Shown: positions 1 through 64,000 of the stretch, in pieces
Layout: each line of letters begins with the position of its first letter
Numbering within the stretch: the stretch's first letter is position 1
Source: Mytilus galloprovincialis
Lineage: Eukaryota; Mollusca; Bivalvia; Mytilida; Mytilidae
Assembly (NCBI RefSeq): GCF_965363235.1
Contig: NC_134838.1
Span: 11,626,441 to 11,690,440 of the forward strand
Reading direction: 5' to 3'
Length of the DNA stretch: 64,000 nt
Notes under the pieces: model-generated
The model's database searches: none
Told to the model about the DNA's origin: nothing
Seen by the model: only the letters and a program-made list of their open reading frames with translations
Made by a program: the position numbers and the translations under genes

Positions 1-69
1 TACTGATGTTATGTTTTACACTTGCTTCTATACAAAGAATTTTTTACCATTAAGGAAGTAACAACTTAC

Positions 70-141
70 CATCATAAACAAGATAAGACTCCTCTGGGCA
101 TGATGTTTTCCCCCATCTAATATACGTCTCGCCTGGGTTGT
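70..141 (-). CDS. Short-chain collagen C4-like paralogue 1, domain exon (partial gene)
   Basis: This 72-bp internal exon encodes the start of the C4-like domain: the motif GETYIRWGKTSCP followed by LVYDG. On the minus strand it has an AG acceptor (142-143) and a GT donor (68-69), and its phase (two bases, 23 codons, one base) is identical to exon 2 of the complete paralogue at 7832-7903. By eye the two exons differ at 5 of 72 bases and the flanking intron sequence is also alike, so the genes are recent tandem duplicates. The large C-terminal exon should lie beyond position 1 and is not in the window. The product is expected to be an extracellular, disulfide-rich protein; the family name is recalled from bivalve annotations and the biochemical role is not known to me. 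Confidence 0.8.
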
Positions 142-3100
142 CTGGAAAAAATAGTACATATGTAATCTCTTATAATCACATTAAGTTTGTGAAAAAAAAT
201 CTTCATTACAATAAAGATAGAAATTTTTTATGTAAAATCAGATTTTACATATAAAAATGTAAAAAAAGAAGATAAGATAAAACTAAAACACATGTCATGC
301 TTTAATATTAAGTTTTCTGTAAATACCACTTATTATTAAATGATATAAGCAAATAATTGCATTGCATAATACGGATAAATCAGCATGTGCAATACTGATG
401 TCGTTGCCCTATAATGAATGAAAATATTTATGTTATGATAATGATAAAAATAACACTTCAACATATTACAGATTGAACGTACGGATAGCAACAAACTCAG
501 AAAACGAAATTACATTACTTTTGTTTCAGAATTTGTTGTACATATTCGTGATTTTGTCTGATTTTTTTTTTTTTTTTTTCTTTTAAAAAAACATAATAAA
601 AATTAGGGTCAGCGTATAAATGGCAGAATTTTGCATACATTGTTAAAAAGTGTGAATAATAAGAAATTTATGAGATAGCATTTTGAAATAAAATATAAGA
701 AGGTAGGTTTTAAATATGTTTTTAGAAACTGAAAAGAGAAAATGGTGTCAACGACCTTGTTTTTTTTTCTAAGGGTCAAATTTGATTTTTTTTTTCATTG
801 CTTAATCCAAAATTTACTATTTGAGTATTCTCCCCTTAAAAACAGAACGTGAACTGCTATTTTGCAATCGAAGAAGGTGGTATACAAACTGTATAGCGAC
901 AGTTAAACATAAACGTACCCAGCGTTACTTTACAGTACTTGTTACTCTTTTAATTTCAAAATAAGTCGGGTACTTTTAACCATTTCAAATTGTTCTTTTT
1001 TAGCAATCAGTATTAAGAATATTATATAAAGGCTCCAGCACCGGAAGAAATAATTCTATATTCATTACTCTTTCCAATGGTTGAGGTCGGCATTCTCCCT
1101 ATTTGGTTCATACAGGTTTACTTGTAATCTTGACAATAGTTATATGTACGCAAATTATTGTGCATTTGTAAATCTCATACAATAACAACAATGACTAAAT
1201 CAGGTTTCAGAATCTAATGTGCTCATTATTATAAGGGTTACAAAGGAAAAATCCTCATATTGTTGTTCTAAATTTCGAAGTCACAAGAAGCCCAGCACAC
1301 AAAAGAATAGATCAGACCTCATTCTAAGTTGAAGACGTCTTAAGTGAAATAAAATGATTTGTTAAAAGTAGTTTAAGTTACAGCCATGATTTGAAGAGAT
1401 CAAATAAAGACTATTAGGAAAGTTTACCTATAAATATTGTCAAAATCCGAACGATCATTAAACTGTAAAATATTTTATAACAAACCTCTGAGTGCATTAT
1501 CATTGCAGCTACTTATGTATCATTATGCCAATAATAAGGATTTCTGTATATATTATATGAATACACGAACAGTCCGAAATAGAAAAAAAGTATTCAAAAT
1601 AAATAACCAGGTAAGTGTAAAAATATCAATTTATACACCTGAGGGACGGACATCTTTAAATGCCATCCACAAAGCTCATAGAGAAACTCGGTAAATGAAA
1701 TGGAATACAAGAATGTTTATGTATAACAGTATAAAGCCGGCCTCCCCTTTTTACAGTAAACATATGTCTATTTAATTTATTGTTATTATATAATATAAGG
1801 GATAGCTGTAAAAGAGAAGTTCAATGCTGAAAGTACCACAATCATTTCAATTTGTTATCCTGTCTCAAAGAGTGACTACTATTCATATTCACGGTAGATA
1901 TGTGTATTTCAAGAAGTTCTGTTTTACGTGCTTCATCTATAAATGATGTTCTTTGTATTAATACGGTAAATGCTCGTCATTCTTGTTTACGGAAGAATAG
2001 TAGAATATCTGGATACGATCGTCGTGAATTGTCATTATATTTCAATTTCTTGATTAGCTACCCAATTAAACATGTTGAGCATACCTTTGTTATCGCAATA
2101 GTTCGTAGCAGTCCTTTCCAACAATGTAAATCGTATTCATTTCGTATACCCACATCAGATTGGTCCTAGACCAATTTAGAGGTGAAGAAATAAGTCAAAA
2201 CAGAATTCTGGATTCATAGTAAAATTGAGAATGGAAATGGGGAATGTGCCAAAGAGACAACAACCCGACCATAGAAAAAAACAACAGCAGAAGGTCACCA
2301 ACAGGTCTTCAATGTAGCGAGAAATTCCCGCACCTGGAGGCGTCCTTCAACTGGCCCCTAAACAAATATATACTAGTTCAGTGATAATGAACGCCATACT
2401 AATTTCCAAATTGTACACAAGAAACTAAAATTAAAATAATACAAGACTAACAAAGGCCAGAGGCTCCTGACTTGGGACAGGCGCAAAAATACGGCGGGGT
2501 TAAACATGTTTGTGAGATCTCAACCCTCCCCTATAGTGTATTTATCAGTCTACGAAAAAAAATGCAGATGAAGCAAGAAAGAAACTATGCAGTCTTGAAC
2601 ACATCTGACATTTTGCAAAACTCGGTCACTTAAAGTAGACAGGTTGATTACATTATACATATATTTTTTAATCATTTATCTTTGGCCAAATGAAAGTTAT
2701 ATAATATCAAGTTTTGTCACGCAGATTCTTTTCAAGCTGAAGGTTGTGCCAAAATGTCAGATTTGTAAAAATATTTCGTGGAAAATAAAGGCAACAGGGG
2801 TATACCGGTGTTCAAAAGCTTAAACAATATTGCAAGATAAAAAAAACCGTATTACTAACCATGACCGAAGGAAACACAACAACTATAAGAGGAAAACAAA
2901 GAAACAACAGAAACACCGAAGGGCAACAAAAACAAACACGAAAAAGAATAGAGTATATCAATAAAACAAATTAAACGATAGGACTTTCAAAATAAAACGA
3001 GACCATAGCTCTCAAAAATGATTTTAGAAATTTAAAATTAAATTCAGAATTATGACTTCTATGTATATTGCTTAGTTGAAGAAAAATGGATCAGGCAAAA

Positions 3101-4341
3101 CAAATTATGGGTTTATAAAAATAGTCTTAGTCATATGATAAAACACAACATTTTCTTCATTTTGATAAAAACTCAAATGAAACGGTGCTGGACTATATAT
3201 ACAAGTAGCTTGTTATTACACAAAGTTGTTTGTCTACTGTGAATAAAACACAATAGTAGCATTCCGCTGTTAAATAGTCATAAATTGATTTAACTTAAAC
3301 CAATCCACAAAACTAAGGGAAACACATTACATATAAGAGAAAAAAGGAACAATATAAACTCTGAACTGCTACAACAGCCAAAACAACCGCTATATGGCAA
3401 TGTTAAAAATAACGCTAAATGACAATTTTATGTGACAGTAATACAGTAAAAATCAATGCAAGAATACCCAGGACAGAGAAAATCATAAATAAATAATATA
3501 ATAGTACATTTCAAAATAACAACGAACACTGGAAATTAATGAAGGGTTGGGGAGTACACAAATAAAGCACAATATAATTGTGAACTGTGCGTCAACGCCT
3601 CAAAAAATGATTTCACAGGTAAATTTCTGAAAATAGAATATAAATTTAGGAATTAGTTTGTATTGGTGTTACTTGATGTATTTTTTATAAAGTTGCTTTG
3701 AATCATAATTCATATAACTAGGTGGATAATTATCTTTACTTAAACAAAGTCACCAAGATAATTTTTTTATGACTCATTTTTTTTCCTGCAACTGTAATGC
3801 ATGGTTGATTTCCTACAACTGTCAAATTTAAGGGAATGTATTCTACACCTTTTTCGCATGGAAACAAATGTGACGTACTATAATTTGACAGTATTACACA
3901 TTGACACCTTTAAACATTGAAGATAGATCACAACTAATTATGTTATTCATTGATCAAAATATTAAGCTTAAAGGGTAAATCATGTTAGTACAGCGCAGTG
4001 AGCCGAGCAGTGAGCTAGCTTTCATTAGCCTGTAAGTCTTAAACAGATTCACAAGGGATAACTTCGTCATCGCTGCTTCCATTATAATCCTATTCAAATT
4101 GTGATAAATTGATTTATATCAATGTTTTCCTCACAACAATTAGCAAATATGATATGCAAACATGACAAAAAAATAAATTTCACAATGACCCATGAATAAA
4201 GACAACAGTAGTATACCGCTGTTCAGAAGTCATAAATAGATTATGTGGTTTAAACGTAAACTATGCATTAATGTATGATTTATACTATACACCAGTATCA
4301 TGGTATAGCTTGTATGTATTATTGCCTGTTTTCTATTTTAC
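142..4341 (-). other. Probable 4.2-kb intron of paralogue 1, AT-rich
   Basis: No exon-like open frame was recognised on either strand. It contains poly-A/T tracts and one SINE-like repeat (2221-2536). No Gly-X-Y collagen exon was seen. Short open frames at 1437-1694 and 1900-2169 have no recognisable motif or coding character. Confidence 0.45.
2221..2536 (+). repeat. SINE-like interspersed repeat, family S1
   Basis: About 316 bp beginning 'AAAATTGAGAATGG' and ending near 'CTCAACCCTCCCCTATAG'. Related copies lie at 27577-27907 (+, nearly full length), 49455-49725 (+, shorter) and 52612-52898 (minus). Shared landmarks are 'GACAACAACCCGACCATAG', 'GGTCTTCAATGTAGCG' and 'ATACAAGACTAACAAAGGCC'. 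No coding content. I recall this family as abundant in mussels. Confidence 0.75.
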
Positions 4342-4585
4342 CTTTTTTCATCTCATTTATTTCATCACGTGACGCATCAAGTGCATTTCTCGCCGATTCC
4401 AATTCTACTTTCACTTGCGTAAGACTTTTTGTGGTCGACTCTAATTCTTCTTTCACTTTCTTTATTTCATTTCCGTATTGAAGTAACTCGTGTTTTATTT
4501 GGAATCTTTGTTCCACAGTGTGTATATAAAATGCACCAAGCAAAACAAATACAGACATTAGCCAAACAACTAAATAATTCTCCAT
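4342..4585 (-). CDS. N-terminal exon: membrane anchor plus coiled coil, probable exon 1 of paralogue 1
   Basis: The exon opens with MENYLVV and encodes 81 codons plus one base. Residues about 4-21 are hydrophobic (a signal peptide or type II anchor) and residues about 25-81 are rich in Glu and Lys with leucine/valine heptad spacing, so a coiled coil is likely. The frame runs to a good donor (AAAAG|GTAAAA, GT at 4340-4341) in phase 1. That phase fits the acceptor of the 70-141 exon, giving Lys-Asp-Asn-Pro-Gly-Glu across the join. Joining the two is inference: the gap is 4.2 kb and another phase-1 exon could lie between. The paralogue at 7097-8468 has a different, shorter N-terminal exon, so N-termini differ while the domain is conserved. 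Confidence 0.6.
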
Positions 4586-6399
4586 TATCGTTATGTTTCA
4601 TATTATTAGTTAAATTCACGGGTGACTGAATTTTTAAATACTATTTGCACAAAAGTTTAAAGTCCATAAGGGTCTGGTTGGACGGGTCTTCTTCAGATCT
4701 GTATACTTTAACTTGTTAGCATTTTTTTTTCTCATTTCTTTACTTCCTAGTGTAAATGTTAAAGCATCTAATTATTCTTTAATCTTTCTTTGTGTACATG
4801 TATATCCATGTAAATCAATTATTCTTTATTCTACAAACCGCATCCATACCTTTACGTGCTATGAAAAAAAAACGCCTGGGCTAACTGAAATTCTCCCTGG
4901 TTTTCGGGCTTATTCGTGTAAATAAACTCATTATAGATACCAAGACTAAATTTTATATATACGCCAGACGCGCGTTTCGTCTACAAAAGACTCAGCAGTG
5001 ACACTCGAATCCAAAAATGTTAAAAAAAAAAAAGCCAAATTAAGTATGAAGTTGAAGAGCATTGAGATCAAAAATTCCTACAAGTGTTGCCAAATACAGC
5101 TAAGGTAATCTATGCCTGAGGTAGAAAAGCCTTAGTATTTAAAAAAATCAAAATTATTCTTGTCTTTTGGTTTGTTTTTTTTTTTACTTCTTTTATTTAA
5201 CCAAGGCATTGTCAGTTCTTTTTCGACTTACGAGTTTGATTATCCATATGGTTCCAGTGGCTATTCTTTTGTGATATAAACGCGTTTTTTTTTAACAAAA
5301 CAGCTAATTATCAAAGGCAAAATAGTATACACATATAATGGGAAAAAAAATATGAAAAAAGTTACACGAGTAATCGAGTTGTCCATGAAAAAACATGTAG
5401 TGACTTATATGGTCTTGTTAATACTTGAGAGATAAACCTTTTATTTCACTAGGGAAAGCAGGAGAGTTAGTAATGTTTAGTCCAAATGAATAGCCATAAA
5501 CAATAATTAGGCATCACAGCGTTGCTATTTTTGTTTATACACATAGATATTTAAATGAAAGAGGAATTCTATAAAATATGTATTTAAATGAAAGAGAGTT
5601 CTATAAAGTTAGCCAATAAAAGATTTACTATGGAAGAAGGTGTGATTTGTGACCATATTTGCCATCGAATGAAATTATATTTAATGTTTCAAAATCGGAA
5701 TAGAACAAAATTGGTAAACACCAAAGTTTGGACCGCTATTATGACATCTAAAGAATAAAAACTGCGAAAACATGTTTTTGTAAGTAATAAATAATTAAAA
5801 TAACATAAAAACCGAACTCCGAGGAAAATTCAAAGCGTAAAGACACTTATCAGACATATCATATTGGTAAATCAATTTGTGATGCCGTAAATCTTATGTC
5901 AGGTCGATTTCAGTCGTTGTTCATCCGGATAATTCTTTTGAAGCAGTTTTTGTGTAAGGGGCGTACCCTGCTAAAAAGTTCGTATAGCGTAAACATGCAT
6001 GGGCGTAACGCATTAATTGGGATATGTTAAACAGCGACAAAAAGACAGAAAATTCAAAATCAGTCCTCATAAGACCCACAGATGATAGGTAAAATATAAA
6101 CAGTAAGACTGGTCATAAAAAATTTCTACACAGGAAGTTTATTTTGTGCATAACTAATCTTGTTAACAAAAATTGCTCGAGCGTTATGTATAAAATTGAG
6201 AAGTGTTAAGGCCGTACAATTTGGCAGAGTGTATGTTATGTCTTATTGGTATTGTATTCTATCTTCAGCAGTATACTTTTCGACAAGTTGATGAACCAGG
6301 GGTATGTCAAAGAACGTCTCGTTCTTTTTCTAAAAAAAAAATAGGAATATACTAAGACCTTGTTGATAAATATTCAGTATCAACTTCGAAGATAATACA
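4586..6399. other. Intergenic stretch between the two paralogues
   Basis: AT-rich, with no gene seen. It contains one interspersed repeat (4920-5135) and a short direct repeat of 'ATTTAAATGAAAGAG' with its flank (about 5548-5575 and 5581-5607). Confidence 0.5.
4920..5135 (-). repeat. Interspersed repeat, family S2 ('GACGAAACGCGCGTCTGG')
   Basis: The reverse strand carries 'GACGAAACGCGCGTCTGG' followed by a TA-rich tail. Downstream of the CGCG motif in the + reading are 'AGCATTGAGATCAAAAAT' and 'TGCCAAATACAGCTAAGG'. Related copies are at 45140-45255 (minus) and 61341-61540 (plus). No coding content. Confidence 0.65.
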
Positions 6400-6965
6400 A
6401 GATGATTACTGTCATTGTGTAATCGTGCTATTATACATTTTTGTATTTTTGTCTTTCGTTTTTTGTATGTGTGCTGTCTACATGCCTTTTTGGTTTTCTT
6501 TGTTGACAAACTTGACATATTTTATTATTACTATATTCATCCCGTCATTGTGTTTTTGTACTATGGCAGATTTCCGTATTCTTGTCATTCATTTTTTTCT
6601 AATATGCTTTGTCTATATAACTTTTTGTTTTTCTTTCTTGGCATATTTTAGTGATTAAGACTATAATACAATATTGACTGATGTACCCCTTTTTGACATT
6701 TTTACCTATTATGTCTGTTTATTTTGTTCACAATCGCTGTCAATATGAGGGAATTATATGCTACTGTCCTACAAGTGAGAGGTTTAGCTAGGTTTAAAAC
6801 CAGGTTTCATTCACCTTTTCTACATAGGAAAATGAATTTACCAAGTCAGGAATATGTCAGTTGTTATCCATTCGTTTGATGTGTTTCATCTTTGAAATAT
6901 GCCATTTGCTTAGAGAAATTATTCCGTTGAGAATTTCGTTATGTTTATTCTATTACTTTTACAGA
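6400..6965 (+). repeat. Interspersed repeat, family S3 (long mussel-type repeat)
   Basis: A composite repeat whose 3' half includes 'AAACCAGGTTTCATTCACC', 'CCAAGTCAGGAATATG' and 'CATTCGTTTGATGTGTTT'. The same landmarks recur at 8931-9075, 44520-44720, 46880-47010 and, reversed, at 62850-63010. The short hydrophobic open frames here (6415-6658, both strands) fall inside the repeat and are not taken as genes. Confidence 0.6.
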
Positions 6966-7059
6966 TCAGACAACAAATGGCTTAGCATTTCACCTGAGAA
7001 ACAAAATAATTCCATCTGAAAATTTGTAATACAGATAACTTGAAAAAAAAATAATGAAA

Positions 7060-7065
7060 TTTATT
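7060..7065 (-). terminator. Poly(A) signal of paralogue 2
   Basis: AATAAA on the minus strand, about 32 bases after the stop codon of the complete C4-like gene. Position and spacing suit its 3' end. Confidence 0.6.
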
Positions 7066-7096
7066 GTGTTAACATAAATTATTTTTGTCTGGTATT

Positions 7097-8468
7097 TCAC
7101 TTGGAGCAAACAACACAAGTAAGCTCCCTGCCATTAACGTACGGTGGACATTTTAAACTTCCACAAACGGATTCCACTGGATACACGACAGCCTCATCAC
7201 GACCCGAATCCCCACCAGGCACAGATTCCAACTTCTCATCAACACAGATGTATTCTGATGGAGTGCGACCATTTGTACTTGACTGCGACATGAGATATCC
7301 TGAAAATTCCTTATGCCATCCGTCATGACATGTTACTTTACCTGGTACCATCAAAACTGTTGATCTTGTAGACAGACATACAGCACATGGGATATCTTTA
7401 TTGTGAAACGTATTTGGATATGGCTTGTTTTGAGTGATTTCATATTCGATACCATATAGTTTACCTCTCCATGTGTTTTGTCCGTCTTTATAATCTTTCC
7501 ATTCAGGACTCTTTGGTAAACAGAGAATATTTGACCCAGACCCACCAATATTGTGATGCTTTCCAGCAGCATATCCTAAAAGAATATCAAAAAATGTGCA
7601 CGTGCATTTTATTTTTCATAAAAATGATGTTAATTAGAGTTAATATTTTTAAAATTAACTGATATTAAGAAGCTATGGCTTGTTTCGTATAAAAGTATAG
7701 GAAGGGGGTTCTTTTTCATCTTTAAACATAATTTCATAACTACTCAACGTAAATTTTTACAAAAAAAAAATTGTATTGTTTGACACTTTTTATATAAAGA
7801 ACTGTTTGCTATAAATGCAGTTACAACCTACCATCATAAACAAGATTTGACTCCTCTGGACATGATGTTTTCCCCCATCTAATATACGTCTCGCCTGAGT
7901 TTTCTGGAGAAAATGACAGACAATATTTAAGACTTGTACAATAATATGAAATGTTATGTAAAATGCTACATTACAATAAAGATGTTAAGTTTGTTTGTAA
8001 AAAATAAATTTTACAAATAATATTGTAAAAATAAGAGGTAAGATAAAGGTAGAAACATCCATCTATAGGTTATTCGGTAAATACCATTTAGTTAATAAAA
8101 ATCAAAGGATCATAATTACAATTTCTTTACTTTCTACCATTCTATCTACATAAATAAATATTTTATTGTTTATTGAAAGAATGTATTTCAAGATATTGCC
8201 TTTGCTGAATTTCCGTCTATGAAACTGTAAGCAAATACATAGCTATCATTGTATCATATATAAAACTATTCAGAATATCTTTTTCTAAAGCTTAATTTAT
8301 GTGATAAAAGATAAGAAACATACCACCGTTGTGAACATGCATGGATTGTAGATCCTTTAGATTTCTCTCCATCTCTTTTATCAAATGGTTCTTTAAGCAT
8401 CCTGGCTTCCCGGCTCGACAATAAACGTAGGACAAAAGGAAAATCAAAACGATCTTCAACATGATCAT
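7097..8468 (-). CDS. Short-chain collagen C4-like secreted protein, complete three-exon gene (paralogue 2)
   Basis: Exons are 8324-8468, 7832-7903 and 7097-7575 (stop included), joined by GT-AG introns that are both in phase 1; the product has 231 residues. Residues 1-17 form a signal peptide (a second Met at residue 3 is an equally good start). A short charged linker, probably helical, spans about 24-46. The C4-like domain follows, with GETYIRWGKTSC at 52-63, PCAVC at 135-139, GWHKEFSGYLMS at 158-169, VPGG at 191-194 and the C-terminal PPYVNGRELTCVVCSK. Ten cysteines from residue 63 to 229 could form five disulfides. There is no Gly-X-Y collagen repeat. The domain order matches proteins annotated as short-chain collagen C4-like in molluscs (recalled family). 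It is likely extracellular; ligand and role are unknown. The tandem paralogue lies 3' of it. Confidence 0.87.
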
Positions 8469-8930
8469 GTGATATCTATATCAGAAGCCTATAGAAGTAA
8501 GTGTCCTAATACAAATCAGTAGCTCCTTTTGTTCTATGTTGATGAAAAGATTTGCTTATTTATTAGACAACAACAATGTAATACAAAACCTCTAATTTCT
8601 ATTGTGCGTGACTTTTAAATGTCAGCTTTATTTACAATTCTAAGAATTACTGTGCACAGATCCATAATCCCCGAAATCGCAGCTTTTCGTAAAAAGATAT
8701 TGATTTTTCATTAAAAAAAATGGAAATGTAAACAAGCAAAATGCACAGAGTATCAAAAAAAATATTTCTATCAAATAATTGTGTTGCTTAAAAGAAATAT
8801 CTATATTTAAGAAGTAAATGCATATCGTATCATGTCAGAAAAACAAAACGAAAATGTGAAGGGTATCGAGCTAAACGTAGAGTGATAGCAGATGTAATGA
8901 CATACTATGCATCAATTTCTGGGTTTAATC
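8469..8930. other. Upstream region of paralogue 2
   Basis: AT-rich sequence 5' of the start codon on the minus strand. An 'AATAAATA' stretch lies roughly 90 bases upstream of the ATG but I see no convincing TATA/initiator pair. No other gene is visible. Confidence 0.35.
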
Positions 8931-9075
8931 CACAAATTCCTATACTAGGAAATGCTATTACGAAGTCAGAAAAATGACAGTTGTTTTCCATTCGTTAGAT
9001 TTATTTGAGTTTTTAATTTTGCCATGTTATAAATGACCTTCCGTTTTGAATTTCCCTATGAGTTCAGTATTTTTT
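8931..9075 (+). repeat. Family S3 repeat fragment
   Basis: Degenerate match to the S3 3' part ('CATTCGTTAGATTTATTTG', 'GACCTTCCGTTTTGAA'), adjoining the retroelement remnant on its right. Confidence 0.5.
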
Positions 9076-10307
9076 ATATTTAACTTTTTTCTACCTAGAA
9101 AAAGGAGGAAAAGATACCAAAGGGACATTCAAACTAATAAATCGAAAATAGACTGACATTGTCATGGATAAAAACGAAAATAAGAAAAACAGACAAACAA
9201 TAGTACTGAAAACATAACATAGAAAAATAAAGACTAAGCAACACGAACCCATCCAAAAACTGAATGTGATCTGAGATCTCAGATTTTGCTCCACATGTGA
9301 CACCCATCGTGTTTCTCATGTTAGTACAAAGCCGGAAATAAGTCTTATTTAGTAAGTCACATTCGTGAAAAAGGAACGGGAGTGTAGTTACGACATAAGG
9401 AACATATCCGCTATCATCTATGAAACAGATATTCTATAACCGTCAACCAACTCGTGATGGCGTCCGTAATATTTACGAATGAATGATTTCAACTTCACCA
9501 TTTGGAAATCTTGGTTTAATAACTTCCTTGCGAGCAACAATCCTCTATCAAAGAAATCATGATAGGAAATACAAGCCAAAGAATATGATATCAATTTGGA
9601 AATAAATACTCCGAAACCAGGCGCTGCTGGAATGTTGTTACATAGAAATAGAAAATTCACAATAGGGAAACTCAAATCATCTCTTAATTTTGTCTAAAAG
9701 TTTTGTTTCAACCGCCCGTCATTGTCAATTTCTAAATGCAAGCTAAAATATATCTAGATCGATGGTATAGATGCGTTCAACATAGTCACTAAATTTTGAA
9801 TTATTTAGTGAGAGAACATCATCAGTATAGCGGAAAGTTGAGTTAAAGGATAGTGCTAACTTCTTTTCTTTCTTCTTAGAAGTTCCAGTATGAAGTCAGC
9901 CTCCCAAGATAAAAGGAACAAGTCAGCATAAGAGGGGCACAGTTGGTTCCCATGGGAATGCTCGATATTTTGTTGAAAAACACGCCCATCAACCGTAACA
10001 AATATGTTGTCAATCAATGAATTAAGCATCTTGGTAATGTCAGTTTCAGATAATATTCGGTTTGAATCAGAGTGATTTTTCACAAAGTAGGATTTATCCC
10101 TCCCTATGACAAGATACTTGTATCTATGTAAGCCGTTTACGGTATGAAACAAAGAAATACCAACTCTTTCAATTTGTCTTTTAGTTTGGAATGGGTAGAG
10201 TGTAGAAAATTTAAATGTTTTATTTCTATTTCAAGATGAAGGAGTCTTAGATTTATGTACTCTAAAACATCTTTGGATTTTTTTAGTATCCACATCTGAT
10301 TTACGCC
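9076..10307 (-). mobile_element. Penelope-like retroelement remnant (reverse transcriptase)
   Basis: Minus-strand fragments read as one reverse transcriptase in order: HRYKYLVIGRDKSYFVKNHSDS and LIDNIFV (about 10140-10000), ADLFLLSWEADFI (about 9930), the catalytic box RYTDDVLSLN (about 9835), LHLEIDNDGRL (about 9735), then FPIVNFLFLCNNIPAAPGFG and RKYYGRHHELV (9670-9440). These motifs match a retroelement family common in bivalves that I remember as Penelope-like; another non-LTR class is possible. The reading frame is interrupted several times, so the copy is dead. The 5' part is missing and the copy stops where a GC-rich repeat begins (10308). The region 9091-9319 is its 3' tail. The same tail, in better condition, is at 61900-62105. 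Confidence 0.65.
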
Positions 10308-10625
10308 ACCTTTAGAATAGGAACGGTGGGTATGGTTGTCCTGCGAGAGAACGTACTGTGATGGTGATTTGGTCCTGTCAGGTGCTGGTGGGTCCTGATT
10401 CTGTGCTGGTGGGTTTGTTTACATTGTATCAGAACGGCAATAAAACGACAGTTTTGTTGCTTAATTTTTCTCTGATGCGTCATAAGTACCATGCAAAGTA
10501 TATTACAACAATATTATATTGCAAAAGTCGTGCAAGTTCGTTAAACGGAATTGTCCTGACGCTGTGCTGGTGATAAGAAAAACGGTCCTGGTTCTGTGCT
10601 CCTGTGTCCTGGTTCTGTGCCTTTA
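10308..10625 (+). repeat. GC-rich repeat with 'GGTCCTG..TGTGCTGGTG' motif
   Basis: Begins 'GAACGGTGGGTATGG' and continues with 'TTGTCCTGCGAGAGAACGT', then several 20-bp variants of 'GGTCCTGATTCTGTGCTGG'. The terminal about 75 bp reappears, reversed and well conserved, at 43065-43142, and the 20-bp motif reappears at 42695-42760. It is probably one end of a transposable element; the other end was not found. Confidence 0.55.
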
Positions 10626-11939
10626 TATTTTACTTAAAAGTGGCATATTTTCAAGATCATTGATGCTGTACCGTTATTGACTAATTAACTGTTGTCTGCT
10701 TTCTTGAAATTGACATTGTTGTGAATCTGTTTACTGTTATTATGAGAGAAAAAATACCCCTATTTTTTTATTTATTTTTTTTAAATTAACTGTAATCTTA
10801 TTTATTGGCCTGTTAATGGAACCCTTCTTGCCCCCTTTTAAGATAAGAAAATATGTTTACGATTTTCGGGATTACGATCATTTTGCGAGATCACCAAAAT
10901 ACGTTGTAATTTATACAATACTTATATAAAGTAAATGATGTGGTATGTTTGTTGTCAATGGACTTTCCATAAGAAACCAAAGGAAGTATGTGTTAACAAC
11001 CATACGTCATCGTACGACCTTCAACAATAACCCATAAAATAAAAATGTAAAAGGTTTTGCATAAAACTGGAGAGCAAAAATATAGAACAAAAGACTTTCT
11101 GAGCGTTTGAATCATATATCTTTAGCAGCTTAAAACACATTTGTTTGTGAACATATTAGTGCTGACTATAAGAATGACAATAGTATTGCGGGTTTGTTTG
11201 TTTGGTTTCTTTTGGGGGGGGGGGATGGGGCATAAGTTAGAGCGAGGTTACAGTGAAAGTTTTAAGCTTGGAATAGTTTCCCGTAAGATTTAAAAGTTGT
11301 ATTTTAAAAGAAAAATATATCTTATAGCTATTAAGAACCACTTGCTGTATCTGTAAGATTTTTTCATCATAATTTTTTTTGTCTGAACGGTTATCAGGTT
11401 TTTTTTTCGAAAGTTCGATAGAATACTAAAAAATATCACTATTCAATGAAAGGGCAGACTAGAATATGTCAATTTCAAAAATTAAAATACCTCGTAGCTT
11501 CATACTACCAATGGAGTATAAAACAAGTATATAAGTTTAAAAAAAGAAATTCTTAGATTAAACACTTACATTTAACTTTAAAAGGTCATAACAGTTTAAA
11601 ACAATACAAATCTACACACACAAAACTGGCTTAATTTCAACTGGTTATCAACCCGAATCGCTATAAGATCATATATAAGCTCACCTGTGTCGAGGGGTCG
11701 TGTGAGATTCATGTATTGTCTTGGCGTCCGCAATTACAAAAAGATATAATCTGAAATTACTTGACCAAATGTTACCAAATGATTTTTCAAGAGTGAATCT
11801 AGGAAAAACAATATTCATTAACAAACATGACCACTGTCTGTTAAAATGTATTCGAGTTTTTAGTTACAGCCGATTCCATTGAGTATGTAGGCAGGGGTTA
11901 TATCTTTGGTTAGCTTACTTGTTAGCTAAACCGTGAAGT

Positions 11940-12060
11940 CATTGTTAGGTAAGGTATACTACCCTCCTTTCGAAGTAGCCTGGTCCTACAGACAGAAAGA
12001 TGTGTCATTTGTCGGACTAGTCTACTCTTAAAGAAGGGTAGTTTACATAACCTAACAATG
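11940..12060. repeat. 121-bp imperfect hairpin
   Basis: The left end 'CATTGTTAGGTAAGGTATAC' pairs with the reverse complement of the right end ending 'CATAACCTAACAATG'; about 33 bases per arm match with a few differences. No clear target duplication was found, so it may be a small MITE or a single hairpin. Confidence 0.5.
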
Positions 12061-12437
12061 TCTTTTCTGTTCTGCAAGCAAGATAACCAAGGATATTCCC
12101 TTTGTCTACACACTCATTGAAATCGGCTTTAATATTGAAAAAGTTCAACCAATTAGGCCAAAACTTACCGAGTAAAAAAAAATCAAAAGGCCAATGTCTA
12201 TCTACCTTGCACATTTCAGAAAATTCATATCAGATAACGAAACTGGGTCCAGCAACATTTATAAGCAATTTAAGATTTTGACCCTCACAGTTTCCATTCA
12301 CCACAAATATTCTCGTTACAACGAATCATTTTAAATACAAAAATACCAGTTGCAGCCTTTTGTTACTATACTATATATAAAAATATTAATTTTCGCGAAC
12401 CATTTAGGTCACGGAAATTCCAAAATATGGCATCAGT

Positions 12438-12830
12438 AAGGAGAGTTGTGCAAATAATGTGAATACACAGAACCCCCATCCAAATTATCTTTAGCTAAAA
12501 GTATTCATCATTTTCTATTTTATATGTACTAACAACATTCCATTTTTCTATAATTTCGATTAAAATATTCCAAAATCTGAGTTTAAAAAAGTCAAATGCC
12601 CAAAATAAACATTGTCTGATTGGTTGAAGTACTGTGGCGTCAATGATAAGCATAGCAAGCCTCGATGTAAAGCACACGCTTCACATGAATAAGGAGAGTT
12701 TTACAAATAATGTGAATACACAGATCCTCCATCCTATTTATATTTTGCTGAAAATGTTGCAATGTTCATCATTTCTGTTTTGATTCTGCTAACAACATTC
12801 CATTTTTTCTTTAATTCCGATTTATATATG
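12438..12830 (+). repeat. Degenerate direct duplication, about 253-bp offset
   Basis: Copy 1 (12438-12570) and copy 2 (12691-12830) share 'AAGGAGAGTT', 'AAATAATGTGAATACACAGA' and 'CTAACAACATTCCATTTTT' in the same order. Confidence 0.6.
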
Positions 12831-13152
12831 TGGAACCCGCAATAAAAATAGATGGCCTCAATGATTTAAACGCAACGCAAAAAATTCCGTTGACCCTGAA
12901 TTCAACGGATCGATAATAGCATCATCATGCATCAACAAAATGTTTACCGTTATCTTTGTGAAATTTCAGTTATATAGTTCTTTAATTAGAGAAATTTTGG
13001 TAAGTATTACTTATTAATGTTAAGTTTCTACTGATGTGCTCCTCTAGACCTTTTTGACGGTCCGTTTTATCCCATTTATCTCAATATTATCTCCGATGAC
13101 AGTAATGTCAACCCGACCTATTCGTGTCAAAAGTGAAAATCGCATCGATTTA

Positions 13153-13321
13153 TTGAACTAATTTCTTCTTAAACTGTGCATGCATTATTTCTGTATTATA
13201 TGATAACCAATCACATTCACGTTGAATGTTTGCATGAAAATGGTCCTGTATTAGTGAATTGTAAGGGCGATGCAACTTGAGGTCAGTGCGCGATCACGTG
13301 ACATTATTATTTGTAAACAAA
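13153..13321 (+). repeat. Direct repeat copy 1 (partner at 14293)
   Basis: Shares 'GAACTAATTTCTTCT', 'GATAACCAATCACATTCACG', 'TGTTTGCATGA' and 'CACGTGACAT' with 14293-14479, in the same order and orientation. Probably two copies of an undescribed interspersed repeat. Confidence 0.65.
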
Positions 13322-13506
13322 TTTAAAACATGCTCCCCGCGTAACACGTGTCTGAATTATCCTTTCAAAGTGTTATGAATCTTTCAATCACTATTTTATG
13401 AAATATTTCTAGGTTTGCATATCAGTAGTCAAAGTGAATTAAACGTAGTTCTTAGTTGTGTTTTTTTTATATAGAATTAGAAGGTAAATCTACAAAGGGG
13501 GTCTCA

Positions 13507-13790
13507 TTGGGGGGGTGGGGGGGGGGGGGGGGGGGTGTTCTGATCCCAGATCCCACTTACTGTTTTGTCAGATTCCCATATCTCGCTTACACTATGTACA
13601 TGAGCAATTTTCATTTTTTTGTCATTTCCGGGGTCCTGCAGAACCCCATTTCCCGTTTTCACGACAGACCTCATTTCCCGTTTTCATGACACAATAATTT
13701 GACTTTCACGTTTCACGCTTGCGAAAAATTGTCAATATTGGTCACGCTTTAATAGACCCAATGAGAACCACACACTAGTCAGTATTTAAC
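13507..13790 (+). repeat. G-tract-led repeat
   Basis: A long G tract (about 13510-13535) is followed by sequence with two tandem copies of 'TTTCCCGTTTTCA.GACA' (about 13650-13690) and 'TTTCACGCTTGCGAAAA'. The open frames at 13456-13697 only reflect the G tract and are not genes. Confidence 0.4.
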
Positions 13791-14213
13791 TTCACCCAAA
13801 AAGATGACTCAACTTCCCTCTATATTTAAAACCTGCATACTAATTTAAATAGCATTTGCTCCCCTTGAACACTATTTGGCCCCTTCCGTGTCATTTCCCT
13901 TTAAATTTGCTGAAAAGTCATACTTTAAGTCCATTTACAGTAACGGCTAATATTTGATTTTACCATCTTAATTTCAATTTTCATATTGAACACATTTGAC
14001 CATTCAATATGAGTTCCCATGTATTTTTGTCATATATGAAGGAGGATTTAGGTCATGTTTTCCTAAACACCTTATTGCTATTTGTCTGTCTGGATTGTTA
14101 AAACCACAAAATCCAATATTGATGAATATGCAAGTTTTCAACAATCCCGGAACATTAACAAAGATGTGTGTGAGAGGGTGAAAATTACCCTTCTGATGTA
14201 CTGATATTTTTAG

Positions 14214-14288
14214 CACCCCAAGTGAGAATCTAACTCAGGACTTTCAGCACTGTAGCCATCAGTCTTAACCACAAGATCACGAACTCAC
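14214..14288 (-). repeat. tRNA-like SINE head (tRNA-Leu/Ser-like)
   Basis: On the minus strand these 75 bases read like a worn tRNA: an A-box-like 'GTGGTTAAGACTGATGG' and a B-box-like 'GAGTTAGATTC', with 5' and 3' ends (GTGAGTT.. / ..TTGGGGTG) that resemble tRNA-Leu ends. The stem is too imperfect for a working tRNA, so I read it as the pol III promoter head of a tRNA-derived SINE. Confidence 0.5.
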
Positions 14289-14292
14289 ATTT

Positions 14293-14479
14293 GATGAACT
14301 AATTTCTTCTATATTAACTGTACGTGCATAAATTCTGTATTATTTGATAACCAATCACATTCACGTTGCATGTTTGCATGATAATGGGTTCTGTATGAGT
14401 GAACTGTAGTGTATTGCAAAATTAATGCAAATTGTGACGTCAGTGCACCTTCACGTGACATAATTATTTGTAACCAAAC
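14293..14479 (+). repeat. Direct repeat copy 2 (partner at 13153)
   Basis: See the partner copy. It begins immediately beside the tRNA-like head at 14214-14288, which may mark the end of a longer element. Confidence 0.65.
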
Positions 14480-14929
14480 CGGCTTCTCATGTAATGTAAC
14501 GGTTTATTTCGTCCTCTGTGATATTTTATCCTGAGGATAATTTGTCCCGGTAATTTTTTTCCAGGCATGGTATTTCATTTCACAGGTTGATTTTTCCCAG
14601 AGGAGTGAAAATCTATCAGATTTCTGTGTTATGCGGATAGTATGTACGGGTATATATTTGCCGTATTATATTTCACAGAACCGTGTGAAAAAGAGTCCCA
14701 TTAACTACTATGTAAGTTACTCTCAATCAATATATACCTGACTATAATTATAAAATGTTTACAAAGGTAAGCAACTGTCTAGGGCCAGGTAAGGGAGGGG
14801 AAAAATTAGTATTAGTACTATTTCGCAGAACGATAAACAGATGCATAGACAGACCAAGGGGGTGGGGGAAATTTAGCTTATGACATATATGTAAGAAATC
14901 ATTGAAGCTTGATGGGAGTGGGCAACCCT

Positions 14930-14985
14930 CTGGTCCATCAGAGCCCCCACACCTTTTTGAAAAGTTCTGGATCTGCCACTGAGAT
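14930..14985 (+). repeat. Fragment of 'GGATCYGCCACTGA' repeat
   Basis: Ends 'CTGGATCTGCCACTGAG'. A longer, reversible relative is at 58768-58916 ('GTGGATCCGCCACTGAC'). Confidence 0.45.
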
Positions 14986-15215
14986 TTGCAGGTTTTCTTA
15001 GTAAAGATACCTTAAAATATCACAAACTGTGTGCTTTCCAGACCATAGTTTACATTTTTTTTCATATTTTGCCGTGTCAAAATGACCTAAATTTAAAGGA
15101 CAGTATATAGACCCAAAAATGGTATATCACATTCTACACATCAAGATTTTAGCAGGAAAGACTGCCATTGGAGTTTTTAACCATTGTGACTTTTTAATTT
15201 GATCTACTCCACTAA

Positions 15216-15496
15216 GGCAGCAACCATTTGATTTTCTGGGGGGAGCTATGGTTTTTTTTTCTGTACAAACTTTTTTTTTCGCCTTCGGCGAAGAACAATC
15301 TATTTTTTTAGCGACAAACCGAAAACAAGTTTTTTCTTTCAATTTTAGCATTACATTTATTGGCAGCTGAGGGTGAAACAAACAATTTTTTTTTCTCAGG
15401 GTCCAAAACAAATTATTTTTTTCACCAAAAACTGGAAACAAACTTTTTTTTCCAAAAAAAACCATAGCCCCCCCAGAAAATCAAATGGTTGCTGCC
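15216..15496. mobile_element. PIF/Harbinger-type MITE, copy 1 (281 bp)
   Basis: Inverted ends begin GGCAGCAACCATTTGATTTT and end with its complement. The flanks are a perfect TAA duplication (15213-15215 and 15497-15499), the TWA type expected of PIF/Harbinger elements. The inside is a run of T/A-rich microrepeats interrupted by short GC-containing words. An open frame across it (minus) is only the microrepeat. Non-autonomous. Confidence 0.8.
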
Positions 15497-15499
15497 TAA

Positions 15500-16640
15500 T
15501 TAAAGTCGTTGAAGTAGAATATTTAATGTAGGTTTGTCCACATTTTGGTATATATTAATACATGTTTAGAAATAATGTTGAGCCTGTTCCTAGATGCCTG
15601 TTATAGACTTCAATATTTATTGTTTATTGAAAATAAATGGAATCAATTCTTTCAGAAAAGTTTAATTCTATGGAAATGTATCCCCCCTTTTATAAGTTGA
15701 AAAGGCTACATAGAGGTCAATATACAGTCTCCAACAGAAAACCAAAAAAGGAAAAATAAAGTGAATTTTGGAGAATTATTAAATGTACATGCATTTGAAA
15801 TATTTAAGATATATTGTTTCAATTTTTTTAGTTCTAGGTTCCACATAACTACCATTTTAGAAAACGATTTCAATGCTAAGTCTATTAGAGGGATATTTGA
15901 TTTTCATTGGTTGTAAATATGGAATCTTATTCAGTGGCAAAGGAAATAGACACTGACAAGTCTTAGATAACATTTTATATAGTTTTGAATTTTTCTTCGT
16001 CAGTTGACTAAAATTAGATGGAGGTGTGTTCTAATTTCCAACAGAGGAGCAATCAACCTATATCAATATGTGCATGAAGCAAATTGATAGTTGCTAGATA
16101 CTGAATGATTATATCCACAATAAAGGTTTAACCTGTGCATATATACTTAAAACAAGATAAAAAAAAGTCATGTCTTTTTCAGGACTTCTGAATCCAATCA
16201 TGTAGTATGGAATGTTATTGAGATATGGTTTGGGTGGATGGATGGTCATGAAGGACCTGTAGTACAAAGTATATCACTGGATTTAGCTCTTTGTCTAAGT
16301 GTATTATTAAAGTACTTTGCTTTGAGCTCAGTTCATTGTTATGCAATTCATTCTTTGTGAAATTAAGATTTGACAGACAACTCTAATGGACAAGGATTTG
16401 TCAAAGTAGTATCATCTCTATGTACAATGTAAGTATTCAGGAGATAAAAACATTCTATTTTGATTTGAACCATACATTTTATAAAAAAAAGTGGGAACAA
16501 ATTTACCGGACAATGCTACTCCCACTACTAGCAATATGATGCTAGGTTGTTTTAATACATCTGTATTGCCTGCTGATGACTCGGCCCTGAGTGTAAACGG
16601 TCCTTCAATTAGGAGGGAAAAAAATTATAAGGCCTATCCA
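15500..16640. other. Spacer between two MITEs
   Basis: AT-rich; nothing recognisable as a gene or defined repeat. Confidence 0.4.
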
Positions 16641-16646
16641 GTCTAA

Positions 16647-16946
16647 GGGAGCTACCATTTGATTTTTATGGGGGGAGCTAGGATGAAATTTGAAAAAAAA
16701 GGCAGGACAGGATTTTGAGTAAAAAAAAAAGGCAGGATGAGTAACTTGGCAAAAAAAAAAAAGGCAGGATGACAATTGTTGTAAAAAAGTCAGGATAAGC
16801 TACATTTGCAAGAAAAAAAGAGGCAGGACCGAATAGACTGAAAAATAAAAAGGCAGGACAGAGATTACAACTAAAAAAAAAGGCAGGACAAAATTTTTCA
16901 TCCTAGCCCCCCCCCCCCCCCCCCTAAAAATCAAATGGTAGCTCCC
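16647..16946. mobile_element. PIF/Harbinger-type MITE, copy 2 (300 bp)
   Basis: Ends GGGAGCTACCATTTGATT and its complement, flanked by TAA on both sides (16644-16646, 16947-16949). The interior is a tandem series of 'AAAAAAAGGCAGGA' units with variable linkers, ending in a C tract. It is closely related to 23257-23538, which lies in the opposite orientation. Confidence 0.88.
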
Positions 16947-16949
16947 TAA

Positions 16950-18190
16950 TCGATTTCTAAAACTATACTTCATTGCACATGTTCAACATTTTTATACAAC
17001 CACAAAAAATTTGGGGTCGTAAATTGGTATCCTGTCCGAAAGATGGTTTCTGGATAATAACTTTATTATAAGTCAACAGAAATCAACAAAATTATAACAC
17101 AACGTTTATAACCACAAAAGGAAGCTTGGGATTGATTTTGGGGGTTATGGTCCCTAAGGTTTAGGAATAAGGGGTACAAAGGTGCCCAAAACAAGCTTTA
17201 ATCTAGTGTCGGTTTAAAAAGTTGTGTATAAGTATTTCAATTGTTCTGAAATTGTACCACAATGTTTAATACCATAAGTAGAAGGTTCGGATATATTGTG
17301 TGGGTTATGGGACAAACAGTCTAATAATTACGGACCAAAAACAAACATTTTTGTAAATTCAAGACCCTTAATTGGAGTTTGTCCAGAATGGTTCTTGAAT
17401 TACCTAATACCAATGCTTTATGAAATCTTCTTTGAAAATTGGAGTTATCTTTCTTTGTTCAGTCAACTTAAATCAATTATACAATATACAATGCAATATT
17501 CACTTTATTACCAACTGATAAATTAAAGCAGTCATTAATAACCATTCAGTGATTGCAAGCACTTTCTAGGGTATGCCCTTTTACAAATGGAAAAATTATA
17601 CATTTTTTTAGTTTCTGATCTCTTAACTGAAGTTTGTCTCCTCTAAATGTTTCTCATTTCAGAAATTAAAAAGAAAATTTCTTTAGATATTTTTGTTTGA
17701 AAGGATTAATATTCAGCAGCATAGTGAATTGCTCCTAACACAAAAGCAAAACAAATATTTAAGTTCATTAGACCACATTCATTCTGTGTCAGAAACCTAA
17801 GCTGTGTCATCTATTTAATCACAATTCAAACTCAGAGCTGTTTCCAGCTTGAATGTTGTGTCAATACTAGCCCCAACTGTTCAGGCTTCGACCTCTGCAG
17901 TCGTATAAAGCTCTGGTCCATTCATTTGTTTCTTTTTCAATTTGTGTGAATTAACATAGTTACAGTAAATGCTAATTACTGCACTTTCATACCACAACAA
18001 ATATTGTATTGGTACATGTATCACTCAAATGTGTATCCATATAACAAAAAAAATGAAAAGGAATAATTTTGCATTACCTTTTGAATACTATGACTTTTTA
18101 GATATGTAGACATATTAAGACTCATTAGTAGATGTTGATAATATTGGCTTAAAATGCTTGAAATTCTATCAGATTACTTTTGGAGCAGTT
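16950..18190. other. Gene-poor stretch
   Basis: AT-rich without a supported gene. Bases about 17870-17915 ('CTGTTCAGGCTTCGACC', 'GTCGTATAAAGCT') resemble a short repeat I remember from mollusc transcripts; the identification is weak. Confidence 0.4.
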
Positions 18191-18194
18191 ATGA

Positions 18195-18550
18195 GTTTTG
18201 AAATTAGAAAGATCATATCATATGCAACAAGTGTAGTAAGTTTCAAGTTGATTGGAATTCAGCTTCATCAAAAACTACTTTGACCAAAAACTTTAACCTG
18301 AAACTCCCACTTCCATTTTCTATGTTCAATGGACCGTGAAATTGGGGTCAAAAGTCTAATTTGGCTTTAAAATTAGAAAGATCATATCATAATGAACATG
18401 TGTACTAAGTTTCGAGTTGATTGGACTTCAGCTTCATCAAAAACTACCTTGACCAAAAACTTTAACCTAAAGCGGGACAAACGAACGAACGGACCCACAG
18501 ACCAGAAAACATAATGCCTATCTACTATTGTAGGTGGGGGCATACAAAAA
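18195..18550 (+). repeat. Interspersed repeat, family S4, with tandem inner units
   Basis: Two or more inner units of about 150-170 bp share 'TTAGAAAGATCATATCATA', 'AGCTTCATCAAAAACTAC' and 'GACCAAAAACTTTAACCT', ending in a microsatellite-like 'GAACGAACGGAC' stretch and 'CAGACCAGAAAACATAATG'. A second copy with three units is at 49000-49428. Confidence 0.7.
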
Positions 18551-18559
18551 TTAATAAAT

Positions 18560-19180
18560 AACACTCATAATGCTCAGATTGGTTGTCATCGTGCAACATA
18601 GTTAATAACACCATATAGAAAAAACATAGAACTCATTTTGTCATAAGACACTGTCAAACATCCATACATACTATCCACACTCATCTGTGTCCACACTTGT
18701 TTATCTATTAATATATGTACACGGATAAAGCTATGAAAGGCAGCAGGGTCACCAGAGTGAGGAGTCCATGTCATCTGAAATAAATGCTAGTAAGAATCGA
18801 TCTAGAAAGCGACAGATAATCATGACATTAAAAAAACTCTCTTCTTTTCGACTTTTTTCAAACAAATTGACACATAAAATGAATTATATAGTATTGTGGA
18901 ATTTTTAACTTCTGTTAAATTCATTGGTTACACATTTTACTAGGATAACAATCCTGTCAAGTATGAGCTGGGTAAAATATTTCAGAAAAGAAGATGGAAA
19001 TGTGAAAGTTTCCGTGCGTCAGGTGCAAGAGCATACGAACAGCTAACATGCCTCGTCAGGGTGGAAGCTAAAAAGTCCACGAAAATTTGATTTAAAAACT
19101 TTATTCGTTCTAACAAAGTTATTGAGATTTTGTTGAGGATTTAACCATCTACGACAACAAGAATTTTTTTTTTTAGAATT
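18560..19180. other. Spacer, nothing recognised
   Basis: AT-rich, no supported gene; the short open frames at 18382-18774 carry no motif. Confidence 0.4.
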
Positions 19181-19182
19181 TA

Positions 19183-19462
19183 CAGCTCTTCTATAAATAT
19201 ATGCAAAGCAAACCATTGATCAAATTGCTTGCTATGATTGTTTGGATGTTTGTAAACGACAGGTAAGTAGTCTGTTTACTATATACTAGAATTTGTTTGG
19301 ACAATAAACATTAACTTCAATTCCTGTCAGTTTGTGTTTGTCCAATCAAATCCCAGTATGTATTGAAACTCCGCCTACCTATTGTTTGAAAACATCCAGG
19401 CAAACATAGCAAGCAAGTCACTCAATCAAAGTTTTTTTTTGCATGCTTTTATAGAAGAGCTG
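19183..19462. mobile_element. Tc1/mariner-type MITE (280 bp)
   Basis: Long imperfect inverted repeats start CAGCTCTTCTATAAA and continue inward for about 90 bp per arm ('GCAAGC', 'TTTGGATGTTTG', 'CAGGTAAG'). Both flanks are TA (19181-19182, 19463-19464), the expected mariner-type duplication. No coding capacity. Confidence 0.72.
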
Positions 19463-20099
19463 TACTATATAATACAAAGAACCGTTTAAGTCTTTCGCCA
19501 AAAATACTATCAATTTCTTTTTGTCATATGTAAACTTCCGTACCATTTCCTTCCAATCATGATCATTAAATTGAACTGTGAATTATTTCTTGGTACCTTC
19601 TTAATTCCTTTATAAGTCTTATGTAAACATAATAATGACAATAACTACTGTGAGCACAAGATTCACTGCACACTTTTAAAGTTCTGCTTCATCAAACATT
19701 AAAATGTGAACTTAAGTTTTGAGACTTTTTTAATCGGTTACACGCCATTATTCCGACAGCCCATTAGTCCGATAACCCATTAGTCCGACAACCCATTGCT
19801 CCGACAGCCCAATACTCCGATAACCCATAAGTCCGACACTTATCAAGACAAGTATCAGGGTGTTAGGGTCAAATAAAATTTGTGTGTCTGTATTATTACT
19901 TTTAAATATGTAATAACATGTCTTAAAAAATAACTCCGTATATATAAAATAAGGCTTAGGTAGTTCGAATATATATACTCATTTCGAAATCTGTATATAG
20001 AATAGAACAGAAAAGAATATTTCATTTTCCAAATTAAAGGGTCTATAAAGAGCATATAAATCAAGAACAACGAGTGATAGTGCAAACTACTGATGATTC

Positions 20100-20492
20100 C
20101 CCCGCTCAAAAATTTCGTTGTTGAGTTATGAATCTGAAAAAGCATCACACAGTATAGCTGACTTGTATAAACATTGAAACCAAATTTCAGAAATCATTGT
20201 ATTGTAGTTCCTGAGAACAATGTGACGAACATTTTTAACTTGGCTGTCATGTGAAAGGTGTTCGGTAAACAGGAAGTTGTTGACAATGAATCTGAAAACG
20301 CGTCACATGATATAGCCAACTTCAATAAACCTTTCAGAAATCCTTGAATTATAGTTCATAAAAAAAATGCAACGAAAGTATTCATGGAACGGATGGATGA
20401 ACTGACTGAGTGACTGACGGATGGACGGTTGGACGGACGGACAGACAGGGACAAAACAGTATACCCCCGCTTTTTCGAAGCGGCGGTATAAT
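20100..20492 (+). repeat. Interspersed repeat ending in GGAC microsatellite
   Basis: Two related inner blocks ('GAATCTGAAAAAGCATCACA' and 'GAATCTGAAAACGCGTCACA') are followed by a GGAC/GGAT microsatellite and a 'CCCCCGCTTTTTCGAAGCGG' hairpin. A recurring mollusc-type structure with no coding content. Confidence 0.55.
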
Positions 20493-20534
20493 GATTGGGT
20501 CAACATTAAGACTTTACAATACTAGTATGATAAT

Positions 20535-20942
20535 ACCGCGCTGAAGTACGTCCATTATTCATAGTTCATTATTCATTATTCAATAATGAATAATGAAATA
20601 GTTCATTATTCACTATTCAATATTATAAAATGAATAATGAATAATGAAATGGTTTATGTTTCATTATTCAAATTGAAGCGGTGAATAGTGAAAAAATATA
20701 TAAAAATTGACTGTGACACTATAGCTATATCTTGATTCGAAATGACCATAAGACGGTTTACGGAGGACCTAAATGCCACAATATGCATAAAAATGAGGAA
20801 ATATAAAAAAGAAGATGTGGTATGATTGCCAATGAGACAAATATCCAGAAAGACCACAATGACACAGACATTAACAACTATAGCTCACCGTACAGCCTTC
20901 AACAATGAACAAAGCCCATACCGCATAGTCAGCTATTAAAGT
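20535..20942 (+). repeat. Left arm head of the 19.6-kb element
   Basis: Starts ACCGCGCTGAAGTACG, then nested 'TTCATTATTCATTATTC' palindromes (to about 20690), a unique AT-rich part, and a fragment of family S5 (20808-20940). The same order appears reversed at 39766-40175, so the S5 fragment was present before the arms were copied. Confidence 0.9.
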
Positions 20943-22385
20943 TTCCGCAACGAATATTAGAAGACCTTAATGCCAAAATACGCGTGAAAATTAAGAAATA
21001 GCCAATTTTGAATAATGAAATGGATATTTTGAATAATGGAATGAACTGCGGCGACCCTTTAGCCCCTATTATAGATAAACCTTATATCTCATTCGAAAGC
21101 TGATTACAAGAGGAACAAAATGTATATAGTCAATATGTTCCGCAACGAATATTAGAAGACCTAAATGCCAAAATACGCTTGAAAATTAAGAAATAGCCAA
21201 TTTTGAATAATGAAATGGATATTTTGAATAATGGAATGGAGTGCGGCGACCCTTTAGCCCCTAATTATAGATAAACCTTATACCTCATTCGAAAGCTGAT
21301 TACAAGAGGAACAACATGCTTATAGTCAATATGTTCCGCAACGAATATTTGAAGACCTAAATGCCAAAATACGAGTGAAAATTAAGAAATAGCCAATTTT
21401 GAATAATGAAATGGATATTTTGAATAATGGAATGGACTGCGGCGACCCTTTAGCCCCTAATCATAGATAAACCTTATACCTCATTCGAAAGCTGATTACA
21501 AGAGGAACAAAATTTATATAGTCAATATGTTCCGCAACGAATATTAGAAGACTTAATTGCCAAAATACGCGTGAAAATTAAGAAATAGCCAATTTTGAAT
21601 AATGAAATGGATATATTGAATAATGGAATGGAGTGCGGCGACCCTTTAGCCCCTAATTATAGATAAACCTTATACCTCATTCGAAAGCTGATTACAAGAG
21701 GAACAACATGCTTATAATCAATATGTTCCGCAACGAATATTAGAAGACCTAATTGCCAAAATACGCGTGAAAATTAAGAAATAGCCAATTTTGAATAATG
21801 AAATGGATATTTTGAATAATGGAATGGACTGCGGCGACCCTTTAGCCCCTTATTATAGATAAATCTTATACCTCATTCTAAAGCTGATTACAAGAGGAAC
21901 AAAATTTATATAGTCAATATGTTCCGCAACGAATATTAGAAGACTTAATTGCCAAAATACGCGTGAAAATTAAGAAATAGCCAATTTTGAATAATGAAAT
22001 AGATATTTTGAATAATGGAATGGAATGCTGTGACCGTTTAGCCCCTAATTATAGAGAAACCTTATACCTCATTAGAAAGCATATTACGAGAGGAAAAAAT
22101 GTATATAGTCAACATGTTCTGCAACGCATATTAGAGGAGTAACGAAGGACCTAAATATCGAAATACGCTTGAACATTGAGAAATAACTTATTTTGAATAA
22201 TGGAATGGACTGCTGCAACCCTTCAGTCCCTAAGCAAGGCAAAATTTATACACCAAATTAAAACTTATTGATAGAGGAACAAACTGAGTATAAATGATAT
22301 GTGCCGCAATGACCATTGTAGGGTTTACGGAGGACCTAAATGCCAAAATACCCGTGAAAATTAAGAAATAGCCAATTTTGAATAA
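20943..22385 (+). repeat. Left tandem array, about 196-bp units
   Basis: Unit starts ('TTCCGCAACGAATATTAG') fall at 20943, 21138, 21333, 21530, 21726 and 21922, with a more divergent unit near 22117 and a partial one after it. Landmarks within each unit are 'AATAATGAAATGGATATTTT', 'GCGGCGACCCTTTAGCCCC' and 'CATTCGAAAGCTGATTACAA'. The array resumes after insertions at 27454-27576 and 27908-28138. Confidence 0.92.
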
Positions 22386-22611
22386 CGCGGGTATGTTAAT
22401 GCTGTATTTTCAAAAAAATGAAAAAATGATACTTAAATTTCAACTTTTAATAAAAAGACTTTTTGACTCATTTATAGTGTAATTTGTTATATTTTTTAGT
22501 TTTGCTAGTATGTTGACAATATAAATTTTCGTTTTCAAAAATAACATTCTCAAATTATCACGTGGTTATCACGTGACACTCAGAATCTATTTATAAACGT
22601 GAAAACAGTAA

Positions 22612-22919
22612 ACTCAAAAGTGCTAGCGTGTAGACACTCTTTTTTTTCTAAGTAGTGTTATCTGTGGATAGCTTATATACTAAAGTATTAGAAAAGTGCT
22701 ACTCGCCTCCTTTGAATAAAAAGATTAATTAAATAAACGGAGATTTTCGACTGAATTGCGCCAAAAATACTATGACCTTCAGATATAACATCGTTTAACA
22801 CTTAAACGGTATAAACAACAAGAACCGAGTAGCAGTTTTCGTAAAATATTAATATTCAGCTTTCTGCAAGTTCATTTGAATCGAAATTTCATCATTTCTA
22901 CACGCTAGCACTTTTGAGT
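22612..22919. repeat. 308-bp inverted-repeat element
   Basis: Perfect 23-bp ends, beginning ACTCAAAAGTGCTAGCG and its complement. A second inner pair ('AAAAGTGCTACTCG' near 22693 and its complement near 22830) extends the hairpin. No obvious target duplication. Confidence 0.65.
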
Positions 22920-23256
22920 CAAAGTTAACTTGTTTCACAAGTTTTCGGGACCGTCATTATTTACAAACGCACAAGTGATTTTCAAAGGGAAGTAATTCTG
23001 TAATAAGAAATAAAAATTTCAGTCATCGGGAAATTGTTGCTGATCTTTATTTAAATGTACGTTTTGTTGCATTTTCTCCATAACCAATTTATTTAATAAA
23101 AGAAACAAAGTATATAAATATATATTTTACTCGGAGAATAGATCAGAATGATTATAATTACACATCGGCTTGGTATGAATACCCCTTTTCTTTCTGTTTG
23201 GTATTTTTTGGCAAAAAAATTATTTATTGAATTTTTCTACGGACACTGTAGCTTTA

Positions 23257-23538
23257 GGGAGCTACCATTTGATTTTTATGGGGGGGCTAGGATGAAAAAA
23301 TTTGTCCTGCATTTTTTTTTAGCTGAAATCTCTGTCCTGCCTTTTTATTTTTCACTCTGTTCGGTCCTGCCTTTTTTTTTTTAGTTTATCCTGACTTTTT
23401 TTTACCTAAATTGTCGTCCTGACTTTTTTTTTTTGCAAGTGTCTCATCCTGCCTTTTTTTTTTACTCAAAACTCCTGTCCTGCCTATTTTTTTCAAATTT
23501 CATCCTAGCCCCCCCATAAAAATCAAATGGTAGCTCCC
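23257..23538. mobile_element. PIF/Harbinger-type MITE, copy 3 (282 bp)
   Basis: Ends GGGAGCTACCATTTGATT and its complement with TTA on both sides (23254-23256, 23539-23541). The interior is the complement of the 'GGCAGGA' microrepeat seen at 16647-16946, so it sits in the opposite orientation. It lies within the 5.07-kb element and must be younger than it. Confidence 0.88.
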
Positions 23539-23541
23539 TTA

Positions 23542-26500
23542 TCTACCAATAAAACATGACCTCCGTGTATTCGCACAACAGTGTGGGAAGTGTTGTTAAA
23601 CACCATTCAATCACTCAGATAGTTCTTTGAATTGTGTTTTCTATTTTGTCAGATGAGGTGCCTCTCATGTTTGGGTTTTGCCTCTTGTAACAGTGTAAAC
23701 TGTCAGAGTGTACAATAAAATCTTGAATCTTGCTCATTCTTCATGTCAGACTCATACAGACCCATACACTGTACATCATTCAATCGTTGGTCACAGTGGC
23801 AATCACACCATATAGTAATGACAGCTTGGAATATATATATATTCAATGTCCTGCTTATTTTTCTCTCAATAAATCTAATTACCACATGATAGAAAACATA
23901 GTTTAAGAAAAATAGATGTTGATTTCATAGAAAAAAAACTTATGATGGTCAGAAAGTATGGGACTATTATATCAATTTATACCAAAGTCCAAGAGCTAAT
24001 GGAAATTTAATTATAAATCAAATCCTGCAACATTTTTATCACACATTCCCGATATTCCCTTTACACCATGTACACATTCAATGAACATTCTGTGTCTCAT
24101 TCAAGCATACTTAAAACTCCAGAATATGTATTTATTCTATGTATGTATAACTTGGACAACTGTTTTAATTATCTTTATTTTATTTATATCAATATAATAA
24201 TATATTATCTTTTACAATTGCAATGCTAACCATCAATAAGGTGTTTATTTTTAATGATAAACAGCATAAAACTAGCAGACATCAGTTTAAACCATGTTGA
24301 AAAGTTAAAGTTATAATATTTATCATCTTTTTAAGCTTCATGTAATTAGAAAATTGAATTAATATTGATAATTGCTCTTCAATAAGCATTATTTGGTACT
24401 TACTGAAAAGGTGGAGTGAATGTTTTTGTAAGGGAATATATGATCAGTGTCTAACAGAAAACCCTACAGGGCAATCTCAAAGTTGTTTCATTTAACCCAA
24501 GTAATCTAAAATATACATTCACTGATTGATTGATTTGAAATTGTGTATTAAATGCAGCCAACATGACTTATTTTACTTCATGTGGTATGTTTTTCAATGT
24601 GTCACAACTTACCATCATAACCAAATAACATAGAATTTTTTGTTTTTTGTTATAAAGCATGTTTCACAATCATAGAAATTAGGGAATGGGTGATCCTATT
24701 GATGAATCTATTTGCTAATTTGTATGTGAAAACATTTCATCATTCCTAACACTTTTGCTTTTGTTTCACATTATTATTAATAAACAATATTAATAATTTT
24801 GATTTAAATATTCCATGGAGCACAGCTAATTAATATACTTTATCCACCGAATGAAATCACAATTTGTAGATCTACACAGTGACACATTTATGAATTAAAA
24901 GTTCAGTGAAACATCCTCTCCTCAGTGATCATATTAATTAGGACACAATATCACATACTATATGTTCTCCACTTTCTTATAAATTTTTCCTTTGTTGATC
25001 ATGAACACATGTTCCAGAATCATTGCAGTTAGTTATTCATTCATTTCAACATATTTCCTTTTGTTGAACCTGCTTTTTAATACAGCAGCAAATTGTTTTT
25101 CTCACTTATTTTTAATACAGTCAATTAACTTCTACATTGTTCTAATTTGTATTCCTTTTAGCACAGTTAAAACAGTCTTGATTCCATTCATTTTGTCACA
25201 CACATATATATATATTAAGTAAAGAGTTGCCTTTTCAGGAAAATTAATTTTCTCTTTATATCTCAATGTACAGGAATCTGATAATATGAAAATAATATCC
25301 TTGTTTGGGTTTCATTTGTTGATCTTCCTTTGAATGACAAGTGCAGTCCTTGAGTCTTATTCATTTTATCAAATGTGCTATTGTATTGGAAGTGGCCATT
25401 GTTTCTCATTCATCTTAAAATTCTGCAAAAAAAAAAGGATATCATTATACACAATATAATTAATTTATAAGCCCCATTGCTATATATATGCATCTATTAC
25501 TTCAATCATTGTACTTGATTTACATGCTCTTAATGTGTCCTGTTATTAATATTTTGAACATAAAAATTATCTTATTCTTATTCTGATACAAAAATAGAAC
25601 TTCAATATAATCAAATTTTAGTAAGCTTAATAGCCTAAGCCCTTAGTATCAGCAGTGGTTGGTAAAACCAATAGTAAACTTACATGTTTGTAATAAAATA
25701 ATTGCCATGTTTGTTGACTTTCTTAACACATAAATATAATAGACAGATTAATCTAAACTCATAAGCAATTAATCTTTAAATAGCTTTCATATCACTTCAT
25801 GTGACTATAAAATAAGTGTCAGTTACAATAATATAATATTTGAATGCTTACATGATAATGCAGACTTCCTACATGTCAAGTCACTTGGAAGCAGTAAAAA
25901 AAAAACAGTGAATACAAATTCTGCAAAAGACAAATATAAAATTGCATAATCAAAACTTTAAAAGCAATAAACACACCAAAAGTTTTTTTTAAAACATGTA
26001 GGAAATAGGCAATAAAGGAGATATTTAAAAAAAAAAAGATTGATTGTTGGTTGCTTAATGTCCAGTGGCAAATATTTAAAAGACTGTCAGGTATTTAATC
26101 TGTATGATATTGAAATATTTATATCAATGTAGATTGACAAATTTTAAAGTCACTTATTTGTATTATAACATTTTAATAGTTATCAAGCAAATCCTACAAG
26201 TAATAAATAGTCTTAAAAATGTCAATTGAATGAAAGTGGTGATCAATTTAAAATTTTCATATCTTTAACTAAAAATTAAATTGGATAATATATTAACTGA
26301 GATGAGCAAATTCTCTCATTTTGTAAAATCTCAGTAGCCTGTTAACTGAAATATGACTTAATAGTACATTTTATTTGTTTGTACATGCATTTATAAATTC
26401 TTTGTCTTTGTGTGACTGGTATTTTCTCATAAACTTAGAAATGACAATGGATATATAAATACTATTTGTGAAACAAATCCAAGTTTTATATTTATAAAAT

Positions 26501-27042
26501 TCATGCTTAAATCACAAATTAAGTCAATTAAAAAAAAACAATGTCATTCTTTGTTTAACATGTAAAAACACCAACACTGGTCATTTGTGTGGGTGGTGTA
26601 TAAAAGTATAAAAAAAATTGACTAAGCCTAAGGAGAGGTGGACTTGGTATACATTTCCATTCTCAATTTTATTTTTATGATAATATAGGGGTGCACCCCT
26701 TACTACCAAAGTTAAGGAGCTATGTATACATAAATGAATAGTTTTAATTTATTGCATACACTAAACCAAGGGGGAATTAAATGGGGGGAGGGGTAATTAT
26801 TATGTAACAGTTGGCTTGGAAAAAGTCAAGTCTACTATAACTAATATTAAAACAATCTTTCTCCGAGCATTGTTTCCGTTTAGCCAACTTTATTGTTTCA
26901 TTGATTGATTCATAGGTCAATGGTTTTCGTCGTCGGTTATCGAAATACATGACGAATTATGAATTTTTTGATTCACTTCAACAAATTCAATAAGAAGAAA
27001 TGGGTACCGATGATAAAGAGTTACAATTTACAACGTATTTAC
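23542..27042. other. AT-rich body of the 5.07-kb element
   Basis: About 3.5 kb without a supported gene; composed largely of A/T-rich unique-looking sequence. The open frame at 24992-25222 is hydrophobic but carries no motif. Confidence 0.45.
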
Positions 27043-27144
27043 CTCAAAATGTATGCAAAATCCATCTTTCCATTGTGATTTCCATGTGCCGACTTCTTTG
27101 ACAAGGTGCTCAACAGCTGATGATAATGAGTGTGACGTGACAAG
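27043..27144 (-). other. Exon-like segment at the right end of the 5.07-kb element
   Basis: The minus strand is open for 34 codons (containing HLVKEVGTWKSQWKDG) up to a consensus-like donor TTTTGAG|GTAAATA (GT at 27041-27042). There is no in-frame ATG after the preceding stop. Base composition is less AT-rich than the rest of the element. It may be a captured host exon or a first exon of an old transposon gene. I do not recognise the peptide. Confidence 0.3.
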
Positions 27145-27576
27145 CTAAAAATTGACGTTGATGAATCTTAAGTTTTTGGCGATTTTCTTACTCAAAACTG
27201 TAAGTGTTCAAGGGAACAACGGTCATGTTTGAAGATATTGTTAATGTCGCAATGATGTTGTCGAAAAACAACAAGTTGATAAATCTTTGATCTCGGTGTA
27301 ACCAAAAAATCACCACTCCATAGCAAATTCTCCCAACGTCCGATTTAGCCAATCAAAATTCGTATAGTTTCGAAAATGACGTTATAGATGAGATTTCGAT
27401 GCAATCACCAAAAATCGTCAAAAATGATTTGAAACCGCATTAACCTACCCGCGAATGAAATAGATATTTTGAATAATGGAATGGAATGCTGTGATCCTTT
27501 AGCCCTTAATTATAGATAAACCTTATACCTCATTAGAAAGCTTATTACGAGAGGAACAAAATGTATATAGTCAAAT

Positions 27577-27907
27577 AAAATTGAGAAAGGAAATGGTGAA
27601 CATGTCAAAGCGACAACCACCCGACCATAGAGCAAACAACAGCCGAAGGCAACCAATGGGTCTTCAATGTAGCGAGAATTCCTGCACCCGTAGGTGTCCT
27701 TCAGCTGGCCCCTAAAATATGCATAATAGTACAGTGATAATGGACGTCATACTAAACTCCGAATTATACACAAGAAACTAAAATTTAAAATCATACAAGA
27801 CTAACAAAGGCCACAGGCTCCTGACTTGGGACAGGCGCAAAATTGCGGCGGGGTTAAACATGTTTATGAGATCTCAACCCTCCCCCTATACCTCTAGCCA
27901 ATGTAGA
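27577..27907 (+). repeat. Family S1 SINE-like repeat, inserted in the array
   Basis: Same landmarks as 2221-2536 and slightly longer at its 3' end ('CCTCTAGCCAATGTAG'). The array unit stops before it and resumes after it, so it is a later insertion. Confidence 0.8.
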
Positions 27908-28138
27908 ACATGTTCCACAACGCATATTAGAGGAGTAACGAAGGACCTAAATATCGAAATACGCTTGAACATTTAGAAATAGCTTATTTTGAATAATCGA
28001 GTGGACTGCTATGACCCTTCAGCCCCTAATTACAGATATGTTATACCTCAATCGAAAGCTTATCAAGAGAGGAACAAGAGGTATATACTAGTAGTCAATA
28101 TGTTCCGCAACGGATATTACAGGAGTAACAAAGGACCA

Positions 28139-28796
28139 AAACTCAAAAACTTAACTTTGACCACTGAACCATAAAAATGATGTCAAGGTCAGATGACACC
28201 TGTCAGCTAGATATGTACACCCTACAATCATTTCATACACCAAATATAGTAGACCTATTGCATATATAGTATAAGAAAAACAGACCAAAACACAAAAAAC
28301 TTAACTATAACCACTGAACAATGAAAATGAGGTCAAGGTCAGATGACACCTGCCAGTTGGACATGTACACCTTACAGTCCTTCCATACACGAAATATACT
28401 AGACCTATTGTTTATAGTATCTGAGATATAGACTTGACCACCAACACTTAACCTTGTTCACTGATCCATGAAATAAGGTCGAGGTCAAGTGAAAACTGTC
28501 TGACGGGCATGATGACCTTGCAAGGTATGAACATACCAAATATAGTTATCTTATTACTAATAATAAGAGAGAATTTAACATTACAAAAAATCTTAACTTT
28601 TTTTCTAGTAGTCACTGAACCATGAAAATGAGGGCAATGACATTGGACATGTGGCTGACGGAAAGTTCGTAACATGAGGCATCTATATATAAAGTTTGAA
28701 GCATCCAGGTTTTCTACCTTCTAAAATATAAAGCTTTTAAAAAGTAAGCTAACACCGCCGCCGCCGACGAATCATTATCCCTATGTCGAGCTTTCT
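28139..28796 (+). repeat. Interspersed repeat with about 160-bp inner units
   Basis: Related blocks with 'CCACTGAAC.ATGAAAATGA' and 'GGTCAAGGTCAGATGACACC' recur near 28158, 28317, 28455 and 28615, ending in a GCC/CCG microsatellite and 'CCTATGTCGAGCTTTCTGC'. It separates the left array from the Polinton fossil. No coding content. Confidence 0.65.
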
Positions 28797-29265
28797 GCAA
28801 CAAAAGAAAATTCACAGATAGAATAAACACAATGGATTTTACGATTACAAATATGTCTGATCAGAGATAGAATACGGCGGAAGAGGAAGAATTTCTGAAA
28901 AAAGTGGACGCTGTTACGGCCAAAGGAGAACACCGCTGCAATGATGAGGAAATTCTCAAATGGCAAGAAGTAGGGCAGGACTCAACCTGGATTGTCAAAG
29001 ATGTTGACACGAAGTAAAGGTCTGCAAAATTATAACCTTGTGCTCGAAAGGGGAAACTATTCGCACATGGGAATGTGAGAGATTAAACAAGCAGCTTACC
29101 ACCGTCTTGGCAAAGAGAGAGACCGATGGAGCTGGGCAGTTTGTGAGCTATGGGATTAAAAAATTCAGACACACCGGGTACGTTTCACGACTTTCTTATT
29201 TTTTCATAAGGATTGTAGGATTGAGAGTGTTAGGATATGTTTTGTAGGCCCCAAAACTGGGTCTG
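28797..29265 (+). repeat. Left inverted end of the Polinton fossil
   Basis: Matches 36040-36503 reversed, with indels and by eye roughly four in five bases identical. It carries remnants of a small gene recognisable by WECERLNKQLTT and ETDGA, whose counterpart in the right end reads WGCERLNKQLTT. Confidence 0.8.
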
Positions 29266-29324
29266 AAAACCAGTGAATTGGGGATGGGGGTTTTGGGGTT
29301 ACCTAAATTGATTTTTTTATTGTT

Positions 29325-29460
29325 AGGATAAAGACGAATCCAATAGTGAACATGGAGTTAGTAGTTGAAAACGTCAAAGCCCTGAGAGGTATAGCCAAAA
29401 TGAACCACCTTCGAGGGTATTCCCGGTTGAGGAAAGATCAGTTGGTTGAGAGGTGATAGA
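29325..29460 (+). pseudogene. SAP-like small gene remnant of the Polinton
   Basis: A short stretch with LRGYSRLRKDQLVE, resembling the SAP-type DNA-binding motif found in small genes of invertebrate Polintons and adintoviruses (recalled). Fossil; function not claimed. Confidence 0.5.
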
Positions 29461-29789
29461 AACGAAGACAAATCTTAAATTTCATCGTCGTCCCAAACCC
29501 CACACGAGGAAGGAGATTATCACCCAGACAAAACAACTTGGGTTGAAAGGGGTTAGCAGGCTGTCGATAGATCGGCTGCTAAAGAAGGTACAGGAAAAGA
29601 TTTGGGAAGATAGGAAAGCCATTGGGGATAACATTGAGGTACATTCGCCGAAGAAAGCCTTTAAAGATGTATTTACTACCTGGAATATGACCCCCATCGA
29701 CCTCCCTTGAGGTCTCTCGGGTGTCACGGGGGGAACTTATAGAAGATGGGCATTGTAAGGGGCAAAGCAATGTGATCATGCACTGTACC

Positions 29790-30575
29790 TTTAGATTAAT
29801 CCAACAGGTAAAGCAGATGAAGAGAACGAGAGATACTTTCACTCTGGAAACTAGATTTTCACCTCGGCCACGGACTTGGTTGAAACCCTTGAGGAGATAG
29901 ATGAAAAGATCGTAGAAAAGATTGCCCGGTGGACCTCTGACAAAACTAGGGAAATGGTGAATACTTCCTCGGTCCAGCGGGGGTGTATCCCTTCTCGAAT
30001 GTACCTTTCTTCTTGGTGATTCTGAAAATCGCGGTGGTTTAATGGGAGGTATGCTGCTGTAAAGGTTCCAATACAACTTGTTTTCATGCTCCTTATGACT
30101 TGCGGCATTAGGGACCATCTTGATAGCGGTGCTTGGTGGTATTGCACTGGCGAACAAGATCGTCCAGGACATCGATATAGGTGCGTGTGGAGTTGGCTGA
30201 AAAGTATTTGAGCATTTTCTCTTTCATGGTGCGGTTTCAACGTTTGACAATACTCGACTTATCTTCGTTCCCGGTGGAGTAGAGATCGATACCATGCTTT
30301 TGAAGCAGCTGATTTACATGTTTATTGTAAAACTCAGTGCCTTTGTCTGTACATAGCTTCTTGGGCACACCGCTTGGAAGGCATCCCGCACTATCACCCC
30401 CTTCCTGTTCTTGAGTGGTATCAGCCAGTCATATTTCGAGAAGACATCGATAATGCTCAGGATAAATATATTTCCCTTGATGTCCCTGGAGAAGTCACTC
30501 ATATCAACGAGGTCGGCCACCCAGGTCTCATCCACACCACCCACCGCTAAACAGCGTTTATGAAACTAACGTCGA
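29790..30575 (-). pseudogene. Polinton integrase remnant
   Basis: Retroviral-type (rve) integrase core: ETWVADLVDMSDFSRD and FILSIIDVFSKYDWLIPLKN at 30314-30544, then the downstream core around 30080-30180 and a C-terminal SH3/chromo-like part with IHPRWTEEVF near 29960. In Polintons this enzyme integrates the element. The frame is broken; treated as a fossil. Confidence 0.8.
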
Positions 30576-31050
30576 ACTGGTTTGTGCAACTCCTCAGCTA
30601 GCCCATCGGTCCAGCGAACAGTTTTTTAACACCCAGAACGAATCGAGCTTTGGTACCGATGATGGGTCCGACGATGCTGCAGTCTAAGCGTTCGTATGTG
30701 GTACAGTTGGGAATTGTATTAAGCGAGGCTAGCATAGCTTCGTCACAGATGGTGTTGCGTGCGGTTGTATCCTTGTGCTGGGCATGACAAAGATCGTGGT
30801 GATATGCTGCCTGGTCAACTTGAATAATGGGTTTTGACCAAGCCTTCGGGTGCCATCGGGAAGTAGTCGCTTTCTAAGTCTAGTCCCTCGCCCGGTGAAG
30901 TTGTGTCCGGGTACATGCATTTCCATGGGTAATCGATTGATTAGTTTGTTCATGAACCCTGTACCGGTTGTAGCAACAAACTGAGACTTCTTGGCATCGC
31001 ACACCTTGCAGTTGCCAACCTTTCTCCGTCGCCCGTTGCTGGTCATTACC
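30576..31050 (-). pseudogene. Polinton phospholipase-A2-like gene remnant
   Basis: Begins with a Cys-X2-Cys motif (CKVCDAKKSQFV), then MEMHVPGHNFTGRGTRL. In relatives this is followed by a parvovirus-type PLA2 core; here remnants of it can be seen. Broken. Lies immediately upstream of the integrase on the same strand. Confidence 0.65.
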
Positions 31051-31189
31051 TCGCTTGTGTTAACTGTGTCCGTCTTTCTATGACTTTCACGCAGAAAATC
31101 ATCGCTATGTTATTTTAATAAATGAACGTTGAAGACATTTCCTACAGTGCCAACGCTCCCACGAGGAGTAATCACTACCACCTACTTCA

Positions 31190-31790
31190 GCGATCGATAA
31201 GACGGTTGATCATTGGGAAATTGGACTGTGGTAAGACGACGCTGCTGAACAACCTATTCTTGCGCGATGGATGGCTCTGACTACAATCGATTGTACGTCT
31301 ATGGATAATCGCTTCACCAACCTATCTACCCGCTGTTGGAGCAAGCGCTGGAAAAAGGCCTCCCTAAAGAAGATATCGAGACCTCCTACAGTGCAAGGGC
31401 AAGTCACCCTACTCGTTAATCGATGTGGTCAACATCTTACCACCACCACGACACCCGAGTGGTATCGAGACTTTTTTTTTCGAGCAAGGGTACCAAACCC
31501 CCGAGAACTTGATCACAGCCGCAAGAACCTCATTGTGAACCTCATGGTGTTCGACGGCTTGATGCTGAGAAAACAGAACACGAGTGAAAACAACGTCGAT
31601 TGTTTCTACCTGTGCCAGAACTACTTCACACTGCCCCGCCAGTCGATCCGGGAGAATGCCAACTTCCCCTGCCTCTTTCAGCAGAATGATAAGAATATCG
31701 ACCACATCTGACGCGATCACTGCAACGATCTCACCAAGGAACAGTACAGTTTGACGCTCTGTCATGTGTAAGCATTGCTGGTCTAAGCCC
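31190..31790 (+). pseudogene. Polinton genome-packaging ATPase remnant (FtsK/HerA-A32 type)
   Basis: A Walker A-like segment IIGKLDCGKTTLLNN (about 31210-31255), a Walker B-region relative VNLMVFDGLML (about 31530-31565) and the typical downstream NVDCFYLCQNYFTLPRQS followed by RENANFPCLF. In intact relatives it drives DNA into capsids. Fossil with several breaks. Confidence 0.75.
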
Positions 31791-31799
31791 TATGGATTT

Positions 31800-32617
31800 G
31801 TAACCATCGATTTCACAAGCACCAATTAAATGAGTTCTTTGAGGTATAAGATAATATAAATAGATACTATCTGGACACAGAGGAACCCCAGCCCTGCAAG
31901 TTCGAATGGCCCTGTAAATGCAATTTTGAGTGGGTTCCATGTTGAAAATGCAGTTGCGTGATCCTTCGACCGATCTAAAGCGGTGGAGGTGATTTCAACG
32001 CATAGAACATTATAATAAGGTGGAGCGATTTTCTCAACCCCAATGCCCTGCCAAGACGATTTGAGGCCACCAGTGCATATACCCATGACACTTGAATCTT
32101 TCGAAAAAAAGGGATCCGTATCAGCTGTGTAATACCTTCATGCGCAACTCATTGATTAGGGGCGTTCACACCAACGCTTAGAGGCGTTCAACAGCATTCG
32201 ATCCTATTAGATAAATGACATTTATCAAGATTATCGACCCTAAACAGCGTGAGGCACTTGTCAGGGAGTTGCAAGACACCAAACGGAAGATTCAAGCCAG
32301 TAATATGCAGCATCGCCTCGACAAGATTGAACTTAGCCGGGACCTTTACAAGGTGTTCAAGCCTGTGGTTGAGGCTTAGCGAGAGGCAGCTTGACAGATC
32401 ACCAAAATGATCACAGACCTTCCTGCAACAGTGCCAGTACTCCCTCCTCCACCGCCCACTACTCATTGCACAACCTACAGAAACCATCATTGGAGCTCGA
32501 GCACAGCAGCATTTGCAACTCAGTATGACTACTTCCGCCGACCACACCTTTTGATTGCGATCTGAAAACGATGGTATCTTCATCAGAAGCTGACCAGTTA
32601 CTTTTGATGGCGATCAT
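31800..32617 (+). pseudogene. Degraded Polinton interval with a small helical gene remnant
   Basis: Bases about 32215-32400 encode a charged helical stretch (PKQREALVRELQDTKRK) reminiscent of a small gene that follows the ATPase in invertebrate Polintons. The rest (31800-32215) is too decayed to assign. Confidence 0.4.
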
Positions 32618-32998
32618 TTGTTCATGGATACTAGTAGTATAAAGTACAAAGGAACCCTTGGCCTCTGGGAAGTTATGGTGAAAAAGAAACAAAAATCGTT
32701 CGAGCACGACGACCTTGACGACTATGCAGAGATCCTGAAAGGTTCCGGTGATATGTATAAAGGCAATTCCATCTTTTCAAGAACCCCAAAGGCGAATAAG
32801 AATAACAAGTGGAAGGGAATCGTGTCCCACATTTACCAGAAGTATAAGTTTGGCAGTGATACAGCTGCACCTTACCGAGCACGAAATAATGGTGTGCGCA
32901 ACGAAATTGTGTCGATTTATATCCAAGCTATGAAAAAGGGTAGATATATCAGCACCAAAGAATATATGGCGCTTCATCATAATATATCCTATAAGTGA
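32618..32998 (+). pseudogene. Small conserved Polinton gene remnant
   Basis: Contains IKYKGTLGLWEVM, DDLDDYAEIL and NNKWKGIVSHIYQKY, a layout I recall from a small gene near the capsid genes of invertebrate Polintons. Function unknown. It sits directly between the ATPase and capsid regions, as in relatives. Confidence 0.5.
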
Positions 32999-32999
32999 A

Positions 33000-33300
33000 T
33001 GTTTGCAAATCAAGAAAGGTTACGACTGAAAGTACGCATACAGTGGTAGGGGACTGTTTTGCACAATCGCCAGTTTGGCTGGACGCATGTTTACTGCCTC
33101 TGCCACCAAAACCATAGGAAGTAAGGCCGTGAGTGCAAACACCAATGCAGCCTTGAGAGGTGTTGAAAAAGGGGGCCCAAAGCCGTCGACCATGTGGTTG
33201 ATAAAGTGATCCGCCCCCGAAAACTCAGAATGTCCACTCAACAGTCCAATGGTCAACCTGCAAACCGCAGCAAACCCAGTTGAACAACCTGATATCCGGT
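33000..33300 (+). pseudogene. Small Ala/Gly-rich Polinton gene remnant
   Basis: Encodes a GLFCTIASLAGRMFT-like hydrophobic start and a Lys/Arg-rich end, resembling a minor virion-type protein placed just before the major capsid gene in Polintons. Assignment rests mainly on position. Confidence 0.4.
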
Positions 33301-33359
33301 TCTGGCATTGCTACCATCCACGACTTTGTGCAGCGCTATAAATAAATACATATATTATA

Positions 33360-34620
33360 CATCCTTATAATCACCGAAGGGTTGATCTTCGACGAAAGTC
33401 TCCAAAAATATAAGGTTCACGAATACGAACCTCAAGCTGGTGCCAACCTGAATAATTCAGGTGAGATCCGAATCAACATCGAAACCCAAGACTTGTTCCT
33501 CCATCCCGCTGAAAGTTATCTCTTGGTAGAGGGGCGACTGTAAAAGAACCACGGTAGTGCATATGCTAATGCAGATCTAGTGTCTCTCATTCACAATGGA
33601 ATCATGTATCTCTTCAAGACTATCAGTTACAATTAATGCAAGCTCTCATGCCAGCTGACCCAGTCGTTGCCATCACTGTGCTGAGAATGTTGATTTATCC
33701 CAACAATTTCTCCAAATCCCAAGGTCTTAACTAGCTGTGGTACAAAGATTCATCTACCGAAGCCAAGGCCGAAAACACCTGCTTTGCAGCACGTCATGGG
33801 TATATTATCACCAAGCCCGCCAATAAAAGGATCGTTTTCATTCACCATACCCCTGAGACATATTTTCGGCTTTGCAGATGATAACAAGATTGTGTATAGA
33901 TTCAAGCACGAATTGTCACTCGTGCGCGACTCGGACGACAATGCTGTCCTGCTGCTGCCGTCAACGACGTGGCGAAAATCAATCTGAGTAAGATCTCTTG
34001 GTTTGTTCCTCACGTCCTTCCTTCCTTCCGATAAAAAAAAACTGCGGTTGTAAAAGACCATCCAAAGCAAGAGTAAGATCGATTGTGGTTTCCGAATACG
34101 ACAGTGTGATTCTACAAGTGTTACCTAAACCTTACAGTTCCACTGGCGTTTGTCTGCCAAGAGCGGTCGAGAGAAACCAAGATACATCATCGCAGCCTTT
34201 CAGACCGGTAAAAGTACGATCGAACTCAAAATGAAGCCGTGTTCGACCACTGCCGGTTGCGAACTATCTACGTGACCCTCAACGCAGAACGCTACCTGGC
34301 GGTAGACTTCAATGCCAGTTTCACACAAACCAAGATCGCCAGAGAGTACAAGAATGTCGCAGAAATCGAACTATTTCAACATGGACCGTTTTATCAGCAA
34401 CTGCAACATTAACCCCTCCGATTTCGTCGATCTGTATCTACTGTTTGTCATTGATGTGAGTCACCAGTCCATTTGAATCCGATAGTCAGAAGATGAACGT
34501 CGTGTACAAAGAGTAAAATAAATGGATAAAATTCACCTACAAGTAACTCCTCTTTGCCAGCCGCCCTGCCGAAGTCTATGCGATCGTTGTGATCAACAAC
34601 TGAGAAGTATGACGGTATCG
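33360..34620 (+). pseudogene. Polinton major capsid protein remnant (double jelly-roll)
   Basis: The N-terminal region shows VHEYEPQAGANLNNSGEI and TQDLFLHPAESYLLVEGRL, close to the start of invertebrate Polinton major capsid proteins as I remember them. Later pieces such as LSKISWFVPHVLPS and IRQCDS follow in the right order. Fossil; several breaks. Confidence 0.75.
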
Positions 34621-34659
34621 AAGAGTGGAAGCAAAATATGTGACAATTGTGTATCATAA

Positions 34660-35445
34660 ATAAATGGATAACACATGCTTGCAGCAATTACTAAAATCAC
34701 CAACCCAAGCATGGGTTTTCCTTCATCGTTTCTGGAAACGATATCCAAATTCTTACCCGGTTCAACCCCCACTGCAACTCAAGGAATCCAAGACCTACGA
34801 GATGGCATTGATAAATCTGAAAACCAATAATTCCACCCCTAACATTCAAATGTATACAGGTAACCATTCCTTCCGCTACTCTCCCGATGATGGTGCCAAC
34901 TGGTTTTCCATCGCACTGAGCACAGGTTCCTATGACATCGAAGACATCAACAATGAAATCCAGCGACAGCTACGGCTCAACAAACACAAAACGAAGATCA
35001 TCATCGATGACAAACGGGCGACCCTAAAGCAACACTGACCCTCGCCAAACTCTATCAAGTAGACTTCAAAGTTGTCAATAACATCAACACCGTCTTGGGA
35101 TCCAAGTGGCAGATTTACACGTTCGGTATGATCACAAACGGTTATACAGAAGGGAAGCACATTGTAAATATCAGAATCAACAGCATTCTGGTGAATGGTG
35201 ATATCAACCATGAAGTTATGTAAATGGTACACATCAGTCTTCAATCTACAGCTTTTTTTCCCGCAGACGGTCCTGGTATGAAAATCATTCAAACCTCTAA
35301 GCACCTGTTGGTAGTATACTTGCCAGTGATCTTGCGAACCAGCAATCGCATGCAAACATATCTCAACGATCAAGACGGTAGGCTCATCGATCTCAGAGGT
35401 GAACATCTCACTATCCGTTTTCATCTTCTTGCGTTTACACAGTGA
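34660..35445 (+). pseudogene. Polinton penton-like (minor capsid) gene remnant
   Basis: Shows YEMALINLKT, FRYSPDDGANW, GSYDIEDINNEIQRQL and, near its end, IDLRGEHLTIRFHL. This layout recurs in a gene next to the major capsid gene in cnidarian and mollusc Polintons; penton identity is my best guess. Fossil. Confidence 0.6.
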
Positions 35446-35885
35446 ATCCCAGTGGCAACGGTCTCTACCTCAAATCCCCAAACGCCCGGATTACCTATGG
35501 GTATGGACTCTACTTGGAGCGTGGTCAGAAATTCCACGACGGAGCCGTTCTGATCTTATATTTAGATGCTTACAGTCCCTTCAAAAACATTGCCCTCCTC
35601 GGTATGCTCCTATAAAATAAATGAACGATTTAGATTCTTGGTACCGACAATGTGTGTCGAATCAACTCGATGCAGAAATTTGAAGGTATCAAACTACCTT
35701 GAATGCCTATAAACGTCTGGAAAAAGCTGTATCTGTAGCACTGGGTGCTTGTTTTGTGGTTAGTTTGGTGTTAACCAGTAGTACCCTGGGTTCAGCTTTG
35801 ACCGGTACAGGTCTTATAGCCACCCTTCCTAGCTTGTTTGAATGCTACCACCGTAATGGATCTCACACTAATTTCTAGGCATGTA
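35446..35885 (+). pseudogene. 3' structural-type small gene remnants of the Polinton
   Basis: First a segment with GLYLKSPNARITYGYGLYLE, then one with a hydrophobic stretch (ALGACFVVSLVLTSSTLG) that could have been a membrane segment. Both recur, from memory, near the end of invertebrate Polintons. Functions unknown. Confidence 0.4.
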
Positions 35886-36039
35886 ACAAAAAAAAAGAAA
35901 CACCACGATACCTTGCGATTGCCCCAGTCCAAAAAAGTCCTTGGTTGAGCAATGTATCAGCTCTGCTTTAGCTAATGATGAACAGTTCTATGATGCCGAG
36001 TTTGGGAAAGTCGTCACCTGCCTCAAAAACTCAATTCAA

Positions 36040-36503
36040 TGGTTTTAGACCCGATTTTCAGGCTTAAACAACATATCCTAACACTTCCAATCATATCGTC
36101 CTTATCAAAAATATAAAAGCCTTGGTAATCATAGCCGGTGCGCCTGTTTTTTTTCATCCCATAGCTCACGATTTGCACTGCTCCATCGGTCTCTCTCTTT
36201 GCCCCGACGGTTGTCAGCTGTTTGTTTAGTCTTTCACATCCCCAAGTGCGGATATTTTTCCGTGTCCGGCACAAGGTTATGATTTTTGCGAACCCACATT
36301 TCGTGTCCACTTCGTGTCAACATCTTTAATGTCTTTGACAATCCAGGGTGAGTCCTGACCTACTTTTCGCCATTTGAGAGTTTCCTCATCAGTATTTTCC
36401 AAAATTTCTACCTCTTGCGCCATATTCTCTCTCTGATCAGACATACTTGTAATCTTACAATCCATTGTGTTTACTATCTGTGGATTTTTCTTGGTGTGTT
36501 TTC
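36040..36503 (-). repeat. Right inverted end of the Polinton fossil
   Basis: Reverse-strand counterpart of 28797-29265. It carries remnants with WGCERLNKQLTT and, further out, EETLKWRKVGQDS. The 36504-36650 stretch beyond it is C-rich on the plus strand and has no counterpart on the left; it may be the outermost part of the original end. Confidence 0.8.
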
Positions 36504-36649
36504 TTTCTTCCACAAAGATACATTTTCCCCCGACCCCAACCCCTAATTTTTTCCCTTCAACCCCAACCACCCACGTTTCCCCCTCTTAACCTCGTCAACG
36601 AGCGTGCAAGATTTTCGGATTTTTCGGTCCGGTCCCAGCAGAAATTCCC

Positions 36650-39600
36650 CTCAAAATGTTCACGCATATTTCGATATTTTAGTCCTTCGTTACTCAACGG
36701 AATAAATTGACTATATACCATTTGTTCCTCTCTTTATAAGCTTCCGAATGAGGTATCAGGTAGATCTGTAATAAAGGGCTGAAGGGTCACAGCATTCCAT
36801 TCCATTATTCAAAATATCCATTTCATTATTCAAAATTGACTGTTTCTTATTTTTCACACCAATTTTGGCATTTAAGTCCCCCGTAACCCCTCAAATGGTC
36901 ATTGCGGCACATATTGTTTTTTTTTCTCAATTTATTCATCTATTATTTCGACATTTAAGTCCGTCGTTACTCTTTTAATATGCGTTGCAAGTCTATTCCA
37001 TTATTAAAAATTGGCTATTTCTCAATGTTGACGCGTATTTCGATATTTAAGTCCTTCGTTACTCCTCTAATATGCGTTGCGGAACATATTGAATATAAAC
37101 ATTTTATTCCTCTTGTAATCAGCTTTCGAATGAGGTATAAGATTTATCTATAATTAGGGACTAAAGGGTCGCCGCAGTCCATTCCATTATTCAATATATC
37201 CATTTCATTATTCAAAATTGACTTTTTCTTAATTTTCACGCGTATTTTGGCAATCAGGTCTTCTAATTATCGTTGCGGAACATATTGACTATATACATTT
37301 TGTTCCTCTTGTAATCAGCTTTCGAATGAGGTATAAGATTTATCTATAATTAGGGGCTAAAGGGTCGCCGCAGTCCATTCCATTATTCAAAATATCCATT
37401 TCATTATTCAAAATTGGCTATTTCTTAATTTTCACGCGTATTTTGGCATTTAGGTCTTCTAATATTCGTTGCGGAACATATTGACTATAAGCATGTTGTT
37501 CCTCTTGTAATCAGCTTTCGAATGAGGTATAAGGTTTATCTATAATTGAGGGCTAAAGGGTCGCCGCACTCCATTCCATTATTCAAAATATCCATTTCAT
37601 TATTCAAAATTGGCTATTTCTTAATTTTCATGCGTATTTTGGCGTTTAGGTCTTCTAATATTCGTTGCGGAACATATTGACTATATTTATTTTGTTCCTC
37701 TTGTAATCAGCTTTCGAATGAGGTATAAGGTTTATCTATGATTAGGGGCTGAAGGGTCGCTGCAGTCCATTCCATTATTCAAAAGGTCTTCTAATATTCG
37801 TTGCGGAACATATTAACTATAAGCATGTTGTTCCTCTTGTAATCAGCTTTCGAATGAGGTATAAGGTTTATCTATAATTAGGGGCCAAAGGGTCGCCGCA
37901 CTCCATTCCATTATTCAATATATCCATTTCATTATTCAAAATTGACTTTTTCTTAATTTTCACGCGTATTTTGGTAATCAGGTCTTCTAATAATCGTTGC
38001 GGAACATATTGACTATATACATTTTGTTCCTCTTGTAATCAGCTTTCGAATGAGGTATAAGATTTATCTATAATTAGGGGCTAAATGGTCGCCGCAGTCC
38101 ATTCCATTATTCAAAATATCCATTTCATTATTCAAAATTGGCTATTTCTTAATTTTCACGCGTATTTTGGCATTTAGGTCTTCTAATATTCGTTGCGGAA
38201 CATATTGATTATAAGCATGTTGTTCCTCTTGTAATCAGCTTTCGAATGAGGTATAAGGTTTATCTATAATTGAGGGCTAAAGGGTCGCCGCACTCCATTC
38301 CATTATTCAAAATATCCATTTCATTATTCAAAATTGGCTTTTTCTTAATTTTCACGCGTATTTTGGCATTTAGGTCTTCTAATATTCGTTGCGGAACATA
38401 TTGACTATATTTATTTTGTTCCTCTTGTGATCAGATTTCGAATGAGGTATAAGGTTTATCTATAATTAGGGGCCAAAGGGTCGCTGCACTCCATTCCATT
38501 ATTCAATATATCCATTTCATTATTCAAAATTGACTTTTTCTTAATTTTCACGCGTATTTTGGCAATCAGGTCTTCTAATAATCGTTGTGGAACATATTGA
38601 CTATATACATTTTGTTCCTCTTGTAATCAGCTTTCGAATGAGGTATAAGATTTATCTATAATTAGGGGCTAAAGGGTCGCCGCAGTCCATTCCATTATTC
38701 AAAATATCCATTTCATTATTCAAAGTTGGCTATTTCTTAATTTTCACGCGTATTTTGGCATTTAGGTCTTCTAATATTCGTTGCGGAACATATTGATTAG
38801 CATGTTGTTCCTCTAGTAATCAGCTTTCGAATGAGGTATAAGGTTTATCTATAATAGGGACTAAAGGGTCGCCGCAGTCTATTCCATTATTCAAAATATC
38901 CATTTCATTATTCAAAATTGGCTATTTCTTAATTTTCACGCGTATTTTGGCATTTATGTCTTCTAATATTCGTTGCGGAACATATTGACTACATACATTT
39001 TGTTCCTCTTGTTATCAGCTTTCGAATGAGGTATAAGGTTTATCTATAATAAGGGCTAAAGGGTCGCCGCAGTCCATTCCATTATTCAAAATATCCATTT
39101 CATTATTCAAAATTGACTTTTTCTTAATTTTCACGCGTATTTTGGCAATCAGGTCTTCTCATATTCGTTTTGGAACATATTGACTATATACATTTTGTTC
39201 CTCTTGTAATCAGCTTTCGAATGAAGTATAAAGTTTATCTACAATTAGGGGCTGAAGGGTCGCCGCAGTCCATTCCATTATTCAAAATATCCATTTCATT
39301 ATTCAAAATTGGCTATTTCTTAATTTTCACGCGTATTTTGGCATTTAGGTCTTCTAATATTCGTTGCGGAACATATTGATTATAAGCATGTTGTTTCTCT
39401 TGTAATCAGCTTTCGAATGAGGTATAAGGTTTATCTATAATTAGGGGCTAAAGGGTCGCCGCACTCCATTCCATTATTCAAAATATCCATTTCATTATTC
39501 AAAATTGGCTATTTCTTAATTTTCACGCGTATTTTGGCATTTAGGTCGTGTAATATTCGTTGTGGAACATATTGACTATATACATTTTGTTCCTCTTGTA

Positions 39601-39765
39601 ATCAGCTTTCGAATGAGGTATAAGATTTATCTATAATTAGGGGTTTAAGGATCGCCGCACTCCTTTCCATTATTCAAAATATCCATTTCATTATTCAAAA
39701 TTGGCTATTTCTTTTTTTTTTCACGCGTATTTTGGCATTTAGGTCTTCTAATATTCGTTGCGGAA
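36650..39765 (-). repeat. Right tandem array, about 196-bp units, three-unit higher-order period
   Basis: About fifteen units, inverted relative to 20943-22385. Unit types differ in two linked words: A has 'CAATCAGGTCTTC' with 'TATATACATTTTG', B has 'CATTTAGGTCTTC' with 'ATAAGCATGTTG', and C has 'CATTTAGG' with 'TATATTTATTTTG'. The order runs A-B-C repeatedly, with A units near 37250, 37980, 38570 and 39150. One unit near 37665-37800 is shortened. No coding content. Confidence 0.88.
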
Positions 39766-40175
39766 CCTTTAATAGCTGACTATGCGGTATGGGCTTTGCT
39801 CATTGTTGAAGGCTGTACGGTGAGCTATAGTTGTTAATGTCTGTGTCATTGTGGTCTTTCTGGATATTTGTCTCATTGGCAATCATACCACATCTTCTTT
39901 TTTATATTTCCTCATTTTTATGCATATTGTGTCATTTAGGTCCTCCGTAAACCGTCTTATGGTCATTTCGAATCAAAATATAGCTATAGTGTCACGGTCA
40001 ATATTTTTTATATTTTTTTCACTATTCACCGCTTCAATTTGAATAATGAAACATAAACCATTTTATTATTCATTATTCATTTTTCAATATTGAATAGTGA
40101 ATAGTAAACTATTTCATTATTCATTATTGAATAATGAATAATGAACTATGAATAATGGACGTACTTCAGCGCGGT
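39766..40175 (-). repeat. Right arm head of the 19.6-kb element
   Basis: Reverse complement of 20535-20942 with only about a dozen differences by eye, including the S5 fragment and the ATTATTCA palindromes, ending CTTCAGCGCGGT at the 9-bp duplication. Confidence 0.9.
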
Positions 40176-40666
40176 TATGATAATATTATATTTATAGCAC
40201 CATACGCCTCAGTCAGAATCGGAGCCAAAACAAAATAGAAAAAAACCTCAACTAACACATTGATATCAAATAACAATCCTTATCAAGGCATGCACTACAT
40301 AATTCAAAAGAACTAACAATATAATAATCATTTTTTAGTAAAGTTTTCTTGTGTTATTAAACATCGAAGATTTATTTAACTTTTTAAAGTTCTGACATGT
40401 GCTAGATATATGCTAAAAGAGTTCCTCCCTCAAATTATTATGAAGTGAGCATTCGATTGAAAAATGACGCTCATCCTCAACTTTTCAGCTGTACAATACG
40501 ATTTTTTGAGTATATGACATTTTCAATTCTTAATGTAATGGGTGAGCACCGATTCTTAATTAGCATATGAAGTACCTTTCTTAAAATCGATATCTAAATA
40601 TTTTTCTTCTTGAACACAATCTTTAAATGAAAAATAAGTGTCAAGTTTGCCATAAAACACATAATG

Positions 40667-41581
40667 TGTGACGAATATTATTCAGTTACCTTAATTATGT
40701 TAAGAAGTTCTAAGTTTATCTATTAGGAAATCGGCAAATGTTTAAATCCTTTCACTTTCGTTTCTTAATGGAGTACGCTAATTACGGTTGTAATACGGAA
40801 AACGATTTCCGAAGTTTTGGTACTGGTTCCGATGGTTCCTAGTTGAAAATTAAGTGCTTGATATTGAATAACTATAGGAGTTACATTAAAACGTAACAGT
40901 AATACGGAATATATTTATTTTTGTTTAGAGATTATATGCAATTTAGTTAGAGATTATTCTAGTATATAAGTATAGTTTCTCGCAACGTTAATCAGTTCGG
41001 TCGTCAGAGCTCCAAGCGAAGACTAAAGAAAAGGTAATTATAACTATTTCTGAATAAGAAGTAGCTTACCAAGGACCTTTGGTTAAACTTTTATAAGCAA
41101 GAGCCAATTGTACTATCTGAATAAGGTGGTGACATATGTCCTGTGGTATATAATAAATAAGGTGACAACGTGATACTGTCCCTTTGGACCAGTGACACCT
41201 TGGCCCTGAATAAGGACCAGGGGCGCACTGGAAACCATATTTCCATATTACCTTTGAATCAAAGAACTAAAGTACTGTAAGGCAAATAGGTTAATAGTTA
41301 TATATCTAATTTTGAATTAAGGTTAAGTCACAGCTCCAATTAAGCGTCCTTTGTGTTGTACTCCATTGTTAGGTTAAGGGTTCCATTTTGTATACTTACC
41401 GGAAGTAATCTTTTGTTACTTGTTGTTAGGCTTTTATATCTAAGGTTGAATTAGTTCAGGAAACACGTTACCATTTGTAAGGGTTAGCCAACGATACACA
41501 ACAAATCCAGGGAAGTAACCCTGGTACGGATCTACGGGTACACAAAGTACCATCTGGCGTGTAGGACCCCTGCATGTTACA
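40667..41581 (+). mobile_element. Solo LTR of an LTR retrotransposon (probably Ty3/gypsy-type)
   Basis: A 915-bp segment beginning TGTGACGAAT and ending CATGTTACA, flanked by AATG on both sides (40663-40666, 41582-41585). Inside are a TATATAAG box (40963-40970), an initiator-like TCAGTT about 31 bases downstream, and an AATAAA (about 41152-41160), the expected U3-R-U5 arrangement. No internal retrotransposon genes adjoin it, so it is a solo LTR left by recombination. The four-base duplication suggests a gypsy-like family; that is inference. Confidence 0.6.
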
Positions 41582-42167
41582 AATGTACTAAGTTTTCACA
41601 ATTAGACAATTTGACAAAGACACAAGCAGGACAAGAATGTCGCACATTGTCTTAGATTTCTTACCAGTCAAATTTGCGTTATTTCTATGTCATATACAGT
41701 CACTGACCCGGCCGATATCACTTTTCCTCATGACTATTTTAAGTAGAAGTTGCCGAAATGTTCTTGTCCGTCATATTTGTCTTAATACGACCGCAAAACT
41801 TTTTTTTAGATATCGTATAATGGTATTATGTCGTCGTCTGTGTCGTCTGCGTCGAGGGTAAGGACTGAGAAGTTGAAACAAGCATGTGTTTCAACTCCAA
41901 TATTATGAGACAAATATCCCTCATGGACAGAATGATTGGAATCAAAACGGACAACCCCAAATATTAAAGAGAACAGAGTTGGTCTTTTTAGAGAAAATTT
42001 TCCCAAACACACAAGACTGATGCATTGTCGGAATAATGGGCTGTCGGAGTAATGGGCTGTCGGAATAGTGGGCTGTCGGAGTAATGGGCTGTCGGAATAA
42101 TGGGCTGTCGGAGTAATGGGCTGTCGGAATAGGGGTTGTCGGACTAATGGGATGTCACCTTTTAATC

Positions 42168-42684
42168 GACACGATTGGGATTTTTGTATATGAGAACACG
42201 GTTTATCTATTAGTTGAAAATGCTTTCAGTACCTGCGAGCATTCGTTGTTCAATAATGTGTGTCTTTGTGTTATTATTTTATGTGATAAATTGTTGTGTT
42301 GGTACACCACTGTAACAATGAAGGAGGAAATGAGGAGGGTTGATTGGGTGGAAGTGGGGAGGGGTATGCGGAGCGCTAACAAACATGTTTATGCGGCATG
42401 GGCTTTGATCTTGTTGAAGCATCAATGTAAGGGGCATTTAATATCTTAATAAAACTACATGTATTCTTATTTTAGATACTATATCTTGTTATCTGATATT
42501 GGACGAAAGATGTTGCCCTTTTATGTAATTATGTAATACAAGTTACGATCATTTGAAAACACATATTAAACAGCCAAATGGATGCACAAGAACTAAAATA
42601 GGAGTCATAGATCCTATTGACAACAATTATCTGCCCAATTTTATTGATTTTTTAACATTTGTTTCAAATATGACCAACTTCTTA
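42168..42684. other. Flank right of the outer element
   Basis: No gene supported. The open frame 42147-42449 starts inside the end of the outer element and has no recognisable motif. Confidence 0.4.
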
Positions 42685-43142
42685 TCCAAAATCACCAGCA
42701 CCGTATCAGGACCCACCAGCACAATGACAGGACCCACCAGCACAGTATCAGGACATGAGTAAATTGAGAAAATGCTAAATTTTAATATATTTTATAATAT
42801 TTTTTTACAAAATAGTTTTGTCGTGTGGATTGCGGTATAGAAAGCGGACTCTATGAGCATTTTTGTTTTATTTTTTCAGTTCTTGATTTTCTGAAAATGA
42901 GTATTTTTGTGTTACGCTTACTGAAACAGTTTAGAGGGTCAACTTTTTAATGGTTTACATATGAACCCGTAAGAAACAAAATTGAAAAATCTCAACTGTT
43001 TTCTTCAATTTTTTATGAGTGAAAACGTCAAAAATCATCATTTTCGTCTTTTTTTACATTTTTTCATTGATCACCAGCACCCGTCAGGACCGAATCACCA
43101 GCACAGAACGTTCTCTCGCAGGACAACCATACCCACCGTGAT
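42685..43142 (-). repeat. GC-rich repeat related to 10308-10625
   Basis: Three copies of a 'CACCAGCACNNTNNCAGGAC' motif (42695-42760), an AT-rich middle, then 'CACCAGCAC', 'ACGTTCTCTCGCAGGACAA' and 'CCATACCCACCGTG' at 43065-43142, which is the reverse of the start of the 10308 repeat. Confidence 0.55.
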
Positions 43143-44330
43143 AGGAGTTTCTTTTATTGGTATGTGTCGTGGTGGTAAATGTGAATTGACCATACCTTTT
43201 TCACTTATCAATCAGTTAGTGGACGTTTTTAAACGATGTTGTGTAGGGCTTTATCTGAGGAGACAACAACATATTTGTCATGGAGGTGCTTTGCAACATT
43301 TCGATCTTTCAAGATTGACGTAGTATGGGTATTGATGTAGAAGTATTTCGGCATTTGCTCATATTAAGAGTTACAAGTGTCAAAATAAAAAAAAATGAAA
43401 CTATGTACACCAGTGTTAAACTGAATTACCCAGACACACTCACAACTAAGCAATATGAACATATATCTTGAAGACTGGAACGTTCGCCAACATTTGTAAA
43501 GAATCCATATCTTCTCATTGTCGCTGATGGAATAGTATATACTTCACACTGTTGCTCAATTTCGCAAATACCCCTCCTTAACATGATATATCTGTTTATA
43601 ATGTCTCTTGTTGGTGATGCTCGATGCCAAAATATTTGCAAATTAAAAACGTATTCATAAACTTAAGAGCTGATAAAACTTATATGGCATTTTGTTGAGT
43701 TTTTTTTTTTTTTTTTTTTGTGGTTTACTAATAATTTTTATATGACGCTGCAGTAACTCCAATAAAACAAACTTTTATGATACAGAGCTTCTTGGTAACT
43801 GCCAAATAAACATGTCGTTTCAAATAACCGAAGCCTTTCCTTAAATTAATGATCATACACTTATGCATGCTAACTAATGTGAGACTTTTTGTATTTCTTT
43901 GGTTCTCATAACTTGACTCTGTACTTTAAAAGATCCCGTCATTATGTTATTCTTCTATTAAATGTCATTATGTTATAGTTCTATTATAAATTCGAAAATA
44001 CGTTGAACGACAAACGAAAAAAATTATTTTAAATTCTTAGAAATTCTACAGAACTTCTGCACTATTCTAAATCTCGGTCTATTTCTGAAATTAGTTCTTA
44101 CTAACATACTTTCGATTTTCTAACCCTGTATGCCAACATTTTCCATTTGATATTATAAAATTGTTTCGTGTAAACATCATGAACATTGAACGACAAATTT
44201 CTTCCTATGTGACGTATAAATTTTCTGACGTCAGACACGCGAAGCAATGAATATGTTTTTAATTTGATAGATGCTTGTGTGATTTTTGTAAAATTGGATG
44301 TTTTAAGATTGTAACACAGTGATGTCTGCT
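43143..44330. other. Gene-poor stretch
   Basis: AT-rich with a poly-T run (about 43702-43720). No supported gene. Confidence 0.4.
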
Positions 44331-44339
44331 GTACCCATA

Positions 44340-44790
44340 TTTTGACCATTAGATATATAAAAAAAAAAAGATGTGGTATATGATTGCTAATGAGACAACT
44401 CTCCACAAGATACCAAATGACACAGAAATTAACAACTTTATGTCATCGTACGGTGTTTAACAATGAGCAAAGCCTATACCGCATATGTCTGTCGTTGTAA
44501 ATATAACGGAATTTGATGAGAGGTTTAGCGCTATAAAATCAGGTTCAATCCACCATTTTCTACATTTGAAAATGCCTGTACCAAGTCAGGAATATGACAG
44601 TTGTCGTCCTTTCGTTTGATGTGTTTTGTCATTTGATTTTGCCATGTGATTAGTTGTGATTAGGGACTTTCAGATTGAATTTTCCTGGGAGTTCCGTATT
44701 TTTGTGATTTTACTTTTCACATATATCAAATGTGACTTGGATGGAGATTTGTCTCATTGGCACTCATTCTACATCTTCTTATATCTATAT
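44340..44790 (+). repeat. Composite repeat: family S5 followed by S3
   Basis: S5 ('GATGTGGTATATGATTGC', 'GAGACAACTCTCCACAAGA', 'CAATGAGCAAAGCC', 'ATACCGCAT') occupies 44365-44490 and S3 sequence follows. The S5 part and its upstream flank are nearly repeated at 46640-46830, so both derive from one composite element. Confidence 0.7.
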
Positions 44791-45139
44791 ATTTTCGCCT
44801 TCTCTCTCTCTGTCCTATTTGAGGCGTAATCCTGGACTCCTTCAGCAATTGCTATTCATTTGATTGAGTAGATTTTCTCTATGACTAGAATTATTTATAA
44901 ACTTTTAAATTACTTCTGTAACTACTACCACTACTATGACTAATACAAACAATATTCAGAACAATAAAGTCAATACAGCATAATGGAAAGCATAATAGTT
45001 TACAATGGGTTTTAATCAATAAAAAATAAAAAAGGATAGTAAGTTGTGATTCCCAAAAATAAATAATGAGGATATTGTACTCATGTGTGCAAACGTGAAA
45101 TTTTACAATAAAACTCATCAAAGATAACAGGCTTATAAT
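44791..45139. other. Spacer
   Basis: AT-rich; nothing recognised. Confidence 0.4.
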
Positions 45140-45255
45140 TATGTACGCCAGACGTGTTTTTCGTCTACAAAAGACTCATATCATCAGTGTCGCTGGAATC
45201 AAAAAGTTAAAAAGCCCAATAAATTACCAAGTTGAAGAACATTGCTGCTATATTA
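45140..45255 (-). repeat. Family S2 repeat fragment
   Basis: Reverse of 'GACGAAAAACACGTCTGGCG' with 'CTTCAACTTGG' downstream; related to 4920-5135 and 61341-61540. Confidence 0.6.
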
Positions 45256-45771
45256 TAAAATTTGATTGACGGCATTCTAAGTAAATCTTACCCCTAGAGT
45301 CAATATAAGATTGAAACGGATAATCAAGACACGTGAGAGAAAAATCCTTATATGTTAGTATATCCGGGAAGATTCCTTTCCTTGGCCATCACACTTTACA
45401 TCTGAGCAGATTCCTTACCACTCATTCATTTTACACCTGTCGCCCCTGCCAACCCCATTACTTCCCAATGCAAATTCTTAATTCCTTATCATTTTTACAA
45501 ATGATTTGATGTTCTTGAAGTATAGGTTATAGGTACTACGAACGATGGAAGTTTTTAACGACCTTAACTGACAATACAGCCCTCGCACAATCGGCACAGA
45601 CGGTGTCTTTCTCCATCTTGGATTTTGAAGTAGCAGATAACAATTGGTCTTATAGATCTTTAACGAAATGCGCAAATTTTGAGAGTAGTATGTTAACTTA
45701 TTTTGAAAAGTGTATGACTTTTAATTTAAATATAGAAAAGTATGTGTTTTATCATATTTATAGCCGTAGGC

Positions 45772-45990
45772 TGAAGTACGTTCACTATTCACTTTTCACT
45801 ATTTAAAATTCATGAATAGTGAACTGTTTTTGGTTTTTTTTGCACTATTCACTATTCAAGTTATTTTTTAATTGAATAAATTTAATGTCTTCTTGTATAT
45901 ATAAAAAGAAGATGTGGTATGATTGACAATGAGACAACTCTACACAAGAGACAAAATAACACAAAAATTAACAGCTTTTGGTTAAAAGTG
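45772..45990 (+). repeat. Fragment related to the 19.6-kb element's end, followed by S5
   Basis: 45772-45860 carries 'CTGAAGTACGTTCACTATTC' and 'ATTCATGAATAGTGAAC' palindromes like those starting at 20535. 45904-45990 is an S5 fragment. The same two parts occur in the same order in the arm heads. Confidence 0.6.
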
Positions 45991-46500
45991 CAAAGTGAAC
46001 GAACTTAAGCCCGGTGCTATAAAAAAAAACCCACAATAATATATTTTAATTTGTTTTCTCCCATCTTTGCAAAATAAGGGGAGATCACTCAGATAAAGTT
46101 ATTTTATAATAAAAAGTGTCATGATTTTGCCTTTTTAAATACGTAGCAAGAAAACAAGTTACGTGACCCATTTTCTTCTTTTTCTTATCTGAAAGCATGC
46201 TATAAGAGATATCGTCTCACATTTTATTTAAAAAATCTATGGTGTAGTTTTCTTTTGATCACACATACTTGATTTTCCATGCATAATGTATACAAATCTG
46301 ACAATTTTGCACAACCTGTATCGTGATAAAAAGTCCGGTGACGCATACTTTTTATTATATTTTTGAAAAAAAACATGATAAAAACTTTATTTTGACAACT
46401 TAATTAAAAAATTCTACGTGTTTAATAATGTGTCGGGTTTTTTACTTTGTATATTTTTAACCTTTCTTGTTAAGAACATGTCCTTTTAGCTTGGCACGCT
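45991..46500. other. Spacer
   Basis: AT-rich; no gene or defined repeat seen. Confidence 0.35.
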
Positions 46501-47010
46501 ATCTATAATATATCCCGCCATTGTGTTATTGTGCTATGGTCATTTTTTGTATTCTTGTCTTTCGTTTTTTTGCTTATACATGTGCTTTATCTATAGAATG
46601 TCTCTATGCGGTGTTGGTTTCTCTTGTTGACAAAATAATTATGATTATAACACAATGTCGACTGCTGTACCCCATATTTGACCATTAGATATATAAAAAA
46701 AAAGATGTGGTATATGATTGCTAATGAGACAACTCTCCACAAGATACCAAATGACACAGAAATTAACAACTTTATGTCATCGTACGGTGTTTAACAATGA
46801 GCAAAGCCTATACCGCATAGTCAGCTTTAAAAGGCCTCGAAAAATGTCTCTTGGTTTTGCTCATATATTGTTGTCAAAATAATAGAATCTATGCGACTGA
46901 CATACAAGTAATAAAATAGCTAGCTATAAAACCAGGTTTAATCCACTATTTTCTACACAAAGGAATGCTTGCTCAGGAATGTGATAATTGTTAGAACCAT
47001 TCGTATGATG
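46501..47010 (+). repeat. Composite S3/S5 repeat
   Basis: S3-like 5' part ('CGCCATTGTGTTATTGTGCT', 'TTCTCTTGTTGACAAA'), S5 at 46695-46830, then the S3 3' part ('AAACCAGGTTTAATCCAC'). Confidence 0.65.
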
Positions 47011-48495
47011 TGTTTGAGATTTTGACGATAAAGATGAACACAAATGTATTTCACATTTCAACTCCTCACTTTACAATGTTTTGGTACATGCTGTGATTTT
47101 TTTGTCGTTTCAATTTAAAAGTACTTCAAATCAATATTATATGTAATAAATTGAATAGTTTTTATTTCATTGAAAGTTAATCAGATGAACCGGAAAAGTA
47201 TGCAATTAAAAAAAATGACGATAATGAATGATAATAAATATCACTAAGGTTCTGCAAGGTTTGAAAATCATTTTACATTTTGTAAATATCGTTTTGAAAA
47301 ACTTTACCCTAATTAAAAGCTCATACAGATCCCAAGAACTGATACAGATGTAACTTGTTTCGTTTTATTCGTAATCTACCATGCTTTCTACATAGAAACA
47401 ATTTTTTGATCGGTAACATGCTTGTTGTAATTGGGTTTGTATTTAATCTTATTATAGTTAATGTGATTAATTAGATATCTATGAAATTCTTGAACATCTG
47501 GTTGTGCGTTGTACCATCCTCTAGGCTTGTACATACACGTTCTAAGTAAGTTTAATCTGATTTATCGTGGAATGTACATTATCATTGACAAATTGATGAA
47601 CTACAGAAACTCAGTAGGAAATAAGAGAGTTATATATCCAAAAATCCAACTTTGCTTATTTCCAAATGTTTTGTATATATTAATCTGTTTATTTAATTCA
47701 CTAACATTTCTTTTTTATTGCATACCAATTAGATATTCCTAGTAGACGAAAGATTCGTAACAGTGCAACATCGCTTATAGCATAGATGTAATACCCACAT
47801 CTATGCTTTTAGTATAATGGCGGAAAAAAACAACAGTGCCTTAATTTGATGCTCTTGCAATACTCTCGATATCTGAGTTCCTATAGTATATAGAATATTG
47901 ATAATTTGACAAGTATACTTTTCATAATCTTAATCTTCATGATAAAATTGAATTACAGATAGCTCTATCTTTAAGCTTTTGTTAAAATAAGAACATGAAT
48001 GACCAAAGTCTTGTTCAGTGTTTAATATAAATGTCTTTAGAAATGAATTGAGCAACTATCAAACGATAGGCATATACACAGTCATCAAGTCATACTTGTA
48101 CAGTTGAAAAATTCAAATTGTTATACGGAGAAAACAAATGTTGGTTATTAATCAGAAGTCTTAAATTAGACTTGGCATAATTTAATGTATACCTATTGTG
48201 AAAATCAAAATTATGTAATCGTGAAAACATCTTTTTTAAGTCTAAGATAGGCTACACCTGCCAACTGTTAGTACTATACGGTTATTTCATTAATATTGCA
48301 AAAAATTGTTCAAAGCAATATATCATCATATTGCACGAGGTTGCAACTTCAAAAGGGTTAGATGTTGATGTGTCAAAACTAATTGAAGGAATCTTGTCCA
48401 ATTGAATAGACAGACAAGAGTATTTTGTCAAACGCAAAAATCAGGATATTTTCAAATGAATCAAATGTGTAATTCATTAGTCAATATTTAAAGAT
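47011..48495. other. Gene-poor stretch
   Basis: AT-rich, nothing supported. The open frame at 47509-47742 has no motif or splice context that I trust. Confidence 0.4.
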
Positions 48496-48690
48496 ATATA
48501 GGAAGATGTGGTATGAGTGCCAATGAGAAAACTCTCCATCCAAATAACAATTTATAAAAGTAAACCATTATAGGTCAAGGTACGGCCTTCAACACGGAGC
48601 TTTGGCTCACACCGAACAGTAAGCTATAAAGGGCTTCAAAAAATTAGTAGTGTAAAACCATTCAAACGAGAAAACCAACGTTCTAATCTA
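48496..48690 (+). repeat. Family S5 repeat, divergent copy
   Basis: 'GATGTGGTATGAGTGCCAAT', 'GTACGGCCTTCAACACGG' and 'AGCTATAAAGGGCTTCAA'. Diverged in the middle, so a separate subfamily is possible. Confidence 0.7.
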
Positions 48691-48999
48691 TATACTAGTA
48701 CATGATTATGATCAGATTATTCATTCAGAGAGATAAATGTCTAGTGAAAAATAACAATTACATATTCAGGACAAAAAATAGTTCATGTCTTTTGAATTTT
48801 ATCTTGTATGGACAAAAATGATGTTCTGAGTCAGATTCATAAAGTACTAAGGTTAATCTGTTATTTCGAAAAAGTCTTTCAACGCCTTTGTTGTCTAGTT
48901 CTCGGATTCACCCGGTCGTTAATTAAACCACGACTTTTTTGTATCCAAAGCAAGCATGTTACCGTCAGATTAAAAGATAAAAAGAATGTGTCCATAGTA

Positions 49000-49428
49000 C
49001 ACTATCATAAGTTTCACTCGCACTATCATTTTCTATGTTTAGTGGACCCTGAAATTGGGGGTTAAAACTATAATTTGGCATTTAAATTAGAAAGATCATA
49101 CCATAGGGAACATGTATACTAAGTTTAAAGTTGATTGGACTTCAACTTCATCAAAAACTACCTTGACCAAAAACTTTAACCTGAAATTTGCACTATCATT
49201 TTCTATGTTCAGTGAACCGTAAAATTTGGGTCAAAACTCTAACTTGGCATTAAAATTTGAAAGATCATATCATAGGGCACATGTGTACTAAGTTTCAAGT
49301 TGATTGGACTTCGACTTCATCAAAAACTACCTTGACCAAAAACTTTAACCTGAACGAACGAACGGACGGACGGACGCACAGACCAGAAAACATAATGCCC
49401 TCTACTATCGTAGGTGGGGCATAAAAAG
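49000..49428 (+). repeat. Family S4 repeat with tandem inner units
   Basis: Blocks of 'CACTATCATTTTCTATGTT', 'TTAGAAAGATCATACCATAG' and 'CTTCATCAAAAACTACC' recur at about 160-bp spacing, ending in a GGAC microsatellite and 'CAGACCAGAAAACATAATG'. See 18195-18550. Confidence 0.75.
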
Positions 49429-49454
49429 AAAATATCTTTCATTTGCTAAAAGAT

Positions 49455-49725
49455 AATATAAAAATGGGTATGGAATGGGAATATTTCAAAGAGATAACAA
49501 CCCGACCAACGAGCAGAAAACAGCCGAAGTCCAGCAGTCGGTCTTCAACACAGCGACAATAACCCGCACTCGGAAATGGCCTCTAGATAAAATTGTGTAC
49601 AAGTTCAGTGAAAACAAACTCCAAATCATATAAATGACCTAAAATAAAAAAAACAAAAAAAAACATACAAGACTAACAAATGCCACAGGCGCAAAATTGA
49701 GCTGTGAAGAGAACGATAAATCAGA
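49455..49725 (+). repeat. Family S1 repeat, shortened
   Basis: 'GATAACAACCCGACCAACG', 'GGTCTTCAACACAGCGAC' and 'CATACAAGACTAACAAATG' in family order, with internal deletions relative to 2221-2536. Confidence 0.65.
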
Positions 49726-50940
49726 CTTTAGACAATGAAGTAGTTTGGCAGTAGGTTAGCAACACATATTTCTCTGTATATCAATTACTATCTAGATGTC
49801 TTTGGATTATTTTTGTTGCTGGGTTGCTGTCTTATTAACGTCATATCCCATATCTTGTTTTAGCTACATTTGAACCAACACATTGTTGTCAACCTCTTTA
49901 CGCTAAACGACTTCTTTCAAGAAAATACATCTTCTGGAAACAGGTGTTTACGATATATATTCGATTGGGAATCAATTTGTTTAAAAACAATAAATATTTT
50001 GGTATACATTTCAACACCATAAAAAGTGCCACTGACGTCAGACATTAATTGGAAAATAAATAGAACAATCACTTTTGATTCAAAGCACTCGAATCTAATC
50101 TAAAAGCAATGGAATGCAATGATAATTTAATATGAAGAAAATTGATATAACGTGTTTTTGTCGGCATGAAGAGGTGGGGAAGTTTGGTAGACATATCTTA
50201 AAAATCTATCATTTTTCGAAGATGAGAAAGGTATTTCTTATTAGAAGAATCTGTTGCCAGGAGCAACTGTGCTGTCTAATCTGCGATCAGATGTCAGAAG
50301 GCGGAAGTGATTGACTAATTTGCTTTGTCTGTGTCGAGTGGTGGATAGATAGCTATTTGTGAAGGATCTTCAATCAGGTAAGTTCAACAGTTAACGAAAT
50401 TATTTTACGCTACTTGCTAAATTATAGTTTATGCTATAGTTAAAAGTTTGTCTTTGTGTTTTGTCTGAGTTTCATAAACCATTATAAATGTTGTATAATT
50501 CATATTATATTTCATGATAAAGTTAGCTAGTAGTGTTGTTACAATATAGTTTTATAGTTCATATGTGACAATGTGTACACACTTCCTTACCATGAACACA
50601 TTTACCTCCCTACCACCCTACCATTCCCGACATAATTTAGATAAACTAACAGTCATATCAAGAAAATAAATATAAAACATTCGATAACAGATACAACCCT
50701 TACCCTTAGTGAATGACCCCTTGTACTTTTAGTCTTCTTCCTAGAAAACCCTACCCTAAACCAAATACTAAACATATATAATCGTTAATAAGTGTGCGAG
50801 CATTTGCCATTCAAAAGGCGATAAATACATGACAAACGCGATTCAAAGTTGAAGCCGTCAATACTGTTAGACATAAAATTATCGAGAAGAAAGACCAAAA
50901 CAATGGTTATTTTTCATACTTTTCTACAAATGTTTACAAT
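49726..50940. other. Gene-poor stretch with a candidate splice donor
   Basis: No supported coding region. Near its middle, CAATCAG|GTAAGT (GT at 50378) is a consensus donor on the plus strand, preceded by less AT-rich sequence (about 50140-50377) that could be a 5' non-coding exon. There is no independent support. Confidence 0.3.
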
Positions 50941-51003
50941 ATAAAAAAGAAGATGTGGTATGATTCCCAATGAGACAACCCTCCACAAGAGACCAAATGA
51001 CAT
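50941..51003 (+). repeat. Family S5 fragment
   Basis: 'GAAGATGTGGTATGATTCCC' to 'GAGACCAAATGACA', cut short after about 60 bp. Confidence 0.75.
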
Positions 51004-52150
51004 TTCAGTTATTTTTTCGTATTAAATTACTCGACATCCATAACATGTTGATCTACAAATTAATGCGAAGTGAGTACATACAATGTACTATGATGCAATT
51101 TGAAGTAAACAAAAAAGACAAACTACTAGTAATATCACACCACACTACAGTAGCTTTCGGAAATTAGATAAAGAACTTACTTATCTTTCTGTATGATCTA
51201 AAATGTAAGTTGGAAATTGGATTATCAGTCGGTATTAAGCTTCAAGATTACTATCAAATTCGCAACAGATAACTCGCGTCAGACATAACACGACAAGGTG
51301 CGCGACAGTTCTTCTTTGTTTTCCAACTTATCCAAAAGACTAATACAACAGATACGAATGAGTTTATGGTAAGTTTATTTCAATAACAGAGTTTTTTGTC
51401 TTCGAAATTCATCATAATATTACCGTCTGATTATCATGTTATCGACACGTGTGGGGTCAATAGTTAAAAACGCAAAAATAAATTCATTAACAGAAACATA
51501 TTTATCTCCGTGTATACATATTATATATACCAGGGATGAAAAAATCATCAAATTCCGATAGACAGATAAGCATACGACATGACGAAAACTGTATCTAAGC
51601 AACAGAACTACAAACCGATACATGTCTACTGATATCTTCTTCATCATAACAACAAAAAATATGTAGACAATAAATTACCACAAAAAGGTACTTGAGTTAA
51701 TGAATGCTTGCTTAAATTACCTAGTGTAGCTTATGATTGCCGCTTCCTAGAATAGTAACATGCTTTGCTTCTTACCACTAAACAATGTGTGACAATATCT
51801 ATTAACAAGTTTTATCCATTTAGAATTGTAGGCAATCGTTTTATTTAAATTTAGGTTTCGAAAATGATTCTTTTTTATGATTTTTTTTCGAATGGACATG
51901 ATGAAGGAGCACTTACAATGTTATTTATGCTGTTAACAATGCTTGAATTGTTACCAATGATTATACTGAATTGTAAAGATATCTCTAATTTTGAGTTAAA
52001 ATAAATCTGTTTGAGATCAAAGATATGAGAGGATGAGAAAATGGTATTGTGTAGTTTGAAGTAAAGATATAAGTAAAGAAATAAATTTGTGACCGACAAA
52101 GAATGTTAATGTAAAGTATGTAATAGGGATAAGCGGTTGATATATAGGAA
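51004..52150. other. Gene-poor stretch
   Basis: AT-rich; no gene or clear repeat recognised. Confidence 0.4.
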
Positions 52151-52153
52151 TAA

Positions 52154-52330
52154 GGAAGCTACCATTTGGTTTTTATGGGGTTGGTTGGGGAGGGTGAAAT
52201 TTGAAAAAAAGGCCGGATAAGCAACCTGGAAAAAAAACATGATGACAATTTATGTAAAAAAAGTCAGGATAAACTAATAAAAAAAAAAATGAATGCATGA
52301 CAAAGATAAGAACTAAAAAAAATACAGATG
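52154..52330 (+). mobile_element. PIF/Harbinger-type MITE fragment, copy 4
   Basis: Begins GGAAGCTACCATTTGGTTTT after TAA and has decayed 'AAAAAAAGTCAGGATAA' microrepeats. The right end is missing. Confidence 0.6.
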
Positions 52331-52611
52331 GAACTCAATTTAGTATAATATGCATATACTAGTATTGCAACGTCTTCTGTATGTTGCATAAAGCAACAAC
52401 ATTGTAATTATTGTGAAAAAAATTGGTATACGCAAAATGTCATTTTATTAGAAAGACACAAGAAAAGTTAAGTCCCTCGCTTTTAAAGGTATATAGTATT
52501 GGTTACCCAACATTTGATTAACTGTCCATATAGGCAAAAACTTTATTCTTCTCATAAATTAGTTGTTGTATAAATGTTGTCTAAACATTTCCATGCCATC
52601 AAGACCAGGAA

Positions 52612-52898
52612 TAAAAACAAACAGCTGGTTCCATGTCAGGACTTCTGGCTTTTGTTAGTCTTGTATATATATTTTTTGAATTTGGTTCATTAATATGTTT
52701 GTGGATTTAGTATGACGTCCATTTTCGCTGAAGTAGTACACATTTTGGTTTAAGGGCAAACTGAAGCCCGCCTCTGGGTGCGGGATTTTCTCTCTGTGTT
52801 GAAGACCCAGGATTAGTGGATTTGGGCTGATTTGGTTCTATGGTGGGGATGTTGTCTCATTGACACATTCCCCGTTTCCCCGTTTCCATTTTAAATCT
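52612..52898 (-). repeat. Family S1 repeat, reverse orientation
   Basis: Reverse-strand landmarks 'GACAACATCCCCACCATAG', 'GGGTCTTCAACACAGAGAG' and 'ATACAAGACTAACAAAAGCC'. Diverged from the copy at 2221. Confidence 0.65.
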
Positions 52899-53419
52899 AA
52901 CTAGAGCTATTCTGTTAAAGATTCATTTTTGTACATGCATAAAACGTTATGTCAGTTTTGGCACCACCACTATACATTTGGAAATATATTCACATATTAG
53001 GTTGTCTTTTATCATTATACTTCAGGATTAAAACGACGATAAGGAACAGTTTGCGTACCTTTTGAAAACTTATTTAAAACGGAATAGTTCATCCTATTTT
53101 TTACGGTGATGTTGCCGAACAACACAAGTGTCGAACAAGCCTTGAAAATGTGTTATCATACGGGTAAACTTATCAAACCTTTGAATAAAATAATTCTAAA
53201 AACACTGTAATTAGATCTTTGAATATTGTTTTTTATTGGCATAAATATTGATTTTTTTTATCATAAATTAAAATCATACTTATTGTTGTACATATTCACA
53301 CTTCCACAACCTTTCGGTACCTTTATTTTGGCATTGCAAAAGGTCATATTTTTCACTGCATGACTTTACTGCTATACCATTGTCCCAGGTTAGGGAAGAG
53401 TTAGCCCTTCTACACATGT
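52899..53419. other. Spacer
   Basis: AT-rich; nothing recognised. Confidence 0.35.
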
Positions 53420-53422
53420 TTA

Positions 53423-55114
53423 TGCCCGCGTCACACTGTCCCGATTTTTACGCCGATGGCAACACGATTATGGAAATTTTCAAAATCGGGAATGATCGTA
53501 TCCAGATCGGGCTATTCGTAGTGCCATCTTTAACCATCGTAGAACCATCGGCCACTTTTTCTAGCCTTCGGGGACAACTTCGGGAAGGGTTCTAAATTTT
53601 TTAACATGTTAAAAAATCCCGGAAGGTGCGTCCGATATTGAGGGTTCGTATTGAGTTCGTATCACCATCCTCACCATAATAATGTCACCGGGAATGCATA
53701 TTTGAACATCGTATTGCATTCGTGTTTCCATCGTTTCCATCGGGCAGTTTTGACATTACGATGTCTACACGAATGAATCACGAAGCTACCCGAAGGTCTT
53801 ACGATGGCAACACGACTTCGTGAAGACCTCGTGATCCCGTCGTGATGCCATCGAATAAAAGTACGACGGTGACAGGATGGAACTACGACGGCAATAAATC
53901 CAGCTAAATGTAAGTTAATTTTCGCGCTTAAATACATTTAAAGTGCCATGCGCGATATGCACTGGTCAGTCTAATACGTCAGTTAAGAAAGACGTTCACA
54001 AAACATGGAGCTCATATCATATGATTCTATGAGAACAAGCCTGGAAAGGCGACAGCGTTGTTTCTAATAATTCAAATTGAACAAGAAGAGCAGGTATGTC
54101 AGGCTCAGGATTTACTTTTACAAATAAAATATTATTTTTTGTCAATTTTTCATATCAAATAACATAATGAAAATCATAAACGCGCCTCGTATACCAAAAC
54201 TGCAGGTACACGTATATAGGGAAACCAACTTTTTCTTCATTATTCTTATTTTTTATGTATCGTCTGAGTTATTGTCACACGAATGTTTACTCCGTAAGCA
54301 TTTTGTTTTCTATATGTCATATTTTGCCGCATTTATTGCTTTCTCCACATCCTTCCTTTAGTCTATATTATTATGATATTTTCCTGGAAAGAGCTCTTTT
54401 TGAATAAAAGTGATCAACGAACCCATTACCTTACCTTTAAAATAGATCAGTAAACATGGGCATAATTATGGGTGATTATTCAGACTAGTGCACACATTTT
54501 TCAGTTCAAACAAGGCAATGCCGAGCGTGGCATCCCTCGTATGTAACATATTGGGGACAAATATGTACACTATATGTGTATATGACACATGCAGAAAATG
54601 GTAAATTGAATACGCATATTTGATACATAAACTATTTTTTTTTAGAAATCAACCAAATTATTCAGTAACTGGAAATACCCACGGTCTTCCGTCTTATGAT
54701 TAAACCAAAAATTAAATGTACAATATAATATATATTCAATATTGATCAAACAATTTAAAACGCGTGATGCCTTCGGCATATAATTTAAATGCATCGTAAG
54801 CTGTACACGACGTCTTTTAGACATCGTATGGCCATCGCGCCATCATCGTAATCCATCGTGTAGCCTTCGTGATCCATCTTGTAGGCTTCGGCTGAGATAT
54901 GAAGCTTAAATACCGTCTTCGGTTAACCTTTGTATGTCCATCTTTTGCTATCGTATATACTTTCGGCACCCTCGTATAGACTTCGTTATTCATCGTACTT
55001 GCTTCTGTCACTTTTTGGTATTTTAACGAGATCGGGACCAACTTCGTACGAACTTACAATTTTCGCATTCGGGTGTCCATCGTATATAAAAATCGGGACA
55101 GTGTGACGCGGGCA
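53423..55114. mobile_element. 1.69-kb TIR element with TTA target duplication
   Basis: Both ends begin TGCCCGCGTCACACTGTC, matching for about 28 bases, and are flanked by TTA (53420-53422, 55115-55117). Subterminal zones (53423-53900; 54770-55114) are filled with dozens of degenerate 'CGATGG', 'CTTCG' and 'CATCGT' words. The AT-rich core (about 53900-54760) has a small exon-like remnant at 54005-54093. The TTA duplication suits PIF/Harbinger (CACTA also makes 3 bp). No complete transposase, so non-autonomous. Confidence 0.82.
54005..54093 (+). pseudogene. Possible first-exon remnant of a transposon gene
   Basis: An ATG opens MELISYDSMRTSLERRQRCF, then a stop; an overlapping frame reads FLIIQIEQEEQ up to a donor CAG|GTATGT (GT at 54094). 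Arg-rich then hydrophobic/Glu-rich N-termini are seen in some animal Harbinger transposases. A single frameshift would explain the two frames. Weak. Confidence 0.3.
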
Positions 55115-55117
55115 TTA

Positions 55118-56005
55118 ACCACGCCATATTATGTATGTACCTGTCCAAAGTCAGGAGCATGTAATTCAGTGTATTCACCGGTTCTTGTTGGGTCATGTCT
55201 GTCCTACTTGTTTTTCGTTATTTGATTTGTTTTGAATAAGACCTCTAGTTCTCTTAATTGATTTGTTGATTTGTTTCATTTTTCCCTGGGTTTTTTATAA
55301 TGCCGATTTAAGGCATGTATTTTTTCTCTTAGTTTCCTATTATTTCTAACGCCTACTTCATTTGAACTTTGATAGATAGCTTTCTCATTAGCAAATGGAA
55401 ATCTTTTGACGTATCCGCCGTTTTTGTCTAAAAATATGTGTGACATGTAAATATATTGAATACAGCAATGGTCTAAACTAATACTATGACAACTCAAAGA
55501 CACAAGTTACTAAACCACATCTAGCGGTCAAAATAAAGTCTTTAAAGATAGACATGTGCCTGTACTATATGACTAAATAATCAATTGCTATCAAACATGT
55601 ACAATAAATCCCAAAATGTCCATGATGTATGTACCGTTTGTCCCTGAGAGTATTTCAATATTGATTACTAAAATCTTCTATTTTGTTGATATTGAAACCA
55701 TGAAGGCATTCATATTAGTTTTTAAAGTTATTAGTTCTGTCGGGTATAATCTTTACACATAGCTTTATAAATAAGGGACCGACCACTAAAGACCTAAAGC
55801 AAAACGAACTGTCAGAACTTTAGAGATTTTTAAAGCCTGGTAATTATTTATTTGTCCCAATGTTTGTGTCTGAGGGGTATACCTCAACGCAAGTGGTGGG
55901 ATTTATCAATGCGTATGTTCGTCCGGTCCGATGGGTAACTTAAATCAAATGCTTTGTGAAGGGTATTACTGGGTGCAAGGCTGTCTTCACGTTAGAGTGC
56001 CCTTT
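55118..56005. other. Spacer between two TIR elements
   Basis: AT-rich; no gene supported. The open frame 55276-55503 (minus) has no recognised motif. Confidence 0.35.
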
Positions 56006-56012
56006 TAACAAC

Positions 56013-57542
56013 TGGGTCATTTTCAAAAAATGTCGAATTTTGAAATTGAAAAAATTATTAAAAGTTACTTATTCAAACAACCCTCTACATAAGATAATCA
56101 AAAGAAACAGTACTTAAAGAACAACATATTAAAAGATGCAATCTTAATGATGTCATACAAAAATATGTTGAAACATTTTTTGATCGGTGGTACATTATTT
56201 TGTCTATCCTGTTACCATTTTCAAAAGAAATTTTGGGTTATTAAGAAAACGTTTAGATAAAATGTTAAGCTTGTTTTACGTAGACAATTAGATGGTTTTA
56301 AAGAGAATAAACTTCTATATATATTCATTCTGTAATATAATAGATTATTTGCCAATTTAACAGGTTGTACTGAAAAATGCCTCTAAAAATTGGTTTTCAA
56401 AGGTTGTAAAAATTACCACCAGTAATGCAAGTCTAAGATAGCAATTTATATTGTTCGGCATTTTTTCACCCTTTCAAATAAACCCAACATCAAGTAAATC
56501 CCTCATAAGTTAGTTTACTTTTCTCTATATTTCATTGGTAACAGGAACGTACGTTTCTGATATATTACTATATAAAAGTCTATCCTGTTACCTTTTTGTC
56601 TATCCTGTTACCGATATCAGTATTGCACCTGCGAATGCTTAATTGGGAAGATTAATACGTTATAACCTTAAGATGACTTCAAACAACGAAATATTTCATT
56701 CGTTTTGCACCTATATGTTAAGATAAAAAAAATAACGACGTTTTTGTCTACAATTGTCTATCCTGTTACTGTAACCATAGCAACAATAGTAACAGGATAG
56801 ACATAACAGGATAGACAAATTTCTTCGTTTTTGATTGCTGTTGTGAAATAACTACTCCCTTTGGTGGAGTGATTACGTTTTTCTATTGTGAATTTGGTTT
56901 CCAACACGTTATTGCACTTTTTACAAGTATACTGTTGGTGTATTTAATCAAAATTGTTGGTAACAGCATAGACATGAAAAAAAGTACGCTATATTTTTTT
57001 TCACTATATGTCTTGAAATTTCTTTTCTCTACACTGTCGTTCAAGAAACGAGGCGTTTTAAATGTAAAGATTACTTTGCACTTTTGAGATCAACGCTGAC
57101 TGATTCAATATTCATAGGGAGAATAATTTCACGGCTGATTTAAGTAGCGGTAACAGGAAAGACATGAACCTCCTGTACGCAGATTCAATTTAGTTTGTAG
57201 ATAATATGTTACATACAATGATATAGAAGCTACGATTTTTCGTTAGAGTAATATTAAACGTTCTTAAAAAGTCCCTTTTGCAGATATCAAGGCGATCGGA
57301 AAATCGCAAAAAAATCATTTGAAATGTGTTTTTCTGACACTGTACGCAGACAAATACCCCCAAAATGGGTCTTAAATGCAGTTTAATCTTATCAAAATAG
57401 ATGTAAGGTGTGTTTATTATTAATGTTCTGAATCACAAATCCGACAAGCTTTCATTTAAACCATTACAACTGAAATTTCCATTAGAAATAAAAAAGTTAG
57501 CATGGGTGTACTGAAAATTCGACATTTTTTGAAAACGACCCA
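56013..57542. mobile_element. 1.53-kb TIR element with internal 'GTCTATCCTGTTACC' motifs
   Basis: The left end TGGGTCATTTTCAAAAAATG and the right end, reversed, TGGGTCGTTTTCAAAAAATG match for about 33 bases. Inside, GTCTATCCTGTTACC or a close form occurs forward at 56202, 56578, 56598 and 56756 and reversed at 56789, 56804, 56959 and 57149. The switch of orientation near the middle gives the element a two-armed layout. The flanks share only AC, so the duplication is unresolved. No transposase seen. Confidence 0.65.
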
Positions 57543-58767
57543 ACTATTTACTGTATATTTGATGTGGGTTTTTTTTTTTGAAAGATAAAAATGTCTGCTG
57601 TTATCTAACATGCCTCGTTTTGCAGAAGCAATTTAAATTCAACACAATTTATAAAAGGCAATAATAATTAATATACCGATATTGTAATCCCACAAAACTA
57701 TTAGATAAACAGTTATTCAAATTTCAAGAAACAAACAAAAAATAATTGTTGAATTTAATACTGAAGGTCATCCTGAAGTGCAACTGTAGCACAGATATTT
57801 GTTTTACCTCCCACAAGATGCACTGCTAAAAATCATCTTATCCAACGTTAATTATTTAAAAGAAATGTAACTGATGTTTAGCTGTGTTTATCCCCCCCTT
57901 TTTTCGCCAGTGTAAATTTATTTGTATCGTGTTCATGTTAAATCAATATCATCAGAATTTTCGGTAAACCGAATGATGGCCATGACATTATTAAGTACAA
58001 CAAAACAATAAACACGTTTTAGACTACAAAGAATTAGTTTTCAGTATGGATGATGTATATTTTGATTTGCATGTTGAGATTGTTTATCAGTGAATATTAG
58101 CAAAACTATCATGTCTTTGTCAAAAAATGTCATTTCTAATTACAAGAAGCATATTTGGGTTACTCGCCAAAGTTTTCTGCACTGATGTATAATAATGAGA
58201 AAACAGAATGTTTTTGTCAGCTAATATGATAATTATGTTTTACATCAGAAAGTAAAGATATGATGCATACAACTTAACAAAGTTAATAGAAATTAAATAT
58301 AGATCTCTTGTAAAAAGGAGAAATGTCTGTTTGTCAGTCATGTTTGTGAAGACGAAACTTGGCTACATTCCATCCAAGTTCAAGATCGTGCATCAGCACG
58401 CATTTTCATCAGCCAACAATTTTCACGCACCTCAGGATTTGAAAACGCCTTGCCAAAATAGGTTTATGAAATGATTTGTTTTTCAGTTTCTGTGGTTAAA
58501 ATACACAATACAGTGCTCTGTGAAAGTCGTTAAGCACTGTTGTGATTATAATAAGATTAATTGTTCACTGTCTATTACATAATGAAATCTCTCTAAACAA
58601 TCGGCAATAGATTTGTTATATCATTCAGCGTTAAAAAAATATATAACAATGTAAAAGGCAGAGCAGAGACAGCGTGCCATGATATGTGTTTGACGTATAA
58701 CGATAAAAACGCTGGCCAAATGACGTAAACAGTAAGTTTTGGTACATGAACATAAAATGTAGCCTTG
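57543..58767. other. Gene-poor stretch
   Basis: AT-rich; no gene or clear repeat recognised. Confidence 0.4.
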
Positions 58768-58916
58768 CAGGGGCTGATCTAGTCATTTTAAAAAAAGGGG
58801 TTCCAAACACAGGATAAAAGGGGGAGTCCAATTATATGTCCCAATTCAAATGCATTGATCGTCCAAAGAAAAGGGGCGGTTCCAATCCCGGAACAATCAT
58901 GTGGATCCGCCACTGA
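58768..58916 (-). repeat. 'GGATCCGCCACTGA' repeat
   Basis: On the minus strand it begins 'GTCAGTGGCGGATCCAC' and continues with G-poor/C-run blocks ('GGAACCGCCCC', 'CCCCCTTTTATCC'). A widespread invertebrate-type repeat; a short relative lies at 14930-14985. The open frames here on the minus strand (58631-59150) are within it. Confidence 0.55.
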
Positions 58917-58939
58917 CTCTTTTAGACTGGTTTTGACGA

Positions 58940-59100
58940 AACACGTTAGTTTTTTTCCAAATATAACGAAAACGGAGGCTAGTTTAGACCTCTGACGAAT
59001 CACGATAAGGATATTTTGATGAATCACGGTAAAATTTAACCAATTTGACACTAATGATTGCCGAAAAAGATCGTTTGACGCCTGACGATAAAGCGTATTA
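58940..59100 (-). repeat. Short degenerate 'GACGAATCACG' repeats
   Basis: 'GACGAATCACGATAAGGATA', 'GATGAATCACGGTAAAATTT' and 'GACGCCTGACGATAAAGCG' recur at about 35-60 bp spacing, with an earlier related block near 58690 ('GACGTATAACGATAAAAACG'). Confidence 0.5.
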
Positions 59101-59459
59101 ATACCCTCATTATTCATACATGTATTAAAGTGAAACAGCTTGTAAATCAATCAGAGAAATTCTATCTGATGTCATTTAACATTGATATGTGATGTAATTG
59201 CTAATGAGACAACAACCTTACAAAAACAAACGTAAATTGAAAAGATCCACACCAGAAGTTCATTACATAGTCTCTAATATAAGTAATGATACACAAAATA
59301 AAGCAAATTATTATAATCATAAGAAACGTGAAATAATTTGGAATACCTACCAAAAAACAAATTTATGCTAACTGTAATAAAACGAAATCGACTTTTTGTC
59401 ACAAAAAACGTTAAAAAATTCATAATGATGATAAACCGAATTTCTAATGGTTATGTGTT

Positions 59460-59587
59460 TCGATCATATCGTTTTGGTTTATGTAGTTTAAGTATGATGT
59501 TTCGAACAAATTGTTTTTGGTTTAGGTAGTTTAAGTATGATGTTTCGATCATATTTTTTGGTTTAGGTAGTTTAAGTATGATGTTAT
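59460..59587 (+). repeat. Three tandem units of about 43 bp
   Basis: Each unit carries 'GGTTTANGTAGTTTAAGTATGATG' in short form 'GTTTAAGTATGATGTT' preceded by 'CGATCATAT' or 'CGAACAAAT'. They lie immediately before the splice acceptor of the coiled-coil gene. Confidence 0.85.
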
Positions 59588-59654
59588 ATTTTATTTAGGT
59601 TGGAGAAGGACACTGAATAACAAAAAACGCAAAGAAAATACAATCTAGCTCAAG

Positions 59655-60116
59655 ATGGAAGGTGATATCGGAGAAATGGAGCAGAACCTGGTTAAACAGG
59701 AAAACGGACTATCGCAGCTGATGAAAGAGAAACAAAGATTAGAGGAAGATTTTAAACGCGCAAAAGGAGCCGATGCCAGTCTTAAAAAAGCATTAAAAGA
59801 CAAAGAACATGAAATTCTGCTTCGAGAAACAGACATTTGCATGATGAAGAAGAGAATCAAGCAAAGAAAAGATAAAATTTTAATGCTCCAATGCGAAAAG
59901 AGTAAATTAGAAAAAGCATCAATCGATACCAAATTAGAAGAAATGAAACTTGAGGAAAATATAAAAGTCATGAAGACCAATTTAAACAGTGTAGACGATC
60001 GACTCAAGAAAAATGAAGACGTCACAAGTCAGACTGAAGACATTTTAGCCAAGTTGAAGGAACGCGAAGCAGAATTGAAAGCCGATATAGAAAAAATGAA
60101 GAACAAGTCGAATTGA
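59655..60116 (+). CDS. Small coiled-coil protein (153 residues)
   Basis: One uninterrupted frame from MEGDIGEMEQNLVKQ to KADIEKMKNKSN. Nearly the whole length is charged and helical with heptad-spaced Leu, Ile and Met (for example LKDKEHEILLRETDI and LEEMKLEENIKVMK), so a long coiled coil is expected; there is no signal peptide or membrane segment, so it is probably cytoplasmic. The start has a good context (AAGATGG). An acceptor TTTTATTTAG|GTTGG (exon from about 59597) lies upstream, so a 5' non-coding exon probably exists further left. AATAAA follows 140 bases after the stop. I do not recognise a family; similarity to myosin- or SMC-like proteins would be compositional. The antisense open frame is a shadow of this one. 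Confidence 0.72.
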   Translation: MEGDIGEMEQNLVKQENGLSQLMKEKQRLEEDFKRAKGADASLKKALKDKEHEILLRETDICMMKKRIKQRKDKILMLQCEKSKLEKASIDTKLEEMKLEENIKVMKTNLNSVDDRLKKNEDVTSQTEDILAKLKEREAELKADIEKMKNKSN

Positions 60117-60255
60117 TAATACGGATAATAATTAACGCAAAAACTGAGAGTGCCAAGTATAAATACATCATTCATGTCTATCACGTTGAAGAATATTTTC
60201 TGTTAATTATATTTCTGTCTCTTCATAACACATTAGCTATGCATCTTAGTGTGTT

Positions 60256-60261
60256 AATAAA
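60256..60261 (+). terminator. Poly(A) signal of the coiled-coil gene
   Basis: AATAAA followed within about 10-40 bases by GT/T-rich sequence (60267-60300), the usual animal 3' end layout. Confidence 0.55.
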
Positions 60262-60301
60262 TAGTGTAGATGACTTTTGTTACATTTTCTGTTTTGCGTG
60301 A

Positions 60302-61340
60302 CGTCATATATAATCACGAGAAGTTCATTGATCATTCAAAGATCAAACGATTCAAACATTTGACTGGAATGGTTACACACTAAATTATTATTCTAAAAAA
60401 AATCATATGGATAGTGTGTCGACATCTACATAGGACATGAAATCTGTTATATTTCAGTCAACCATATGTATTGGTCTTTATTTATTTTCATTTATAAAAG
60501 GTTAACATTGTCAAACGTTTTATGATTGCTTTTTGATATATGCTATGCTGTATGTAGCACTTTTCTGCTGTTGCGATTCTTGAGTTCATCGCTCATGCAG
60601 CTCGTGAAGCTATGCAAATAATTTCTTTGTTGCATGAAGAAAAGAAGTTAATAAATTTATAGGTAAGTAGCTCATTCAATGCAGTGTACATAAGGACTAA
60701 TATTACTTGTATAATTACAAGGTAAAGCATTCATAAAAGTTATTCAAAAACTCACTCAAAGTGATTCACAATAAAAACAAACATTATTTCATCTTATATA
60801 AAGTTGAAAATGAGTTCTACATAAAAATGGAACAGGAACATACATATTTGGCGGGTTTTCAAAACCACAACTTTTTACTTGCGGTGTCTGTAGTATTTAC
60901 AAAATATGGTGTTAGTCTGGTGGTAAAACTGATTTACTATCAATAAAGTGATTAATTGAGCAAATTAGATGTTCACAACTACATTTTGATCAAAATCTAG
61001 TATCTTAAAGTACTTTATGGTGACTTCAGTTTCACGTTTAATTTCTGATTCAAAAGAAAGCTGGTTCGTCTAGCATTTCTTTACATTTTTTTCACTCTTG
61101 TCATCACGTTACCGGTTTTGACGTTTTTTTGTTCTAAAGTTGTCAATTTGGTGTTTCTATATTTTTTTGGTTAATGAGTAAATGTCTCTCCGACTTACAC
61201 TATACGACTTGACACTGGGTCGATGCCACTGCTGATGGATGTTTCTTCCCCGAGGGTATCACCAGCCCAGTAGTCAGCTCTTCGGTGTTGACATGAATAT
61301 CAATTATATGACCATCTTTATAACCTGTTTACAAAAACTA
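60302..61340. other. Gene-poor stretch
   Basis: AT-rich; nothing supported as a gene. Confidence 0.4.
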
Positions 61341-61540
61341 AGGAATTTCTTATCCCAGGTAATATTACCTTAGCTGTATTTGGCACAACTTTTAGGAATT
61401 TAGGGTTCGCAATGCTCTTCAACTTCGTACTTGTTTGGCCTTATATCTATTTTGATCTGAGGGTCACTGATGAGTCTATATGTGTAGACGAAACGCGCGT
61501 CTGGCGTATTAAATTATAACCCTGGTACCTTTGATAACTA
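61341..61540 (+). repeat. Family S2 repeat, best copy
   Basis: 'TAATATTACCTTAGCTGTAT', 'GGGTCACTGATGAGTCTA', 'GACGAAACGCGCGTCTGGC' and 'CCTGGTACCTTTGATAACT'. It matches 4920-5135 reversed. I recall it as very common in mussels. Confidence 0.7.
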
Positions 61541-61899
61541 TTGACTTCATTTCCATGCTTTAGTGGTCACGTTTGTTTTTAAATATATTTAAATGTTTTG
61601 GACGTGTTTTACATTTAGTGAGTATCACTTTTCACAAAATCTTAGATGCCTAAATATGAACCTTTATACCAAGCCAATATATTCAACTATATACATATCT
61701 TAGAGTTGAACTCTTTTTCTAAAATTCTCTATAATTCAACTTTTAAACAAATTATACATACTAAAACCGGTTTGTGCAACATAAACAAAAAAATATCTCT
61801 GACATATAACAAACGAGAATACAAACAAATCATTACAACTACTATATTAAACGAAAAGTTCCAAGTTGTGTTGATGAAAGCATCCCTGCGAACATCTAC

Positions 61900-62105
61900 G
61901 GATGCTATCTCGAGTTATGAAATTGCTGGGTCACAGATGACGACGGATATGTTCCATTTGTCGTAACCACAATCCAGACGTCTTTCCTCGAATATGACCT
62001 CTCGAATTAGACTTATCACCACATTTGTACATGATACATTATAATTAGCAGCATAATGGTTGTCACATGTGAAGCAGGATATGCTTGTCATTCCTAAAGA
62101 CATCA
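61900..62105 (+). mobile_element. 3' tail of the Penelope-like retroelement
   Basis: The frame ending AGSQMTTDMFHLS matches the C-terminal end of the reverse transcriptase family seen at 9076-10307, and the following 'CGTCTTTCCTCGAATATGAC' and 'TCACATGTGAAGCAGGATAT' match its 3' flank as I remember it. The open frame upstream (61646-61895) is not convincingly part of it. Confidence 0.5.
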
Positions 62106-62599
62106 ACCTGGTATTTGGTGGGTTTCAAAGTTATATTTAAAGCTAGGGTATAACTTCGAGCTACCAGATCATTAATTCCTTTGGAAGTAATTCCAATCAT
62201 ATTTTGTGAACAGTGATTCAAATTTTCAAACCACAAGTCAAACGTAGAATAACAAAACAGGAGTTTATCCGAGACACCTTTGTCTATGAACGCCAAAGTC
62301 ACCAGATAATTACAAACTTCCTATTAGATGAACTGCGACCATTTCCGTGGGAAATTGATGTAAAGAACAACCCAAAGCCTTGCAACTAACATACCATACC
62401 ACCTTGGATCAAATACAAAGCTTTTTAATGTGTGGTCTGTGTGGGTTTTTTTTTTTGTAATTTCATGTCAAATTTTAAGTTCTATATTTGACGACAATGT
62501 CTCTACATACCAAAGATGTAGAAATTACCTAAGGGACATTAAAAACTCATAACTCATAAATAAGGGCAAGTGTAGTTTATCGATGTTTAGCTGTCATAT

Positions 62600-63010
62600 A
62601 TAAAAAAAAAAAGAAGATGTGGTATGATTGCCAATGAGACAACTATCCACAAAAGACCAAAATGACACAGACATTAACAACTATAGGTCACCGTACGGCC
62701 TTCAACAATGAGCAAAGCCCATACCGCATAGTGAGCTATATGTCGACTAAGAAGACAAAGGTAACAAACCAAAACTGAGGGAATTGCATGAACTAAAAAA
62801 AGGAACGAGACCACATGCCTTGACAAGGGAAGTTTCTCCTGCAAAGCATACAACACCAACCATGCAAATCGGTGGTGACAGTTTGGAAAAGGTAAAATCA
62901 CAAAAATAATGAACTCCAAAGAAAATTCGAAACGGAAAGTCCCTAATCAAATGGCAAAATCAAAAGATAAAACACATCAAACGAATGGACAACAACTGTC
63001 ATATTGCTGA
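62600..63010 (+). repeat. Family S5 with reversed S3 attached
   Basis: S5 at 62610-62735 ('GATGTGGTATGATTGCC', 'CACCGTACGGCCTTCAAC', 'ATACCGCATAGTGAGC'). The S3 3' part follows in reverse ('AAACACATCAAACGAATGG'). The two minus open frames here lie in repeat sequence and are not genes. Confidence 0.75.
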
Positions 63011-64000
63011 CTTGGGACAGGAATTTTCGGGTATAAAAAGATCATAGACTGAGAAAACATTTCACTAGTAAGTTAAGACACAAACCTATCTCTTCGGTCA
63101 ACAAATTCGTAATTGTGACTGTAAAGCTAATGTAATGTTAATTTCAGTCGTTCCCTGTTGGAGCCATTTTTGTGTAAGAATCACACCCGTATAGTGTGAA
63201 TATGCACAAACGTAACGTATAAATTGAGATACGAAAACGACACACATTGGACCAAAAAGATCAAGACATGAAGCAGACCTTCAATGTATCATTTTCTCAA
63301 TTTCCCTTAGATAAAAGCACAAATGGCAATATGGGTATTGTCTTTTATAAAAAAAACTTCCTTTTCACATTTTATGTTAAAACGAAGTAGGCCCATATTG
63401 GAGCAGGTAAGGTGATGTGCCCTATCTTTTCTGTAATAAAATGTTCCAATAGGGACCGAACATGTTGATTTGATAAGTTTTTACGGGTTTCCTTATTTCA
63501 AACTTAAATGAAGAAAACAAGTTTGGGTTTCTTTCCACAACACTATACTTGGATTATTGCTGAATACTTTAGCTGGTTCAGTACAAAAAGTATTAACACA
63601 AATGTAATATAACACCAATTGTGTCTACGTATGGAACATTCATGGTTTTCCAGTAATTGTGTATGAGCGTTCATAGTGAAAGTAAATCCGTAAAAGCGCC
63701 TCGGGCGAACGAAATTTATTGATTTTTTTTTCCTTTTGTGGTTTCATTTCAACGAGTATGCTGTTTTGTAAACTTTATGAACACTTCATAATATTAAATT
63801 TTACGCAGTTTTTATAGTTTGAAGTACCAGGTGTTTTTTTTTTTTAAAGTTCTGCTACCTGAAAGTACCATATCGTGAACTAGTTTGACGTGTCTTTCAA
63901 GTAGTTAAGTATTTGGCTTTCAGATCACACAATCTTACAATACGAACAATATGATAGCAATGAGAACCTATATCTTCATTATAGAAATACAAAATATAGG
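63011..64000. other. Right end of the window, gene-poor
   Basis: AT-rich with poly-T runs; no gene recognised to the edge. Confidence 0.4.

What the first reader, a model, noticed from the sequence alone, without database searches (positions are those of the whole stretch)
20526..40184. A 19.6-kb element with satellite-array inverted arms and an exact 9-bp target duplication
The two ends (ACCGCGCTGAAGTACG) are mirror images over about 410 bp and continue into inverted arrays of about 196-bp units; the flanks are exactly TATGATAAT on both sides. A mobile element whose arms are mainly a satellite array, spanning nearly 20 kb, would be unusual and may be undescribed. It offers a route by which satellite arrays could be scattered through a bivalve genome.
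Basis: partly seen in the sequence, partly recalled or inferred. Interest (0 to 1): 0.88.

Follow-up and report, generated by a model that had tools for sequence, protein, structure and literature searches.

The report
Satellite-armed transposon carrying dead virus
A mussel-like genome carries what are apparently hundreds of copies of a huge jumping element whose two arms are satellite DNA and whose middle, in most copies looked at, is the broken remains of a virus-like element, showing one way that satellite DNA and viral wreckage can be scattered through an animal genome.

Summary
Confirmed and extended. The window element (20535-40175) has ACCGCGC ends, 408-bp termini 97.8% alike, inverted 196-bp arrays and an exact 9-bp duplication. 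Its own genome holds 605 such ends. Of 29 end pairs tested, 23 have exact and 25 near-exact 9-bp duplications; mispaired controls gave 0 of 5581. Empty sites exist. The core probably did not drive the movement. An intact-looking Polinton of the same genome has AGTAGT ends and a 6-bp duplication. The integrase frame is broken in 13 of 13 cores where it could be read, but open in that Polinton. Three copies at different sites share one retrotransposon insertion inside the core. Best reading: a non-autonomous foldback transposon, probably Mutator-type like Tetris of Drosophila virilis, fused with a dying Polinton and amplified by a transposase acting in trans. That transposase was not found.

The parts
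20526..20534 (+). left target-site duplication TATGATAAT
40176..40184 (+). right target-site duplication TATGATAAT
20535..20942 (+). left 408-bp terminal inverted repeat, begins ACCGCGCTGAAGTACG
   Evidence: 97.8% to right terminus; 605 matching 26-bp ends in the genome
39768..40175 (-). right 408-bp terminal inverted repeat
20943..22386 (+). left array of 196-bp satellite units, last units degenerate
27454..27574 (+). continuation of the interrupted left array
   Evidence: 88% to 36707-36827
27901..28136 (+). innermost degenerate satellite unit of the left arm
36641..39767 (-). right array of 196-bp satellite units, about 15, inner ones degenerate; variant types recur in a three-unit order (by eye)
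22387..27453 (.). later 5.07-kb insertion in the left arm with short inverted ends CGCGGGTA
   Evidence: interrupts a satellite unit
27575..27900 (.). later dispersed-repeat insertion (SINE-like by recall), also at 2220-2535 (87%)
28137..28806 (.). block of a 149-bp dispersed repeat between arm and core; carried by several other copies
28807..29280 (+). inner inverted repeat, left: gene-like piece
   Evidence: 83% to the right copy without gaps
36032..36488 (-). inner inverted repeat, right: gene-like piece with 5 homologues, 2 of them named Mytilus edulis
29307..29707 (+). Rho_N-like piece and following open piece; possibly the start of a lost polymerase gene (recalled, not tested)
   Evidence: Rho_N 24.5 bits, cut-off 24.9
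30111..30565 (-). integrase core (rve) in pieces; frame broken
   Evidence: weak rve matches, frames
30601..31109 (-). phospholipase-A2-like / DUF5679 gene in two frames
31122..31416 (+). P-loop-like pieces (weak)
   Evidence: all matches below cut-off
33346..34473 (+). double-jelly-roll capsid gene in pieces
   Evidence: PF21738 27.0 bits, at the cut-off, and a second piece below it; copy L050 48.1 bits
34664..35612 (+). conserved gene in pieces, no Pfam match above cut-off; minor-capsid-like by position and recall only

Best explanation
It is a non-autonomous foldback DNA transposon. Its ends are 408-bp inverted termini beginning ACCGCGC. Its arms are inverted arrays of a 196-bp satellite of very variable length. 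In most copies sampled its middle is all or part of an 8.5-kb remnant of a Polinton (Maverick), a virus-like element with integrase and capsid genes. The fusion probably happened once, before the family spread, and the integrase was already broken in the master copy (inferred from shared defects). Copies then moved, each making a 9-bp duplication, using a transposase supplied in trans that needs only the termini (inferred; a Mutator-type enzyme is the most likely kind). The satellite units carry repeated copies of a motif related to the termini. They probably arose by amplification of subterminal sequence and change in number by unequal exchange (inferred). Shown: 9-bp duplications at independent sites, empty-site relatives, one shared right arm/core junction, shared breaks and a shared nested insertion in copies at different sites, and different ends on an intact-looking Polinton of the same genome. 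Not shown: the transposase.
For: 9-bp duplications: 23 of 29 pairs exact, 25 of 29 with at most one mismatch, mispaired control 0 of 5581. 605 ends, control 0. Joined-flank query: 40 of 40 scored matches (of 346 candidates) run through the insertion point at 82-99%, best 99% over bases 1-310 of 320. Core segments in 16 of 20 stretches from other copies and in the C12 copy, collinear, mostly 86-97%. Right arm/core junction shared by 10 of the 11 stretches that hold any of 36491-36650. Integrase pieces lie in different frames in 13 of 13 cores where both were found (17 sequences given), with the same shift in 12 of 13, but in one 307-codon frame in an intact-looking Polinton. Six of six open-frame PLA2 copies picked share the same altered stretch. 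The same Pao/BEL insert at the same point sits in three copies with three different 9-bp duplications, 98.6-99.3% alike; the left junction was seen in all three, the right in two. That Polinton is 13,308 bp with AGTAGT ends and the 6-bp duplication ATTAAA. Tetris has TIRs with 220-bp tandem repeats, 8-10 bp duplications and no autonomous copy found.
Against: No intact transposase was found in the copies examined, several of which were read only in part. MULE domains occur in the genome (140 match stretches), but by eye none of those on C1-C4 and C5 below 61 Mb lies within 100 kb of the 100 zero-mismatch ends listed; the other 505 ends were not listed. 4 of 29 pairs lack a clean 9-bp duplication: one shows none, one has 8 bp, one is shifted, one has flanks that are reverse complements of each other. 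Many PLA2 copies at 60-65% keep a frame of 167 codons or more without stops, so that gene may not be simply dead. Termini of eight copies differ by only 1.6% on average (36 comparisons) while cores differ by about 5-8% or more from the window; those termini were the best matches to the window, which biases them low, but gene conversion or constraint is also possible. In L047 the integrase shift has the other direction. Only one Polinton had its ends read, and it is not the direct parent.
Confidence: 0.8

Rival explanations
1. A Polinton lineage of its own with unusual ends: the ACCGCGC termini, satellite arms and 9-bp duplications belong to the virus-like element itself and its own integrase moved it.
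For: Core segments are in 17 of 21 other copies sampled, and 10 copies share one right arm/core junction.
Against: An intact-looking Polinton of the same genome has AGTAGT ends and a 6-bp duplication. The integrase frame is broken in 13 of 13 cores where it could be read. Arms-only copies without any core segment also have exact 9-bp duplications (L033, and C2:17382039 of which L037 covers nearly all). Vertebrate Mavericks have 6-bp duplications and TIRs of 46-1,447 bp (passages of PMC8097293).
Confidence: 0.12
2. Segmental duplication or assembly artefact.
For: One copy (L034) has flanks that are reverse complements of each other, and the centres of L034 and L037 are 99.9% alike.
Against: Different 9-bp duplications (at most one mismatch) at 25 of 29 pairs on eight contigs, and empty-site relatives of the window copy.
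Confidence: 0.02
3. A true satellite into which unrelated transposons inserted; the arms are not part of a mobile unit.
For: The 196-bp units form long arrays, about 7.4 kb and 8.2 kb within single fetched stretches of the C12 copy.
Against: Arrays are inverted about the centre and bounded by the termini, and 15 of the 20 satellite clusters shown lie near listed termini (by eye).
Confidence: 0.03

Closest known systems
Tetris, foldback transposon of Drosophila virilis (PMC4079207, passages and section 17 read)
   Same: Long TIRs with an outer flanking domain and a variable number of tandem repeats (about 220 bp there, 196 bp here); variable middle; 8-10 bp duplications; no autonomous copy found; repeats also feed satellite arrays.
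   Different: Tetris has three structurally complete copies, TIRs up to 1,735 bp and a non-coding middle. Here about 600 ends, arms up to roughly 10 kb, and usually a Polinton-derived middle in a mussel-like genome.
Teratorn, piggyBac-herpesvirus fusion of medaka (PMC5601938, abstract and outline read)
   Same: A virus genome enclosed by the ends of a DNA transposon.
   Different: Teratorn retains transposition activity and, by its section titles, intact virus genes; here the integrase of the virus core is broken in 13 of 13 cores read and no working transposase was found.
Polinton / Maverick (PMC8097293, passages read)
   Same: Core genes: rve-type integrase, double-jelly-roll capsid; a PLA2-like gene as in Polintons of this genome.
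   Different: 6-bp duplications, AG- or AGT-rich ends and short TIRs in Polintons; 9 bp, ACCGCGC and satellite arms here; no polymerase match in the core pieces scanned.
Rehavkus and Mutator-like elements (PMC6446971, passages read)
   Same: 9-bp duplications (8-11 bp in MULEs), TIRs up to hundreds of bp, a minisatellite near one end in Rehavkus.
   Different: Their defining transposase (with PHD finger in Rehavkus) was not found here; that paper lists Rehavkus from arthropods and annelids only.
Helitron/Helentron-borne satellites of the oyster (PMC8268682, passages read)
   Same: Satellite units dispersed by a mobile element in a bivalve.
   Different: There short central arrays in rolling-circle elements; here long inverted arms of a TIR element with target duplications.

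Membership tests
Tetris-like foldback element | long TIRs with outer domain plus tandem repeats | tested here: met
Tetris-like foldback element | 8-10 bp target duplications | tested here: met
   23 of 29 exact 9 bp, 2 more with one mismatch, one of 8 bp, 3 not clean
Tetris-like foldback element | common descent with Tetris (shared terminal sequence) | not tested
   Tetris sequence not held; similarity is architectural
Mutator superfamily | MULE transposase encoded by an autonomous copy with the same termini | tested here: inconclusive
   MULE domains exist in the genome, none near the listed ends by eye; only 100 of 605 ends were listed
Rehavkus | transposase with PHD finger | not tested
   no model searched
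Polinton / Maverick | family B DNA polymerase | tested here: not met
   no polymerase match in the core pieces scanned; PF03175 places listed lie outside the paired elements (by eye)
Polinton / Maverick | rve-type integrase | tested here: met
   two adjacent rve matches below cut-off; 67-84% to one open frame of an intact-looking Polinton; broken here
Polinton / Maverick | double-jelly-roll capsid protein | tested here: met
   27.0 bits at cut-off in the window, 48.1 bits in L050
Polinton / Maverick | 6-bp target duplication and AG/AGT ends | tested here: not met
   9 bp and ACCGCGC here; 6 bp and AGTAGT in one Polinton of this genome
Teratorn-like virus-transposon fusion | transposase gene inside the element | tested here: inconclusive
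   none in the stretches read, and 8 of 19 long open frames were scanned; several copies were read only in part

The most novel reading that the evidence does not exclude
A single fusion of a Polinton virus with a satellite-armed, Mutator-type foldback transposon gave a hybrid lineage that first lived as a real virus-transposon chimera with swapped ends. It was later reduced to a passenger whose satellite arms, packed with copies of a terminal motif, compete for a host-resident transposase and so drive both virus remains and satellite DNA through the genome.
Probability: 0.2. Interest if true: 0.88.

Novelty: new variant of a known kind. Interest (0 to 1): 0.74.

Why it matters
It shows at sequence level, with target duplications and empty-site relatives, one route by which satellite arrays are scattered through an animal genome, and it records a fusion between a virus-like element and an unrelated transposon. 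Apparently hundreds of copies with variable arms in one genome would make it possible to measure how satellite arrays grow, shrink and homogenise after each insertion. A broken virus core that kept being copied is a clear case of viral wreckage moved in trans. In the nine paper searches made I saw no description of such an element; those listings show only the best-ranked papers, and most subscription papers and repeat databases are not in that library.

Tried and rejected
Polinton with its own TIRs nested inside the arms: looked for AGTAGTAGGG-type ends at the core edges. The two edge stretches gave one hit with up to two mismatches (28966, also seen in L043 and L036 in related form), against 28 in the whole window, so no support.

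Inner inverted repeat as a coding TIR kept by selection: differences by codon position in the best-aligned part were 12, 17 and 23 of 84-86 each; the two other stretches gave 10, 8, 3 and 1, 8, 8; inconclusive.

Relatives in viral contigs: capsid-side piece, integrase piece and a satellite pattern found nothing. Rfam found nothing. PHROGs gave only weak matches. A search of solved structures by sequence with an integrase piece gave only weak, unrelated matches. Passages of PMC11071296 held nothing on such an element.

Autonomous partner: no polymerase or MULE place listed fell inside the paired elements or close to the listed ends (by eye, on the contigs named above). The 1,242-bp centre shared by arms-only copies L034 and L037 has no open frame of 100 codons or more. 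Of 19 open frames of 170 codons or more in the copies, eight were scanned: Pao/BEL retrotransposon domains in three, a capsid domain in one, nothing in four. At least one more visible pair (C5:61145586 with C5:61166364) was not tested.

Selection on the PLA2 gene was planned but no dN/dS was computed; only printed the frames.

Full report
The observation. The two ends, their mirror-image relation and the exact 9-bp duplication are as stated. The terminal 408 bp of the two arms differ at 9 aligned positions. The arms continue as inverted arrays of 196-bp units. Unit comparisons show several variant types: by eye, on the left two types alternate and on the right three types recur in order, some copies 99% alike. 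The motif TTTTGAATAATG occurs 12 times in the left array in one orientation, 25 times in the right array in the other, once in the inner left array and nowhere else in the window. Parts of the unit match the terminal 408 bp (82.9% over 41 bp, E 2e-8, and shorter pieces), so the satellite is probably home-grown from subterminal sequence (inferred).

Anatomy of the window copy. The left arm was interrupted later by a 5.07-kb element (22387-27453, short inverted ends) and by a dispersed repeat (27575-27900); the array resumes at 27454 and 27901. Inside the arms lies a decayed gene set: a gene-like inverted repeat at each end of the core (83% alike; the right copy has five homologues, two named Mytilus edulis), a Rho_N-like piece just below its cut-off, integrase pieces with weak rve matches, a PLA2/DUF5679 gene, weak P-loop-like pieces, double-jelly-roll capsid pieces and further conserved pieces without a named domain. 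Of nine PLA2 relatives three are named Mytilus galloprovincialis and six are unnamed ENA sequences, so the genome is mussel-like; the genome itself is unnamed here.

Transposition. The genome has 1.385 Gb. The 26-bp end with up to two mismatches occurs 311 times on one strand and 294 times on the other, and the reversed pattern never. I paired ends from the listings (100 zero-mismatch places and the hits) and read the flanks of 29 pairs, 2.5 to 48 kb apart. 23 have an exact 9-bp duplication, 25 with at most one mismatch, and no mispaired control (0 of 5581) does. The four exceptions are listed under evidence against. A query of the two window flanks joined with one TATGATAAT was matched at 40 scored places (of 346 candidates), all running through the junction, the best at 99%: the element sits in a dispersed repeat whose other copies are empty at that point.

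What the copies carry. Of 20 stretches from other copies, 16 hold core segments and 4 do not; the C12 copy adds one more with core, giving 17 of 21. In the C12 copy the array fills nearly all of two fetched stretches of 8.2 and 8.8 kb. Core copies are collinear and fall into groups by shared changes. The right arm/core junction is the same in 10 of the 11 stretches that hold any of 36491-36650; the eleventh, L036, has only a third of it. That points to one fusion; the left junction could not be compared because of the 149-bp repeat block there. A capsid segment of the core had 191 candidates in the genome, of which 40 were scored, at 94-97% besides the window itself.

Why the core probably did not move itself. 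First, the two integrase pieces that overlap in the catalytic domain are in different frames in 13 of 13 cores where both were found (17 sequences given to the call), the direction of the shift being the same in 12; L047 differs. In an intact-looking Polinton of the same genome all three integrase pieces fall in one open frame of 307 codons. Second, six of six open-frame PLA2 copies picked share one altered stretch, also seen in the public sequence P0001. Third, a Pao/BEL insert at the same point is shared by three copies with three different duplications, left junction seen in three and right junction in two, and a 1.08-kb insert is shared by two. So cores already broken were copied to new places. 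Fourth, the Polinton at C5:26873272-26886579 has AGTAGT ends, a short TIR and the 6-bp duplication ATTAAA, as in vertebrate Mavericks (passages of PMC8097293). Fifth, arms-only copies have exact 9-bp duplications too.

Mechanism. A transposase in trans that binds the termini is the simplest account. The 9-bp duplication and the foldback shape point to the Mutator superfamily: passages of PMC6446971 give 8-11 bp for MULEs and 9 bp for Rehavkus, and Tetris was assigned there on the same grounds. This is inference by duplication length and architecture; no transposase gene was linked to these ends. Left/right terminal divergence was 0.3-3.0% for five copies and 8.5% for the oldest-looking one, L033; some insertions therefore look recent, unless gene conversion keeps the ends alike. 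That caution is real: the termini compared between eight copies differ by 1.6% on average while cores differ from the window by about 5-8% or more, though those termini were chosen as best matches and are biased low.

Results that do not fit well. Many PLA2 copies keep an open frame, and I did not test that gene for selection. The core shows no polymerase, so how and when it was lost is unknown. The partner enzyme is missing. L034 has mirrored flanks.

Placement. The parts are known: foldback elements with tandem repeats in their TIRs (Tetris), virus-transposon fusions (Teratorn) and bivalve satellites carried by mobile elements (Helitrons in oyster). The combination, its size and its copy number were not seen in the listings of the nine paper searches. 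I file it as a new variant of a known kind.

Noticed in passing
22387-27453: A 5.07-kb element with short inverted ends (CGCGGGTA...) interrupts a satellite unit of the left arm; inside it lie a small element with 23-bp perfect inverted ends (22612-22919) and a 42-bp perfect inverted pair (23256-23539).
   Followed up: partly
L094, L093, L095 (G000 C5:26873272-26886579): An intact-looking 13.3-kb Polinton with AGTAGT ends and 6-bp duplication; the genome has 125 polymerase B match stretches, many in long open frames, and 12 of the open PLA2 genes lie 3-4 kb from one.
   Followed up: partly
L034 (G000 C2:19006250-19012460): A 6.0-kb copy whose two flanks are reverse complements of each other; its 1,242-bp centre is 99.9% identical to that of another copy 1.6 Mb away (L037).
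   Followed up: no
19745-19838 and 42026-42156: Two 16-bp minisatellites of similar sequence in opposite orientation lie on either side of the element.
   Followed up: no
L017 (G000 C4:17449880-17450320): Two termini of the family in the same orientation 222 bp apart; the outer left flank equals that of copy L033 on another contig over the 14 bases compared.
   Followed up: no
28137-28806: A 149-bp repeat block at the arm/core border is carried by several copies and related repeats also occur beside the Polinton of C5.
   Followed up: no
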